A stretch of DNA of 52,063 bases from Nevskia sp. (lineage in GTDB: Bacteria; Pseudomonadota; Gammaproteobacteria; Nevskiales; Nevskiaceae), in assembly GCA_031291075.1 (NCBI GenBank), contig JARLJS010000014.1:1-52063 (forward strand), read 5' to 3'. Below are positions 1 to 52,063 of the stretch, in pieces; the first letter of the stretch is position 1; every line of letters starts with the position of its first letter. The position numbers and the translations under genes are program-made. The notes below the pieces were generated by a model. It was not told the origin of the DNA, made no database searches, and saw nothing but the letters and a program-made list of their open reading frames with translations.

Positions 1-93
1 GGCGACGATGGCGCACAAGCCGTCGAAGCTGCGGCGCATGTCGATCGGGGTGGCGGCCAGATAAATCCGGGTATCGGCCGGAAGCTTCAGCAT
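1..93 (-). CDS. tnpB: IS66 accessory protein TnpB, N-terminal fragment
   Basis: Thirty-one codons run from an ATG at 93 off the left edge of the window with no stop. The reading includes LAATPIDMRRSFDGL, a very characteristic N-terminal stretch of the IS66 Orf2/TnpB accessory protein, which is needed for IS66 transposition but is not the transposase itself. Its ATG lies inside the end of the preceding frame (ATGCTGA overlap, positions 93 to 87), the usual translationally coupled arrangement in IS66 elements. Only the first third of the usual ~115-residue protein is visible. Confidence 0.85.
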   Translation of the reverse strand, partial: MLKLPADTRIYLAATPIDMRRSFDGLCAIVA

Positions 94-302
94 GGCAGGC
101 GCGCCAGCTCGCGCAGGATGCTCGGCAAGCCTGCGGCTGAGATCAGCTCCAGGGAAATGGCGACGCCGTTGGGCAGGGTGACCCGGAGCGACCCTTCGAA
201 CGGCGCCAGCGTGCGCGGCTTCCCCACCGAAGGAGGACGCTTGGTCGCGGATGCTTGTGCCTGCGAGACCAGGTCCACGCGTGAGCCGTTGACCTTAAGC
301 AT
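87..302 (-). pseudogene. IS66 TnpA-like protein, truncated
   Basis: A 71-residue frame ends in the TnpB start. Its C-terminal part, with LRVTLPNGVAISLE followed by a LPSILRELARL helix, is typical of the C-terminus of IS66 Orf1/TnpA proteins. The N-terminal helix-turn-helix portion that family members carry is not visible: upstream of the ATG at 302 the sequence soon becomes the tail of a LysR gene on the other strand. I therefore read it as a 5'-truncated remnant. A start further upstream in the same frame is possible but would run into the LysR sequence. Confidence 0.6.
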
Positions 303-463
303 CTGCGCCAGCTTGCCGCACGGACTGGTCCGACGAGCGCTTCCCGCTCTACGCCATCTATCCCTCGCGGCTGCACCGCGCCGCCAAAGTGCGGGCGTTC
401 ATCGAGTTCTGCCTTGAAATCATGACCGTGCCGCAGCGTGGAGTCCGCAGCAGGGCGCAGTAA
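299..463 (+). pseudogene. LysR-family regulator, C-terminal remnant
   Basis: An open plus-strand frame without a start codon ends at the TAA at 461-463. From 323 it reads DWSDERFPLYAIYPSRLH and then KVRAFIEFCLE, which matches the final beta strand and helix of the LysR effector-binding domain (consensus P-L-Y-A-x-Y-P-S and K-V-R-A-F-x-x-F). No DNA-binding domain or earlier effector-domain sequence is present, because the sequence to the left is IS66 DNA. The gene has been cut by the element or by a deletion reaching into it. Loss of function is certain for this copy. Confidence 0.75.
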
Positions 464-515
464 CCCGGCACACCGCGGGAAAGCAACCGCAACTGCCGGC
501 CGCCGACATGATTCA

Positions 516-533
516 TGTCATTTCCAAATGACA
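516..533. promoter_or_regulatory. Inverted repeat upstream of methyltransferase gene
   Basis: Perfect inverted repeat with arms TGTCATTT and AAATGACA separated by two bases, about 92 bp before the ATG at 625. It is the only conspicuous symmetry in the intergenic stretch and could be an operator. There is no evidence for which protein would bind it. Confidence 0.35.
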
Positions 534-624
534 GAAATATCGAAAAACGGATTCCGGGAAGGGAAGGCGGCGGGTACAGTCGACCCCCAGTGAAAACCCT
601 TTCCATTCCCCGGACATCAGCAAC

Positions 625-1407
625 ATGAATGATTGCCTGCGACTCGCCCTGTTCGTTCTGCTTGGCGCGACATCCCTTGCGCATGCCGACATGCCGCCGC
701 CCCCGGCGTACATCACGGCCGCAATCGCCGACCAGGCAAGGCCCGCCACCGATACGGCCAGCGACCAGGATCGCAAACCGGCCGAACTGCTGGCCTTCAC
801 CGGCATCAAGCCAGGCGACAAGGTTGCCGACTTCATTCCCGGCGGCGGCTACATCACGCGGCTCTTCAGCAAGGTCGTCGGAACCAGCGGCCATGTCTAC
901 GCCATCGTCCCGGAAAGCATCCCCAAGGCCAAGCCGGCTGCGCTCGACGGCATCAAGGCACTGGCGGCGGACCCTGCCTATGGCAACATCAGCGTGGCCG
1001 TCCGGCCGTACCAGGATATCGGCGTGGGCGAGCCGCTCGACCTGGTCTGGACCTCGCAGAACTACCACGACATCTACGGCGCGGTCAGCGTTTTCGCGGT
1101 GAGCGGCACTACCGGCCCCGAAGAGACGGCGAAGCTCGACGCGGCAGTGTTCAAGGCCCTCAAGCCCGGCGGCGTGTACATCGTCACCGACCACGTAGCC
1201 AAGGCCGGCTCCAACGAAGAGGACGCCAACACCCTGCACCGCATCGACCCGGCGGTGGTGATCGCGCAAGCCAAGGCAGCCGGCTTCGTCCTGGAAGCGC
1301 AGAGCGCCCTGCTCGCCAATCCGCAGGATGGCCACGACAAGATCGTGTTCGCGCCGGAGATCAAGGGCCACACCGACAAATTCATCCTCAAGTTCCGCAA
1401 GCCCTGA
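625..1407 (+). CDS. Exported class I SAM-dependent methyltransferase-like protein
   Basis: 260 residues. A signal peptide covers roughly residues 1-21 (hydrophobic LALFVLLGATSLAHA, cleavage after AHA). The rest is a class I methyltransferase-type Rossmann fold of the COG4798 kind: GDKVADFIPGGGY at about 60-75 replaces the usual glycine-rich SAM loop, and LKPGGVYIVTDH at about 188-200 is the post-motif strand typical of methyltransferases. Family members are predicted methyltransferases that carry export signals; their substrate is unknown. It is followed after 33 bp by a second secreted protein on the same strand, so the two may be co-transcribed. Whether it binds SAM outside the cytoplasm is doubtful, and a role other than methylation is possible. 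Confidence 0.8.
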   Translation: MNDCLRLALFVLLGATSLAHADMPPPPAYITAAIADQARPATDTASDQDRKPAELLAFTGIKPGDKVADFIPGGGYITRLFSKVVGTSGHVYAIVPESIPKAKPAALDGIKALAADPAYGNISVAVRPYQDIGVGEPLDLVWTSQNYHDIYGAVSVFAVSGTTGPEETAKLDAAVFKALKPGGVYIVTDHVAKAGSNEEDANTLHRIDPAVVIAQAKAAGFVLEAQSALLANPQDGHDKIVFAPEIKGHTDKFILKFRKP

Positions 1408-1440
1408 CGCCATCCATAGCCCGACCATCAAGGACGCCCA

Positions 1441-1920
1441 ATGCGCTTTTTCCTCGGACTTCTGCTTTCCGCACTTGCCGCCAATAGCATCGCCGGCGAC
1501 ATGACACCATCGCTTGCCGGCACCTGGACCCTCAAAACCGCCTACGACCTGCACAAGGACGGCAGCAAGACCTACGGTTTCGGTACGCAGCCGCGCGGCA
1601 CCCTGATGATCGACGCCCAGGGCCGCTACTCCCTGCAGATCTACCGCAGCGACGAACCAACCGCCGTCACCGACGACAAGGGTGTACGCAAGGACTTCAA
1701 GCCCGGCGAGATCGCCAGCACGCACTACGGCCGCGTCAGCCTCGATGCCGCCGCGCACACGGTGAGCTTCAGTATCGACCTGGCCTATATCCAGCGCTGG
1801 AACGGCACCACCCAGGTGCGGCCGTATACCTTGTCCGGCGACGAGCTGAGCTACCAGGTGCCCGCCCAGCCCGGCAGCGACAGCGTCGCCGTATCGGTGT
1901 GGCAACGTGTCAAAAGCTAG
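1441..1920 (+). CDS. Secreted lipocalin-like domain protein
   Basis: 159 residues with an N-terminal signal peptide (about 1-19, ending AANSIAG). The mature part begins with LAGTWTLKTAYDL and continues through PRGTLMIDAQGRYSLQIYR and a series of short beta strands, the pattern of lipocalin-like (Lipocalin_5-type) domains: a GxW near the start, then G-x-L-x-x-D-x-x-G-x-x-S. It probably binds a small ligand in the periplasm or acts as a structural beta-barrel; no catalytic motif is seen. It sits 33 bp after the methyltransferase-like gene and ends 115 bp before a convergent gene, with hairpins between. Confidence 0.7.
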   Translation: MRFFLGLLLSALAANSIAGDMTPSLAGTWTLKTAYDLHKDGSKTYGFGTQPRGTLMIDAQGRYSLQIYRSDEPTAVTDDKGVRKDFKPGEIASTHYGRVSLDAAAHTVSFSIDLAYIQRWNGTTQVRPYTLSGDELSYQVPAQPGSDSVAVSVWQRVKS

Positions 1921-1957
1921 GCAGCCCCGCTAGATCATTCTTGATTCAGTTGTACAG

Positions 1958-2012
1958 CTTCCCCTCCCCCGCTCGCGGGAGAGGGTGGCCCGAAGGGCCG
2001 GGAGAGGGGCTG
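1958..2012. repeat. REP-like double hairpin between convergent genes
   Basis: Two adjacent hairpins. The first pairs 1962-1972 with 1975-1985 (11 bp, one mismatch, 2-nt loop); the second pairs GGCCC at 1987-1991 with GGGCC at 1995-1999 around GAA. The C/T-rich left part and G/A-rich right part, with the phrase GGCCCGAAGGGCCGGGAGAGG, resemble the short dispersed intergenic element common in xanthomonads and related proteobacteria. It lies between two converging genes and may act as a bidirectional terminator or mRNA stabiliser. Confidence 0.6.
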
Positions 2013-2034
2013 TTAAGCCGGAAAAAGCGCAAGC

Positions 2035-2562
2035 TCACTTTGAAATGAGCGCCGGATGCACCCAGTGAATCGGCGCTTCCTGCACCACCGTGTAGCCCGG
2101 ACAGGCGTATCTCTCGATGTCGTGGGCGCTCAGCGGAAACGAGCCGCAGTTGGAGAAGCGCCGCAAAGGCGAATGGTAGATGCCGCACTGATATTTTTCA
2201 TCGGCGGTTTTCTCCAGGAATACGCAGCGCTTGTCCAGGCAGCAGTTGCCGCACTGGGTGCACTCGCCGCGAATTTCCGCGGGAATGTCGGTCTGCCGCC
2301 CCGCGACATCCTGAAGGTAGTGAAGCACCGGCCCCTCGCTCAGCGCCTGTATGTGAATCAGCATCTTCTTGAGGGTGCGCCAATATTGCACAACGTACTT
2401 GGAGCGCTGGTAAGCCACGCTGGCAAGCAAAGGCAATAGGGGCAGAAGCAGGTACAGGCAGCCGATAAAGGCCCACGCCAGTGCGTGAGCAAGATATTTC
2501 CTGAGAGTGGCCGTTTCGGGCAATGCCGCGCCCTTGAGTGAAGCAATGGTATCAGGCTGCAT
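2035..2562 (-). CDS. YkgJ-like Cys-cluster protein with N-terminal membrane segment
   Basis: 175 residues. Residues ~25-50 form a long hydrophobic stretch (WAFIGCLYLLLPLLPLL), so the protein is probably anchored in the inner membrane. The C-terminal half holds CTQCGNCC near 100, followed by single cysteines in RCVF, QCGIY, NCGSF and ACPGY. The CxxCxxCC core plus trailing cysteines is the signature of the YkgJ/UPF0153 zinc- or iron-binding cluster family. Metal identity and function are unknown. The gene converges with the lipocalin-like gene and stands alone on its strand, about 200 bp from the next gene. Confidence 0.75.
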   Translation of the reverse strand: MQPDTIASLKGAALPETATLRKYLAHALAWAFIGCLYLLLPLLPLLASVAYQRSKYVVQYWRTLKKMLIHIQALSEGPVLHYLQDVAGRQTDIPAEIRGECTQCGNCCLDKRCVFLEKTADEKYQCGIYHSPLRRFSNCGSFPLSAHDIERYACPGYTVVQEAPIHWVHPALISK

Positions 2563-2758
2563 TATTTGTTCGCTGAAGGTTCTTTGGGGGGCGGTGGATT
2601 CTGATTGGTTGATGCGCCCGGCATCTTCGGCTTGTGCTGGCGCAGGCGATCAGAGCGCCCCTGCCATAGTATGGTTGCGCTGCATTAACGTTCCGTGACC
2701 ATTCGTCCATTGATGTCCTGCGGCACCACGCCGGCCGGCGTGATGCCGCAAGCCCCGC

Positions 2759-3877
2759 TCACTTCGTCGCCGTCCCCGCCCCCAAGTCCCGCGACGCCAG
2801 GGGGCGCACCTCGCCGACCAGCGCCAGCAGCACATGGCCCGGCTCCTCGATCATCGGCAGATGCGCCGAGTTCTCGAACCAGACAGTCTTCTTCGCCGGC
2901 GCCTGCAGCCGCTTCATCCAGGCATCGGCGATCGGCCAGGGGCAGGTATAGTCATGCCGCCCGAGGAACAGGAACACCGGCACGTCGAGCCGGTGCAGAT
3001 CCTCGAAGCTGATGTCGGCAAGCTTCGGCCAGATGGTGCTGATGGTGAAGGCGCTGCCATCGTCCCAGGCTTTGCGGTCGGCCGCGCTGTATTCGGGCGA
3101 GAGCCGCGGCGCGTGGAAGTAGAAGTCCGCATCCTGGCGGCCCGCGGCAAGCGCGCCGTAATGGACCGACCATTTCCGCTCGGTGCTCATCTTGTCGACA
3201 TCGAGCGGGCCGAAGCCGGGATAGGGCTGCAAAGCCTCCAGCTCGCTCACCGCCTGCGCATTGCCGTCCTTGCGCGCCTGATCCAGCGTCCAGGCCAGGC
3301 CGACACGCTCGTTGCCGCGGAAATCGATCAGCTGGCCCATGCCGATATAGGCATAGAGCAGGTCGGGGCGCTTCGCCGCCACCGCCAGCCCCACCGCCGA
3401 TCCCCAGCTATGCCCCATCAGGAACACCTTGCGCTTGCCGTACTTGGCGCGCAGCAACTCGATCAGCTCGATGGTGTCGTCGCGGTAGCGCTCCAGGTTC
3501 AACGTCGGCGCGATCGACTGGGTGTCGTTCAGCAGATAGGAACGGCCTGCGCCGCGCTGATCCCATTGCACCACGGTAAAGAAATCCTCCCACGGCCGCT
3601 GAAACGCCCAGGCCACCGGCATCTCCACCGCGCCCGGACCGCCATGCACGAACAGCAGGATCGGGTTGCCTCGATCGGCGCTCCGCACATTCACCACCTG
3701 CCGCGCCCCGCCCAGCGTTGCCTCGAAGGTCTCCTGGACACCGTTGGGCGTGACAATGCGATCGATGTCCGCGACCACGGCGCGGCCGGGCGTGTAGACA
3801 TCGTCGCCCGCGGGCGCCTGCGCCGAGGCAGCGGCCGTGAGCATCAGCAACGGGAGCAAAAACGCAATTCGGATCAT
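2759..3877 (-). CDS. Exported alpha/beta hydrolase (proline iminopeptidase-like)
   Basis: 372 residues from the ATG at 3877; an upstream in-frame ATG at 4018 would place 47 poorly coding residues before an otherwise good signal peptide (MIRIAFLLPLLMLTAAASAQA). The mature part has the S33-type alpha/beta hydrolase layout: HGGPG oxyanion motif at ~78-82, DQRGAGRS at ~106-113, nucleophile elbow GHSWGS with Ser157, acid in GRHDYTCPW near 316 and His in NSAHLPM near 340. The HGGPG and DQRGxGRS pair points to proline iminopeptidase-like enzymes or related epoxide/ester hydrolases. The secreted location makes peptide or ester hydrolysis in the periplasm likely; the substrate is unknown. Confidence 0.85.
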   Translation of the reverse strand: MIRIAFLLPLLMLTAAASAQAPAGDDVYTPGRAVVADIDRIVTPNGVQETFEATLGGARQVVNVRSADRGNPILLFVHGGPGAVEMPVAWAFQRPWEDFFTVVQWDQRGAGRSYLLNDTQSIAPTLNLERYRDDTIELIELLRAKYGKRKVFLMGHSWGSAVGLAVAAKRPDLLYAYIGMGQLIDFRGNERVGLAWTLDQARKDGNAQAVSELEALQPYPGFGPLDVDKMSTERKWSVHYGALAAGRQDADFYFHAPRLSPEYSAADRKAWDDGSAFTISTIWPKLADISFEDLHRLDVPVFLFLGRHDYTCPWPIADAWMKRLQAPAKKTVWFENSAHLPMIEEPGHVLLALVGEVRPLASRDLGAGTATK

Positions 3878-4180
3878 GGAGTGCGCAGTTCCTTTGAGCA
3901 AAAAGCAGGGATGATACTTCGGACGGCTCGCCTCGCAGGGACAGCAGGCTTGCCGTATCGATTCCTCATGCTTGGATGCTGGCGCAGAGGAATTTGGATG
4001 TATCTTTTTCACGCCCACGCAGACGGCAGCTTCGTGAGAGCGCGGCCTTCAGCCTTTACCCACCGTTGCTAACGCGGAGCTAGCAGGAACGCCCGGCATT
4101 TCGGGCATTTCCGATTGAGCGCCGAGTTATGGACTCAATGCGAACCAACGATTGGCTCACTCCTCAAAGTAGCTCTCCCC

Positions 4181-4468
4181 TCACGGAAAGAAAAAATCAT
4201 AGCTCTTGCTAAATCCTTTAAGCGTAGGCTCCACGTTTGCAGCGAGTTGCAAAGCCTGCAGTGAATCGGCGCCATATATCTCGTGAGCTTTCATACCGGG
4301 CAGGCCATCGAACTCAACGGTGCAACAAGCTGCCTCTTCATCGAAGTTGATCTTGGAATTTGTGCCTTTCGCTTTGTACGGCGCGAAGATCCGGATCACG
4401 AGGGGTAAGCGCGCGCTTTCTCCTTTTACGGAAAAAACAAGATGTCTCTCTGCTATGCACTGGTTCAT
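4181..4468 (-). CDS. Small hypothetical protein, DUF6968-like
   Basis: 95 residues, no signal peptide or membrane segment. The layout (N-terminal IAERHL strand, central acidic stretch, then EIYGADSLQALQLAANV and a short C-terminal tail) resembles small DUF6968-type proteins, which carry a similar YGxDSxQALxLA helix. Function is unknown for the family. The region is less GC-rich than its neighbours (for example the run of A/T at the 3' end), which may mean recent acquisition. It stands between the hydrolase and transporter genes, next to a pair of strong palindromes at 4496-4555. Confidence 0.55.
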   Translation of the reverse strand: MNQCIAERHLVFSVKGESARLPLVIRIFAPYKAKGTNSKINFDEEAACCTVEFDGLPGMKAHEIYGADSLQALQLAANVEPTLKGFSKSYDFFFP

Positions 4469-4495
4469 GAGGCTTTTTCCTCAAAGATCATGTAG

Positions 4496-4555
4496 GGCGG
4501 ATCGTGATCCGCCTTCCGCGCAAGCTACCAGGTAAACAGCGGGTCTAGACCCGCT
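4496..4555. repeat. Two adjacent strong palindromes
   Basis: GGCGGATC and GATCCGCC surround GT at 4496-4513, and AGCGGGTC TA GACCCGCT at 4538-4555 is a perfect 18-bp palindrome. They lie 24 bp apart in the gap between the small hypothetical gene and the transporter. The first resembles a short dispersed palindromic sequence seen in intergenic regions of GC-rich proteobacteria. They may be REP-like elements or terminators for flanking transcripts; no U-tract follows either. Confidence 0.5.
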
Positions 4556-4647
4556 CCACGCGAATTGATACTGCGCTGATCGGCAACATTACACCGGATC
4601 AATTCCGGGCAACGCGAATGCGCCGCCTATGCTCGACCTGCATCCCC

Positions 4648-6012
4648 CTAAGCCCGATACTCCGGCTGCCCCACATGCAGCGCATTCGCCGCATGCCGCA
4701 CCCCCAGCAAGCCCATGGCAACCCCGATCACGCACATCGCCGCCACATAGTGCGCCGGGCCGAGCGGATTGGCCTTGGTCAGCAGCGACACCACCGGCGG
4801 CGTGAACCCGCCGAAAATCGCATAGGCGACGTTGTAGGAGAACGACAGGCCCGAGAAGCGCACCGCGGGCGGGAAGCTGCGCACCAGGATCAGCGGAATC
4901 ACCCCGACGATCGCCACGAACAATCCCGTCAGCGCATACAGCGGCAGCAGCCATTCGGGGTTGTGGGCCACGCCCAGATACAGCGCATAAGTGCTCAGCA
5001 GCAGCATGGCGCTGCCGATGCTCAGCACCACGCCCGGTCCGAAGCGATCGGCCAGGGCGCCGCCGGCAACGCAGCCGATGGTCAGCAACAGGGTCGCGAT
5101 GCTGTTGGCGGACAGGGTCTGCGCCGCGCTGATGCCGTACAGCTTCTGCAGCAGCGTCGGCGTCATCAGGATCACCACCACGATCGCCGCGGTCAGCACC
5201 CAGGTCAGCAGGATGGCGCGCAGCACCGCCACGGGATGCTGGCTCAGCACCAGCTTCAGCGGCAGCTCCTGCGCCAGCGCCTTGCGCCGCCGCATCTCCT
5301 CGAACACCGGCGTCTCGTCCAACCAGCGCCGCAGGTAGACCGCCCCCAGCCCGAACACGCCGCCGAGCAGGAACGGCAGCCGCCAGGCAAAGGCCAGCAC
5401 CTGCTCCGGCGCGTAGTGGCGCGACAAGCCCGCGGCCACCAGCGAGCCGAGCAGGATGCCGGTGGTGAGCCCGGCGGTCAGCGTGCCGCAGGCCAGGCCG
5501 TTGCGGTTCGCCGGCGCATGTTCCGCCACGAACACCCAGGCGCCCGGCACCTCGCCGCCGACGGCCGCGCCTTGCAGCACGCGCAGCAGCAGCAGAGCCA
5601 GCGGCGCCCACAGCCCAACCACCGCATAAGTCGGCAACAGGCCGATCGCCAGGGTCGGCAGCGCCATCAGGAACACGCTCAGCAGGAACATGCGCTTCCT
5701 GCCGAAGCGGTCGCCGAAGTGGGCCATGATGATGCCGCCCAGCGGCCGCGCCAGATAACCGGCGGCGAAGATGCCGTAGGTCTGCAACTGCCGCAGCCAT
5801 TCCGGCATGTCCGCCGGGAAAAACAGCTTGCCGATCACCGCCGCGAAAAACACGAAGATGATGAAGTCGTAGAACTCCAGCGCCCCGCCCAGGGCGGAGA
5901 GCACCAGCGTCTTGGCGTCGCTGCGGCTCAGCCGCCGCGGCAGGTTGTCCGAAGGAAGTGGGTTCACGAATCGTCTCTGTATAAGAATGGATTCACGCGC
6001 TCGCGGCGGCAT
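4648..6012 (-). CDS. MFS transporter, metabolite:H+ symporter (MHS) type
   Basis: 454 residues with about 12 hydrophobic segments. The N-terminal LGGALEFYDFIIFVFFA and the loop 2-3 motif GDRFGRKRMF are typical of the metabolite:H+ symporter branch (ProP, KgtP, CitA relatives). A long central loop around residues 225-250 (ETPVFEEMRRRKAL) matches the family. It should import an organic acid, amino acid or osmolyte with protons; the substrate cannot be told from sequence. The chosen ATG has a GGGAG only one base upstream. A GTG at 5967 (FVNPLPSDN) is an alternative start that loses only 15 residues, none of them membrane-spanning. It is transcribed in the same direction as the phosphatase gene 97 bp upstream. 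Confidence 0.88.
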   Translation of the reverse strand: MPPRARESILIQRRFVNPLPSDNLPRRLSRSDAKTLVLSALGGALEFYDFIIFVFFAAVIGKLFFPADMPEWLRQLQTYGIFAAGYLARPLGGIIMAHFGDRFGRKRMFLLSVFLMALPTLAIGLLPTYAVVGLWAPLALLLLRVLQGAAVGGEVPGAWVFVAEHAPANRNGLACGTLTAGLTTGILLGSLVAAGLSRHYAPEQVLAFAWRLPFLLGGVFGLGAVYLRRWLDETPVFEEMRRRKALAQELPLKLVLSQHPVAVLRAILLTWVLTAAIVVVILMTPTLLQKLYGISAAQTLSANSIATLLLTIGCVAGGALADRFGPGVVLSIGSAMLLLSTYALYLGVAHNPEWLLPLYALTGLFVAIVGVIPLILVRSFPPAVRFSGLSFSYNVAYAIFGGFTPPVVSLLTKANPLGPAHYVAAMCVIGVAMGLLGVRHAANALHVGQPEYRA

Positions 6013-6108
6013 CTCCCACCGCCGCGTACCGCGCCTGGCGAGGCGCTAGCTTAAGGCAGTTCTACCCCTTTATGGTGCCGCCGCGGCTCAGGCACCCCGG
6101 CCCGCCGG

Positions 6109-6714
6109 CTAAACCGCCGCGCCCCCGGGCGCCGCCTCCACCGCCAGGTGCGCTGCGCAATTCACCAGGCGCAGCGTCCACGGCGGCGCCGAATCGATTT
6201 CGCTGAGGCCGGTATTGGCCCACTGCGCCGGAGCCCTCAGCCCCGGCGACAGCCTGAGCTGGCGCTCCGCCAGGGCGCGGCAAACCAGGCCATGCGTCAC
6301 CACCAGCAGATTGCCCGCCGTCGCCGCGGCAGCCTGCGTCACCCGCTCCCAGGCCAGCGCCACCCGCGCATGGAACACCGCCCAGCTCTCCCCGTTCGGC
6401 GGCAGGTAGTCGGGTGCGAACGGATCGAAAGTCAGCGCCGCATAGGGCGTCCCGCGCAGGTCCCCGAAATCGCGCTCACGCAGCAGCGGATCGAACTCCA
6501 CCGCAACCCCGGTAAACTTGTGCGCGTACGCCGCGGTCTCCACCGCGCGCGGCAGATCGCTGGCCAGGATGCGCGTCACGCCCAGTCCCGCCACGCGCCG
6601 CGCCAGCCGCTCCGCCTGCGCCCGCCCCAACGCGGACAGCGGCGATTCCGGCACCTGCACCACCCGCGCCGCGTTCTGCTCGGTCTCGCCGTGACGCACC
6701 AGGAATATGGACAT
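6109..6714 (-). CDS. Histidine phosphatase family protein
   Basis: 201 residues, cytoplasmic. The phosphatase signature LVRHGETEQN at residues 5-14 contains the catalytic His8. SPLSALGRAQAERLA follows, the usual second element, then ERDFGDLRG near 80-88 and the second catalytic His in VVTHGLVCRAL near 145. This is the phosphoglycerate mutase-like branch acting on small phosphoesters (for example alpha-ribazole phosphatase or PhoE relatives). Substrate is unknown. The C-terminal ~20 residues are Ala/Gly-rich and extend past the conserved fold. Confidence 0.88.
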   Translation of the reverse strand: MSIFLVRHGETEQNAARVVQVPESPLSALGRAQAERLARRVAGLGVTRILASDLPRAVETAAYAHKFTGVAVEFDPLLRERDFGDLRGTPYAALTFDPFAPDYLPPNGESWAVFHARVALAWERVTQAAAATAGNLLVVTHGLVCRALAERQLRLSPGLRAPAQWANTGLSEIDSAPPWTLRLVNCAAHLAVEAAPGGAAV

Positions 6715-7041
6715 GGCGCGCAGCCTAGCAAATGCGCCGGCTGCGAGTCGATGCTCAAGCCGGAAGCGTGCGTCTCACCGCTCAGCCGGCTCCGTCAGCT
6801 TGCCCTTTTCGGCAGATGGGACGCGCAGCTGGAACTGGCCGCAAGATATCGGTCGTGGAGCAGACAAATTCCGTCGCTAGCCCGCACCGAGCTATGCGCC
6901 GATCCCATGCTTCGCAGCCCCGGGATCCGGCTTTCGAGCAAGGCCGGCGCATCGCAAAAATTCACGCAGCCCGCACAGCAGCGCGCCGTTGCCGGCACAG
7001 GCGCCGGCAGCGGCTTGAGCAGCAGCCCAAGAAAGGAAGCG
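6715..7041. other. Intergenic stretch downstream of the YeiH gene
   Basis: About 330 bp with no convincing gene on either strand. The only structure seen is a small hairpin at 6990-7009 (TGCCGGC and GCCGGCA around 6 bases), 33 bp past the transporter stop, without a U-tract; it could act as a weak terminator. The rest must contain the promoter of the phosphatase gene, but no clear -35/-10 pair is visible. Confidence 0.5.
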
Positions 7042-8433
7042 CTACTGGCCAAAGCTGCTCCAGAAGCTGCCGAATACCTGGGTCGAGAGGACATAGCCCA
7101 GTACGACATTGACGATGACGCCCGCGGTAAAGGCATAGAACGGCCTGGGGCCGACACCGGCGAAGTCGCGGATCCTGGTGGTCAGTCCGATGCTGAAAAA
7201 GGTGAAGGTGAATGCCCATACCCGCAGCGCCTGGATCGGCGCGATCAGGGCCGGTGTCAGCGACTTGCGGTAGTCCGCATAGCTGTAGCCGCGCGATATC
7301 ACGGTGATGATGGCGGATGCGATGAGAAAGCCGATGACGAATTTCGGGAAGCGCCGCCAGGTTTCCCCGGCGCCGGCCTTGTTTTGAATACCCGTGTTGT
7401 CCCAGCGCGTGGTGGCGATGATCGAAAGCACCAGCGCCCAGATGCCGATCCAGATATCGCGCCCGATCACCTTCATCAGCGTGAAGGCATTCACCGCGGC
7501 GTCCGCATTGCCGCTGATGCCCGGCACATTGCCGGCGTAGCCGCCATAGGTCTGCGCCGCGGCGAATCCGGCGGCATCGGCGAATTCCGAAGTGCCGATC
7601 CAGGCTCCGGCCACCCCGGTCGGCAACTGCAGCGCGCGGGAAACGATGGGCAGCAGGAAGATCATCACGATAGCCCAGAACACCACCAGGCTGATGGCGA
7701 TCGGCGCATGCTCCTTCTTCGCCCCCACCGCGCCCGCCACGGCGATGGCGCCCGACACGCCGCACACCGCGCCACCGGTGCCCAGGACGGCGGCGAGGCG
7801 CCGGTCCAGCCCCAGCTTTGTCGCCACGAAATAGATCACGCCGAAAGTCACCAGCGACACGATCGCCGCCTGCGCGATCGCCACCGGACCGGCCCAGATG
7901 ATCAGGGTGAACGGCAGCCCCGCGCCAAGCAGGACGATGCCGGTCTTGATGTAGAACTCCACCCGGAATCCCGCCTGCAGCCACTTCGGCAGCGCAATGG
8001 TGTTGGAAATCAGCAGCCCCAGGCCCAGGCCGACCAGGGGCGGCTCCAGGCTGTACTTCGAGGCCTGATCCCATTGCCCGATGAAATAGAGAATCACCGA
8101 CACCACGAACACGAAAGCGAAGGAAGGCAGGAACTCCGTCAACTTGATGCCCAGGCCGAGGGCGCCAAGCCCGAACAACACCGCCCACAGGACGAACAGC
8201 GCGAAGTATTGCCCGGCATGCTGCCCGTACTGCGCGAACGCCTCCGGCAGATGGCTCCATTTCTGCGGCGACACCGCCAGCCACTTGATGCTGCTGCCGC
8301 AGGCGAACAGGGCCACCGCCACCAGCACCAGGCCCACGCCGATCCAGATGGCCCACCAGTCCTCTTTCGCAAACAATCCCTTCCACGCCGGCACCGCGGC
8401 GCCGCTCGCACTTCCGCTTTGAAGCTCAGACAT
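7042..8433 (-). CDS. YeiH-family (UPF0324) putative anion/sulfate exporter
   Basis: 463 residues from the ATG at 8433, chosen because AAGGAG lies at the right distance upstream; a longer frame to 8544 lacks such a site. About 10-12 hydrophobic helices. Family features include GLGLGLLISN, the long GTGGAVCGVSGAIAVAGAVGA-type glycine-rich helix near 250-270, and KVIGRDIWIGIWAL. The PF03601/YeiH family is annotated as putative sulfate exporters, but direct transport data are scarce. It is the second gene of a likely operon: a rhodanese-like gene lies 129 bp upstream on the same strand, preceded by a candidate sigma-54 promoter. With an SfnR-like regulator next to them, a role in handling sulfur oxyanions is plausible (inference). 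Confidence 0.85.
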   Translation of the reverse strand: MSELQSGSASGAAVPAWKGLFAKEDWWAIWIGVGLVLVAVALFACGSSIKWLAVSPQKWSHLPEAFAQYGQHAGQYFALFVLWAVLFGLGALGLGIKLTEFLPSFAFVFVVSVILYFIGQWDQASKYSLEPPLVGLGLGLLISNTIALPKWLQAGFRVEFYIKTGIVLLGAGLPFTLIIWAGPVAIAQAAIVSLVTFGVIYFVATKLGLDRRLAAVLGTGGAVCGVSGAIAVAGAVGAKKEHAPIAISLVVFWAIVMIFLLPIVSRALQLPTGVAGAWIGTSEFADAAGFAAAQTYGGYAGNVPGISGNADAAVNAFTLMKVIGRDIWIGIWALVLSIIATTRWDNTGIQNKAGAGETWRRFPKFVIGFLIASAIITVISRGYSYADYRKSLTPALIAPIQALRVWAFTFTFFSIGLTTRIRDFAGVGPRPFYAFTAGVIVNVVLGYVLSTQVFGSFWSSFGQ

Positions 8434-8562
8434 GACTACTCCTTTCGCGTCGCGCCCGGAAGGCGCAACCTGACCCCCTGCCCCGCGCCGGGCCGCCCGG
8501 ATGGCGACCTGGCTTATTCCAGGCCTTTTCGGTGCCGCTGACAACCCCCGCCGGAATCGATG

Positions 8563-9051
8563 CTAGTTCCTGGCAACCGGCTTGCCGGCCTCGGCGACCT
8601 TGGGCGCGGGCGGAACAACCTTGCTGATGGTGCCGCCTTCTTCCTGGTAATTTTCCGAGCCGATGGCGCCGGCCACCTTGAAGCCCTTGCTGGCCAACAG
8701 ATCGGCCGCGGCGCCGGCGCGCCCGGCATGGTTGGAAACAGTCACGACGGTGCGATCCTTGGGAATGAAGGCTGTGTACTTTTCGAGTTCCTGTGCCTGG
8801 ATGCTCAGATACGCGGGGAATCCGCCCTTGTCCGTCAATTCATCCGGTCGCCGCACATCGATGATGACCAATTGCTCGGGCTTGGCCAGCAGCGCATCGA
8901 CCTGCGCGCGTGAAAGCTTCGGCGTCTTGTATTTCCATGCAGGCTCGGCGTGTGCGCTGGCGCCTGCGGTAGCGGCGGCCTGCTGCCCAAATGCGATCGG
9001 GGCCGCCATGGCCCACACGACGATTGCCACAACAGCCTTCAAATTCTTCAT
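8563..9051 (-). CDS. Periplasmic rhodanese-like protein lacking the catalytic cysteine
   Basis: 162 residues from the ATG at 9051; the signal peptide MKNLKAVVAIVVWAMAAPIA supports this start. The rhodanese fold is visible: LVIIDVRRPDEL near 65-76 is the conserved IDVRxxxE region, and LLASKGFKVAGAIG the last strand-helix. The active-site loop, normally CxxGxR, reads VSNHAGRAG: Ser stands where the persulfide-forming Cys should be, and no Cys is nearby. It is therefore unlikely to be a sulfurtransferase and may bind an anion or a partner protein. It is the first gene after the candidate sigma-54 promoter at 9188-9203 and precedes the YeiH transporter gene. Confidence 0.85.
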   Translation of the reverse strand: MKNLKAVVAIVVWAMAAPIAFGQQAAATAGASAHAEPAWKYKTPKLSRAQVDALLAKPEQLVIIDVRRPDELTDKGGFPAYLSIQAQELEKYTAFIPKDRTVVTVSNHAGRAGAAADLLASKGFKVAGAIGSENYQEEGGTISKVVPPAPKVAEAGKPVARN

Positions 9052-9187
9052 TTTCACTTTACCTTTGATTAATGGTTCTAACTGGGTTTTGATTGCAGGC
9101 CATGCGCGTCTGCCACAACGCAGATCGCCCGGACCGGGATCAACGGCTTGCGTCGCGGCCCGGTGCGCTGCATCGCGCAAGCCTGTT

Positions 9188-9203
9188 TGCAGCTATCGTG
9201 CCG
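9188..9203 (-). promoter_or_regulatory. Candidate sigma-54 (-24/-12) promoter
   Basis: On the minus strand the sequence CGGCACGATAGCTGCA matches the sigma-54 consensus TGGCACG-N4-TTGCA with GG and GC at the exact 10-base separation; two positions differ. It would start transcription near 9177 and leave a ~125-nt leader before the rhodanese start at 9051. The gene just upstream encodes a sigma-54 activator, which supports the assignment. Confidence 0.6.
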
Positions 9204-9223
9204 ATGCGCCGGCACCACGCCGA

Positions 9224-9245
9224 CAGCGGTGCGCAAACACCGCTG
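9224..9245. promoter_or_regulatory. Inverted repeat between sigma-54 promoter and upstream site
   Basis: Perfect 8-bp arms CAGCGGTG and CACCGCTG around 6 bases, starting 21 bp upstream of the -24 element. It could be a second activator site or the site of another regulator. Confidence 0.4.
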
Positions 9246-9284
9246 CGGTCACGTAACTCACTGATGACAAGCGAAATATTCATC

Positions 9285-9308
9285 AGCCGCGAATCCATAT
9301 TCGCGGCT
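9285..9308. promoter_or_regulatory. Candidate enhancer (UAS) for the sigma-54 activator
   Basis: Perfect 10-bp arms AGCCGCGAAT and ATTCGCGGCT separated by 4 bases. The centre lies about 120 bp upstream of the predicted start, the normal distance for an upstream activator sequence of a bacterial enhancer-binding protein. The Fis-type helix-turn-helix of the neighbouring regulator would bind such a dyad as a dimer. Confidence 0.5.
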
Positions 9309-9454
9309 CGCCGACGCATGACCGGCATGCGGCACCGGCATGGCACTGTTGAAATCGCATCACACGATGAGAAGAAATGTCGCAGTAGCAGCATCCGTAC
9401 CGACACGTACTTAAAGAATTACCCATCATTTCATTCACTCAAGGGAGCGGATGG

Positions 9455-10591
<1,137 letters not shown>

Positions 10592-10816
10592 AACTTACTC
10601 CCGGATACACCTGCGGCACCCCACCGCAGTGTCCCGGAAACTTTATTGTTCCGTGCGGATTTTGACCAAGACTTACTATTACTAACCATATCTTGCAGCA
10701 ATCTACCGTTCAGCTTTGCGAGGCCGCAGTGGCGCGGCATCGCCTTCCGTTTGTTGGATATGCAGCAGCTCGAAAACCGAATAGCTGCCGAATCAACAGC
10801 GCTCGCGCCCGAGCCA

Positions 10817-10851
10817 TCGGCTCCCCGCCTTTTGCAACAGCAGGGAGCCGA
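10817..10851 (-). terminator. Stem-loop downstream of the CHRD gene
   Basis: TCGGCTCCC at 10817-10825 pairs perfectly with GGGAGCCGA at 10843-10851 around a 17-base loop, just past the stop of the CHRD gene. There is no clear U-tract, so termination is only likely. The remaining ~225 bp up to the activator gene should hold its promoter. Confidence 0.45.
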
Positions 10852-10867
10852 GGGACGAGGCAGCCGG

Positions 10868-11299
10868 CTAGGGCTTGAGCTGGCCGCGAATCTCGCCGGG
10901 CTTGTGATCGACGCTGTGAACGTTGACGTAGAGATCACCCGCTTTGAAGCTGGCGTACTGCTCGTCGGTAAGTTTCGAGTCCGCCGGTACCGTCCAGCTG
11001 CCGTCCGCGCCCTTGACCAGGGTGATGACCGGCGGACCTTTCTGCCCGGGCGCGCCGAGATGGATATGCGCGACGGTGCCGTCGATGCCCGAGGTCTTCA
11101 ATCCGCCGCTCACCGACTTGTCCGCGCCGATGGTGAACTTCCCTTCACCTGACGCCGCCGTCTCCACTGCCGGCGTTTCCTCGGCGCCGCTCAGGACCAC
11201 CTTGACGTCTTCGGCGTGGGCCGAGCCGATGCTGAAAGCTAAGGCCGTCACTGCGAGAAAGGCGCGCGCGGCGCCCAGTTTGGCAACACTGATGCTCAT
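10868..11299 (-). CDS. Secreted CHRD-domain protein
   Basis: 143 residues. Signal peptide about 1-29 (ARAFLAVTALAFSIGSAHA). The rest is one CHRD domain: VKVVLSGAEETPAV at the start, GTVAHIHLGAPGQKGPPV in the middle (the conserved His-x-His with GxxGxxGP) and LYVNVHSVDHKPGEIRGQL at the end. CHRD domains, first named from chordin, occur in many bacterial exported proteins; their function there is not established. It follows tonB on the same strand after 202 bp with its own GGAG, so it may be the last gene of the receptor operon or separately transcribed. Confidence 0.9.
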   Translation of the reverse strand: MSISVAKLGAARAFLAVTALAFSIGSAHAEDVKVVLSGAEETPAVETAASGEGKFTIGADKSVSGGLKTSGIDGTVAHIHLGAPGQKGPPVITLVKGADGSWTVPADSKLTDEQYASFKAGDLYVNVHSVDHKPGEIRGQLKP

Positions 11300-11501
11300 G
11301 CTTGTCTCCGTGAAACATTGGTAGTTGGGGGGAGGTCACGCCATCCGGTTCGATCGATGCGCTGATTGAACCGGTCCGGCTTTCGATTGCATCGAACCAC
11401 CGCACAGACTCGTTTGATCGGCGCAGGCCATTGTGGCGAACGGAGCGATGGTTTTGAGGCTGCATTTTTATTTGGTATTTATCCATAACCGAATGCTCGG
11501 A

Positions 11502-12197
11502 TCATCCCAGCGCGAAGTTGATCGGCAGTTCGATGCTGAAATCGGTAGCAGTCGGATTGGCATTGTCCGGAATGGCCGGAAACTTGCCGATGCGCTTGAA
11601 CACTTCCCGGCATTCGCCATCCAGCGCTGAAAACCCCGCCTTCTTGACCAGCTGCTCATCCTCGATCGAACCGTCACGCGCGAAGGTGACACGCACCTTG
11701 CACAGACCCTGCTCCGCATTGAGCTGCGACCTTGCCGGATACTCCACCGTCTTCTGAATCAGCGCCTGCAATGAGTTGTAGTAGGCGCCGGGCACGCTGG
11801 TTCCCACAACCCGCTGCGGCGGAGCGGCTTCGACCGGCGCCGGCGGCGGCGGCGGGGGCACCGGCGGCGCTTCCACCGGTGGAGTCGGCGCCTGGGTCAC
11901 GATCTGCTCGGGCGGCGGCGGCGCTGCCGGTTTCGGCGGCGGCGGCGTACGCGGCGGCGGCTGCTTCGGCGGTGGCGGGGGTGGAGGCGGCGGTGGCGGC
12001 GGCGCCAGTTCCACCACGGCCATGATCCTCTTCGGCTCCATGAAGGAGACATGCGGATGCACCAGATACAGCAGATAGCCGATCAGCGCCGCATGAAACA
12101 CCACGGAGAAGGCGACGCCGAGATTGACCCGCTCGCGCGGTGCGCGTGCCTTCGGCGCGCTCAGCTTACCCAGATTCATCTTGATTGCAACACTCAT
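11502..12197 (-). CDS. tonB: Energy transducer TonB
   Basis: 231 residues. One membrane helix near 26-46 (VAFSVVFHAALIGYLLYLV) contains the His found in TonB and TolA anchors. A rigid Pro-rich spacer (~66-130) follows, with a run of more than ten prolines and repeated KP/PPP blocks, then a C-terminal TonB fold: YNSLQALIQKTVEYPARSQ and GLCKVRVTFARDGSIED near 150-185. It couples the proton motive force, through ExbB-ExbD, to outer-membrane receptors. A good GGAG precedes the ATG. It is the last of the tight receptor-exbB-exbD-exbD-tonB series, 21 bp after the second exbD, and presumably serves the receptor encoded at the head of the operon. Confidence 0.95.
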   Translation of the reverse strand: MSVAIKMNLGKLSAPKARAPRERVNLGVAFSVVFHAALIGYLLYLVHPHVSFMEPKRIMAVVELAPPPPPPPPPPPPKQPPPRTPPPPKPAAPPPPEQIVTQAPTPPVEAPPVPPPPPPAPVEAAPPQRVVGTSVPGAYYNSLQALIQKTVEYPARSQLNAEQGLCKVRVTFARDGSIEDEQLVKKAGFSALDGECREVFKRIGKFPAIPDNANPTATDFSIELPINFALG

Positions 12198-12218
12198 TTC
12201 AAGCTCCTTGCAAAGTCT

Positions 12219-12668
12219 TTACGGCTGGGCTTGGGACATGAGCGAAACCTTGTAGAAGCCGGCCTGGGCCGCAATCTTCAGAAGATCCCTCACTTTGTCG
12301 AACACCGCACCCTTGTCGGCGCGGATGTAGACCAGATTGTCCGGCTCGGCCTGCGCAATCTCATGCAGCCGTGCCGGCAACTGGTCGATCGTCATCTGAT
12401 CGACGTGACCGCCACCGGTATCGATGTAGTAGTTGCCGTTCAGATCGAACGACACGATCAGCGGGTCGCGCGGCTTGCCCATTTCCTGCAGGGCGGCCTT
12501 GGGCAGGGTTACCGGCACCTGCGACAGCATCAGGGGCGCCGTCACCATGAAGATGATGAGCAGCACCAGCATCACGTCGACCAGCGGCGTGACGTTGATC
12601 GAGGCAATGGCTTCGCCGAGACCTTCGTCGTCACCCTGGGAAGCAGTATTCGGAACACTCATGGACAT
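12219..12668 (-). CDS. exbD: ExbD-family biopolymer transport protein (second copy)
   Basis: 149 residues. One N-terminal membrane helix holds the conserved NVTPLVDVMLVLLIIFMVT with the proton-path Asp, followed by LPKAALQE and a periplasmic ExbD/TolR domain. The start overlaps the end of the first exbD. AAGGTGA lies a proper distance before the ATG at 12668; a second ATG at 12662 would give an ATGA overlap. The two ExbD proteins share the membrane segment but differ widely in the periplasmic part, so they are old paralogues rather than a recent duplication. A pair of exbD genes after exbB is the pattern seen in xanthomonads. Confidence 0.95.
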   Translation of the reverse strand: MSMSVPNTASQGDDEGLGEAIASINVTPLVDVMLVLLIIFMVTAPLMLSQVPVTLPKAALQEMGKPRDPLIVSFDLNGNYYIDTGGGHVDQMTIDQLPARLHEIAQAEPDNLVYIRADKGAVFDKVRDLLKIAAQAGFYKVSLMSQAQP

Positions 12669-13090
12669 AGCGTCACCTTACCGAAGCCGGAGCTGCCGAC
12701 GATGCCCATCAGATCGACCACGCGGTCGTAGATGGAGTCCTTGTCCGCACAGACCGTGACCAGTTCATCCGGAAACTGCCGCGCGATGTCGTGCAGACGT
12801 GCCGGCAGGTCGTTATAGGCCACCGCCTCCTTCGGCTCTTCGTTGCGCTGGATGAAATAGTTGTTCTGCAGATCGAAATCCACCGTCAGCTTCTCCGGAT
12901 GCGTGTCCGAAGCAACCAGGCTGGGCTTGGGCAGGGTAATGGGCAGCTGGTTCATCATCAGCGGCATCGTCACCATGAAGATGATCAACAACACCAGCAT
13001 CACGTCGACCAGAGGCGTGACGTTGATTTCCGCCACGGGGCTCATCTGAGCTTCGTCCCCGCCGGCGGCAGCCTGCAGGCTCATACCCAC
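12659..13090 (-). CDS. exbD: ExbD-family biopolymer transport protein (first copy)
   Basis: 143 residues starting at a GTG at 13090. GGAGG lies 8 bp upstream, better placed than for the ATG at 13084. The membrane segment INVTPLVDVMLVLLIIFMVT carries the essential Asp; TLPKPSLV and a periplasmic domain ending in DLMGIVGSSGFGKVTLC follow. With ExbB it forms the proton-driven motor that energises TonB. It begins directly after the exbB stop and overlaps the next exbD by 10 bases, so all three are translationally coupled. Confidence 0.95.
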   Translation of the reverse strand: MGMSLQAAAGGDEAQMSPVAEINVTPLVDVMLVLLIIFMVTMPLMMNQLPITLPKPSLVASDTHPEKLTVDFDLQNNYFIQRNEEPKEAVAYNDLPARLHDIARQFPDELVTVCADKDSIYDRVVDLMGIVGSSGFGKVTLCP

Positions 13091-13885
13091 TTACGCAACC
13101 TCCGCCGAGCCGATATCCGGGCTTATGCCGGACACGGCCTTGTCATCGCGGCGGCTGGCCGCAGCCGGGAATTTTTTCGCCGGCGCGGCGGCAGGGGGCG
13201 TGGCCGCCGGCGCGAAGCGCTTGGACAGGCGCCCGGCGTAAATGCCGATGACGGTGTTGAGGCGGCCGACGTAACGACCCAGGTTGGTGGCGAAGCTGTT
13301 GTACGCCATGATCGAGGGGATGGCCGCCGCCAGGCCGATACCGGTGGCGATCAGCGCTTCGGCGATACCCGGGGCCACGGTGGCCAGGCTGGTGTCATGC
13401 GCCGCGGCGATGCCGGTGAAGGTGTTCATGATGCCCCACACCGTGCCGAACAGGCCGATGAACGGGGCCGAGGAACCCACGGTCGCCAGGAACGGCAGGC
13501 GCTTGTTGATGCGGCGGGTTTCGTTGGACAGTTCCAGGCGCATGGCGCGCTCGATGCGGTCACGCACTTCGTGCAGCGCTTCGTGCTCGTGCTCGCCGGA
13601 GCCTTCACGCCATTCCTGGTTGCCGGCGGCGATGACCTTGCCCACCGGGTGGGTGTCGCTGTAGTTGATGACGTCTTCCAGGGTGCCGTTTTCCAGGGTT
13701 TGTTCCAGGCGCTTGGCGGCGCCGAAGGCGGCGGTGAAGGCGAACAGCTTCTCGAACATCACGGTCCAGCACCAGAAGGAGAAGAACACCAGAATCACCA
13801 GCACCGCCTTGACGACGGGGTCGGCCTGCGAAACCAGGTGATAGATAGAGAGGTCGGCTGGATTGATGGCAGTCGTTGGGTCCAT
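13091..13885 (-). CDS. exbB: ExbB/TolQ/MotA-family proton channel protein
   Basis: 264 residues from the ATG at 13885 (MDPTTAINPADL). An upstream GTG at 13948 is possible but has no ribosome site and sits beside the receptor stop. Three membrane helices: VVKAVLVILVFFSFWCW near 20-40, and a pair near 140-200 with LATVGSSAPFIGLFGTVWGIM and VAPGIAEALIATGIGLAAAIPSIMAYN, the family hallmarks. The large cytoplasmic loop between helices 1 and 2 is present. It forms the channel of the ExbB-ExbD motor. The C-terminal ~30 residues are Ala/Pro-rich and not part of the conserved fold. Confidence 0.95.
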   Translation of the reverse strand: MDPTTAINPADLSIYHLVSQADPVVKAVLVILVFFSFWCWTVMFEKLFAFTAAFGAAKRLEQTLENGTLEDVINYSDTHPVGKVIAAGNQEWREGSGEHEHEALHEVRDRIERAMRLELSNETRRINKRLPFLATVGSSAPFIGLFGTVWGIMNTFTGIAAAHDTSLATVAPGIAEALIATGIGLAAAIPSIMAYNSFATNLGRYVGRLNTVIGIYAGRLSKRFAPAATPPAAAPAKKFPAAASRRDDKAVSGISPDIGSAEVA

Positions 13886-13954
13886 TGAATAGCTCTTTAA
13901 GATAGAAAATTGATGTGGTGTGCCGGCATCAGCCAGGGCATTGCTCACAATTCG

Positions 13955-16837
13955 TTACAGCTTGCCGCTGACCTGCAGGCCGATCCAGCGCGGGGGCGCC
14001 GGGGTATAGCTGTCCCAGGTTTGCGCGATGGGCGAAGTGTTGTTGAACAGGTTCTTCACCAGCAGACTGATATCGAAACGCTTGTCGATGCGGCCCGCGC
14101 CTACGCTCAGATCGGTGATGGCATGCGCGTGGATCCAGGCGTAGCTCGATAGAGCCGTGTTATCCGAGTTGTAGCGGCTGGTATAGGCTGTATTGAAGGT
14201 CAGGAAAGCCTCGTCGGCCCCGTTATCCACAAAATGAAGGGGATAACGCAGATCGGCGCCCAAACTGAAACTGTACCTGGCCGCACCCGGCAGCCTTTTC
14301 CCCGAAACATCCCGATACGGATGCAGCTTCGCCAGATCGGCGTTCTCGACCGGCTGACCCATGTTTGCGAAGTTGTAGAAAATCGCATCGTTATAGGCGC
14401 CGCTGAAGTGCAGCGAAACGTAGGCGTTCGGCGTATACAGGCCGTCCACTTCCAGCCCCTTCACATGCACCTTGGCGGCATTGCCGGTGGTGGACACATA
14501 AGCAGTTGACGGAGTGACACCGGCGGCGACATTCAGCGCTGTGGTATAGGGGTCCAATACCTGGACCGCCTGCTGATAGTTCTTGAAGTTGTTGTAGAAG
14601 ATATCGCCGTTCAGCGTCAGGGTTTTGTTCAACAGCAGCGATTTCAAACCCAGCTCGTAAGCCGTCGAGACTTCCGGCAGCGCGGGCTGTGAAACACCGT
14701 TGATGTTGAGCGCAACGCCCGCCTTCTCGCCGTGCTGCCAGGAGCCATAGCCGGTCAGACCCTCATTGAACTTGTAGCTCGGGCTGAGCAGCCAGGTGGG
14801 CTGGATCTTGTAGAAAGGCTGGGCAGTCAGGTTATTCCACAGCACGCCGATCTGCGCTTGGCGCAGAGCTTGCGCCGCGGCGATCTGGGCGGTGGTCGCA
14901 CCAGCATACTGCTGCTGAATTTGCGCCGTGGTGCCCCCGCCCGGCAGCTGCACGCCATTGACCGGAATCGTCGGATTCAATATGGCGCCATTACCCTGGT
15001 CGGTAATCAAGGCGTTATCCCAGGTACGGCGCTCCTCGTAGGTAAGCCGCAGCCCCTCGGTAACGCTGAAGGCGGGGGTGAAATGGAGGTGCGCCTGGGC
15101 ATAGAAAGCGCCCTGCCGCTTTTCAGTATCCTCGTAACCCGCCTTGCGCAGATTGTTCAAGGAATCCGACAGCAGGCGTTGGCCGTCGCTAGTCCCATCC
15201 AGGATGGAGTATTGTCCCGGCTTACCATTACTGTCGGCACTGGCAAACCATGCGCCTGCATCGGCGCCCCAACCGTTCTTCGACACATTGACCGCGCCCT
15301 GCGTCGAGTTGCTCATCAGAAACACGCCGGTCTGGTAATCCAGGAACCCGCCAACCGGTGAGTTCAGACGGAATTCCTGGGTGAACTGATGATAATCCAC
15401 GCCACCGCCGGAAGCCGTGGTGATATCGAAGCGCGTCCCTTCGTCATTGCTGGCAAGGAAGTAATACTGCTGGAAGCTGGTGATTGAACTCAGGGTGTAA
15501 TCGCCCAGGTTGTAGTTCACATTGGCCGTGGCACCGTGGCTGCGGGTGATCAGCGGCTGCTGGCTATTGTTGTCAACCGCGTTCAAGCCGCCGCCATAGA
15601 GATAGTTCTGCGAGTAGTAGTTGGGATAGGGATTGGAGAACCAGGACCGCGCCAGGCGCGTGGAAGCATCGGTCGACAAAGTATTGGTACCGCCATCCGC
15701 GTATTTCGCCGGCGTCGGCGTATAAATCGTCATGCCGTTGGAATACTCGGCGCCGGAGGTCTTGAAATCGAGCTTGATGCGCGCGCTCAGATTTTCCGTG
15801 GGCGTCAGCAGAAACTGCAGGCGGCCTTGTTCGCGGTCGGTATTTCCGTAACTCTGTGAAGTGTTATAGATGTTTCCGATATAGCCATTACCCCGGTCGA
15901 CCGACAAGGTGCCACGCCAGGCCAGCAGGTCATTGATCACCGGGCCGCCGAAGACGGCATTGCCGATCACGCGATCCCAGCTTCCCAGATCACCCTGATT
16001 GCCGATGCTGGCGCCGGTGTAGCCACCATAAGCGACCTGATAGGAAGCTTCCGGCGTGAAGCTGGGGCGCTTGGTGTTGATGTAGATGCCGCCGACATCG
16101 GCGTTCTTGCCGCCTTGGGTGCCCTGCGGACCATGCGCGACCGCGACCGTGTCGAGGTCGACCAGATCGAAGCTGGCCAGAGGATTGTAGGCATATGGCA
16201 CATCATCGACCGTCACCAGCACGCTGGGGTCCTGGGATTCGGTATTGGACTCGTAACCCAGGCCACGGATCGAAATGCTGTATTCGCGTGAGTTACCCGT
16301 GCTGAAGGTGGCGACATTGGACAGGCGCTTGGTGATCGCGGGCAAATCCTCCGCATCCTGCGCGGCCAGCTGATCGCCGCTGACCAGGGAGATCGACTGC
16401 GGCACATCCTTCACCGCCTTGAGGCGATTCGGTGCCTGCACCGTGATCTGGTTCAGCTGTGCCGGTTGATTGGCTTCGGCGTCGGCCTGCTCGGGCTCGC
16501 TTTTCGGCGGGGCTTCGCTGGCCGTCACTGTAGCTGGAGCATTTTCAGCCGCAGGCTGCTTGCCCTGTTGCTCGGCCAGATCCTTCTGGCTTTTCTCGAG
16601 GGCCTTCTTCAATCGCGCCACTTCGGCTTGCAGTTCCGCAACCGATCCATCCCCGGTTGGTATGGCGGGCGCAAGCGCGTCTCCAGCAGCGCCCGCATTG
16701 GCGGCGGCGCCGTCCGCCGCGTGCGATACACCCGAAGACAGAAGCGCCAGGCCGGCCATGAAGGCGGTGATGGGGATACCTCCGGGTAATTTGTTCTTGT
16801 TGTGGCGGACGCGGCCAGAGGTGACTTCTGTGTTCAT
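13955..16837 (-). CDS. TonB-dependent outer-membrane receptor with coiled-coil N-terminal extension
   Basis: 960 residues from the ATG at 16837; an earlier ATG at 16906 would precede the signal peptide by 23 residues. Signal peptide ends near GVSHAADG (about 40). Next come an Ala-rich stretch and a heptad-like VAELQAEVARLKKALEKSQK near 55-80, probably a coiled coil, and an acidic linker. The plug follows from about 120: QITVQAPNRLKAVKDVPQSI, SIRGLGYES and the barrel-proximal HGPQGTQGGKNADVGGIYI. The beta-barrel ends in a typical C-terminus (RWIGLQVSGKL). The substrate is unknown; no siderophore enzymes are nearby. It heads an operon with its own ExbB-ExbD-ExbD-TonB, which suggests a dedicated energy supply. 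Confidence 0.92.
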   Translation of the reverse strand: MNTEVTSGRVRHNKNKLPGGIPITAFMAGLALLSSGVSHAADGAAANAGAAGDALAPAIPTGDGSVAELQAEVARLKKALEKSQKDLAEQQGKQPAAENAPATVTASEAPPKSEPEQADAEANQPAQLNQITVQAPNRLKAVKDVPQSISLVSGDQLAAQDAEDLPAITKRLSNVATFSTGNSREYSISIRGLGYESNTESQDPSVLVTVDDVPYAYNPLASFDLVDLDTVAVAHGPQGTQGGKNADVGGIYINTKRPSFTPEASYQVAYGGYTGASIGNQGDLGSWDRVIGNAVFGGPVINDLLAWRGTLSVDRGNGYIGNIYNTSQSYGNTDREQGRLQFLLTPTENLSARIKLDFKTSGAEYSNGMTIYTPTPAKYADGGTNTLSTDASTRLARSWFSNPYPNYYSQNYLYGGGLNAVDNNSQQPLITRSHGATANVNYNLGDYTLSSITSFQQYYFLASNDEGTRFDITTASGGGVDYHQFTQEFRLNSPVGGFLDYQTGVFLMSNSTQGAVNVSKNGWGADAGAWFASADSNGKPGQYSILDGTSDGQRLLSDSLNNLRKAGYEDTEKRQGAFYAQAHLHFTPAFSVTEGLRLTYEERRTWDNALITDQGNGAILNPTIPVNGVQLPGGGTTAQIQQQYAGATTAQIAAAQALRQAQIGVLWNNLTAQPFYKIQPTWLLSPSYKFNEGLTGYGSWQHGEKAGVALNINGVSQPALPEVSTAYELGLKSLLLNKTLTLNGDIFYNNFKNYQQAVQVLDPYTTALNVAAGVTPSTAYVSTTGNAAKVHVKGLEVDGLYTPNAYVSLHFSGAYNDAIFYNFANMGQPVENADLAKLHPYRDVSGKRLPGAARYSFSLGADLRYPLHFVDNGADEAFLTFNTAYTSRYNSDNTALSSYAWIHAHAITDLSVGAGRIDKRFDISLLVKNLFNNTSPIAQTWDSYTPAPPRWIGLQVSGKL

Positions 16838-17361
16838 GAAGCTCTGCTTTCCTTGATGAGGGTTGAGTGAAGACGCAGAGCCACTACAGCAACGCTCATG
16901 CCACAATATTCAATAAATAAGTTCTTTTGATATTCGCCTCATTGCATGCCTGATTATATGTACACAACAGTTGCAACTTACTAATATATAACAATATTTC
17001 AACATTTATAAAGCAACTAAAAACACAGGAATTAAGCTATAACTATTTTGATAAACATGAAGAGACGAGACAACGCGAAATGATGTGCTGCATTACGTTC
17101 AGAAGCTGTTGCATAAGCAACAGTGCCGGCCCGAACGGAATCCGATTGAACACCACGGTCTCGCCACAGCCGCTCCGCACCGGGGTGCCGGTGCTTCGTG
17201 AACGGGGAGCGATTGCCTGCTGCTTGAGGGCTTTTCCGGTGTGCCTGAACCTGGGCAGTACGCCGGCATTATGAAAGCGGCGGGCCGCGAACTGCCGCCC
17301 GCTTTACAGCTATGGTTTCAAGGGGACATTCGCCGCCATGGAAGAGGATGCCCGCGACGGA
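16838..17361. other. Intergenic stretch upstream of the receptor gene
   Basis: About 520 bp without a convincing gene. The part next to the receptor (about 16,900-17,065) is strikingly AT-rich against the GC-rich surroundings, with TATAAT on the minus strand at 16953-16958 as a candidate -10; no good -35 goes with it. I found no recognisable Fur box. The distal half is GC-rich and includes a terminator-like hairpin for the cytochrome gene at 17274-17306. Confidence 0.5.
17274..17306 (-). terminator. Terminator-like hairpin after the cytochrome c gene
   Basis: On the minus strand AAAGCGGGCGG pairs with CCGCCGCTTT with one bulged base, followed by TTTCAT. It lies about 55 bp past the stop of the last gene of the redox operon and probably ends that transcript. 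Confidence 0.45.
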
Positions 17362-17679
17362 CTACTGCTGCAGCACCCATTCGATGACACTCTTCAGATC
17401 GGCATCGGAAATCTTCTCGACGCTGTTGGGCGGCATCGGCATATCGCCCCATACGCCTTCGCCGCCATCGCGCACTTTCTCAAGAAGATAGGGCAGCGCA
17501 TCCTTGTCGGACTTGTACTTGGCGGCGACCTCCCTGAACGACGGACCGATCAGCTTCTGCTCGATGCGGTGGCAGGAGACGCAGCCGCTCTTTTCCATCA
17601 GCTCTTCGCTGGCCTGCGCAGAGACGTTGAGGGCGCATACGGTGACAGTCAGAAGCAGGACAGTGATTTTCATATTCAT
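17362..17679 (-). CDS. Periplasmic class I cytochrome c (c551-type)
   Basis: 105 residues from the ATG at 17679 (ATGAATATG; the second ATG is also possible). A signal peptide covers about 1-23. One haem site CVSCH at 33-37, with the sixth ligand probably Met82 in WGDMPMPPN, the loop typical of cytochrome c551/c552. It is a small soluble electron carrier. It is the last of five closely spaced genes (MBL hydrolase, cytochrome, peroxiredoxin, dienelactone hydrolase, this one), all exported. Its partner oxidase or reductase is not encoded in the window. Confidence 0.92.
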   Translation of the reverse strand: MNMKITVLLLTVTVCALNVSAQASEELMEKSGCVSCHRIEQKLIGPSFREVAAKYKSDKDALPYLLEKVRDGGEGVWGDMPMPPNSVEKISDADLKSVIEWVLQQ

Positions 17680-17751
17680 GTTTGGCGCGCTCAAGGTTCC
17701 CGCTGCGGGAATCGACATGGCAGCAGCGCCGCCCTGCACTGCCGCCGCGAC

Positions 17752-18642
17752 TCAGGCACGCAGATGCTTGTCGAAGAAGCTGATGGTGCGCTGCCAGGCC
17801 AGCTTCGCCGCGGCCTCGTCGTAACGCGGTGTGGTGTCGTTATTGAAGCCGTGCTGCACGCCCGGGTAGATATACGCCTGATAGTCCACCCCGGCGGCTT
17901 TCAGGGCCGCCTCGTACGCCGGCCAGCCCGAGGTGATGCGCTCGTCCAGCCCCGCGTAATGCAGCAGCAGCGGTGCCTTGATCTGCGCCGCTTCCTCGGC
18001 CGTGGGCTGCGCGCCGTAGAACGGTACAGCTGCCGCCAGATCGGGCACGCGGGTCGCCAGGAAATTGGCAATGCCGCCGCCGTAGCAGAAGCCCACCACG
18101 CCGACCTTGCCATTGCCTTCCGGCAGATTCTTCAGAGCAGCTTCGGCAGCAAGAAAATCCGCGTGGGTCTTGGTCTGGTACAGTTTGGCGAACAGGTCCC
18201 GCGCCTTGTCCTCGTCGCCGGGATAACCGCCCAGCGGGAACAGCGCATCCGGAGCGAAAGCGATGAAGTTGTCCAGGGCCAGACGCCGGGCAATATCCTC
18301 GATATGCGGATTGAGGCCGCGGTTCTCGTGCGCCACCAGCACCGTTGGCAGCCTGCCCTTGGCTTTCGCCGGCTGCACCAGGTAGCCGCGCAGCGTGCCA
18401 TAGCCCTGCGGCGAGGGATATTCCACAGTGCGCGCCTTGATGCGCGGATCATCGCCTGGAACCTGCTGCGCCTCGGCGAAGTTGGGACTCAATGCCAGCA
18501 ACAGGCCCTCGGCGGTGACGCCGGCAGCAGTGAACTTCGCGGCTCCCTGCAGGAAGCCGCGCCGCGATAGCTGCCCATGCACGTACTGGTCGAACAGCTT
18601 GAGCGCTTGCGGATGGAAGTCATTGGCGGTTTTGCGGGTCAT
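17752..18642 (-). CDS. Tat-exported dienelactone hydrolase family protein
   Basis: 296 residues. The N-terminus has a twin-arginine signal SRRGFLQGAA at 26-35 followed by a hydrophobic stretch to AEAQQ near 60. The alpha/beta hydrolase shows the dienelactone hydrolase triad: Cys186 in GFCYGGG, Asp233 in AGLDERI and His264 in GVQHGF, plus the conserved Glu106 of HENRG. This is the YghX-like branch of exported relatives; the true substrate is not known and need not be a dienelactone. It lies 51 bp downstream of the peroxiredoxin gene in the same operon. Confidence 0.92.
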   Translation of the reverse strand: MTRKTANDFHPQALKLFDQYVHGQLSRRGFLQGAAKFTAAGVTAEGLLLALSPNFAEAQQVPGDDPRIKARTVEYPSPQGYGTLRGYLVQPAKAKGRLPTVLVAHENRGLNPHIEDIARRLALDNFIAFAPDALFPLGGYPGDEDKARDLFAKLYQTKTHADFLAAEAALKNLPEGNGKVGVVGFCYGGGIANFLATRVPDLAAAVPFYGAQPTAEEAAQIKAPLLLHYAGLDERITSGWPAYEAALKAAGVDYQAYIYPGVQHGFNNDTTPRYDEAAAKLAWQRTISFFDKHLRA

Positions 18643-18693
18643 GGATACGCTCCTCGTCGAAATCTGTGTGTGCAGCGGCAGGCCGATCCGGTT

Positions 18694-19272
18694 TCAGGGC
18701 TTTTTCGTCAACTGCTGCACGGCCGCAAGGGACTGGTCGACATTGTCCGCGGGCGCCAGGCCGCCCAGGCTCGCCGCGATCCTGCCGTCGGGGGTGACGA
18801 TGAAGGTGGTGCGCTCGGCAAAGCCGTGATCGATTTCGACGCCCCGCGTATCCTTCTTGCCCGGCGCCGCATCCCGCACCGTCAGATCGAAGGACTTGGC
18901 GATAGTGCCGCCCGCATCGGAGGCGACCGGGATCTTGCCCGCGCAATACTGCGGATCGGCGGAGAAGTCGTTGAGCCTGGCGATGCTGTCGAGGGACACG
19001 CCGATGATGCTGGCGCCGGCGGCGGCGAACTTGTCGTAGTTCACGGCAAAGGTGTGCGCCTGGATATTGCACCCGCCGGTGAAGGCCGAGGGATAGAAAT
19101 AAACCACCACCGGGCCTTTCTGCAGCGCCTGCTTCAGGGAGAAGGTAAAAGTCTTGCCGGCCAGCGAAGCCGGCGCAGTGAAGTCGGGCGCGCTATCGCC
19201 CTGCTTGAGGGCAGCGGCGGCGGGTAGCGCGATGGCGCCTGACAACAGACCGGCCAGCAGAAAGCGTTTCAT
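18694..19272 (-). CDS. Exported peroxiredoxin (AhpC/TSA, PrxQ-like)
   Basis: 192 residues from the ATG at 19272, preceded by AGGAG. Signal peptide about 1-20 (RFLLAGLLSGAIALPAAA). A thioredoxin-fold peroxiredoxin follows: GDSAPDF at 25-31 and the active-site strand VVVYFYPSAFTGGC with peroxidatic Cys68. Cys110 in DPQYCAGKIP is a possible resolving cysteine. The protein would reduce peroxides in the periplasm. It sits between a cytochrome and a hydrolase gene, consistent with protecting an oxidative pathway, though that link is inference. Confidence 0.9.
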   Translation of the reverse strand: MKRFLLAGLLSGAIALPAAAALKQGDSAPDFTAPASLAGKTFTFSLKQALQKGPVVVYFYPSAFTGGCNIQAHTFAVNYDKFAAAGASIIGVSLDSIARLNDFSADPQYCAGKIPVASDAGGTIAKSFDLTVRDAAPGKKDTRGVEIDHGFAERTTFIVTPDGRIAASLGGLAPADNVDQSLAAVQQLTKKP

Positions 19273-19318
19273 GTCGTACTCCTGAATTTGCAATGCCCGG
19301 AGTTGAGTGCCGGGGGCT

Positions 19319-19723
19319 TTATTTGGTGAGGGGCTTGTACAGATCGTGGCAGGTACGGCAGTTCTTCGCAGTGTCCCGGGCCGCGGCGGCAGCCGTATCG
19401 AAGTCGTTCTTGCCCAGGGCCGCGACTACAGCGGCCAGCGAAGCCTCGCCCTGCTGGGCAATCTTCACCGCATCATCGGTGCCGCCCTTCTTGGCGAAGT
19501 AGGCTTCGGTCTCCTTCAGCACATTCTGGATCACCTGCGTGTCCGCCAGAGCGGCTTCCGCATTCCTGGCGCCAAGCACCGGACCCAGATCCTTGTTGGC
19601 GTCATCCATGTCGCGCATGCTGTCGTCGTCGAAATCGTTCAGATCGAGATCCGCGTGCACCAGGCCGCCCGACAGTGCCGCAAGAACTCCGGCCAGCAGC
19701 AACCACTTACGCATCTTCAGCAT
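19319..19723 (-). CDS. Small periplasmic cytochrome c with C-terminal haem site
   Basis: 134 residues. Signal peptide about 1-24. The mature part is helical and acidic, and the only haem motif CRTCH is at 122-126, close to the C-terminus, as in cytochrome c' and related four-helix cytochromes c. The FDTAAAAARDTAKNCRTCHD helix fits that fold. Its start is 25 bp after the stop of the MBL-fold gene and its end 46 bp before the peroxiredoxin gene. Such cytochromes may bind gases or carry electrons; the role here is unknown. Confidence 0.85.
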   Translation of the reverse strand: MLKMRKWLLLAGVLAALSGGLVHADLDLNDFDDDSMRDMDDANKDLGPVLGARNAEAALADTQVIQNVLKETEAYFAKKGGTDDAVKIAQQGEASLAAVVAALGKNDFDTAAAAARDTAKNCRTCHDLYKPLTK

Positions 19724-19748
19724 TGTGATGATTCCCTTCAGGCGGCGC

Positions 19749-20723
19749 TTACTGCCTCGCCTTGATATCGGCAGCCGCCAGCTTGCCCGCTGTTGGATCG
19801 TCCGCCGTTAAATCGGTGTACACCCATTTGACGAAGCGTTCGGCGCCCTGTGCGCCCTGCGGCACGCCGGCATCGAACTCGGCCGTGGGCTTTGCGGCAA
19901 TGACCTCGTCCAGCGTCTTGCCCTGCGCAAGCAGGGCAGCCACCTTGTCGCGAACGGCGAGCAGCAAATCCCGGTGCGCGATGACCGCCGCCCGGTCGGT
20001 GACGGGGCCATGACCCGGAATGATCCTGGTATTGGGGCCGGCGCGGCCAATCACCGCACCGAGCGCGTCGAGCAGGCCTTTCAGGCTGCCGCCATTGTTG
20101 AGATCCGCATAGGGATAGCCAACCCCACGGTAGATGTCACCCGTGGCCAGCGCATCGTGCCCGACGAACTGCACCAGCGTATCGCCATCGGTGTGCGCAT
20201 TCCTGAGCGGAATCAGGCGTACTTCCTCGCCGTCGAGGTGGATGGTCACCGGCCCGTCATAGGTCACCACCGGCAGCGCGGCAGCCGCCGCGGGTATGCC
20301 GGGCGCGCCGCTGGCGAGCGGGCCTGGATGCGCCAGCCGCACGCGCAGCTGGTCACGCGCAAAAATGGTGGCGCCGAGCCTGGCGAAGTTCTCGTTGCCG
20401 CCGGTATGGTCGCCATGCACATGGGTGTCGATCAGAAAGCGGATCGGGTCGGCGGCATCGACCGCCTTGATCGCCACGACCAGCCTGTCGGTCAAAGGAG
20501 CGAATTGCGAATCGACCAGCAGGATGCCGTCGGGACCGGTCAGCACACTGACGGTGCCGCCCTGGCCATCCAGCGTGTAGAAGTTGTCGGCCAGCTTGTG
20601 GGTCTTGATCTCGACCTTGCTGAAATCCGGCGGCTGTTGCTGGGCATGGGCGGCTACAGCCACGGCCATGGCGCCGCCGGCGGCCACGGTGCGCAGCAAG
20701 AATCGAACAGGATGGGCATTCAC
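19749..20723 (-). CDS. Exported MBL-fold metallo-hydrolase
   Basis: 324 residues from a GTG at 20723, chosen because GGAG lies 8 bp upstream; an ATG at 20753 adds ten residues but has no ribosome site. The signal peptide runs to AVAVAAHAQ (about 33). Zinc ligands are visible: THVHGDHTGG (HxHxDH), RNAHTDGDTLV, TGDIYR and IPGHGPVTD, the complete metallo-beta-lactamase-fold set. Exported members of this kind include beta-lactamase-like and quinoprotein-relay hydrolases; the substrate is not known. It is first in a five-gene operon of redox proteins and is separated from the DUF1501 gene by a strong terminator. Confidence 0.88.
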   Translation of the reverse strand: MNAHPVRFLLRTVAAGGAMAVAVAAHAQQQPPDFSKVEIKTHKLADNFYTLDGQGGTVSVLTGPDGILLVDSQFAPLTDRLVVAIKAVDAADPIRFLIDTHVHGDHTGGNENFARLGATIFARDQLRVRLAHPGPLASGAPGIPAAAAALPVVTYDGPVTIHLDGEEVRLIPLRNAHTDGDTLVQFVGHDALATGDIYRGVGYPYADLNNGGSLKGLLDALGAVIGRAGPNTRIIPGHGPVTDRAAVIAHRDLLLAVRDKVAALLAQGKTLDEVIAAKPTAEFDAGVPQGAQGAERFVKWVYTDLTADDPTAGKLAAADIKARQ

Positions 20724-20813
20724 AGCGTTTACTCCGGAAGATGCATTGCTCATCGGACGCCCGGACACCGCGCGCGATTGGGCGCTCGACGGCGAGGAAC
20801 ATCCGCGATGGCG

Positions 20814-20843
20814 AAAAAAGCCCGGGAGGCGGACCTCCCGGGC
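20814..20843 (-). terminator. Intrinsic terminator after the DUF1501 gene
   Basis: On the minus strand a perfect 10-bp stem (GCCCGGGAGG with CCTCCCGGGC, 4-base loop) is followed by six T. It lies 36 bp past the DUF1501 stop and cleanly separates the DUF1549/DUF1501 operon from the MBL operon. Confidence 0.88.
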
Positions 20844-20878
20844 GCGATTGTCCGCTCGGCGGACGCGAACCGGTGCGC

Positions 20879-22321
20879 CTAGGCGATCAGCTCCTTCACC
20901 ACCTCGCCGTAGACCACCGTGGGACGCTCGGAACGCCCGTTGTTCAGATAAGTGACCTTCAGGTGATCCAGGCCCATCAGGTTGAGCACGGTGGCTTGCA
21001 GGTCGTAGGTATCGACCGACTTGCCCACCGACTTCAAGCCGATCTCGTCGGTCTGGCCGAAGGTGTAGCCGGACTTGGAACCGCCGCCCGCCAGCCACTG
21101 CGTGTAGCCCCAGGGATTGTGGTCGCGGCCGTTGCCGCTCTCGCCGTATGAAGTGCGGCCGAATTCCGAAGTCCACACCACCAGGGTCGAATCGAGCAGG
21201 CCGCGCGACTGCAGGTCGGCGAGCAGGCCGGCGATCGGCTTGTCCACCATGCGCGCATTGGCGGTATGGTTTTTCTCCAGCTCCTTGTGCGCATCCCAGG
21301 AGATCTCCTCGCCATCCACATCCACCGGCCCGGTGATGACCTGGACGAAACGCACACCGCGCTCGACCAGGCGGCGGGCCTTGAGCAGGTTGGTGCCGTA
21401 GTCCTTGACGTTGGGGTCCTGATCGTTCACGCCGTAAAGCGCCTTGGTGGCATCGGATTCCTTGCTCAGATCCACCGCCTCCGGCGCGGACGACTCCATG
21501 CGGTAGGCCAGCTCGTAGGAATTGAGGCGCGCCTGCAGCTCGGTGTCCTGGGGATAACGCGATCCCTTGTGTGCGTTCAGGCGCTTCAACAGATCGAGGT
21601 TGTCGCGCTGCTGCAACGCCGAGTCCAGCTCCGGGCGCTCCAGGTTGAGAATCGGCGAAGAGCCGGGCCGGAACGGCGTGCCCTGATACACCGCCGGCAA
21701 GAAGCCGGAACTCCAGTTCACCGCGCCGGCGCTCGGCTCCTTAGTGCCGCCGTAGAGCACGACATACGCCGGCAGATCCGGGTTGGACGCTCCCAGCGCG
21801 TACACCACCCAGGCACCGAGCGTCGGCCGCCCGGGATTGAGGTCGCCGGTGTTCAGCTTGAGAATCGAAATATCGTGGGTGGCGCCGATGGTGGTGCTGG
21901 ACTTGATGAAGGCCAGCTTGTCGGCATGCTGCGACAGGTTCGGCAGAAGGTCGGAGAACCAGGCCCCGCTGTCGCCGTACTGCTTCCAGCTGCGCTTCGA
22001 GGCGAACAGCTTGCCGACGCCGCCCTGCGTACTGGTCTTGATGCCCTTGAGGAAGGATTCCGGCACTTCCTGGCCGGCCAGCTTGACCAGATCGGGCTTG
22101 TAGTCGTACAGGTCGAGCGTGCTGGGGGCTCCGTTCTGATGCAGCCAGATGACCGACTTGGCCTTGGCCGGAAAGTGCGGCTGCTTCGGCGCCAGCGGAT
22201 CGAGCAGGTCCGCCGCGCGCGCCACCGACAATCCTCCCGGCAGCAGGCCGCTAAGTGCCAGTCCGCCCAGGCCGAGCCCCGCATTGACCAGGAGGTCGCG
22301 CCGCGATGTCTTGAAATTCAT
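20879..22321 (-). CDS. Tat-exported DUF1501 protein
   Basis: 480 residues. The N-terminus has a twin-arginine signal TSRRDLLVNAGLGLGGLALSG. The domain is DUF1501, an alkaline-phosphatase/sulfatase-like fold: SVIWLHQNGAPSTLDLYDYKP near 55-75 corresponds to the family's hxxxGGxSxxDxxDxKP region, TSEFGRTSYGESGNGRDHNPWG near 395-415 contains the conserved metal-binding Asp-His, and GQTDEIG follows. Biochemical function is unknown. It is 33 bp downstream of the DUF1549/DUF1553 gene, the same pairing found in very large numbers in planctomycetes, where both are thought to work together outside the cytoplasm. Confidence 0.93.
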   Translation of the reverse strand: MNFKTSRRDLLVNAGLGLGGLALSGLLPGGLSVARAADLLDPLAPKQPHFPAKAKSVIWLHQNGAPSTLDLYDYKPDLVKLAGQEVPESFLKGIKTSTQGGVGKLFASKRSWKQYGDSGAWFSDLLPNLSQHADKLAFIKSSTTIGATHDISILKLNTGDLNPGRPTLGAWVVYALGASNPDLPAYVVLYGGTKEPSAGAVNWSSGFLPAVYQGTPFRPGSSPILNLERPELDSALQQRDNLDLLKRLNAHKGSRYPQDTELQARLNSYELAYRMESSAPEAVDLSKESDATKALYGVNDQDPNVKDYGTNLLKARRLVERGVRFVQVITGPVDVDGEEISWDAHKELEKNHTANARMVDKPIAGLLADLQSRGLLDSTLVVWTSEFGRTSYGESGNGRDHNPWGYTQWLAGGGSKSGYTFGQTDEIGLKSVGKSVDTYDLQATVLNLMGLDHLKVTYLNNGRSERPTVVYGEVVKELIA

Positions 22322-22354
22322 GATCTGTTTCCTTCCGATAGATGAATGGGAGCT

Positions 22355-24847
22355 TTAGAACTTGTAGCTGAATTCGTTTGAATTCACGACGGTGTGCACC
22401 AGATCGACGAAGGCGGCTTCGCGTATCGGATTCGGTGTTTCTGCACTTTTGAGACCGACCGGCAAGGCGATCGCCAGCTTGCCGTCGGTGGCCTTGTTCT
22501 CGATGACCTTCTCGTGGCTGGCCAGGAATGCCTTGAACGTGGCCTTTTCGAACTTGTCGGGATTGCGCGCAAACAGGATCTGGTAGAGCCGGTCGAGCTG
22601 CGCGGTCTGGCTGTCGCCCGCCTCGCGGATCACCCTGCCCGCCAGCGCCTGCGACCATTGGAACACCAGATCGCTGTTGTACAGGGTCAACGCCTGCAGC
22701 GGTGTGGTGGTGACGTCGCGCTTGCTGTGCACCTGCTGCGCCGAGGCCATGTCGAAGGTGTCCAGCATCGGATAGGCGACGCTTCGCCGGGTGAAGATGT
22801 ACAGGCTGCGCCGGTTCCAGTCGTCCTCATCCTTGGACACGGTCCACAGCTTGCCGGCGTTCAGGCCCTTCGGCACCGGCGGGAACACGCTCGGGCCGCC
22901 CACCGTGTCGTTGAGCTTGCCGGAGGCCAGCAACAGCGAGTCGCGGATCTCCTCGGCATCCAGGCGGCGGCGCGGAAACACGGCCAGCAGCTTGTTTTCC
23001 GGATCCGCCTTGAAGACGTCGTCGCGGTATTCCGAGGACTGCCGGTAAACGCTGGAAAGGAGGATCTCGCGCTGCAGCTTCTTGACGTCCCATCCTTCCT
23101 TGACGAAGTTGTCCGCCAGGTAATCCAGCAATTCCGGATTGACCGGCTTGTCGCCGGCCCTGCCGAAATCGCTGACCGACTTGACGATGCCGGTGCCGAA
23201 GTACTGACTCCACACACGATTGACATAGACCCGCGCGGTCAGCGGATTCTGCGGGCTGGCAATCCAGTTGGCCAGGGCGGTGCGGCGCCCGGATGAGAAC
23301 TGGTGGCCCAGCACCGTCACCGCGGGCACGATGACCGGCTTCTCGCCATTGGCGATGGCTGCCGGGAACGCCGGCTGCACTTCCTCCAGTGGACGGTCCT
23401 GGCTGCCGCCGAACAGCTTGAAGGTGGGCGGCGCATCGGCATGCCCAAGCTCGGTCATCGCGGTGATCTTGTCCGAACCCCGCTCCGGCTTGAGCTTGTC
23501 GAACTGCTTCAGCTCCTCGGTCAGTTTCTTGTACTTCTCATACCGTTCCCCATTCTCGGGGGTGTAATTCGGGTCGTCCTTGTTCTCGCCGGTATACGCA
23601 AGGTAGCTGACATAGTCGGCTTCGGTGGTGACATTGGCGAGGCGATGATTGATCCAGCGGTCCTGCGCCGTCCATTCGCTTTCCGGCTTGAAGATCGCTG
23701 CACGGCTGTCGGTCAGGTAGCGCTCCTTGTGATACTTGAGCGCCGCATCGCGGATCGGATCGAGAATTTCCTTCTGCTGCGCCCGGATGTCCTTGGTCGC
23801 TTCCTTCCACTTGGCATCGGCTGCCTCATAGGCCAGTTCCTGCGCCCCGAGTTCGGCGCGGATATCGTTCACTTCGCTGGTATTGGCGAAGAATGCCTGG
23901 AACTGGAAGTACTCCTTCTCCGAGATCCTGTCGAACTTGTGGTCGTGGCACCTGGCGCAACCGACCGTCTGCGCCAGGAACACCTGGCCCACGGTATCGG
24001 TCATGTCGGTGGTGATCTGATACTTCCTCTGCACCAGATCGCGGGAATTGTAGTTATCGGGGTATCCGGCGAGAAAGCCGGTCGCGATCAGGGCTTGCTT
24101 GTCGTTCGGAGCCAGCTCGTCTCCGGCCAACTGCTCCTTGACGAACTGGTCATAGGGCTTGTCGCGGTTGAACGAGTCGATCACGTAGTCGCGGTAGCGC
24201 CACATATTGGGACGCGTGACGTCGTTCTGGAAGCCGGAGCTGTCGGCATAGCGCGCCAGGTCGAGCCAGCGCCGGGCCTGACGCTCGCCATAGTGGGGAG
24301 AAGCGAGCAGGCCATCCACCAGCTTTTCATACGCATCCGGCGAGCGGTCGCCGACGAAGGCCTTGACCTGCTCCGGCGTGGGAATGACGCCCCACACATC
24401 GAGCGTGGCGCGGCGCACGAAGGCGGCGCGGTCGGCATCGACCGAGGGCTTGAGCCCCTTGGCTTCCAGCTTGGCCAGCACGAAGGCGTCGATCGGCGTG
24501 CGCACCCACTTCTTCTGGTGAACCGCGGGCACATCCGGGCGCTTCACCGGCTGATAGGACCAGAGCTGCGATCTCGCAGGAGGCGCCTTGGCCGCAGCGG
24601 CATCCGGCTTGCTGTCCGTCGCCGCGACCGTTACCGGCGCCGCGGCAGTGGAGGTGGCTGCGGTGGTAGTGGTGTCGGATCTTGCATCGGTCGCCGCGAC
24701 TGCCGGCGCTACCGAAGCGGCACCCGGCTTCGCATCCGTTGCCGCATCCACAACCGCGCCGCCGCCCGGCTTGTCGTCGGCCTCGACCGCCGCAGCCGCT
24801 GCCGTCAGCCCAATCAAGAACGCGAGTACTGCCTGCTTCGTCTTCAT
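22355..24847 (-). CDS. DUF1549/DUF1553 planctomycete-type cytochrome protein (PSCyt2-PSD1)
   Basis: 830 residues. Signal peptide ~1-22, then a low-complexity Ala/Thr/Asp linker to about 95. DUF1549 (PSCyt2) spans roughly 112-320: TPIDAFVLAKLEAKGLKPS, RRATLDVWGVIPTPEQV, ARRWLDLARYADSSG and a haem-type CARCH at 297-301 followed by DHKFD. DUF1553 (PSD1) fills the C-terminus from about 500: NPLTARVYVNRVWSQYFG, LQREILLSSVYRQSS, RRRLDAEEIRDSLL and TTPLQALTLYNSDLV. Planctomycete proteins often carry an extra N-terminal cytochrome domain (PSCyt1); here only the linker is present. It forms an operon with the DUF1501 gene. Function is unknown; a secreted haem enzyme acting on a complex substrate is one idea. 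Confidence 0.93.
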   Translation of the reverse strand: MKTKQAVLAFLIGLTAAAAAVEADDKPGGGAVVDAATDAKPGAASVAPAVAATDARSDTTTTAATSTAAAPVTVAATDSKPDAAAAKAPPARSQLWSYQPVKRPDVPAVHQKKWVRTPIDAFVLAKLEAKGLKPSVDADRAAFVRRATLDVWGVIPTPEQVKAFVGDRSPDAYEKLVDGLLASPHYGERQARRWLDLARYADSSGFQNDVTRPNMWRYRDYVIDSFNRDKPYDQFVKEQLAGDELAPNDKQALIATGFLAGYPDNYNSRDLVQRKYQITTDMTDTVGQVFLAQTVGCARCHDHKFDRISEKEYFQFQAFFANTSEVNDIRAELGAQELAYEAADAKWKEATKDIRAQQKEILDPIRDAALKYHKERYLTDSRAAIFKPESEWTAQDRWINHRLANVTTEADYVSYLAYTGENKDDPNYTPENGERYEKYKKLTEELKQFDKLKPERGSDKITAMTELGHADAPPTFKLFGGSQDRPLEEVQPAFPAAIANGEKPVIVPAVTVLGHQFSSGRRTALANWIASPQNPLTARVYVNRVWSQYFGTGIVKSVSDFGRAGDKPVNPELLDYLADNFVKEGWDVKKLQREILLSSVYRQSSEYRDDVFKADPENKLLAVFPRRRLDAEEIRDSLLLASGKLNDTVGGPSVFPPVPKGLNAGKLWTVSKDEDDWNRRSLYIFTRRSVAYPMLDTFDMASAQQVHSKRDVTTTPLQALTLYNSDLVFQWSQALAGRVIREAGDSQTAQLDRLYQILFARNPDKFEKATFKAFLASHEKVIENKATDGKLAIALPVGLKSAETPNPIREAAFVDLVHTVVNSNEFSYKF

Positions 24848-25262
24848 TCACCTATTCCCGAAAATAAGAGCCCGCAAAAAAATACGAACACCCAGCGGCA
24901 TCGCCGATGCCTTCCTCACACACGAGAACAGCATCCGTACTGAAACCCGCGAGTACCGCTCTGCGATGGCTACATTGCAACGAGCAAGCCAACCTGAAGC
25001 AGTCGCGGCGACGATGCGAAAAACACCGGCTTCCGCAACGTAAGCGCATGTTTAAAGGAGAATAATTTCATCGACGCCGGCGTGTTGGATGAAGACGCTT
25101 GAGTGCAAGAAAGCGCTGTTGCGCGGAGGTGATGTTGGTATCCCAGCAGTCGCGTCAACAAGCTGCTGCGGAAGCGGCAGCAGGTTTGCGTGCCGGCGCC
25201 CGGCTTGATGCCGACACGAGCTGCGCCGGCGCGGTGCCGCAGCGCCTGCGCAGCTCGCGCGT
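24848..25262. other. Intergenic stretch upstream of the DUF1549/DUF1553 gene
   Basis: About 415 bp between the cytochrome b561 stop and the start of the DUF1549 gene. No coding frame here looks real. It should contain the promoter of the DUF1549-DUF1501 operon, and AATAATTTC at 25062-25070 is an A/T-rich patch, but I cannot assign -35/-10 boxes. GC-rich imperfect hairpins occur near 25200-25260 past the cytochrome stop. Confidence 0.45.
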
Positions 25263-26027
25263 TCAGAATGATGCCGGTGCCGCAAGCGGCGCCGTGTTCA
25301 CGATCCAGGCTAGCGCCGCAGCGATCGCAATGACCAGCACTACGGCCAGCCACAGGCGCGACGAATGGATCGCCTCGGCGGCGGGTACGCTGTGCGCAGG
25401 CTTGCGCCCGGTCAGCATCGCCCGCACCAGCCGTTCCTTTTTGACGACGAGATGCGCCAGTACCGCCAGCACATGAATCACCACGGCCGCGAAAATCCAG
25501 TCGAACAGCAGGCGATGCAGGGAGGTCAGCCACAGGCTGCGTTCATTGCTGACGTATCCATAAAGCGGACCGACGTCGACGATCTCGTCGTTGCCGAACA
25601 ACCCGGTCAGCGCCTGCGCCAGCAGGGCCAGCAGCAGCGCCAGCACCATCACCGCGCCCAGGGGGTTGTGGCCGGGGTAGCGCTGCTCGCCACCACGCGC
25701 CAGGCCAAGCAGATAACGCGCCATGGCCCCCGGCCCGCGCACGAAATTGCGAAAGCGCGCGTGCCGCGTGCCGACGATGCCCCACAGGATGCGGAACGAC
25801 ACCAGCACGATCACGCTGTAACCGCACCAGACGTGGTACTTGAAATAGGCAATCCCCAGCTTGTTCGTCACATAGCTGGCGATGAACGCAGTCACCAGGG
25901 CCCAGTGGAACAGCCGCACCGGCAGGTCCCAAACCTGCCGGTGCTCTGACGCGGTGGGCGGCGCAGCAGCGGCATCCAGCGTCCGCCCGGAATGGCTGAC
26001 CGGTCCGCTGGAAGGCAGCGCCGACAC
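25263..26027 (-). CDS. Cytochrome b561-type membrane protein
   Basis: 254 residues with about five membrane helices. Candidate haem-binding histidines: LFHWALVTAF near 40, YHVWCGYSVI near 65, SLHRLLFDWIF near 168 and VIHVLAVLAHLV near 183. This is the layout of the diheme cytochrome b561 / Ni-Fe hydrogenase b-type subunit family, which passes electrons between quinone and periplasmic cytochromes c. It starts one base after the stop of the cytochrome c' gene, so the two are coupled; a cytochrome b561 next to a cytochrome c' is a known gene pair. The first 28 residues are extra and without clear structure. Confidence 0.9.
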   Translation of the reverse strand: MSALPSSGPVSHSGRTLDAAAAPPTASEHRQVWDLPVRLFHWALVTAFIASYVTNKLGIAYFKYHVWCGYSVIVLVSFRILWGIVGTRHARFRNFVRGPGAMARYLLGLARGGEQRYPGHNPLGAVMVLALLLALLAQALTGLFGNDEIVDVGPLYGYVSNERSLWLTSLHRLLFDWIFAAVVIHVLAVLAHLVVKKERLVRAMLTGRKPAHSVPAAEAIHSSRLWLAVVLVIAIAAALAWIVNTAPLAAPASF

Positions 26028-26028
26028 C

Positions 26029-26544
26029 TTATTTCACCCTATAGTTTTCGTGGCAGCCCTTGCAGTCCTGGCCGACCGCTACAGCAGCGGCCTTGAATGC
26101 ATCGGAACCGCTCTTTTCCCTGGCAACCACCTGCACCAGCGCGGCGCTGTGATCCTGGAAATCCTTCACTCTCTTGTCGAAGTCGGCGCGGTTGCTCCAC
26201 ACCTCCGGCTTGGCCTTGGTGTCGCCAGTGCTGGAATTGTCGGGGAATGCGTCGTTCAACAAGCCGGCGAGAAACGCCACCCGGCTCGCGCTGGTCGGCA
26301 CGTCGACCGCCTCATAGGTGGCGCGCCCCTGCAGCACATCCCCCACCGGCTTGAAGTTGCTGCCGATCAGGGTGAAGATCGCCTTGCGCACGTTGATCGC
26401 TTGCGTTCCGGGTGAAGGCGCGCCAGCTGCGGGTGCTGCGGGCGGCGCCTGTTGTGCCGCTGCCGACAGGGCGAATGTTGCAGCCAGAATCAAAGCGGAA
26501 CTGGCGACGGCGATGGAGCGGGTGGTGGTCAATTTGCGGCTCAT
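26029..26544 (-). CDS. Cytochrome c'
   Basis: 171 residues from the ATG at 26544. Signal peptide to about 31 (ILAATFALSAAAQ), then a Pro/Ala linker. Four-helix features follow: RKAIFTLIGSNFKPVGDVLQG as helix A, SRVAFLAGLLNDAFP as helix B, FQDHSAALVQVV as helix C, and the haem motif CKGCH at 161-165 followed by ENYRVK. Cytochromes c' bind NO or CO and may protect against NO or carry electrons. It is directly coupled to the cytochrome b561 gene. Confidence 0.92.
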   Translation of the reverse strand: MSRKLTTTRSIAVASSALILAATFALSAAAQQAPPAAPAAGAPSPGTQAINVRKAIFTLIGSNFKPVGDVLQGRATYEAVDVPTSASRVAFLAGLLNDAFPDNSSTGDTKAKPEVWSNRADFDKRVKDFQDHSAALVQVVAREKSGSDAFKAAAVAVGQDCKGCHENYRVK

Positions 26545-27031
26545 GGTCTTGATTGTTTTCCTGCTTGCGGATGTTTGATGGGCGTCGTGCGCAAGCAAGG
26601 CTTTGCGCGGGTTCTTGCCGAACTCGCGCGACTCCGGATTTCACTTCGGCGCACGACGACTCGAATCACTGCAGCGCAACTAGCGCGCCAGCGCGGCGAT
26701 GCCGCAACGCAGCGACGAAAAGCTTCGCCGCTTGACCCGCATCTGCATGTTTGCAAAGAGAAACTCGGCTTGGTCCCATGCCGCTGCAAAATCCGCGGCG
26801 GCGCCGCCGTGAACAGCGCCAGGACAACAACTGCTGCTTTCCCAACAACCGTTCCAGCAAACTGTTGAAGAAGCGCCACTGATTGCGCCGACGCCGCAAG
26901 CGTGTTCGCTCCCCGCAACCGCGCACAAGCTGAAGCCCGGCCCCGGCCCGGCATCCCGGACCAGCCCGCTCCCGTCAGCCTCCTGTCGGTATTTAATTGA
27001 CACCGTAAATTTAACGGTGTTTACTAATCCC
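26545..27031. other. Divergent intergenic stretch before the TetR gene
   Basis: About 490 bp between the divergently transcribed cytochrome c' and TetR genes. No real gene is seen. The right end (26997-27025) holds a well-formed promoter with an embedded operator for the TetR gene; the promoter of the cytochrome pair is not obvious. Confidence 0.5.
26997..27025 (+). promoter_or_regulatory. Promoter with embedded TetR operator
   Basis: TTGACA at 26997-27002 and TTTACT at 27020-27025 are separated by 17 bp. Between and over them lies a perfect inverted repeat, ACACCGT (27000-27006) and ACGGTGT (27014-27020) around 7 bases. A dimer bound there would block RNA polymerase, the classic TetR autorepression layout. 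The predicted start falls at or next to the ATG at 27032, so the mRNA may be leaderless. Confidence 0.65.
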
Positions 27032-27721
27032 ATGCCCAGAGCTCAATTGACCATCGCTGAAGAGGACGCCATGCGCCGGCGCCTCGCCGACGCCGCCCTC
27101 GACATCTACCGCAGCGAAGGCCTGGAAGCGCTCAGCTTCCGCCGCCTGGCCGATGCCATGGACCTCAGCCACACCCTGCCCTACCGCTATTTCCCCCACA
27201 AGGAAGCCCTGCTGGTGGCGATGCGCATCGACTGCACACTGCGCCTCACCCAATTCCTGCGCGAACGCGAGCCGCTGCATGCGCCGCTGCTGACACGCAT
27301 CCGCGCCATCGCCGCCGCCTACGTCGAATACGCGCGCCGCAACGCCGCCGAATATCTGCTGATCTTCTCCACCCACCAGCCGCCGCCCGATCGTTATCCC
27401 GAACTGCTCGCCGCGCGCCGCGCCATGTTCGATCACGCCGTCGAGGTGCTGGCCCTGTGCGTGCAGGCCGGCGTGTTGCACGGCGAGCCGCGCCAGCTGG
27501 CCCACGAATACTGGATCGCCCTGCACGGCCTGATGACCCTGCACGTCGCCAACCAGCTGGTCCACGGCCGCACGCTCGACCAGCTGGTCGAGCCCCTCAT
27601 CGACCGCATGCTCGGCCACGCCGGCATCGCGTCCAAGGCTGCTAAGCCCGCCGCCAAATCCGCCGCCAAATCCATCGTCCGCGCCAAGCCCGGCTCCCGA
27701 GCCACGCGCTCGCGACGCTGA
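27032..27721 (+). CDS. TetR/AcrR-family transcriptional regulator
   Basis: 229 residues from the ATG at 27032; a GTG at 27017 is in frame but lies inside the operator. The N-terminal HTH is canonical: RLADAALDIYRSEGLEALSFRRLADAMDLSHTLPYRYFPHKEALL (about 15-60). The C-terminal ligand-binding part contains a helix typical of regulators with WHG-type domains (QLAHEYWIALHGLMTLHVANQL). The last ~30 residues are a basic Ala/Lys-rich tail (AAKSAAKS, RATRSRR) with no match to the fold. No Shine-Dalgarno precedes the start. It probably represses itself and the desaturase gene 46 bp downstream, and would sense a fatty acid or acyl-CoA (inference). Confidence 0.9.
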   Translation: MPRAQLTIAEEDAMRRRLADAALDIYRSEGLEALSFRRLADAMDLSHTLPYRYFPHKEALLVAMRIDCTLRLTQFLREREPLHAPLLTRIRAIAAAYVEYARRNAAEYLLIFSTHQPPPDRYPELLAARRAMFDHAVEVLALCVQAGVLHGEPRQLAHEYWIALHGLMTLHVANQLVHGRTLDQLVEPLIDRMLGHAGIASKAAKPAAKSAAKSIVRAKPGSRATRSRR

Positions 27722-27767
27722 ATCCACTGCCTGTCACCGCCGCACGCCCTGCCGGCAAGGACCACCC

Positions 27768-28664
27768 ATGAACCAGCCCCCCATCGCGCTCGCCAGCCTC
27801 AGCCCCGGGCAGAAGGCCCGTTTTCAAAGCCTGACCCGCGCCCCCGCCCTGTCCTGGCCCACCTTCATCCTCTGGCTCATCGTCATGACGGTGTATATCG
27901 GCTCCGACGTGCTCGCCGTGCTCGGCCGCATCCCGCTATGGGCCGGCATGATCGCCAACAGCCTCGTCGGCTACCTCGCCTTCAGCGTCGTCCACGACTC
28001 CATCCACCGCGCCATCTCCACCAACACCCGCGTCAACGACTGGATCGGCCAGAGCGCCGTCCTGCTCGGCGCGCCCTACGTCAATCTCAAACTGTTCCGC
28101 TGGGCTCACATCCTGCACCACCGCTTCACCAGCGGCCCCGGGGACCCGGACATCGTCCTCCACGGCGCCTGGTGGACCCTGCCCCTGCGCTGGATGTTCA
28201 TCGACGGCTTGTACTTCATCCACACCATCAAGCACGGCGACAAGGTTTCACGCCCTTACCTCATCACCACCCTGTGGTGGGCCTTCTGGAGTTTTTCCGC
28301 CATGGCCGTGCTGGTCGCCTATGGCTACGGCCCGCAGCTGCTGATGCTGTGGTTCATCCCCTCGCGTGTGATCTTCCTCACGCTCGGCTTCAGCTTCTTC
28401 TGGCTGCCGCATGTGCCGCACGATACCGAACAGGAAAAGAACTTCACCCGCGCCACCAGTGTCCGCCTCGGTCACGAATGGCTGCTCGGCCCGGCCCTGC
28501 AATGCCAGAACTACCACCTGATCCACCACCTGTTCCCGATGACCCCGTTCTACAACAACCAGAAAGTCTGGAGACTGCTGGAGCCGCAACTGCGCAGAAA
28601 TGACCTCGCCATCCAGCACGGCTTCGCCATCCGTCCCACCATCTACCCCGCACCGCCGGCCTGA
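27768..28664 (+). CDS. Membrane fatty acid desaturase family protein
   Basis: 298 residues. Hydrophobic helices near 30-50, 58-76 and 168-205. Three histidine boxes of di-iron membrane desaturases: HDSIH at 76-80, HILHH at 114-118 with the RWAH context, and HLIHH near 253-257. These ligands bind the di-iron centre that oxidises acyl chains or similar hydrocarbons; related branches include carotenoid hydroxylases and alkane hydroxylases. The rubredoxin encoded 34 bp downstream is a likely electron donor, and the upstream TetR a likely regulator. The exact substrate is not evident. Confidence 0.9.
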   Translation: MNQPPIALASLSPGQKARFQSLTRAPALSWPTFILWLIVMTVYIGSDVLAVLGRIPLWAGMIANSLVGYLAFSVVHDSIHRAISTNTRVNDWIGQSAVLLGAPYVNLKLFRWAHILHHRFTSGPGDPDIVLHGAWWTLPLRWMFIDGLYFIHTIKHGDKVSRPYLITTLWWAFWSFSAMAVLVAYGYGPQLLMLWFIPSRVIFLTLGFSFFWLPHVPHDTEQEKNFTRATSVRLGHEWLLGPALQCQNYHLIHHLFPMTPFYNNQKVWRLLEPQLRRNDLAIQHGFAIRPTIYPAPPA

Positions 28665-28698
28665 TCCGCCAGCCCGCCGCACGCCCCAGGACGACGCC

Positions 28699-29109
28699 AT
28701 GCCCGCCCGCCGCTACCGCTGCCGCTACTGCTCCCACATCTACGACGAATCCCTCGGCGACCCGAACAGCGGCATTGCCCCCGGCACCCGCTACGAAGAC
28801 ATCCCCGAAAGCTGGATCTGCCCCGAATGCGGCGCCGCCAAGTCGGATTACGAATTGATCGCAACGCCCCAGGGCATCGCCAGGATGGCCGCCAGCAGGA
28901 TCGCAATCCCACCCGCTCGAGAGAATTTGGTGGCCCTGATCGAAATGGATGAAACTCGGGAGGTGCCCTTGTCGCTGCGGGAGGTAATGGTCATGGTGCT
29001 CGGTCCAGTCATGATTGATAGCAGGGTCAATGGGCGGGGGTCCGCACGCCGTCGAGACTCCCGCGTCTTTGGATTCCGCCGATTGGCGGTCCAAGTCAAA
29101 TCCCTCTAG
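28699..29109 (+). CDS. Rubredoxin with an unusual C-terminal tail
   Basis: 136 residues from the ATG at 28699. Residues 5-55 are a complete rubredoxin: CRYC and CPECG supply the four iron ligands, with the conserved YDxxxGD, Gly-rich turn and SWICP between. Rubredoxins of this type normally stop right after the DYEL sequence at ~52-55. Here the frame goes on for about 80 residues (to 29109) with no recognisable domain and a composition unlike the gene before it. The tail probably results from fusion to foreign DNA near 28,862. The core should still fold and could donate electrons to the desaturase encoded just upstream. Confidence 0.85.
   Translation: MPARRYRCRYCSHIYDESLGDPNSGIAPGTRYEDIPESWICPECGAAKSDYELIATPQGIARMAASRIAIPPARENLVALIEMDETREVPLSLREVMVMVLGPVMIDSRVNGRGSARRRDSRVFGFRRLAVQVKSL
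28848..29015 (-). other. Possible truncated N-terminus of a minus-strand gene
   Basis: Opposite the rubredoxin tail, a minus-strand frame from an ATG near 29015 reads MTGPSTM, then RATKFSRAGGIAILLAAILA, a plausible signal or membrane anchor (basic residues before a hydrophobic stretch). It stops at once where the sequence meets the rubredoxin domain. It may be the start of an island gene cut off at the junction. No family is recognised, and it could be chance. Confidence 0.25.
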
Positions 29110-29143
29110 GTGCACTGGCCAATGTAGATCTATTCGCACGGCC

Positions 29144-29172
29144 AAAAAAAACCCGGCAACGGAAGAGCCGGG
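29144..29172 (-). terminator. Intrinsic terminator after the integrase gene
   Basis: On the minus strand CCCGGC and GCCGGG form a 6-bp stem around a 9-base loop and are followed by eight T. It lies 85 bp past the integrase stop. Confidence 0.85.
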
Positions 29173-29256
29173 TCAAGTCACAGGCGCGTAGGAGGAGGTA
29201 GCATGTAGGGATGCATGCGATAGCGCCTGGCACAACGCTCTAGGTGCGTGGACGAA

Positions 29257-30318
29257 TTAAGGTTCCGGACTTGAGAATCCGGAATTTAAAGTCTTACGCA
29301 GATCACTCAGATCGGCATCGTGGTAAATCGCCGTCGTCTCGTATCGGCTATGACCGAGGAGCAGCTGCACATGACGACGATCGGCACCAGAATCCAGGAG
29401 ATGAGTTCCAAAGTAGTGCCGCAAATTGTGGGGCCGCCCGCCTTTTATGCCCGCCGCGGCAAACACGCGACCGAGCAGGATATTGATCGAGCGCGGGGTC
29501 AGAGGGCGCGTGTCGCCACGACCTCTTTGAATGAGCGGGTGCTTGTCATCGGTATGAGGGTATGCTTCATAACCGAGGTGGACGCGCCAGCGCACCAGCT
29601 CGTCCATGAGGTTCTTGTACGCCGGGATGTCGCGTACCTTGCCGCCTTTCCCCCTTACGCGAATTGTCCACTCATCGTCAAAGCCTTTGAAGAACGCGCC
29701 CATCCGATGCTTCCAGATCTCCTGCATCCGCATGCCTGTATAAATAAAAAGAGCGAGCATCCAGCGCTGGCGCGGCTGACCCGCCACGACCAACTCCATG
29801 GCTTTGATGTGTGCACGGGTCAGTTTTGTCGATTTATCCTTCGACAACGTCACGTCCGGATCACCCACGGTCCCCGCCGATGAGCGCCGCCGTAATCCTG
29901 TGAGTGTGTTCTTCTCGATATGGTCGTTTTCGACCAGCCAATTCACCCAGGAATTAACGATCACGAGCGTCTGGCGAATCGACGATGGAGTTAAAGGCCC
30001 CCGCAGCGGTCGCCAGTCGGGATTGAGACTGCCATCAGGCATTCGCATGCGAACGGAAGGGCCGCAGAATTCCGCGGGCGGGTCGACCAAGAACCCTCTG
30101 AACGATTCGTAGTCCGCTCGTCCAAGATTGACTGGGGCTTTGCGATGCAAGTCAATGCACCACTTCATGAGCCGCATCAACTCTCGAGCGTACGCACGAT
30201 ACGTATCAGGGCTGTTCCGATATTCCGAAAGGAACTTATCGATCAGCTCAAGATCACGGCGGTATGCGCCGGTCATTGCGTCCGGCAGGGTTTCAAGGGC
30301 TTGGGCTTGGCTTACCAT
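29257..30318 (-). CDS. Tyrosine recombinase / site-specific integrase
   Basis: 353 residues. The N-terminal half (about 20-140) is a SAM-like core-binding domain (SEYRNSPDTYRAYARELMRLMKW). The catalytic domain holds the complete set of residues: Arg197 in YTGMRMQEIW, Lys224 or Lys227 in RGKGGKVRDIP, His297 and Arg300 in HNLRH, His323 in LLGHSRYETT and Tyr332. It should integrate or excise the element, most likely at the tRNA-Leu at the other end. Unlike many tRNA integrases it lies at the far end from the tRNA, consistent with later deletions or a different attachment arrangement. It is followed by a strong terminator. Confidence 0.93.
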   Translation of the reverse strand: MVSQAQALETLPDAMTGAYRRDLELIDKFLSEYRNSPDTYRAYARELMRLMKWCIDLHRKAPVNLGRADYESFRGFLVDPPAEFCGPSVRMRMPDGSLNPDWRPLRGPLTPSSIRQTLVIVNSWVNWLVENDHIEKNTLTGLRRRSSAGTVGDPDVTLSKDKSTKLTRAHIKAMELVVAGQPRQRWMLALFIYTGMRMQEIWKHRMGAFFKGFDDEWTIRVRGKGGKVRDIPAYKNLMDELVRWRVHLGYEAYPHTDDKHPLIQRGRGDTRPLTPRSINILLGRVFAAAGIKGGRPHNLRHYFGTHLLDSGADRRHVQLLLGHSRYETTAIYHDADLSDLRKTLNSGFSSPEP

Positions 30319-30549
30319 TTCACGCTACCGTCGCGGAGGGGGCTGTGGTTTGTTTCCACCTTTCTCCCTCTAGGTACAAGCCCCGAATATCATCGCACTC
30401 CTCACTACCGTATCGGGAGCGCCCGGCCACCCTGGCTCGGACTTCGGGCCGAGATCGGTTTCCGGCCTTGTCGGTTGTACGCCGTCGACGGTCCAAGTGG
30501 CAGCAACCTCCTGGCGGCCACGAAACGGGGCGGATCGGATCTGCTCGGG

Positions 30550-31557
30550 TCATTTTTGCGACGGGGTCAGCGAATGCAAAGTGGACGGGTACGGGTTTTT
30601 CCAGGGATCAGGCGCCTGGATCAGGTCCAGCACGTCGTGAAGATTCGATGGTCCCAACGCTTTCGCGTAGCCGTCGGAAGAAAGTGGGGCCGCAGCCTTG
30701 GAGTGGCCGAAGTACGGATCAGCAACCATGGCTTTGGCCAAAAGTCCGGCGCCGGGGGCCCCCGCCGTGGAGATCTGGTCCAGAGCATAAGTAAGCGTGA
30801 CGGAGCCCGATATCTTCCAGTATTGCGAGCTGTCGATCGGACTGCACTCACGATATTCCAAGGGTTTCCCCTGATCCCGAGCAAGGGACTTGGTGATTTC
30901 CTTTGTACAAATCCGTTCAGGTGGCAGACGGCTGTAGACGACAGTGGGCACCGCTGAAACGTCGTAGGCTGAGAAAGGCCTGGGATCCAGAGTCACTGCC
31001 GGCGAGTGGTTGCTCTTCACCAAAGGCAGGATCACTTCCTTCATGAACCACTTCAAATCGTGCTCTGGGTTAATGCCTCTGAAGTCCAGAATCCCCCCAA
31101 CCCAGACGGCCTGCTCGGCATACGCCCTAAGCAATTCAAGAGGCATGGACGATGACACCAGGATCGTGACGTATCCGGTATCGGCCGGCGAGATTCCAAG
31201 TGCGGAAAGCGCTTGAGAGCGCTCCTGTACGGTTACGGCTCCTTGACCTTGTCTCGCAGGTTCCTGCGATTGGGGATCTGGCACAAGCTGACTGTCTGGC
31301 AGCAGGGCAGCGGCTTTAGCCTGGCTCTGAACCACATCCATCATCTTTCGGACTGACTCAGGAACCGCACCGGGATCAGGGTTCGCGTACAACGACTGAA
31401 GATGTTCGACGTACGCCTTCGTCTTCGGATCTGTCTCCGGCAGAACACCGTTAGACATATCCCCGGCTGACGGCGCCGGAAGGGCGTTCTGGGCCTCGGG
31501 GTCAGCGACCACCGTGCAGGTGCCGCACAGCGCGACAACAGCGAGCCATCTCCGCAT
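30550..31557 (-). CDS. trbC: F-type conjugative pilus assembly protein TrbC
   Basis: 335 residues from the ATG at 31557, which overlaps the traC stop by one base (TGATG), so the two are translationally coupled. Signal peptide about 1-19 (RWLAVVALCGTCTVVA). A Pro/Gln-rich stretch precedes the TrbC_Ftype domain: VTILVSSSMPLELLRAYAEQA near 125-145, GGILDFRGI, then VTLDPRPFSAYDVSAVPTVV, the thioredoxin-like region of this family. It acts in the periplasm in F-type pilus assembly. Its stop overlaps another ATG (ATGA at 30553-30550) that begins a 77-codon frame I do not recognise, perhaps the start of the next, deleted tra gene. Confidence 0.85.
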   Translation of the reverse strand: MRRWLAVVALCGTCTVVADPEAQNALPAPSAGDMSNGVLPETDPKTKAYVEHLQSLYANPDPGAVPESVRKMMDVVQSQAKAAALLPDSQLVPDPQSQEPARQGQGAVTVQERSQALSALGISPADTGYVTILVSSSMPLELLRAYAEQAVWVGGILDFRGINPEHDLKWFMKEVILPLVKSNHSPAVTLDPRPFSAYDVSAVPTVVYSRLPPERICTKEITKSLARDQGKPLEYRECSPIDSSQYWKISGSVTLTYALDQISTAGAPGAGLLAKAMVADPYFGHSKAAAPLSSDGYAKALGPSNLHDVLDLIQAPDPWKNPYPSTLHSLTPSQK

Positions 31558-33983
31558 CACGTGCCTCGCGCCACGTACTCGGGCTGCCGCTTCAATACCT
31601 CGTCCGGATCGGCCCCGAAGTCTTGCTTTGACTTCCGGGCAGCCAAGATCCGAACCGCCTCCGCGAGCGCCTGGGTGTATGGCCAATCCGGGTGTTCCTT
31701 CTGCACCTGGTCGAATACGGCCTTCCGTTGCGCCTTCTCCATTGGAGCCGTTGTAAAAAGCCAGTATGCATAGGCATCGGCAATGAACCGGTAAACACCA
31801 TGCCCAGTGTCGGCCTTTACGTAGATTTCACTGTAGTTGCCCGGTGCTGTATGAACCGATTTCAGTAGCTCCTGCAGCTGCTCGTCCGCATGCACCATGC
31901 CGGACTTGAAGGCGGCCTCCAACGACTCGGGTTTCTGCGCAAGCGCGAACAACCACGAAGAGTTTTCGAACGCAGCTCGAGCCGCGGCGGACTTTGTAAG
32001 ATCATTGAATCCCTGCGTGATGATCCCCGCGGAGCCTCCGTATTTCCGATACGTACGATAAGCCCTTTCGATGAAGTCCCCTGATTGCATATCCGCAAGA
32101 AGCGACCAGGCCTCATCGATCATCATCAGCTTCGGAATCGAAGGATCGCCAAGGCCATACATCGTTTCCGCGATGCGCTGCATGATCATCGTCAAAACAA
32201 TGTTTCGGAACATGCCTTGTCCCTTGAGATCATCCATCTCTACTACGGTCATCCGCGCATTCAGGTCGACCTTGCGACCCGTGCCATCGAACCAGGCGGC
32301 GAACCGGCCCAGAGTGTAGGGACGCAGCTGATCGGAAATGTCCTTTGCTCTAGGGTCTGCGTGCTTTGATAGCCAATCGGCAACGTGAATGATCGTGGTC
32401 TCTGTTTTATGCTTGCGCCACTCAGCTTCGATCGCGTGCTCGATGATGATTTCCTGCCAGTCATCTACCCCGCTCTTCATGGCGCTCTGCGGAAACGCCA
32501 TGTAGCGAACCAGCTCGCGCAGCATCTCCATCATTTCCTTCAACCGGAATTCCGAATCGACCTTCCCAAAGGGATTGAGGTCGATCGGGTCATCCATCTT
32601 GAAGACCAGGTTCGTCCCGCCAAGGATCTCGCAAAGCTCGAAGTACGAGCGCCCGGCATCAATGATGAAGGCGTAGCCATTTTTTGCCAGGAAATCGAGG
32701 ACCAGTTCTTGGGCGACAAAGCTCTTGCCTGAACCAGATTTGGCGATCATAACGAAGTTGTAGTTTGCGCCTGCCTTTTTGTCCTGGACATTGAACACGC
32801 AGACCTGGCCGCGCCTCGAGAGCATCAACAGCCCCCCGCCGGATGCAGGTGTGCCCGTCCATTCCCCCTGCATCGGAGCCAAGGTGGCTACGTGCCGGGT
32901 TGTCATGCTGCTGCCTCGCTGCAATCCCCCACGTTTTTCCGAAGGATCCATTCGCTGGTTGAACACGCCCGGCATGGAGGCCAGCCAGATAGGAAAGTGG
33001 ACGTAGCGCTCCGGACTCGCCCGGAACCCATGCTTTTTCCAGCTGGACAACAACTCTGACGTCGCCTGTCCGAGTTGGTCAGGGTCGGAAGCCATCAGAT
33101 TGACTCCCATGTAGGCGAATACCAGAGGGCTGCCGGCGCGCAGAGCGTCACGGATCTGTTGCACCTCTTCCTGCTGCTCCACCAGGTGGGACATCAGCGC
33201 CCGGTAGGAAGGTGAGTCCGAGATCAGCTGCCGGCTGATACCGGCCGCCTTGATCGCCATTCGGTCAATCGCCTTATCGGGGTCTTGAACAGCAATGTTC
33301 ACGTAGGCCCAGAAAGGCGTGCTGACGTGCTCCCGCGGACTTGTCGGCGTGCCGTTCAGTAGCCAAGCCGTAAGGGGCAGGTATGAGCGCTTCGGGTAAG
33401 CGTCCACCGTGATGCAATTTACGAATCGCTGCCGTGGCTCATTCTCGTCGTCGCTGGCGCGGAAGTGCAGCGTGCCGTCCGTGCATACCGACAAGCGCGT
33501 TTCCCGGTCGACAAGAGCCACAACGCCCTTCTCGGCGCCGATCGTTTTCTGATTCCGTGCCTGCGCCTCCATCAAGATATGCGGATTCAGCAACGAAGTC
33601 ATCAGCCACCGCCACACTACGGCATCCAGGGCCTCGACCTGAACCTGCATACCCTTGAAGGTTCCAAGAACCGTATTCCGCAGCCGCTTTACTGATTCGA
33701 CAAAGCGGTCCCATTCCTTGTGGTCCTCGAGATCTCCCTTATAAGGCACCGTCACTGTCATCGTATAGACGTGCTCCTTCGGGTGGTACTCCCAGGACTT
33801 GAGGAGCGAGAAGCCGTGCGCCGCCGCCAGCATGAACTTGCGGCGGGACTCGGCCAGGCCGGCGACGACTTCGTTTCCAGAGGAGCGGGCATGTGGCTGC
33901 CGCTCGACCAAGCCGGCTCCGCCGGGGTGCAGGAGCGATTTCTGGTAGTTACGCAGGAAGAACACTGACGGCGACAGTATCAA
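31557..33983 (-). pseudogene. traC: TraC-type conjugation ATPase, 5'-truncated
   Basis: 808 residues. VirB4-like family of F-type systems, the ATPase that powers pilus extension. Visible: Walker A AKSGSGKS at 414-421, KLMMIDEAWSLL (Walker B) near 610-621, and RKYGGSAGIITQGFNDL. Compared with F TraC (876 aa), the first conserved region here corresponds to residues beyond about 140 of F TraC, while only ~45 residues precede it. The start of the family's N-terminal domain is missing, and the zeta gene ends 103 bp upstream. A deletion has therefore probably removed the first ~100 codons. The ATPase core is intact, but without the rest of the system the protein is probably idle. Confidence 0.82.
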
Positions 33984-34086
33984 CGATGGCTTCCAGCTCC
34001 GCCCTATCGATAGGCCGGGCGATCGTCCGTTGCGGCTTGAGTGCAGGTGAAGCAGCAGCTGGCAGAAGTGCTGGCGGCCTTGATTC

Positions 34087-34908
34087 TTAGTTATGGATGC
34101 GCTCTAAGGAAAGAATGTCAGCGTGAGTCCTTTCATCAGCCGGCACGAGCCTTATTCGGGTAATGACGCTGTCGACGTAGGTCCGGAGTTCCGCTTGATC
34201 ATGGATCATTGATGTGTTTTCTCGGAAACAATCGATGCATGACCTTGCAACTTGCTCATTGGAATCGAACAGGATGTTTCCCGAGTGATCGACCAGCATC
34301 AGATGATCAGCGAGGTTCCTTTCCCGGATCATCAGAAGAGACCGCTCCAACTCCCGGCAGCCTTGATCGTGAATCTCCGGGGAGACATAGCGTGCCGTTC
34401 CGCCGATGGACTTCTCCATGTAGTAGCGGCCCAGGGTTCGGGCCAGCGACCAGTGCCGATGTACCGCCAGCACGATCAGGTTGACCTCGACGTTAGCGCC
34501 TTTGACTCGAGAGAGCACGCGCACGGTCCGGTCGGGGTCGCGCATGCTCAGTTCAGCGATGAAAGAGAACCCGTTTCGTGCGGCGTGATCAATGACTTCA
34601 TTGGTCCAGCGATTAGCATCATGCCTGGTGTTTTCAGACATGGTCCGATCATCCCTCTGCATGAATTCTTCATACTGCGGGTGGTAGAGTCGAAGGTCAT
34701 CACCCTGAATGACAGGAAGTTCCGACCCTTCTCTCCGCGCCTTATTCACTCGAATGATCGCATTGCTCTTGCCGGCGCCCGGTTGCCCGCCGACAAAGTA
34801 GGCGGCAGGAGTCAGTTCCCTGGAACGATCGGAGAATAGGTCTTCGATGATTTCGCGCAGCAGCTGCTCATGTAGCCCATCGGGCAGAGCACCAAGGGGA
34901 TCGGCCAC
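34087..34908 (-). CDS. Zeta toxin family protein (UDP-GlcNAc kinase-type)
   Basis: 273 residues from a GTG at 34908. A P-loop kinase fold: GGQPGAGKSN at 40-49 is the zeta Walker A, GDDLRLYHPQYEEF near 70-83 the substrate-binding segment with the conserved Asp, and RWTNEVIDHAARNGFSFIAELSM the helix-strand that follows in zeta/PezT toxins. Zeta toxins phosphorylate UDP-N-acetylglucosamine and block cell-wall synthesis. The classic epsilon antitoxin is not present. Instead an unrelated-looking 115-residue protein is encoded 2 bp upstream. Length and motifs suggest an intact toxin. Confidence 0.85.
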   Translation of the reverse strand: MADPLGALPDGLHEQLLREIIEDLFSDRSRELTPAAYFVGGQPGAGKSNAIIRVNKARREGSELPVIQGDDLRLYHPQYEEFMQRDDRTMSENTRHDANRWTNEVIDHAARNGFSFIAELSMRDPDRTVRVLSRVKGANVEVNLIVLAVHRHWSLARTLGRYYMEKSIGGTARYVSPEIHDQGCRELERSLLMIRERNLADHLMLVDHSGNILFDSNEQVARSCIDCFRENTSMIHDQAELRTYVDSVITRIRLVPADERTHADILSLERIHN

Positions 34909-34910
34909 GC

Positions 34911-35258
34911 TCAGCAGAAAGCGGCGAGCTGTTCGAGCTTCTGGCGGAGCTGAGAGATGGAAGACTGGAACTGGGTCGGCGAGTCAGCCTTACGCAGGGT
35001 CTGCGTACTCTGGACGAGTAATTTCAGCTCGACCAGGCGCTGGCGCTGCTGGTCTGAGCTTGATTCCGATGACTCGATTCTGCGCAACTCGCGACGTGCC
35101 TTGACCAGCACGCGGCTGGACAGGGAATGGACCAACTCTGCCGCATCGGCTTCAAAGGCCGTCCACGGCTTCCCGCCACCGAGCACGCGAACCACCGGAG
35201 CGGAGACTTGAGTCTCCGACTGGGGTGGGATACCGAGGACGGTGATCACCTGCTTCAT
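34911..35258 (-). CDS. Unrecognised protein upstream of zeta toxin, possible antitoxin
   Basis: 115 residues, cytoplasmic. No family recognised. A short N-terminal beta-like part (MKQVITVLGIPPQ) leads to a long, mostly helical, charged region (RVLVKARRELRRIESSESSSD and later SSISQLRQKLEQLAAF) that could form coiled coils. It does not resemble the epsilon or PezA antitoxins I know. Its stop lies 2 bp before the zeta GTG, so the two are translated from one message, the arrangement expected of an antitoxin-toxin pair. That role is inferred from position only. Confidence 0.7.
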   Translation of the reverse strand: MKQVITVLGIPPQSETQVSAPVVRVLGGGKPWTAFEADAAELVHSLSSRVLVKARRELRRIESSESSSDQQRQRLVELKLLVQSTQTLRKADSPTQFQSSISQLRQKLEQLAAFC

Positions 35259-35423
35259 GCAAACATTCTACCCCGCCGGAGTGAAGTCTTCCATATTGGC
35301 CCAGATGCTGACGATCTGTTCCTCGAGCCGACCGTTACAGAAACCATAGAAGCGATGCCGACATGTCTGGATGATCGATGGAGATCATGTTCGAGCAAAT
35401 TTCGTGCTTTTCAGCAACTAAGA

Positions 35424-35444
35424 TTTCCGTACTTTTTCCGTACT
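35424..35444. repeat. Tandem direct repeat near the tRNA end
   Basis: TTTCCGTACT occurs at 35424-35433 and 35435-35444, a period of 11 bp (one helical turn), about 45 bp from the tRNA 3' end and upstream of the toxin operon. It could be an arm-type integrase/excisionase site or an operator of the toxin operon. Confidence 0.4.
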
Positions 35445-35488
35445 GCCTCTACGAATTAATCTACACCTCTGTAACTTACTGATTTTAC

Positions 35489-35573
35489 TGGTGCCGGCGT
35501 CGAGACTCGAACTCGAACGGGTTTCCCCGCTACCACCTCAAGGTAGTGCGTCTACCAATTCCGCCACGTCGGC
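35489..35573 (-). tRNA. tRNA-Leu (anticodon GAG)
   Basis: 85 nt, CCA encoded. The anticodon stem CTACC/GGTAG encloses TTGAGGT with anticodon GAG. A long variable arm fits leucine, and the T-arm is TCGAG-TTCGAGT-CTCGA. The 5' acceptor strand is GCCGACG and the 3' strand CGCCGGC, so six of seven pairs form and position 5 (A) faces C68, a mismatch. It lies just after secG, the position of tRNA-Leu in many gammaproteobacteria, and its 3' end is the boundary with the mobile island. Confidence 0.95.
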
Positions 35574-35631
35574 ATTGCGTGCGATTTTAATGCTGCGGCC
35601 GGCGCTTGTCTTGCGCCAGCCGACTCTGGGC

Positions 35632-36114
35632 TTACTCCGGAACCTTGGGCGTGGCCGGCTTGGCCGGGGCCGGCGCATTCTTCTGCGCCTGGGCCGGAGC
35701 CGCGGCGGGCGGCGCAGCGGCAGAGGGCTTGGCGCCGTTGGCGGCGGGCCCAGCCGGTGCGGCCGCGGCCGCCGGAGCGGCGTCGGTCTTCGGCGTGGCC
35801 GGGACCTGAACCAGGGTAGGCAGTTCCACCTTCGCCGCCGGTGCCGGCGGCGCGGTATCGACCACGCTGTGCGGCACGGTGGCCCGCGGCTGCAGGAAAT
35901 ACGCCAGCACCAGGCTGAGGGCGAAGAACGCCGCCGCCAGCCAGGCGGTGCTGGTGGTCAGGAAATTGCTTGAGCCACGCGCGCCGAACACGGTGCCGGA
36001 AGCGCCGCTGCCGAAGGCAGCGCCGGCATCGGCGCCCTTGCCGTGCTGGATCAGGACCAAGCCGATCAGGGTCACTGCGATCAGCACGTAAAACACAATC
36101 AGGACTGTATACAT
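35632..36114 (-). CDS. secG: Protein-export membrane protein SecG
   Basis: 160 residues from the ATG at 36114 (MYTVLIVFYVLIAVTLIGLVLIQ). Two membrane helices with the conserved loop QHGKGADAGAAFGSGASGTVFG between and STAWLAAAFFALSLVLAY as the second. The C-terminal ~85 residues form an Ala/Pro-rich, low-complexity tail, longer than in E. coli SecG (110 aa) but common in this group. It is the small non-essential subunit that aids SecYE translocation. It lies 20 bp after tpiA and 58 bp before the tRNA-Leu gene. Confidence 0.95.
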   Translation of the reverse strand: MYTVLIVFYVLIAVTLIGLVLIQHGKGADAGAAFGSGASGTVFGARGSSNFLTTSTAWLAAAFFALSLVLAYFLQPRATVPHSVVDTAPPAPAAKVELPTLVQVPATPKTDAAPAAAAAPAGPAANGAKPSAAAPPAAAPAQAQKNAPAPAKPATPKVPE

Positions 36115-36134
36115 ATTCTTGCCAGGGGACCGGC

Positions 36135-36920
<786 letters not shown>

Positions 36921-36963
36921 GCTTCTCCCTTGGATTGGTTCCCGATGTATTCGTTGTTCACTT

Positions 36964-38304
36964 TCAGGCGGCGGCGGCGATACGTACAGCCTGCGCCAGG
37001 CGTTCCGCGGCCTGCTGCGTCTCGGCGCCGTCCTGCGCCTCCACCATCACCCGGATCAGGGGCTCGGTGCCGGAAGCGCGCAGCAGCACGCGGCCCCGCC
37101 CGTGCAGGCCGCTTTCGCACTCCTGCAGCGCGGCGGTTACCGGCGGCAGCTCCAGCACCCGCTTGGCATGACCCTGCACCGGCACGTTGATCAGCACCTG
37201 CGGGTACTTGCTCATGCCCGATACCAGCTGCGCCAGCGTGGCCTGCTCGGTCCGCATCGCTTCCAGCACCTGCAGGGAGGTAATGATACCGTCGCCGGTG
37301 CTGGTACGGTCCAGGCAGAGCGTATGGCCGGAAGTCTCGCCGCCGATCAGCCCACCGCTGGCGCGCAGCCGCTCCAGCACGTAACGGTCGCCGACCGCGG
37401 CGCGCTCGAACGGCACCCCCAGCGCGGCGAAGGCGCGCTCCAGGCCCAGGTTGCTCATCACCGTCCCCACCACCGGCCCGCGCAGGGCGCCGGCCTTGAG
37501 GCGCTGGCGGGCGATGACGAACAGGATCTCGTCGCCGTCCACCTCCTGCCCGTCCGCGGTCACCATCATGCAGCGGTCGGCGTCGCCGTCCAGCGCCACC
37601 CCCAGGTCGGCACCGTGCTCGCGCACCGCCGCCTTCAAGCCTTGCAGGTGGGTGGAGCCGCAGTCGCGGTTGATGTTCAATCCATCCGGGCGGTTGCCGA
37701 TCACCACCACTTCGGCGCCCAGCTCGTCGTACACCGCCGGCGCCACCCGGTAGGCGGCGCCGTTGGCGCAGTCCACCACCAGCTTCAGCCCATGCAGCGA
37801 GCGGCTCTGGAAACTGCCCTTGCAGAATTCGATGTAGCGCCCCGGCGCATCGTCGATGCGGCGCGCACGGCCGAGCTGATCCGGCGGCACGCACACCAGG
37901 TCGTGTTCCAGCTGCGCCTCGATCTGTGCTTCGATGTCGTCGCTGAGCTTGTCGCCGTCGGCCGAAAAGAACTTCACGCCGTTGTCGAAATGGGGGTTGT
38001 GGGAGGCCGAGATGACCACCCCGGCCTTGGCCCGCAGCGCCCGGGTCAGGTACGCCACCGCGGGCGTGGGCAAAGGGCCGAGCAGGTGGGTTTCGACGCC
38101 GGCCGCCGCGAACCCCGCCTCCAGCGCGGACTCGAACATGTAGCCCGAACGGCGCGTATCCTTGCCCACCAGCACGTGGGTGCCGGGAGTGCCGGCCAGC
38201 ACGCGGCCGGCGGCCCAGCCCAGCTTGAGGGCGAACTCGGGCGTCATCGGCGCCTGGCCGACCCGCCCGCGTACCCCGTCGGTACCGAAGAATTTGCGGC
38301 TCAT
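36964..38304 (-). CDS. glmM: Phosphoglucosamine mutase
   Basis: 446 residues from the ATG at 38304; its first bases overlap the folP stop (ATGA). [13 protein letters not shown] at the start, the phosphorylated Ser101 in [14 protein letters not shown], the metal loop DGDADRC near 240, GGETSGH near 323 and [12 protein letters not shown] at the C-terminus. It converts glucosamine 6-phosphate to glucosamine 1-phosphate for peptidoglycan and LPS precursor synthesis. Confidence 0.98.
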
Positions 38305-39143
38305 CGTTGTATCGTCCTTGCCTGACGTAAGGTCCAGCTCATGCTTACCGCTTCCGCCGTGGCCGCCACATCGTGGGTCCGCACCACCGACGCGCCCAGC
38401 CATGCCGCCACCGCCGCCACCGCCAGCCCGGGATGCAGGCGGCGTTCGGCCGGCAGGCCGAGCAGCCGGCCGAGCATTGATTTGCGGGACACCCCGACCA
38501 GCACCGGCCGTCCCAGCCCCAGCAGGGTGTCCAGCTCCGCCATCAGGCGCAGATTATGCGCGTCTGTCTTGCCGAAGCCGATCCCCGGATCGACCAGCAA
38601 ACTGGCGGCCGCGATCCCCGCCCCGGCGCAGGCCTGCAGACGCCGCGCCAGGAAATCCCGCACCTCCGCCACCACGTCACCGTAGCGCGGGTCGCGCTGC
38701 ATGCTGCGCGGCTCGCCCTGCATGTGCATCAGGCACACCGCCGCCCGGCGCCGCGCCACCACTTCCAGCGCCCCCGGCGCCTGCAGGGCCAGGACGTCAT
38801 TGACCAGCTCGGCACCGGCGGCACAGGCCGCGTCCATCACCGCCGGCTTCATGGTATCGACCGATATCACGCAGTCCAGTTCACGCCGTAGGCGCTCGAT
38901 CACCGGCACCACCCGGTCCAGCTCCTCCGCCTCCGGCACCGGCTCCGCCCCGGGGCGGGTCGACTCGCCACCGACGTCGATGATGGTGGCGCCCTCCTCG
39001 ACCATCAGCCGCGCATGCTGCACCGCGGCATCCGGCTGGACGTAGCGCCCGCCGTCGGAGAACGAATCGGGGGTGACGTTGAGCACGCCCATGATGCGCG
39101 GGCGGCCCAGGTCAAGGGTACGGGTGGGAAGCTGTAGAAACAT
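38301..39143 (-). CDS. folP: Dihydropteroate synthase
   Basis: 280 residues. [16 protein letters not shown] near 19-34 is the pterin-binding signature, [13 protein letters not shown] near 60-72 the second, and [21 protein letters not shown] and VVRTHDV follow in order. It joins p-aminobenzoate to dihydropterin pyrophosphate in folate synthesis and is the sulfonamide target. The stop overlaps the glmM start. The gene is separated from ftsH by 180 bp of repeat DNA, an unusual gap in this cluster. Confidence 0.98.
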
Positions 39144-39323
39144 AAGCGGTGAGGTCGCTCGCTGCGCTCGCTGTGAGGAGTGAGGGGTGAGGAGATAAGC
39201 AGGAGACGCCCGCCGTTAACGCTTGTCCCCTCACAGCGCCAAAGGCGCGACCTCACCCTCCTTCGCAGCCAGCCGCGCAGCGGCTGGCGACCTCACCCGC
39301 GGCGGTCCAAGCCGCCGCGGCTT
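39144..39323. repeat. Repeat element A with two strong hairpins (ftsH-folP gap)
   Basis: The folP side carries GAGGTCGCTCGCTGCG and CGCTGTGAGG next to heptamer-like GTGAGGA/GTGAGGG units; the same modules recur at 41941-42062. The ftsH side has two perfect 9-bp hairpins: GCCAGCCGC/GCGGCTGGC at 39268-39288 (3-base loop) and CCGCGGCGG/CCGCCGCGG at 39297-39320 (6-base loop), the second only a few bases past the ftsH stop. No U-tract follows, so they may shape or pause the mRNA rather than end it. Confidence 0.6.
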
Positions 39324-41249
<1,926 letters not shown>

Positions 41250-41307
41250 TGCAGGACCCTCTAAACGGCCTGAAACAGGCTTCAGGCACTCCGGCTGACC
41301 TTAGACA

Positions 41308-41937
41308 CTACAACACGCGATGGTTTCGCGCCAGTAAATAGACCTCCCGGCTGCGCGGCCGCGACGCCTTGGGCTTGCGGACGTGCACCGTTTCGAAGCA
41401 ACCGCGCACCGCTTTCAGGTAGGCATCGAACTCGTCACCCTGGAATACCTTCACCAGCATGCTTCCGCCCTTCCTCAGGTGTCTGCCCGCGAAATCCAGC
41501 GCCAGCTCGGCCAGACACATAACCCCGGCCTGGTCCGCAGCAGCGATACCGGAAATGTTGGGGGCCATGTCCGACAACACAAGGTCTACCGCTCCCTCGC
41601 CCACCAGCGCTTCCAGCCGTTGCAGCACCTCCGGCTCGCGGAAATCGCCGCAGATGAAATCCACCCCCGCCACCGGCTCCATCGGCAGGATGTCCAGCGC
41701 CACCAGGCGGCCGGACGGCCCCAGCAGGGGACGGGCGTACTGGCACCAGCCACCGGGGGCCGCGCCGAGGTCGACCACCGTCATCCCCGGCTTGAGAATG
41801 TGGTCCCGCTCCTGGACTTCCCGCAACTTGAACACCGCCCGCGAGCGGTAGCCGAGCTTGCGCGCCTGCTGGACGTACGGATCGGATTCGTGCTCCGCCA
41901 GCCAGCGGGCGGAGCTGGGGGTGCGTTTCTTACCCAC
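41308..41937 (-). CDS. rlmE: 23S rRNA (uridine-2'-O-)-methyltransferase RlmE (FtsJ/RrmJ)
   Basis: 209 residues from a GTG at 41937, giving the expected GKKRTPSSARWLAEH start; frames further upstream are repeat DNA. VVDLGAAPGGWCQYA near 52-66 is the SAM motif, and SDMAPNISG near 120, LVKVFQGDEFD near 160 and SREVYLLA at the end supply the K-D-K-E catalytic set. It methylates U2552 of 23S rRNA during 50S assembly. The ribosome site is poor, perhaps because repeat element B lies directly upstream. Confidence 0.97.
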   Translation of the reverse strand: MGKKRTPSSARWLAEHESDPYVQQARKLGYRSRAVFKLREVQERDHILKPGMTVVDLGAAPGGWCQYARPLLGPSGRLVALDILPMEPVAGVDFICGDFREPEVLQRLEALVGEGAVDLVLSDMAPNISGIAAADQAGVMCLAELALDFAGRHLRKGGSMLVKVFQGDEFDAYLKAVRGCFETVHVRKPKASRPRSREVYLLARNHRVL

Positions 41938-41940
41938 TGC

Positions 41941-42062
41941 TGATGGCGTGAGGAGTGAGGGGTGAGGTCGCTCGCTGCGCCCGCTGTGAGGGGAAAAGCC
42001 ACGATCCGCGAGCATTCACGTTTGTCTCCTCACCCCTCACCCCTCACTCCTCACTCCTCACA
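41941..42062. repeat. Repeat element B between greA and rlmE
   Basis: GTGAGGAGTGAGGGGTGAGG at 41948-41967 and the opposite-sense run of CCTCACC/CCTCACT units at about 42027-42062 form a long imperfect inverted repeat around a spacer with GTCGCTCGCTGCGC and CGCTGTGAGG. The greA stop codon lies inside the outer edge. It shares its modules with repeat element A at 39144-39250, so both look like copies of one dispersed family. Confidence 0.65.
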
Positions 42063-42527
42063 AATAAAGCACCTTCACAATTTCCAGCTCCCGCGTCCCC
42101 CCAGGCGTCTTCACCTGCACCGTATCGCCCTGGTTCTTGCCGATCAGGGCGCGGGCGATGGGGGAATTGACCGAGATCAGGCCCTTCTTGGAGTCGGCCT
42201 CGTCCTCGCCCACGATCTGGTAGCGCAGCTCGTCGCCGCTGTCCACGTCGGCCAGGTCGATGGTGGTGCCGAACACCACCCGCCCGTTCTTCGGCAGGTG
42301 GGCCACGTCCACCACCTGGGCGTTGGCCAGCTTGGCCTCGATCTCGCTGATACGGCCCTCGTTGAAGCCGTGCTGCTCCCGCGCCGCGTGGTACTCCGCG
42401 TTCTCGCGCAGGTCGCCGTGCGAGCGCGCCTCGTCGATGGCGGCGATGATCTTGGGGCGCATTTCGCTCTTGCGGCGGCGCAGTTCTTCGCGCAGCGCCT
42501 CGGCGCCGCGAAGGGTCATGGGCGTTT

Positions 42528-42531
<4 letters not shown>
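42058..42531 (-). CDS. greA: Transcription elongation factor GreA
   Basis: 157 residues from the ATG at 42531, overlapping the carB stop (ATGA). The N-terminal coiled coil (about 1-75) contains [17 protein letters not shown] and the acidic tip [14 protein letters not shown]. The C-terminal FKBP-like domain includes [23 protein letters not shown] and [17 protein letters not shown]. It rescues backtracked RNA polymerase by promoting transcript cleavage. The last codon and stop abut repeat element B. Confidence 0.97.
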
Positions 42532-45758
<3,227 letters not shown>

Positions 45759-45771
45759 CTATCTCTCGTTA

Positions 45772-46428
45772 TCAACTCACGCTGGCGGTGGCCAGCTTCA
45801 CCCCGAAACCCACGAAGGCGGCGCCGGCGCCGCCGGTCAATGCGGTGCGCGTGCGGCGCCAGCGGCGGAACGCGGCGGCCAGGCGGGCGCCGCACAGGAT
45901 CAGCACGCTCAGGTAGGCGAAGCTCATCGCCTGCGCCGTCACGCCCAGCAGGGCGAAGGACAGCGCCTTATGGACATAGGCGGGGTCGACGAACTGGATG
46001 AAGAAGGCGATGAAGAACAGGATCGCCTTCGGATTGAGCAGGCTGATGCCGAGCGCGCGCCGCAGCGGATCGCCGGCCTGCGGCGGCGTTTCCGTCGCGC
46101 TTTCCGCCGTATCCGCACGCCAGCCGCGCCAGGCGCCCGCCAGCATGTTGAGGCCCAGATAGACCAGGTAGGCGCCGCCGGCGCACTTGAGCAGCAGGAA
46201 CAGCGCCGGGTAGGCGTGCAGCAGGGAAGCCACCCCGGCGGAGGCGAGCACGGTCAACACCGCGTCGCCGATGAACACGCCGCAGGCGGCCCGGTAGCCC
46301 AGCCGCACGCCGCGGCGCGCCGCGGTGCTGAGCACGAACAGCGAGTTCGGCCCCGGCAGCAGGATCACGATCAGCGTGCCGACCAGGTAGGTCGGGAAGT
46401 GCACCACGCCGAAAAAGGGGTTACTCAT
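45772..46428 (-). CDS. leuE: LysE/RhtB-family amino acid exporter, LeuE-like
   Basis: 218 residues from the ATG at 46428. Six hydrophobic helices. The family signature LIVILLPGPNSLFVLSTAARRG is at about 18-39, with ACGVFIGDAVLTVLASAGVA next and LLNPKAILFFIAFFIQFVDP near 128-150, close to the E. coli leucine exporter LeuE. It probably exports leucine or related amino acids. The start codon is only 10 bp from the border of the inverted-repeat unit, with no clear ribosome site, so the insertion may have altered its expression. It ends 13 bp before carB. Confidence 0.88.
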   Translation of the reverse strand: MSNPFFGVVHFPTYLVGTLIVILLPGPNSLFVLSTAARRGVRLGYRAACGVFIGDAVLTVLASAGVASLLHAYPALFLLLKCAGGAYLVYLGLNMLAGAWRGWRADTAESATETPPQAGDPLRRALGISLLNPKAILFFIAFFIQFVDPAYVHKALSFALLGVTAQAMSFAYLSVLILCGARLAAAFRRWRRTRTALTGGAGAAFVGFGVKLATASVS

Positions 46429-46438
46429 AAGAAACCGG

Positions 46439-46898
46439 GATTCAGTCCGCAAATGAACGCAAATAAACGCAAATTCTGTTCGGTCATATTGGCCTGCTGT
46501 CGTCATGGTTTAACACGACGCGCTTTACCCCAAGCTTCGTCGTACCGAAATTGAGCAACAGCGCCACTTGCAGGTGGCTTGCCCTCAGATAGTTGATGAC
46601 CTGCGCCTCATGCTCCGGGGCAAGCCTTGATAGTGCCTTCAGTTCCACAACAAGTCGCTCCTCGACCAGAAAGTCTGCGAAGTAGATGCCTACTCGCTCG
46701 TACTTGTAAAAAACTGCAAGCTCTTTTTCCCGCTCGAATCGCAGCCCCGCTTCGCGGAGTTCGACCGATAGAGCATTGGCGTATACCGACTCGAGGAACC
46801 CGACGCCGAGTTCGTTGCTAACGGCCATAGCGCAGCCAATGACGCGCTCCGAAATCTTAGCCATTTGCGTTTATTTGCGTTCATTTGCGGACTGAATC
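46439..46898. mobile_element. 460-bp unit with perfect 36-bp terminal inverted repeats around a GxxExxY gene
   Basis: Positions 46439-46474 and 46863-46898 are exact reverse complements of each other over 36 bp; each contains GCAAATGAACGCAAATAAAC-type repeats. Between them lies essentially only the GxxExxY gene (46484-46864). The right repeat carries the last eight codons and the stop of carA, and the left repeat ends 10 bp from the leuE start. I find no target duplication at the ends. GxxExxY genes with similar flanking repeats are known as dispersed units in many bacteria, but their mobility has not been explained. Confidence 0.8.
46484..46864 (-). CDS. GxxExxY protein (PD-(D/E)XK nuclease-like)
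   Basis: 126 residues. The name-giving motif GFLESVY (Gly22-Glu25-Tyr28) is present. Further on, Asp64 in FADFLVEERLVVELKAL with Glu74 and Lys76 matches the D...ExK core of PD-(D/E)XK nucleases, the fold to which PF13366 is assigned. The ATG is at the inner edge of the right inverted repeat, 6 bp after the carA stop, and no ribosome site precedes it, so translation may depend on carA. The stop is 9 bp from the left repeat. Function is unknown; a nuclease that moves or maintains its own unit is possible. Confidence 0.85.
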   Translation of the reverse strand: MAKISERVIGCAMAVSNELGVGFLESVYANALSVELREAGLRFEREKELAVFYKYERVGIYFADFLVEERLVVELKALSRLAPEHEAQVINYLRASHLQVALLLNFGTTKLGVKRVVLNHDDSRPI

Positions 46899-48016
46899 AC
46901 TTCCACGAACCGGTCGAACAGGTAGGCCACATCGTGCGGTCCCGGGCTGGCCTCCGGGTGCCCCTGGAAGCTGAAAGCCGGCGCGTCGAGCAGGCGGATG
47001 CCCTGGTTCGAGCCGTCGAACAGGGAGCGGTGCGTCACCACCGCGTTGCCCGGCAGCGTCGCCTCGTCCACCGCGAAGCCGTGGTTCTGGCTGGTGATGA
47101 GCACGCGGCCGCTTTTGAGGTCCTGCACCGGGTGGTTGGCGCCGTGATGGCCGAACTTCATCTTGAGCGTTTTCGCTCCCGCCGCCAGGCCCAGAATCTG
47201 GTGCCCCAGGCAGATGCCGAACAGCGGCACGCGCCGCCGCAGGAACTCGCGGGCGGCATGGATGGCGTAAGTGCAGGGCTCCGGATCGCCGGGGCCGTTG
47301 GACAGCATCACGCCGGCCGGCTTCAGGGCCAGCACTTCCTCCGCGCCGGTCTGCGCCGGTACTACGGTGACCTGGCAGCCGCGATCCACCAGCATGCGCA
47401 GGATGTTGCGCTTGATGCCGAAGTCGTACACCACAACATTCCGGCTGCCGCCGGCATGTTCGGATTCGACATTGGTTTCCAGCTTCCAGGAGCCGCGCGT
47501 CCACGGATAGGGCTCCGCCACGCTGACGACCCTGGCCAGGTCCATTCCCTTCAGGCCCGGGAATGCCTTGGCGCGCCTGAGCGCCTCCTCCTCGCTGGCG
47601 TCCGCGCCGGCGAGGATGCAGCCATCCTGGGCGCCCTTGTCCCGCAGCAGGCGGGTCAGCCGGCGCGTGTCGACGCCGGCGATGGCCACTACGTTCTGCT
47701 CGCGCAGGTAGTCGCGGAAACCGCGGCGGTCGCGCCAGGAACTGGCAGGCCGTGGCACCTCGCGCAGGATCAGGCCCGCCAGCTGCACCTTTTCCGACTC
47801 GGCATCCTCGTCGTTGGTGCCGACGTTGCCGATGTGCGGATAGGTGAGCGTGACGATCTGCTCGCGATACGAGGGATCGGTCAGGATTTCCTGGTAGCCG
47901 GTCATGGCGGTGTTGAACACCACCTCGCCGACGCTGGCACCGTCTACGCCAATGGAAACACCCCGAAAAACGCTACCGTCAGCGAGAGCGAGCAGGGCCG
48001 GGGTGGTAGGCGTCAT
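46871..48016 (-). CDS. carA: Carbamoyl-phosphate synthase, small subunit
   Basis: 381 residues from the ATG at 48016. [13 protein letters not shown] and [17 protein letters not shown] form the N-terminal domain. The class I glutaminase follows: [12 protein letters not shown] with the nucleophile Cys near 260 and GHPEASPGP with the His-Glu pair near 350. It releases ammonia from glutamine for CarB. The final residues IQSANERK and the stop are encoded by the 36-bp inverted repeat of the inserted unit, so the native C-terminus has been replaced. This tail is outside the conserved fold, so activity is probably kept. Confidence 0.97.
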
Positions 48017-48055
48017 CGGTCCGTGGTCTTCCTTAAGCCGGGTGAGTACACACAA

Positions 48056-48079
48056 GAAAGGGGGCTTGCGCCCCCTTTC
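48056..48079 (-). promoter_or_regulatory. Stem-loop in the carA leader
   Basis: GAAAGGGGGC and GCCCCCTTTC form a perfect 10-bp stem with a 4-base loop, 40 bp upstream of the carA ATG. It has only three T after it on the minus strand. It could be a leader structure that affects carA expression, or a terminator from elsewhere. A TAAAAT at about 48096-48101 on the minus strand is a possible -10 upstream of it. Confidence 0.4.
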
Positions 48080-48210
48080 AGGATTAAGACGCTATTTTAC
48101 CCGCACGGGCACGGAGCGTCCATGCCCGGGCGCGCCCGGCGCAGGTCATCGGCAGGCGGTCCGATTGTGGATCACAATAGCGCCTGTCGCCGCAAAGCGC
48201 ATGGAAAAAC

Positions 48211-48498
48211 ATGGGAAAACCAGGGATGCACCCACTGCTCAGGACGATCTGCCTCGTTGCGCTGACCAGCCCACTCTGCGGCTGCATCGTCGCCTCCGTG
48301 GTCGGCACGGCGGCCGATGTGGCGGTGGACGCCGCCGAGGTGGCGGTGGAAGTGCCGGTCAAGGCCGGCGAGGCGGTGGCGCACGCCGCGAGTTCCGGCG
48401 GCGACAAGAAGAGGCAGGATGACGGCGCCAGGGCGCCCGCAGCCGCGAGTCCCGCCCCCGCCCCGGCAGACGCACCCGTGGCGCCGGCTTCGCCCTAG
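48211..48498 (+). CDS. Small lipoprotein
   Basis: 95 residues. Signal sequence with a lipobox at SPLCGC, where the Cys near 25 would be lipidated. The short mature part VVGTAADVAVDAAEVAVEVPVKAGEAVAHA is repetitive and Val/Ala-rich, then a Lys/Asp patch and a Pro/Ala tail. The pattern of Cys followed by VVGTAxDVAVD and VPVKAG matches a widespread small proteobacterial lipoprotein family of unknown function. A start at 48226 (MHPLLRT) is also possible. It is the only plus-strand gene in this part and is divergent from carA. Confidence 0.7.
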   Translation: MGKPGMHPLLRTICLVALTSPLCGCIVASVVGTAADVAVDAAEVAVEVPVKAGEAVAHAASSGGDKKRQDDGARAPAAASPAPAPADAPVAPASP

Positions 48499-48519
48499 GG
48501 AACCTCCCTAAAGGCCACT

Positions 48520-49584
48520 TCAAAGCAGCGGCATCTGGTCGCCGGCTGCCGGCGGTACGCGGAACACGGCCGGGTCATAAGGCTCCCGCTCGCGGTCCAG
48601 GCCATAGCGCCGCCGCGCCAGGGCAAAGCGCCTGGCGATCAACTCGGCGAAATGGCCGGTGCCGCGCATGCGGCGGCCGAACTGCGTGTCGTTGTCCTTG
48701 CCGCCGCGGGACTGCTGAATCAGGCTCATCACATGTGCCGCCCGCAGCGGCAAGTGCGTGTCCAGCCATTCGCGGAACAGATCCTTGAGCTCGTACGGCA
48801 GCCGCAGCAGCACGTAGCTCGCCGTGCTGGCCCCGGCTTCCGCCGCGGCCTCCAGCACCCGTTCCAGCTCGGCGTCGTTGACCGAGGGGATCACCGGGGA
48901 AAACATCACCCGCACCGGCACCCCGGCGTCCGCCAGCCGGCGCATCACCCGCAGCCGGGCGGCCGGTGAACTGGCGCGCGGCTCCAGCGTGCGCTTCAGC
49001 TCCGGGTCGAGCGTGGTGAGGGTAATGCCGACGCCGACCAGCTTGTCGCGCGCCAGGTCCGCCAGCAGATCGAGATCCCGCTCGATCATGGCGCCCTTGG
49101 TGATGACGCCGACCGGATGGCGGAAGCGGGCCAGCACCTGCAGGATGCTGCGCGTCACTTCCAGCCGACGCTCGATCGGCTGGTAGGGGTCGGTGTTGGC
49201 ACCCAGGGCGATGGTGCCGACGCGGTAGCCGGGCCGGCGCAGTTCCTGCTCCAGCAGTTCCGCCGCGTTGGGCTTGTAGAACAGCCTGGTTTCGAAATCC
49301 AGGCCCGGCGACAGGTTGAGATAGGCGTGGCTCGGCCGGGCGTAGCAATAGATGCAGCCGTGCTCGCAGCCCTTGTAGGGGTTGATCGACTGCTCGAACG
49401 ACAGGTCCGGCGAGTCGTTGCGGCTGATGATCGACCGCGCCGGCTCGGCCGTGACCGTGGTCTCCAGCGGGGGCAATTCCTCCTCGACGGTGCCCCAGCC
49501 GTCGTCCACGCGCTCGACCTCGCGCGACTCGAACCGGCCGGGTGGCCGCGAGGAGGTTCCGCGCCCTTTGATCGGTTGAGCCAT
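48520..49584 (-). CDS. PA0069-family radical SAM protein
   Basis: 354 residues. The iron-sulfur motif CEHGCIYCYARPSHAYLN near 75-92 (CxxxCxxC) identifies a radical SAM enzyme. GLDFETRLFYKPNAAELLEQEL and GANTDPYQPIERRLEVTRSIL follow, as in the PA0069 family. Related to spore photoproduct lyase-like proteins; members are conserved in proteobacteria but their reaction is unknown. Encoded alone, downstream of the GNAT gene and convergent with the lipoprotein gene 22 bp away. Confidence 0.92.
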   Translation of the reverse strand: MAQPIKGRGTSSRPPGRFESREVERVDDGWGTVEEELPPLETTVTAEPARSIISRNDSPDLSFEQSINPYKGCEHGCIYCYARPSHAYLNLSPGLDFETRLFYKPNAAELLEQELRRPGYRVGTIALGANTDPYQPIERRLEVTRSILQVLARFRHPVGVITKGAMIERDLDLLADLARDKLVGVGITLTTLDPELKRTLEPRASSPAARLRVMRRLADAGVPVRVMFSPVIPSVNDAELERVLEAAAEAGASTASYVLLRLPYELKDLFREWLDTHLPLRAAHVMSLIQQSRGGKDNDTQFGRRMRGTGHFAELIARRFALARRRYGLDREREPYDPAVFRVPPAAGDQMPLL

Positions 49585-49624
49585 GACCCGATAACTGTAC
49601 GCTCGTACAGCTATCGCGGCAAGC

Positions 49625-50098
49625 CTATGCCGGGGCCAGCCGCTTCAGCGCCTCGCCCTGCAGGCGGTAAATGGTCCAGTCGTCCAAAGCCTGCGCACCC
49701 AGGCTGCGGTAGAACTCGATCGACGGCGTGTTCCAGTCCAGCACCGCCCACTCCATCCGCTCGCAACCGCGCTGAACCGCCAGCCGCGCCACATGCAGCA
49801 GCAACGCCTTGCCGTAGCCACGGCCGCGGTGCTCCGGCTCCACGAACAGGTCCTCCAGCCAGATCCCGGCGCGGCCTCGGAAGGTCGAATAATTGTGGAA
49901 GAACACGGCGAATCCCACCGCCCTGCCCTCCAGCCAGGCGAGCACGGTTTCCGCCACCGGCCGCGGGCCGAACAGCGATTCGCGCAGACGCTCCTCCGTT
50001 GCCACCACGTGGTCGGCGAGCTTTTCGTAGTCCGCCAGGGCGCGGATCAGGCGCAGGATGTCGGGAACGTCCTCGATCCTGGCCGCGCGGATCTCCAT
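49625..50098 (-). CDS. GNAT-family N-acetyltransferase
   Basis: 157 residues from the ATG at 50098, which shares a base with the kup stop (TGATG). IRAARIEDVPDILRLIRALADYE at the start; GIWLEDLFVEPEHRGRGYGKAL near 85-105 holds the acetyl-CoA loop RGRGYG; ERMEWAVLDWNTPSIEFYRSLGA is motif B. The order and the LADYEKLAD segment resemble diamine (spermidine/spermine) N-acetyltransferases, but the substrate is uncertain. Translation is probably coupled to kup. Confidence 0.9.
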   Translation of the reverse strand: MEIRAARIEDVPDILRLIRALADYEKLADHVVATEERLRESLFGPRPVAETVLAWLEGRAVGFAVFFHNYSTFRGRAGIWLEDLFVEPEHRGRGYGKALLLHVARLAVQRGCERMEWAVLDWNTPSIEFYRSLGAQALDDWTIYRLQGEALKRLAPA

Positions 50099-51966
50099 CA
50101 GATCTCCACCTCGAACCCCAGTTCCACCACATCCTCGGGCGGCAACCGGTAGAACGCCGTGTTGCGCATGGCATTGCGGCTGAGGAAGACGAACAAGTGC
50201 CGGCGCCAGGGCCACAGGATGCCGACCTTGCGAACCGGGATGAGGGTTTCGCGGCCCACGTAATAGGTGATGTTGTGCAGGTCCGCTTCCACGCCCAGCT
50301 TACCGCACAGGCGTAGCGCCACCGGGATGTTCGGGGTCTGCATGAAGCCGTAGCGCACGACCAGGCGGAAGATGCCGGGCGCCACGCCGATCACCTGCAG
50401 CCGCTCACTGGCCGGCACCCTCGGCTGATCCTCGGTCAACACGGTCAGCAGCAGCACCTGGCTCTGCAGGACATGATGGCGCTGCAGGTGGCGGAAGATG
50501 TTCGGCGATACCAGCCCCTGGGCCGAGAAGAACACCGCCGTGCCGGGGATGCGGTAGGGCGGATGCTTCTCGATCTCCCGCGCCAGTTCCTCCGCCGGCC
50601 GCGCCAGCTTGCCCCATTGCTGGGCCAGCACGCGGCGACCGCTGCTCCAGGAGTACATGATGGCGAACGCCAGCACGGCGGCGGTCACCGGGTACCAGCC
50701 GCCGTCCGCGATCTTGGCCAGGTTGGAGGCGAAGAAGGACAGGTCGAGGCTGATCAGCACCAGCGCCAGCACACCGACCAGCAGCGGGTGCCAGTTGAAG
50801 CGGCGGGCGACGAAGAAAGCCAGCACGGTGGTGATCACCATGGTCCCCGCCACTGCGATGCCGTAGGCCGAGGACAGGGCGTCCGACGACTTGAACCCGA
50901 GCACCAAACCGAGCGTCGCCAGCATCAGGATCCAGTTCAGGAACGGGATATAGATCTGACCCTGCTCCTCCGACGAGGTCTGCAGGATCTCCAGCGGCGG
51001 CAGCTGGCGCAGCTGCACCAGCTGCCGCGTCATCGAGAAGGCACCCGCGATCACCGACTGCGAGGCGATCACCGTGGCCACCGCGGCAAGCGCCACCATG
51101 GGATACAGGCCCCAGGCCGGAACCAGGCCGTAGAACGGCTGTTGCGCCTTGGGGTCGCTCAGCAACGCGGCGCCCTGGCCGAAATAGTTGAGCATCAGGG
51201 CTGGCAACACCAGCGCAAACCAGGCCCGGCGGATCGGCGTGCGGCCGAAGTGGCCCATGTCGGCATACAGCGCCTCGCCACCGGTCAGGGCCAGGAACAC
51301 CGCCCCCAGCACGGCGAAGCCGGCGAGGCGGTGGCGCAGGAAGTAGTCCAGCGCATGCCAGGGGTTGGCGGCGCGCAACACTTCCGGGTGGCGGGTGATC
51401 CCCACCGCGCCAAGCACGCCGATGGTGACGAACCAGACGATCATCGCCGGCCCGAACAAGGCGCCGATGCCGCCGGTGCCGCGCGACTGCAGCGCGAACA
51501 GCAGTACCAGCAGGACCAGCGTGATGGGAATGATGTAGGGATGGAACGCAGGCGTGGCCACGTCCAGCCCCTCGATCGCCGACAGCACCGAAATGGCCGG
51601 GGTGATGGTGCCGTCGCCGTACAGCAATGCGCCCCCGAACAGCCCCAGCATCATCAGGATGAAGCGCGAACTGCCCGGCGCCGCCTTCCAGGGATTGAGC
51701 AGCGCCACCAGGGCGACGATGCCGCCCTCGCCGCGGTTGTCGGCGCGCATCACGAACAGCAGGTATTTGACCGAGATCACCAGGATCAGCGACCACACGA
51801 TCAGCGACAGTACCCCCAGCACGTCGTCCTGCGAGGTACTGGCGTGGCCGCTGCCGAAGAAGCATTCGCGGAAGGCGTAGATCGGGCTGGTGCCGATGTC
51901 GCCGTAGACCACGCCAAGCGCGCCGACGCTCAATCGCAGCGTGTTGCGATTGTTGTTTTCAGTCAT
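50098..51966 (-). CDS. kup: Low-affinity potassium transporter Kup
   Basis: 622 residues. About 12 membrane helices. LGVVYGDIGTSPIYAFRECF near 18-37 is the family signature, with GGEALYADMGHFG near 265 and a cytoplasmic C-terminal domain (about 440-622). It takes up K+ with protons. The gene is full length. The ~95 bp upstream to the end of the window are low-complexity and poor quality, so its promoter cannot be read. Confidence 0.95.
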   Translation of the reverse strand: MTENNNRNTLRLSVGALGVVYGDIGTSPIYAFRECFFGSGHASTSQDDVLGVLSLIVWSLILVISVKYLLFVMRADNRGEGGIVALVALLNPWKAAPGSSRFILMMLGLFGGALLYGDGTITPAISVLSAIEGLDVATPAFHPYIIPITLVLLVLLFALQSRGTGGIGALFGPAMIVWFVTIGVLGAVGITRHPEVLRAANPWHALDYFLRHRLAGFAVLGAVFLALTGGEALYADMGHFGRTPIRRAWFALVLPALMLNYFGQGAALLSDPKAQQPFYGLVPAWGLYPMVALAAVATVIASQSVIAGAFSMTRQLVQLRQLPPLEILQTSSEEQGQIYIPFLNWILMLATLGLVLGFKSSDALSSAYGIAVAGTMVITTVLAFFVARRFNWHPLLVGVLALVLISLDLSFFASNLAKIADGGWYPVTAAVLAFAIMYSWSSGRRVLAQQWGKLARPAEELAREIEKHPPYRIPGTAVFFSAQGLVSPNIFRHLQRHHVLQSQVLLLTVLTEDQPRVPASERLQVIGVAPGIFRLVVRYGFMQTPNIPVALRLCGKLGVEADLHNITYYVGRETLIPVRKVGILWPWRRHLFVFLSRNAMRNTAFYRLPPEDVVELGFEVEI

Positions 51967-51974
51967 GCCGCGGA

Positions 51975-52063
51975 GCCTTGGTGGGGGGGTGGGGGTCGCG
52001 GTGCCGGGGGCGGCCGCCCCCGCGGGGGGGGGGTTTTTCTGACCCCCCCCCCCCCCTCACCAC
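51975..52063. other. Homopolymer-rich, low-quality contig end
   Basis: The last ~90 bases contain long runs of G and C (nine or more) broken by a short T run and a perfect 18-bp G/C palindrome (CGGGGGCGGCCGCCCCCG near 52005). Nothing here looks biological. The pattern is typical of sequencing error at a contig end. Confidence 0.75.

Follow-up and report, generated by a model that had tools for sequence, protein, structure and literature searches.

The stretch of DNA analyzed here, 52,063 nt from Nevskia sp. and referred to as the window, carries on its minus strand the gene order carA, nuclease, leuE-like gene, carB. These comprise carA (46871..48055), encoding the carbamoyl-phosphate synthase small chain, a GxxExxY/PDDEXK_3 nuclease-like gene of 126 amino acids (46484..46864), a leuE-like gene for a LysE family exporter starting MSNPFFG (45772..46428) and, beyond it, a gene that we take from its translation to be carB (42528..45758). 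The listed open reading frame of carA begins at a TTG, with the later ATG of MTPTTPALL being the likelier start. Between carA on one side and the leuE-like gene on the other lies a unit bounded by an inverted repeat, the left arm (46439..46474) and right arm (46863..46898) of which, neither assigned to a strand, are 36 nt long, 100% complementary by sequence comparison and separated by 388 nt. The nuclease-like gene is the sole gene between them. Each arm consists of three 10-bp units, and the stretch in common with other copies of the repeat measures 32 bp (46443-46474 on the left, 46863-46894 on the right), with the ends reading CAGT, at the outer end of the left arm, and ACTG.

The right arm holds the last eight carA codons and the stop codon, TAA at 46871-46873; 6 nt further on follows the ATG of the nuclease-like gene at 46864, which overlaps the arm by two bases. 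The ATG of leuE (46426-46428) lies 10 bp from the left border of the unit. An earlier note on this DNA had described 36-bp identical terminal repeats enclosing a nuclease gene alone, a right repeat supplying the end of carA and a left border 10 bp before leuE, all of which was borne out, the part conserved with other copies being 32 bp; its suggestion that the nuclease is coupled to carA translation fits the geometry of stop, 6-nt spacing and start. The observation of a repeat-flanked nuclease gene at carA is therefore confirmed. G+C content is 54.6% in the nuclease gene versus 66.5% in carA and 63.8% in the window. The window contains no further copy of the repeat, no promoter-like site was found in 46350-47100 and no Rfam family matched in 46300-47000 at E values up to 1. 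The idea that the arm provides stops in all three frames was dropped, as they occur in just two of three.

Sites without the unit clarified how it came to lie at this position. In four relatives of the same genus (G001, G003, G007 and G011), carA and leuE adjoin directly, with the carA stop and leuE start overlapping as ATGA in every case, so that the empty sites sought as a check are present. When the flanks in the window are joined at CAGT/ACTG, carA ends in RFVEVINPGFL and runs into leuE with that same ATGA overlap. Further frame-preserving boundaries yield it too, so that the join does not fix the exact cut. Because the joined flanks restore an intact carA frame, the unit represents an insertion and has not replaced the end of carA, as had been claimed. 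The related claim that it separates carA from carB is correct in that the nuclease gene lies between them; the unit is not the sole cause, since leuE, which is also next to carA in the four relatives without the unit, stands between them as well.

The encoded protein scored 141.7 bits against the TIGR04256 profile (cut-off 35) and 139.6 bits against PF13366 (cut-off 22). It contains the residues G22-E25-Y28, D64, E74-x-K76 and Q88xxxY92, presumably the active site, and eleven positions, among them E25, D64, E74, K76, Q88 and Y92, are invariant in 33 sequences. The structure was predicted with a pLDDT of 94.4, and its nearest PDB fold was SSO0001 (4ic1; E 8e-4), which we take to be a Cas4 protein and which was the sole entry with E <0.001. 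Weaker fold matches were, in order, a restriction-like protein, LHK-Exo, lambda exonuclease, MGME1 and AddAB, neighbors that represent the RecB/Cas4/lambda-exonuclease branch with QxxxY. On the basis of this model, the GxxExxY protein is a compact RecB/Cas4-type PD-(D/E)XK putative nuclease. A match to a solved structure found by sequence (E 0.051) was taken as chance. A defence-system library gave just one match (E 0.047), PHROGs one family of unknown function (3e-4) and viral contigs one weak GxxExxY locus, while phage records contained no GxxExxY match. Among plasmids, a protein search retrieved 8 records with <60% identity and a DNA search none.

The same type of end sequence, proposed in the earlier note as something to look for elsewhere in the genome, proved abundant. 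In the genome of the window (302 contigs, 5.65 Mb, 96.86% complete), an exact arm pattern matched 47 times and its reversed control 0 times, indicating that the repeats are not due to chance; a shorter arm pattern also gave 47 matches, versus 1 for its control. From 38 retrieved stretches of this genome we identified 39 gene-less arm pairs, the consensus arm of which equals that of the unit over 32 bases. These hairpins span 70-88 bp (CCGC to GCGG); most terminate in CAGT/ACTG, and the loop is usually 19-25 nt long. Judged by crude ORF calling, none of the 39 lies wholly inside a called gene, and for 20 the edge of a called ORF reaches 10-78 bp into the element; adjacent genes, called equally crudely, are co-directional in 32 cases, convergent in four and divergent in three. 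To the left of the 39 hairpins the flanking sequence is rich in A, to the right it is rich in T. For four of them, single-stranded DNA folding yielded z values of -6.8 to -14.1.

Comparison among the copies provided information on how they may have arisen. The two arms of a hairpin resemble each other no more than they resemble those of other hairpins (3.03 mismatches to the own arm versus 3.10 to others), and, considering arms only, co-variation amounts to 10 double changes versus a shuffled mean of 8.3. Loops are nearly unrelated between copies, with a mean longest common stretch of 4.45 versus 3.95 after shuffling and 11 of 741 loop pairs sharing at least 8 bases versus 2 when shuffled. Together, the lack of arm co-variation and the unrelated loops are not what one would expect if intact hairpins were simply copied: either a new copy does not reproduce an entire hairpin faithfully, or arms are under selection and loops drift. 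A hairpin orthologous between G042 and G034 keeps its loop. In G042, the hairpins L153, L306, L312 and L314 have apparently related, longer loops.

Hairpin sites, too, have counterparts without the element. At fadB-fadA, the joined flanks align without a break in G004, G007, G003 and G002, among others, and at serA-pheA they do so in G001, G003 and G007. Less clean fadB-fadA sites occur in G005, G009, G011 and G013, which match over about 40-50 bp more than the query stretch, and the serA-pheA gap is longer in G011. One G042 hairpin, common to G034 with a similar loop, is absent from G046 and G023, where matches are uninterrupted; for two further joined sites tested alongside it, other genomes matched in pieces only. 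A target duplication, looked for as a further check, was visible neither at carA nor at the G042 site, and among the 39 hairpins none stood clearly above shuffled pairing.

The gene itself behaves differently from the hairpins. It is present in one copy in the genome of the window, and nine relatives carry two or three GxxExxY genes with within-genome identities of 36-64%; near-identical copies within one genome were seen in none, these nine included. Since the gene is single-copy here and its multiple versions in relatives are this divergent, it is the gene-less hairpins that have multiplied, not the gene unit, and the description of the latter as a self-mobilizing unit is not upheld.

To assess how general the arrangement is, we surveyed the own genome and relatives, in which 46 GxxExxY genes occurred in 35 of 146 genomes. 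An inverted repeat with a score of at least 12 flanked 36 of the 43 genes that could be tested in relatives, as compared to 4 of 215 control positions in the same stretches (37 of 43 versus 7 of 215 with wider flanks), with two of 45 genes left out near contig ends. For GxxExxY loci from many phyla, represented by the best 80 of more than 590 and with six of the 80 left out near contig ends, the corresponding figures were 51 of 74 versus 1 of 370 controls, or 55 of 74 versus 5 controls with wider flanks. The score misses arms shifted by indels, and several of the seven low-scoring genes of relatives show iterated units by eye. A unit period of 8, 9 or 10 was called in 21 of 37 arms from relatives and 33 of 55 from many phyla; for the rest no period was called, and a period of 7 was never seen.

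The arms fall into three classes, AAAT, AGAT and AAAG/GAG, and the arm class follows the nuclease protein clade. A protein tree was built from 36 of the 46 genes, leaving out those that were broken, cut by contig ends or unclear in their start (L132, L133, L136, L144 and L146-L151). On this tree, with a class called in 32 of 36 rows (uncalled: L126, L128, L129 and L134) by a rule set after the arms had been inspected, the arm class changes twice in 32 rows, the minimum for three classes, as opposed to at least 9 changes in 200 shuffles (mean 13.7). Searching with AAAG/GAG-clade proteins gave 74 loci, of which 58 had the same arm class, one had another and 15 gave no call, versus 1 of 74 controls with that class.

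We also counted three exact arm patterns across the 146 genomes. The counts were 47/0/0 in the genome of the window, 0/43/0 in G021 and 0/0/45 in G027, and reversed-pattern controls gave at most 2 matches per strand in any listed genome. The gene was present in 14 of 17 genomes with at least 5 matches versus 21 of 129 others (Fisher 8e-8, kinship ignored), in 10 of 12 with at least 10 and in 21 of 33 with at least one, counts that include some matches from the units' own arms. All three patterns were absent from 113 of 146 genomes. The correspondence has exceptions on both sides. G042, a single contig of 99% completeness, contains 42 repeats, and none of its genes scores above the PF13366 cut-off; a looser search of the repeat-rich genomes G042, G038 and G130 returned nothing above it either, and G011, G034, G051 and G055 likewise contain repeats without the gene. 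Conversely, 14 of 35 gene-bearing genomes lack a match to the three patterns; being exact, these overlook many variants of the arm. In G058, G027, G067 and G065, eight stretches in which F3 repeats are spaced some hundred bases apart showed no obvious common gene among those ORFs of a rough call that were listed.

A parallel architecture was found for genes of the PF05635 family, which encode a four-helix-bundle protein known from 23S rRNA intervening sequences (IVSs) and occur in 27 of the 146 genomes. With one of 30 loci left out near a contig end, 20 of 29 testable genes (among L320-L349) were flanked by an inverted repeat scoring at least 12, versus 2 of 145 controls. Their arms had a period of 7 in 14 of 20 cases and of 12 in one, with none called in five; thus, arms of this IVS-type family in the relatives studied here mostly consist of 7-bp units. 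The IVS is likewise a small selfish insert with inverted-repeat ends and one small ORF, and an older idea quoted in the accessible part of PMC4990558 holds that the S23 ORF serves mobility. The two differ in that the IVS is located in 23S rRNA and encodes a PF05635 protein, whereas the gene studied here belongs to PF13366 and lies at carA. PF05635 genes encode no nuclease and have the same layout, which suggests that this architecture extends beyond a single nuclease and weakens the notion that the encoded protein must cut in every case. The genome of the window has one PF05635 gene, L337 (G000:C15:2379-2636), with GTGAGG-like stretches alongside.

The carA 3′ end is a shared site. Seven GxxExxY genes are located there (in the window, G037, G062, G065, G076, G077 and G082), spread over two families of the order, and all seven units have CGCAAATGAA-type arms. 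The six intact genes form one clade (96/88), the G037 copy being broken. This common location could equally stem from an ancient insertion that was later lost in places or from several separate insertions. A second shared site is represented by three GxxExxY genes of genus g17 (L131, L132 and L142) beside a gene that we take from its sequence to be metH-like. PF05635 genes, too, were observed beside the carA 3′ end, in G020 (L329, with an arm score of only 9) and G081 (L340, with an internal stop).

Several known systems share features with the unit. In miniature inverted-repeat transposable elements (MITEs) and insertion sequences, gene-bearing and gene-less copies have common ends. The same is true here; in contrast to those elements, however, no transposase lies between the ends, no target duplication was seen and gene-bearing copies are not near-identical. 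REPINs, as described in the accessible part of PMC3116915, are many short inverted pairs that form hairpins between genes, with loops in which length and hairpin capacity apparently matter more than sequence; a single-copy RAYT enzyme gene is bordered by the same repeat, and the enzyme differs from one repeat group to the next. To the extent covered by that source, the likeness comprises 39 hairpin-capable pairs, extragenic by crude call, a putative enzyme gene that is present once and has the repeat on either side, and arm classes that go with particular protein clades. The differences are that the gene here belongs to a PD-(D/E)XK nuclease family and lies between the arms, while RAYT is a Y1 transposase (at this locus, the gene between the arms is PF13366 and not a Y1 transposase), and that the arms are iterated 8-10 bp units, while REP sequences are palindromic. 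Tandem short units in opposite-strand pairs at variable distance and in many copies per genome are also known from Geobacter metallireducens, one example being three tandem copies of TCTCCGTS[Y]; the accessible part of PMC2700814 reads them as sites for global regulators of the IHF/HU type and names no nuclease.

A single nuclease gene and 39 hairpins that lack a gene but share its ends, together with a repeat that follows the nuclease tree, suggest a little-known kind of mobile DNA. There is good support for a link between nuclease and repeat; that the nuclease binds the arms and drives their copying is inferred, as is the mode in which new copies arise. We think it probable that the unit represents the gene-carrying form within a REPIN-like family, in which a RecB/Cas4-type nuclease takes the place of the Y1 transposase. 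Counting against such a nuclease-served family are G042 with its 42 repeats and no gene, the gene-bearing genomes without a pattern match, tempered by the many variants that exact patterns miss, and the absence of target duplications and near-identical gene copies.

G042 and, more broadly, the three of 17 repeat-rich genomes without the gene would be easier to understand if another enzyme, for example a Y1/RAYT transposase of the kind to which REPINs are tied in the accessible text of PMC3116915, moved the repeats and the GxxExxY gene were a passenger captured between two arms. We consider this unlikely, given that arms flank most of the tested GxxExxY genes from many phyla and that the arm class tracks the nuclease clade with two changes. 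The same tracking speaks against arms that are merely useful to the host as nucleoid-protein or regulator binding sites or transcript ends, with little mobility and a gene present by chance or as a regulator. For such host sites one can cite the paired tandem repeats of G. metallireducens, read as IHF/HU sites in the portion of PMC2700814 available, the A-rich left and T-rich right hairpin flanks, as at transcript ends, and the conservation of arms but not loops; relatives with the same gene pairs and no hairpin, and the 113 of 146 genomes without any of the three patterns, make this explanation improbable as well. Finally, the unit might be a homing-like selfish gene, the nuclease of which would cleave conserved sequence at the carA 3′ end so that the unit is copied in by repair, with the hairpins as by-products. 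The seven carA-end genes with one kind of arm in two families, their single intact clade (96/88) and the two four-helix-bundle genes at carA (G020 and G081) are in line with homing. The insertion point relative to the carA codons differs between the two families, however, descent from one ancestor, with the unit subsequently lost in some lineages, accounts for the shared place equally well and 39 hairpins occupy other sites, leaving homing a rather remote prospect.

For the nuclease-served, REPIN-like family that we favor, the protein would most likely recognize the arms, either as duplex sites or as a long hairpin or cruciform. Cutting there could let short gene-less arm pairs spread in trans into intergenic gaps. 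The gene unit itself would move rarely and be kept single-copy; in this genome it is coupled to carA, where the arm stops carA and the nuclease starts six bases later.

More tentatively, the two protein families may point to a class of mobile DNA not described in the literature searched: one-gene units enclosed by inverted repeats of iterated design, accompanied by hairpin satellites that lack the gene, in which the protein is not a classical transposase. Such a class might have at least two branches, GxxExxY nucleases with 8-10 bp units and four-helix-bundle proteins with 7-bp units, each protein clade reading its own repeat. Our searches, with most subscription papers and all preprints outside their scope, found no literature on TIGR04256 or PDDEXK_3 by name and, in the text accessible to them, no link between GxxExxY and such repeats.

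GxxExxY genes are known from many phyla, and the accessible text of the literature searched treats the gene family and the repeats apart. Short iterated repeats are common in environmental genomes. If it is true that every clade of the nuclease has a repeat of its own to serve, one explanation would cover both a protein family without a known role and an unexplained class of repeats, and nuclease-only spread of small DNA would become testable with one protein and one oligonucleotide.
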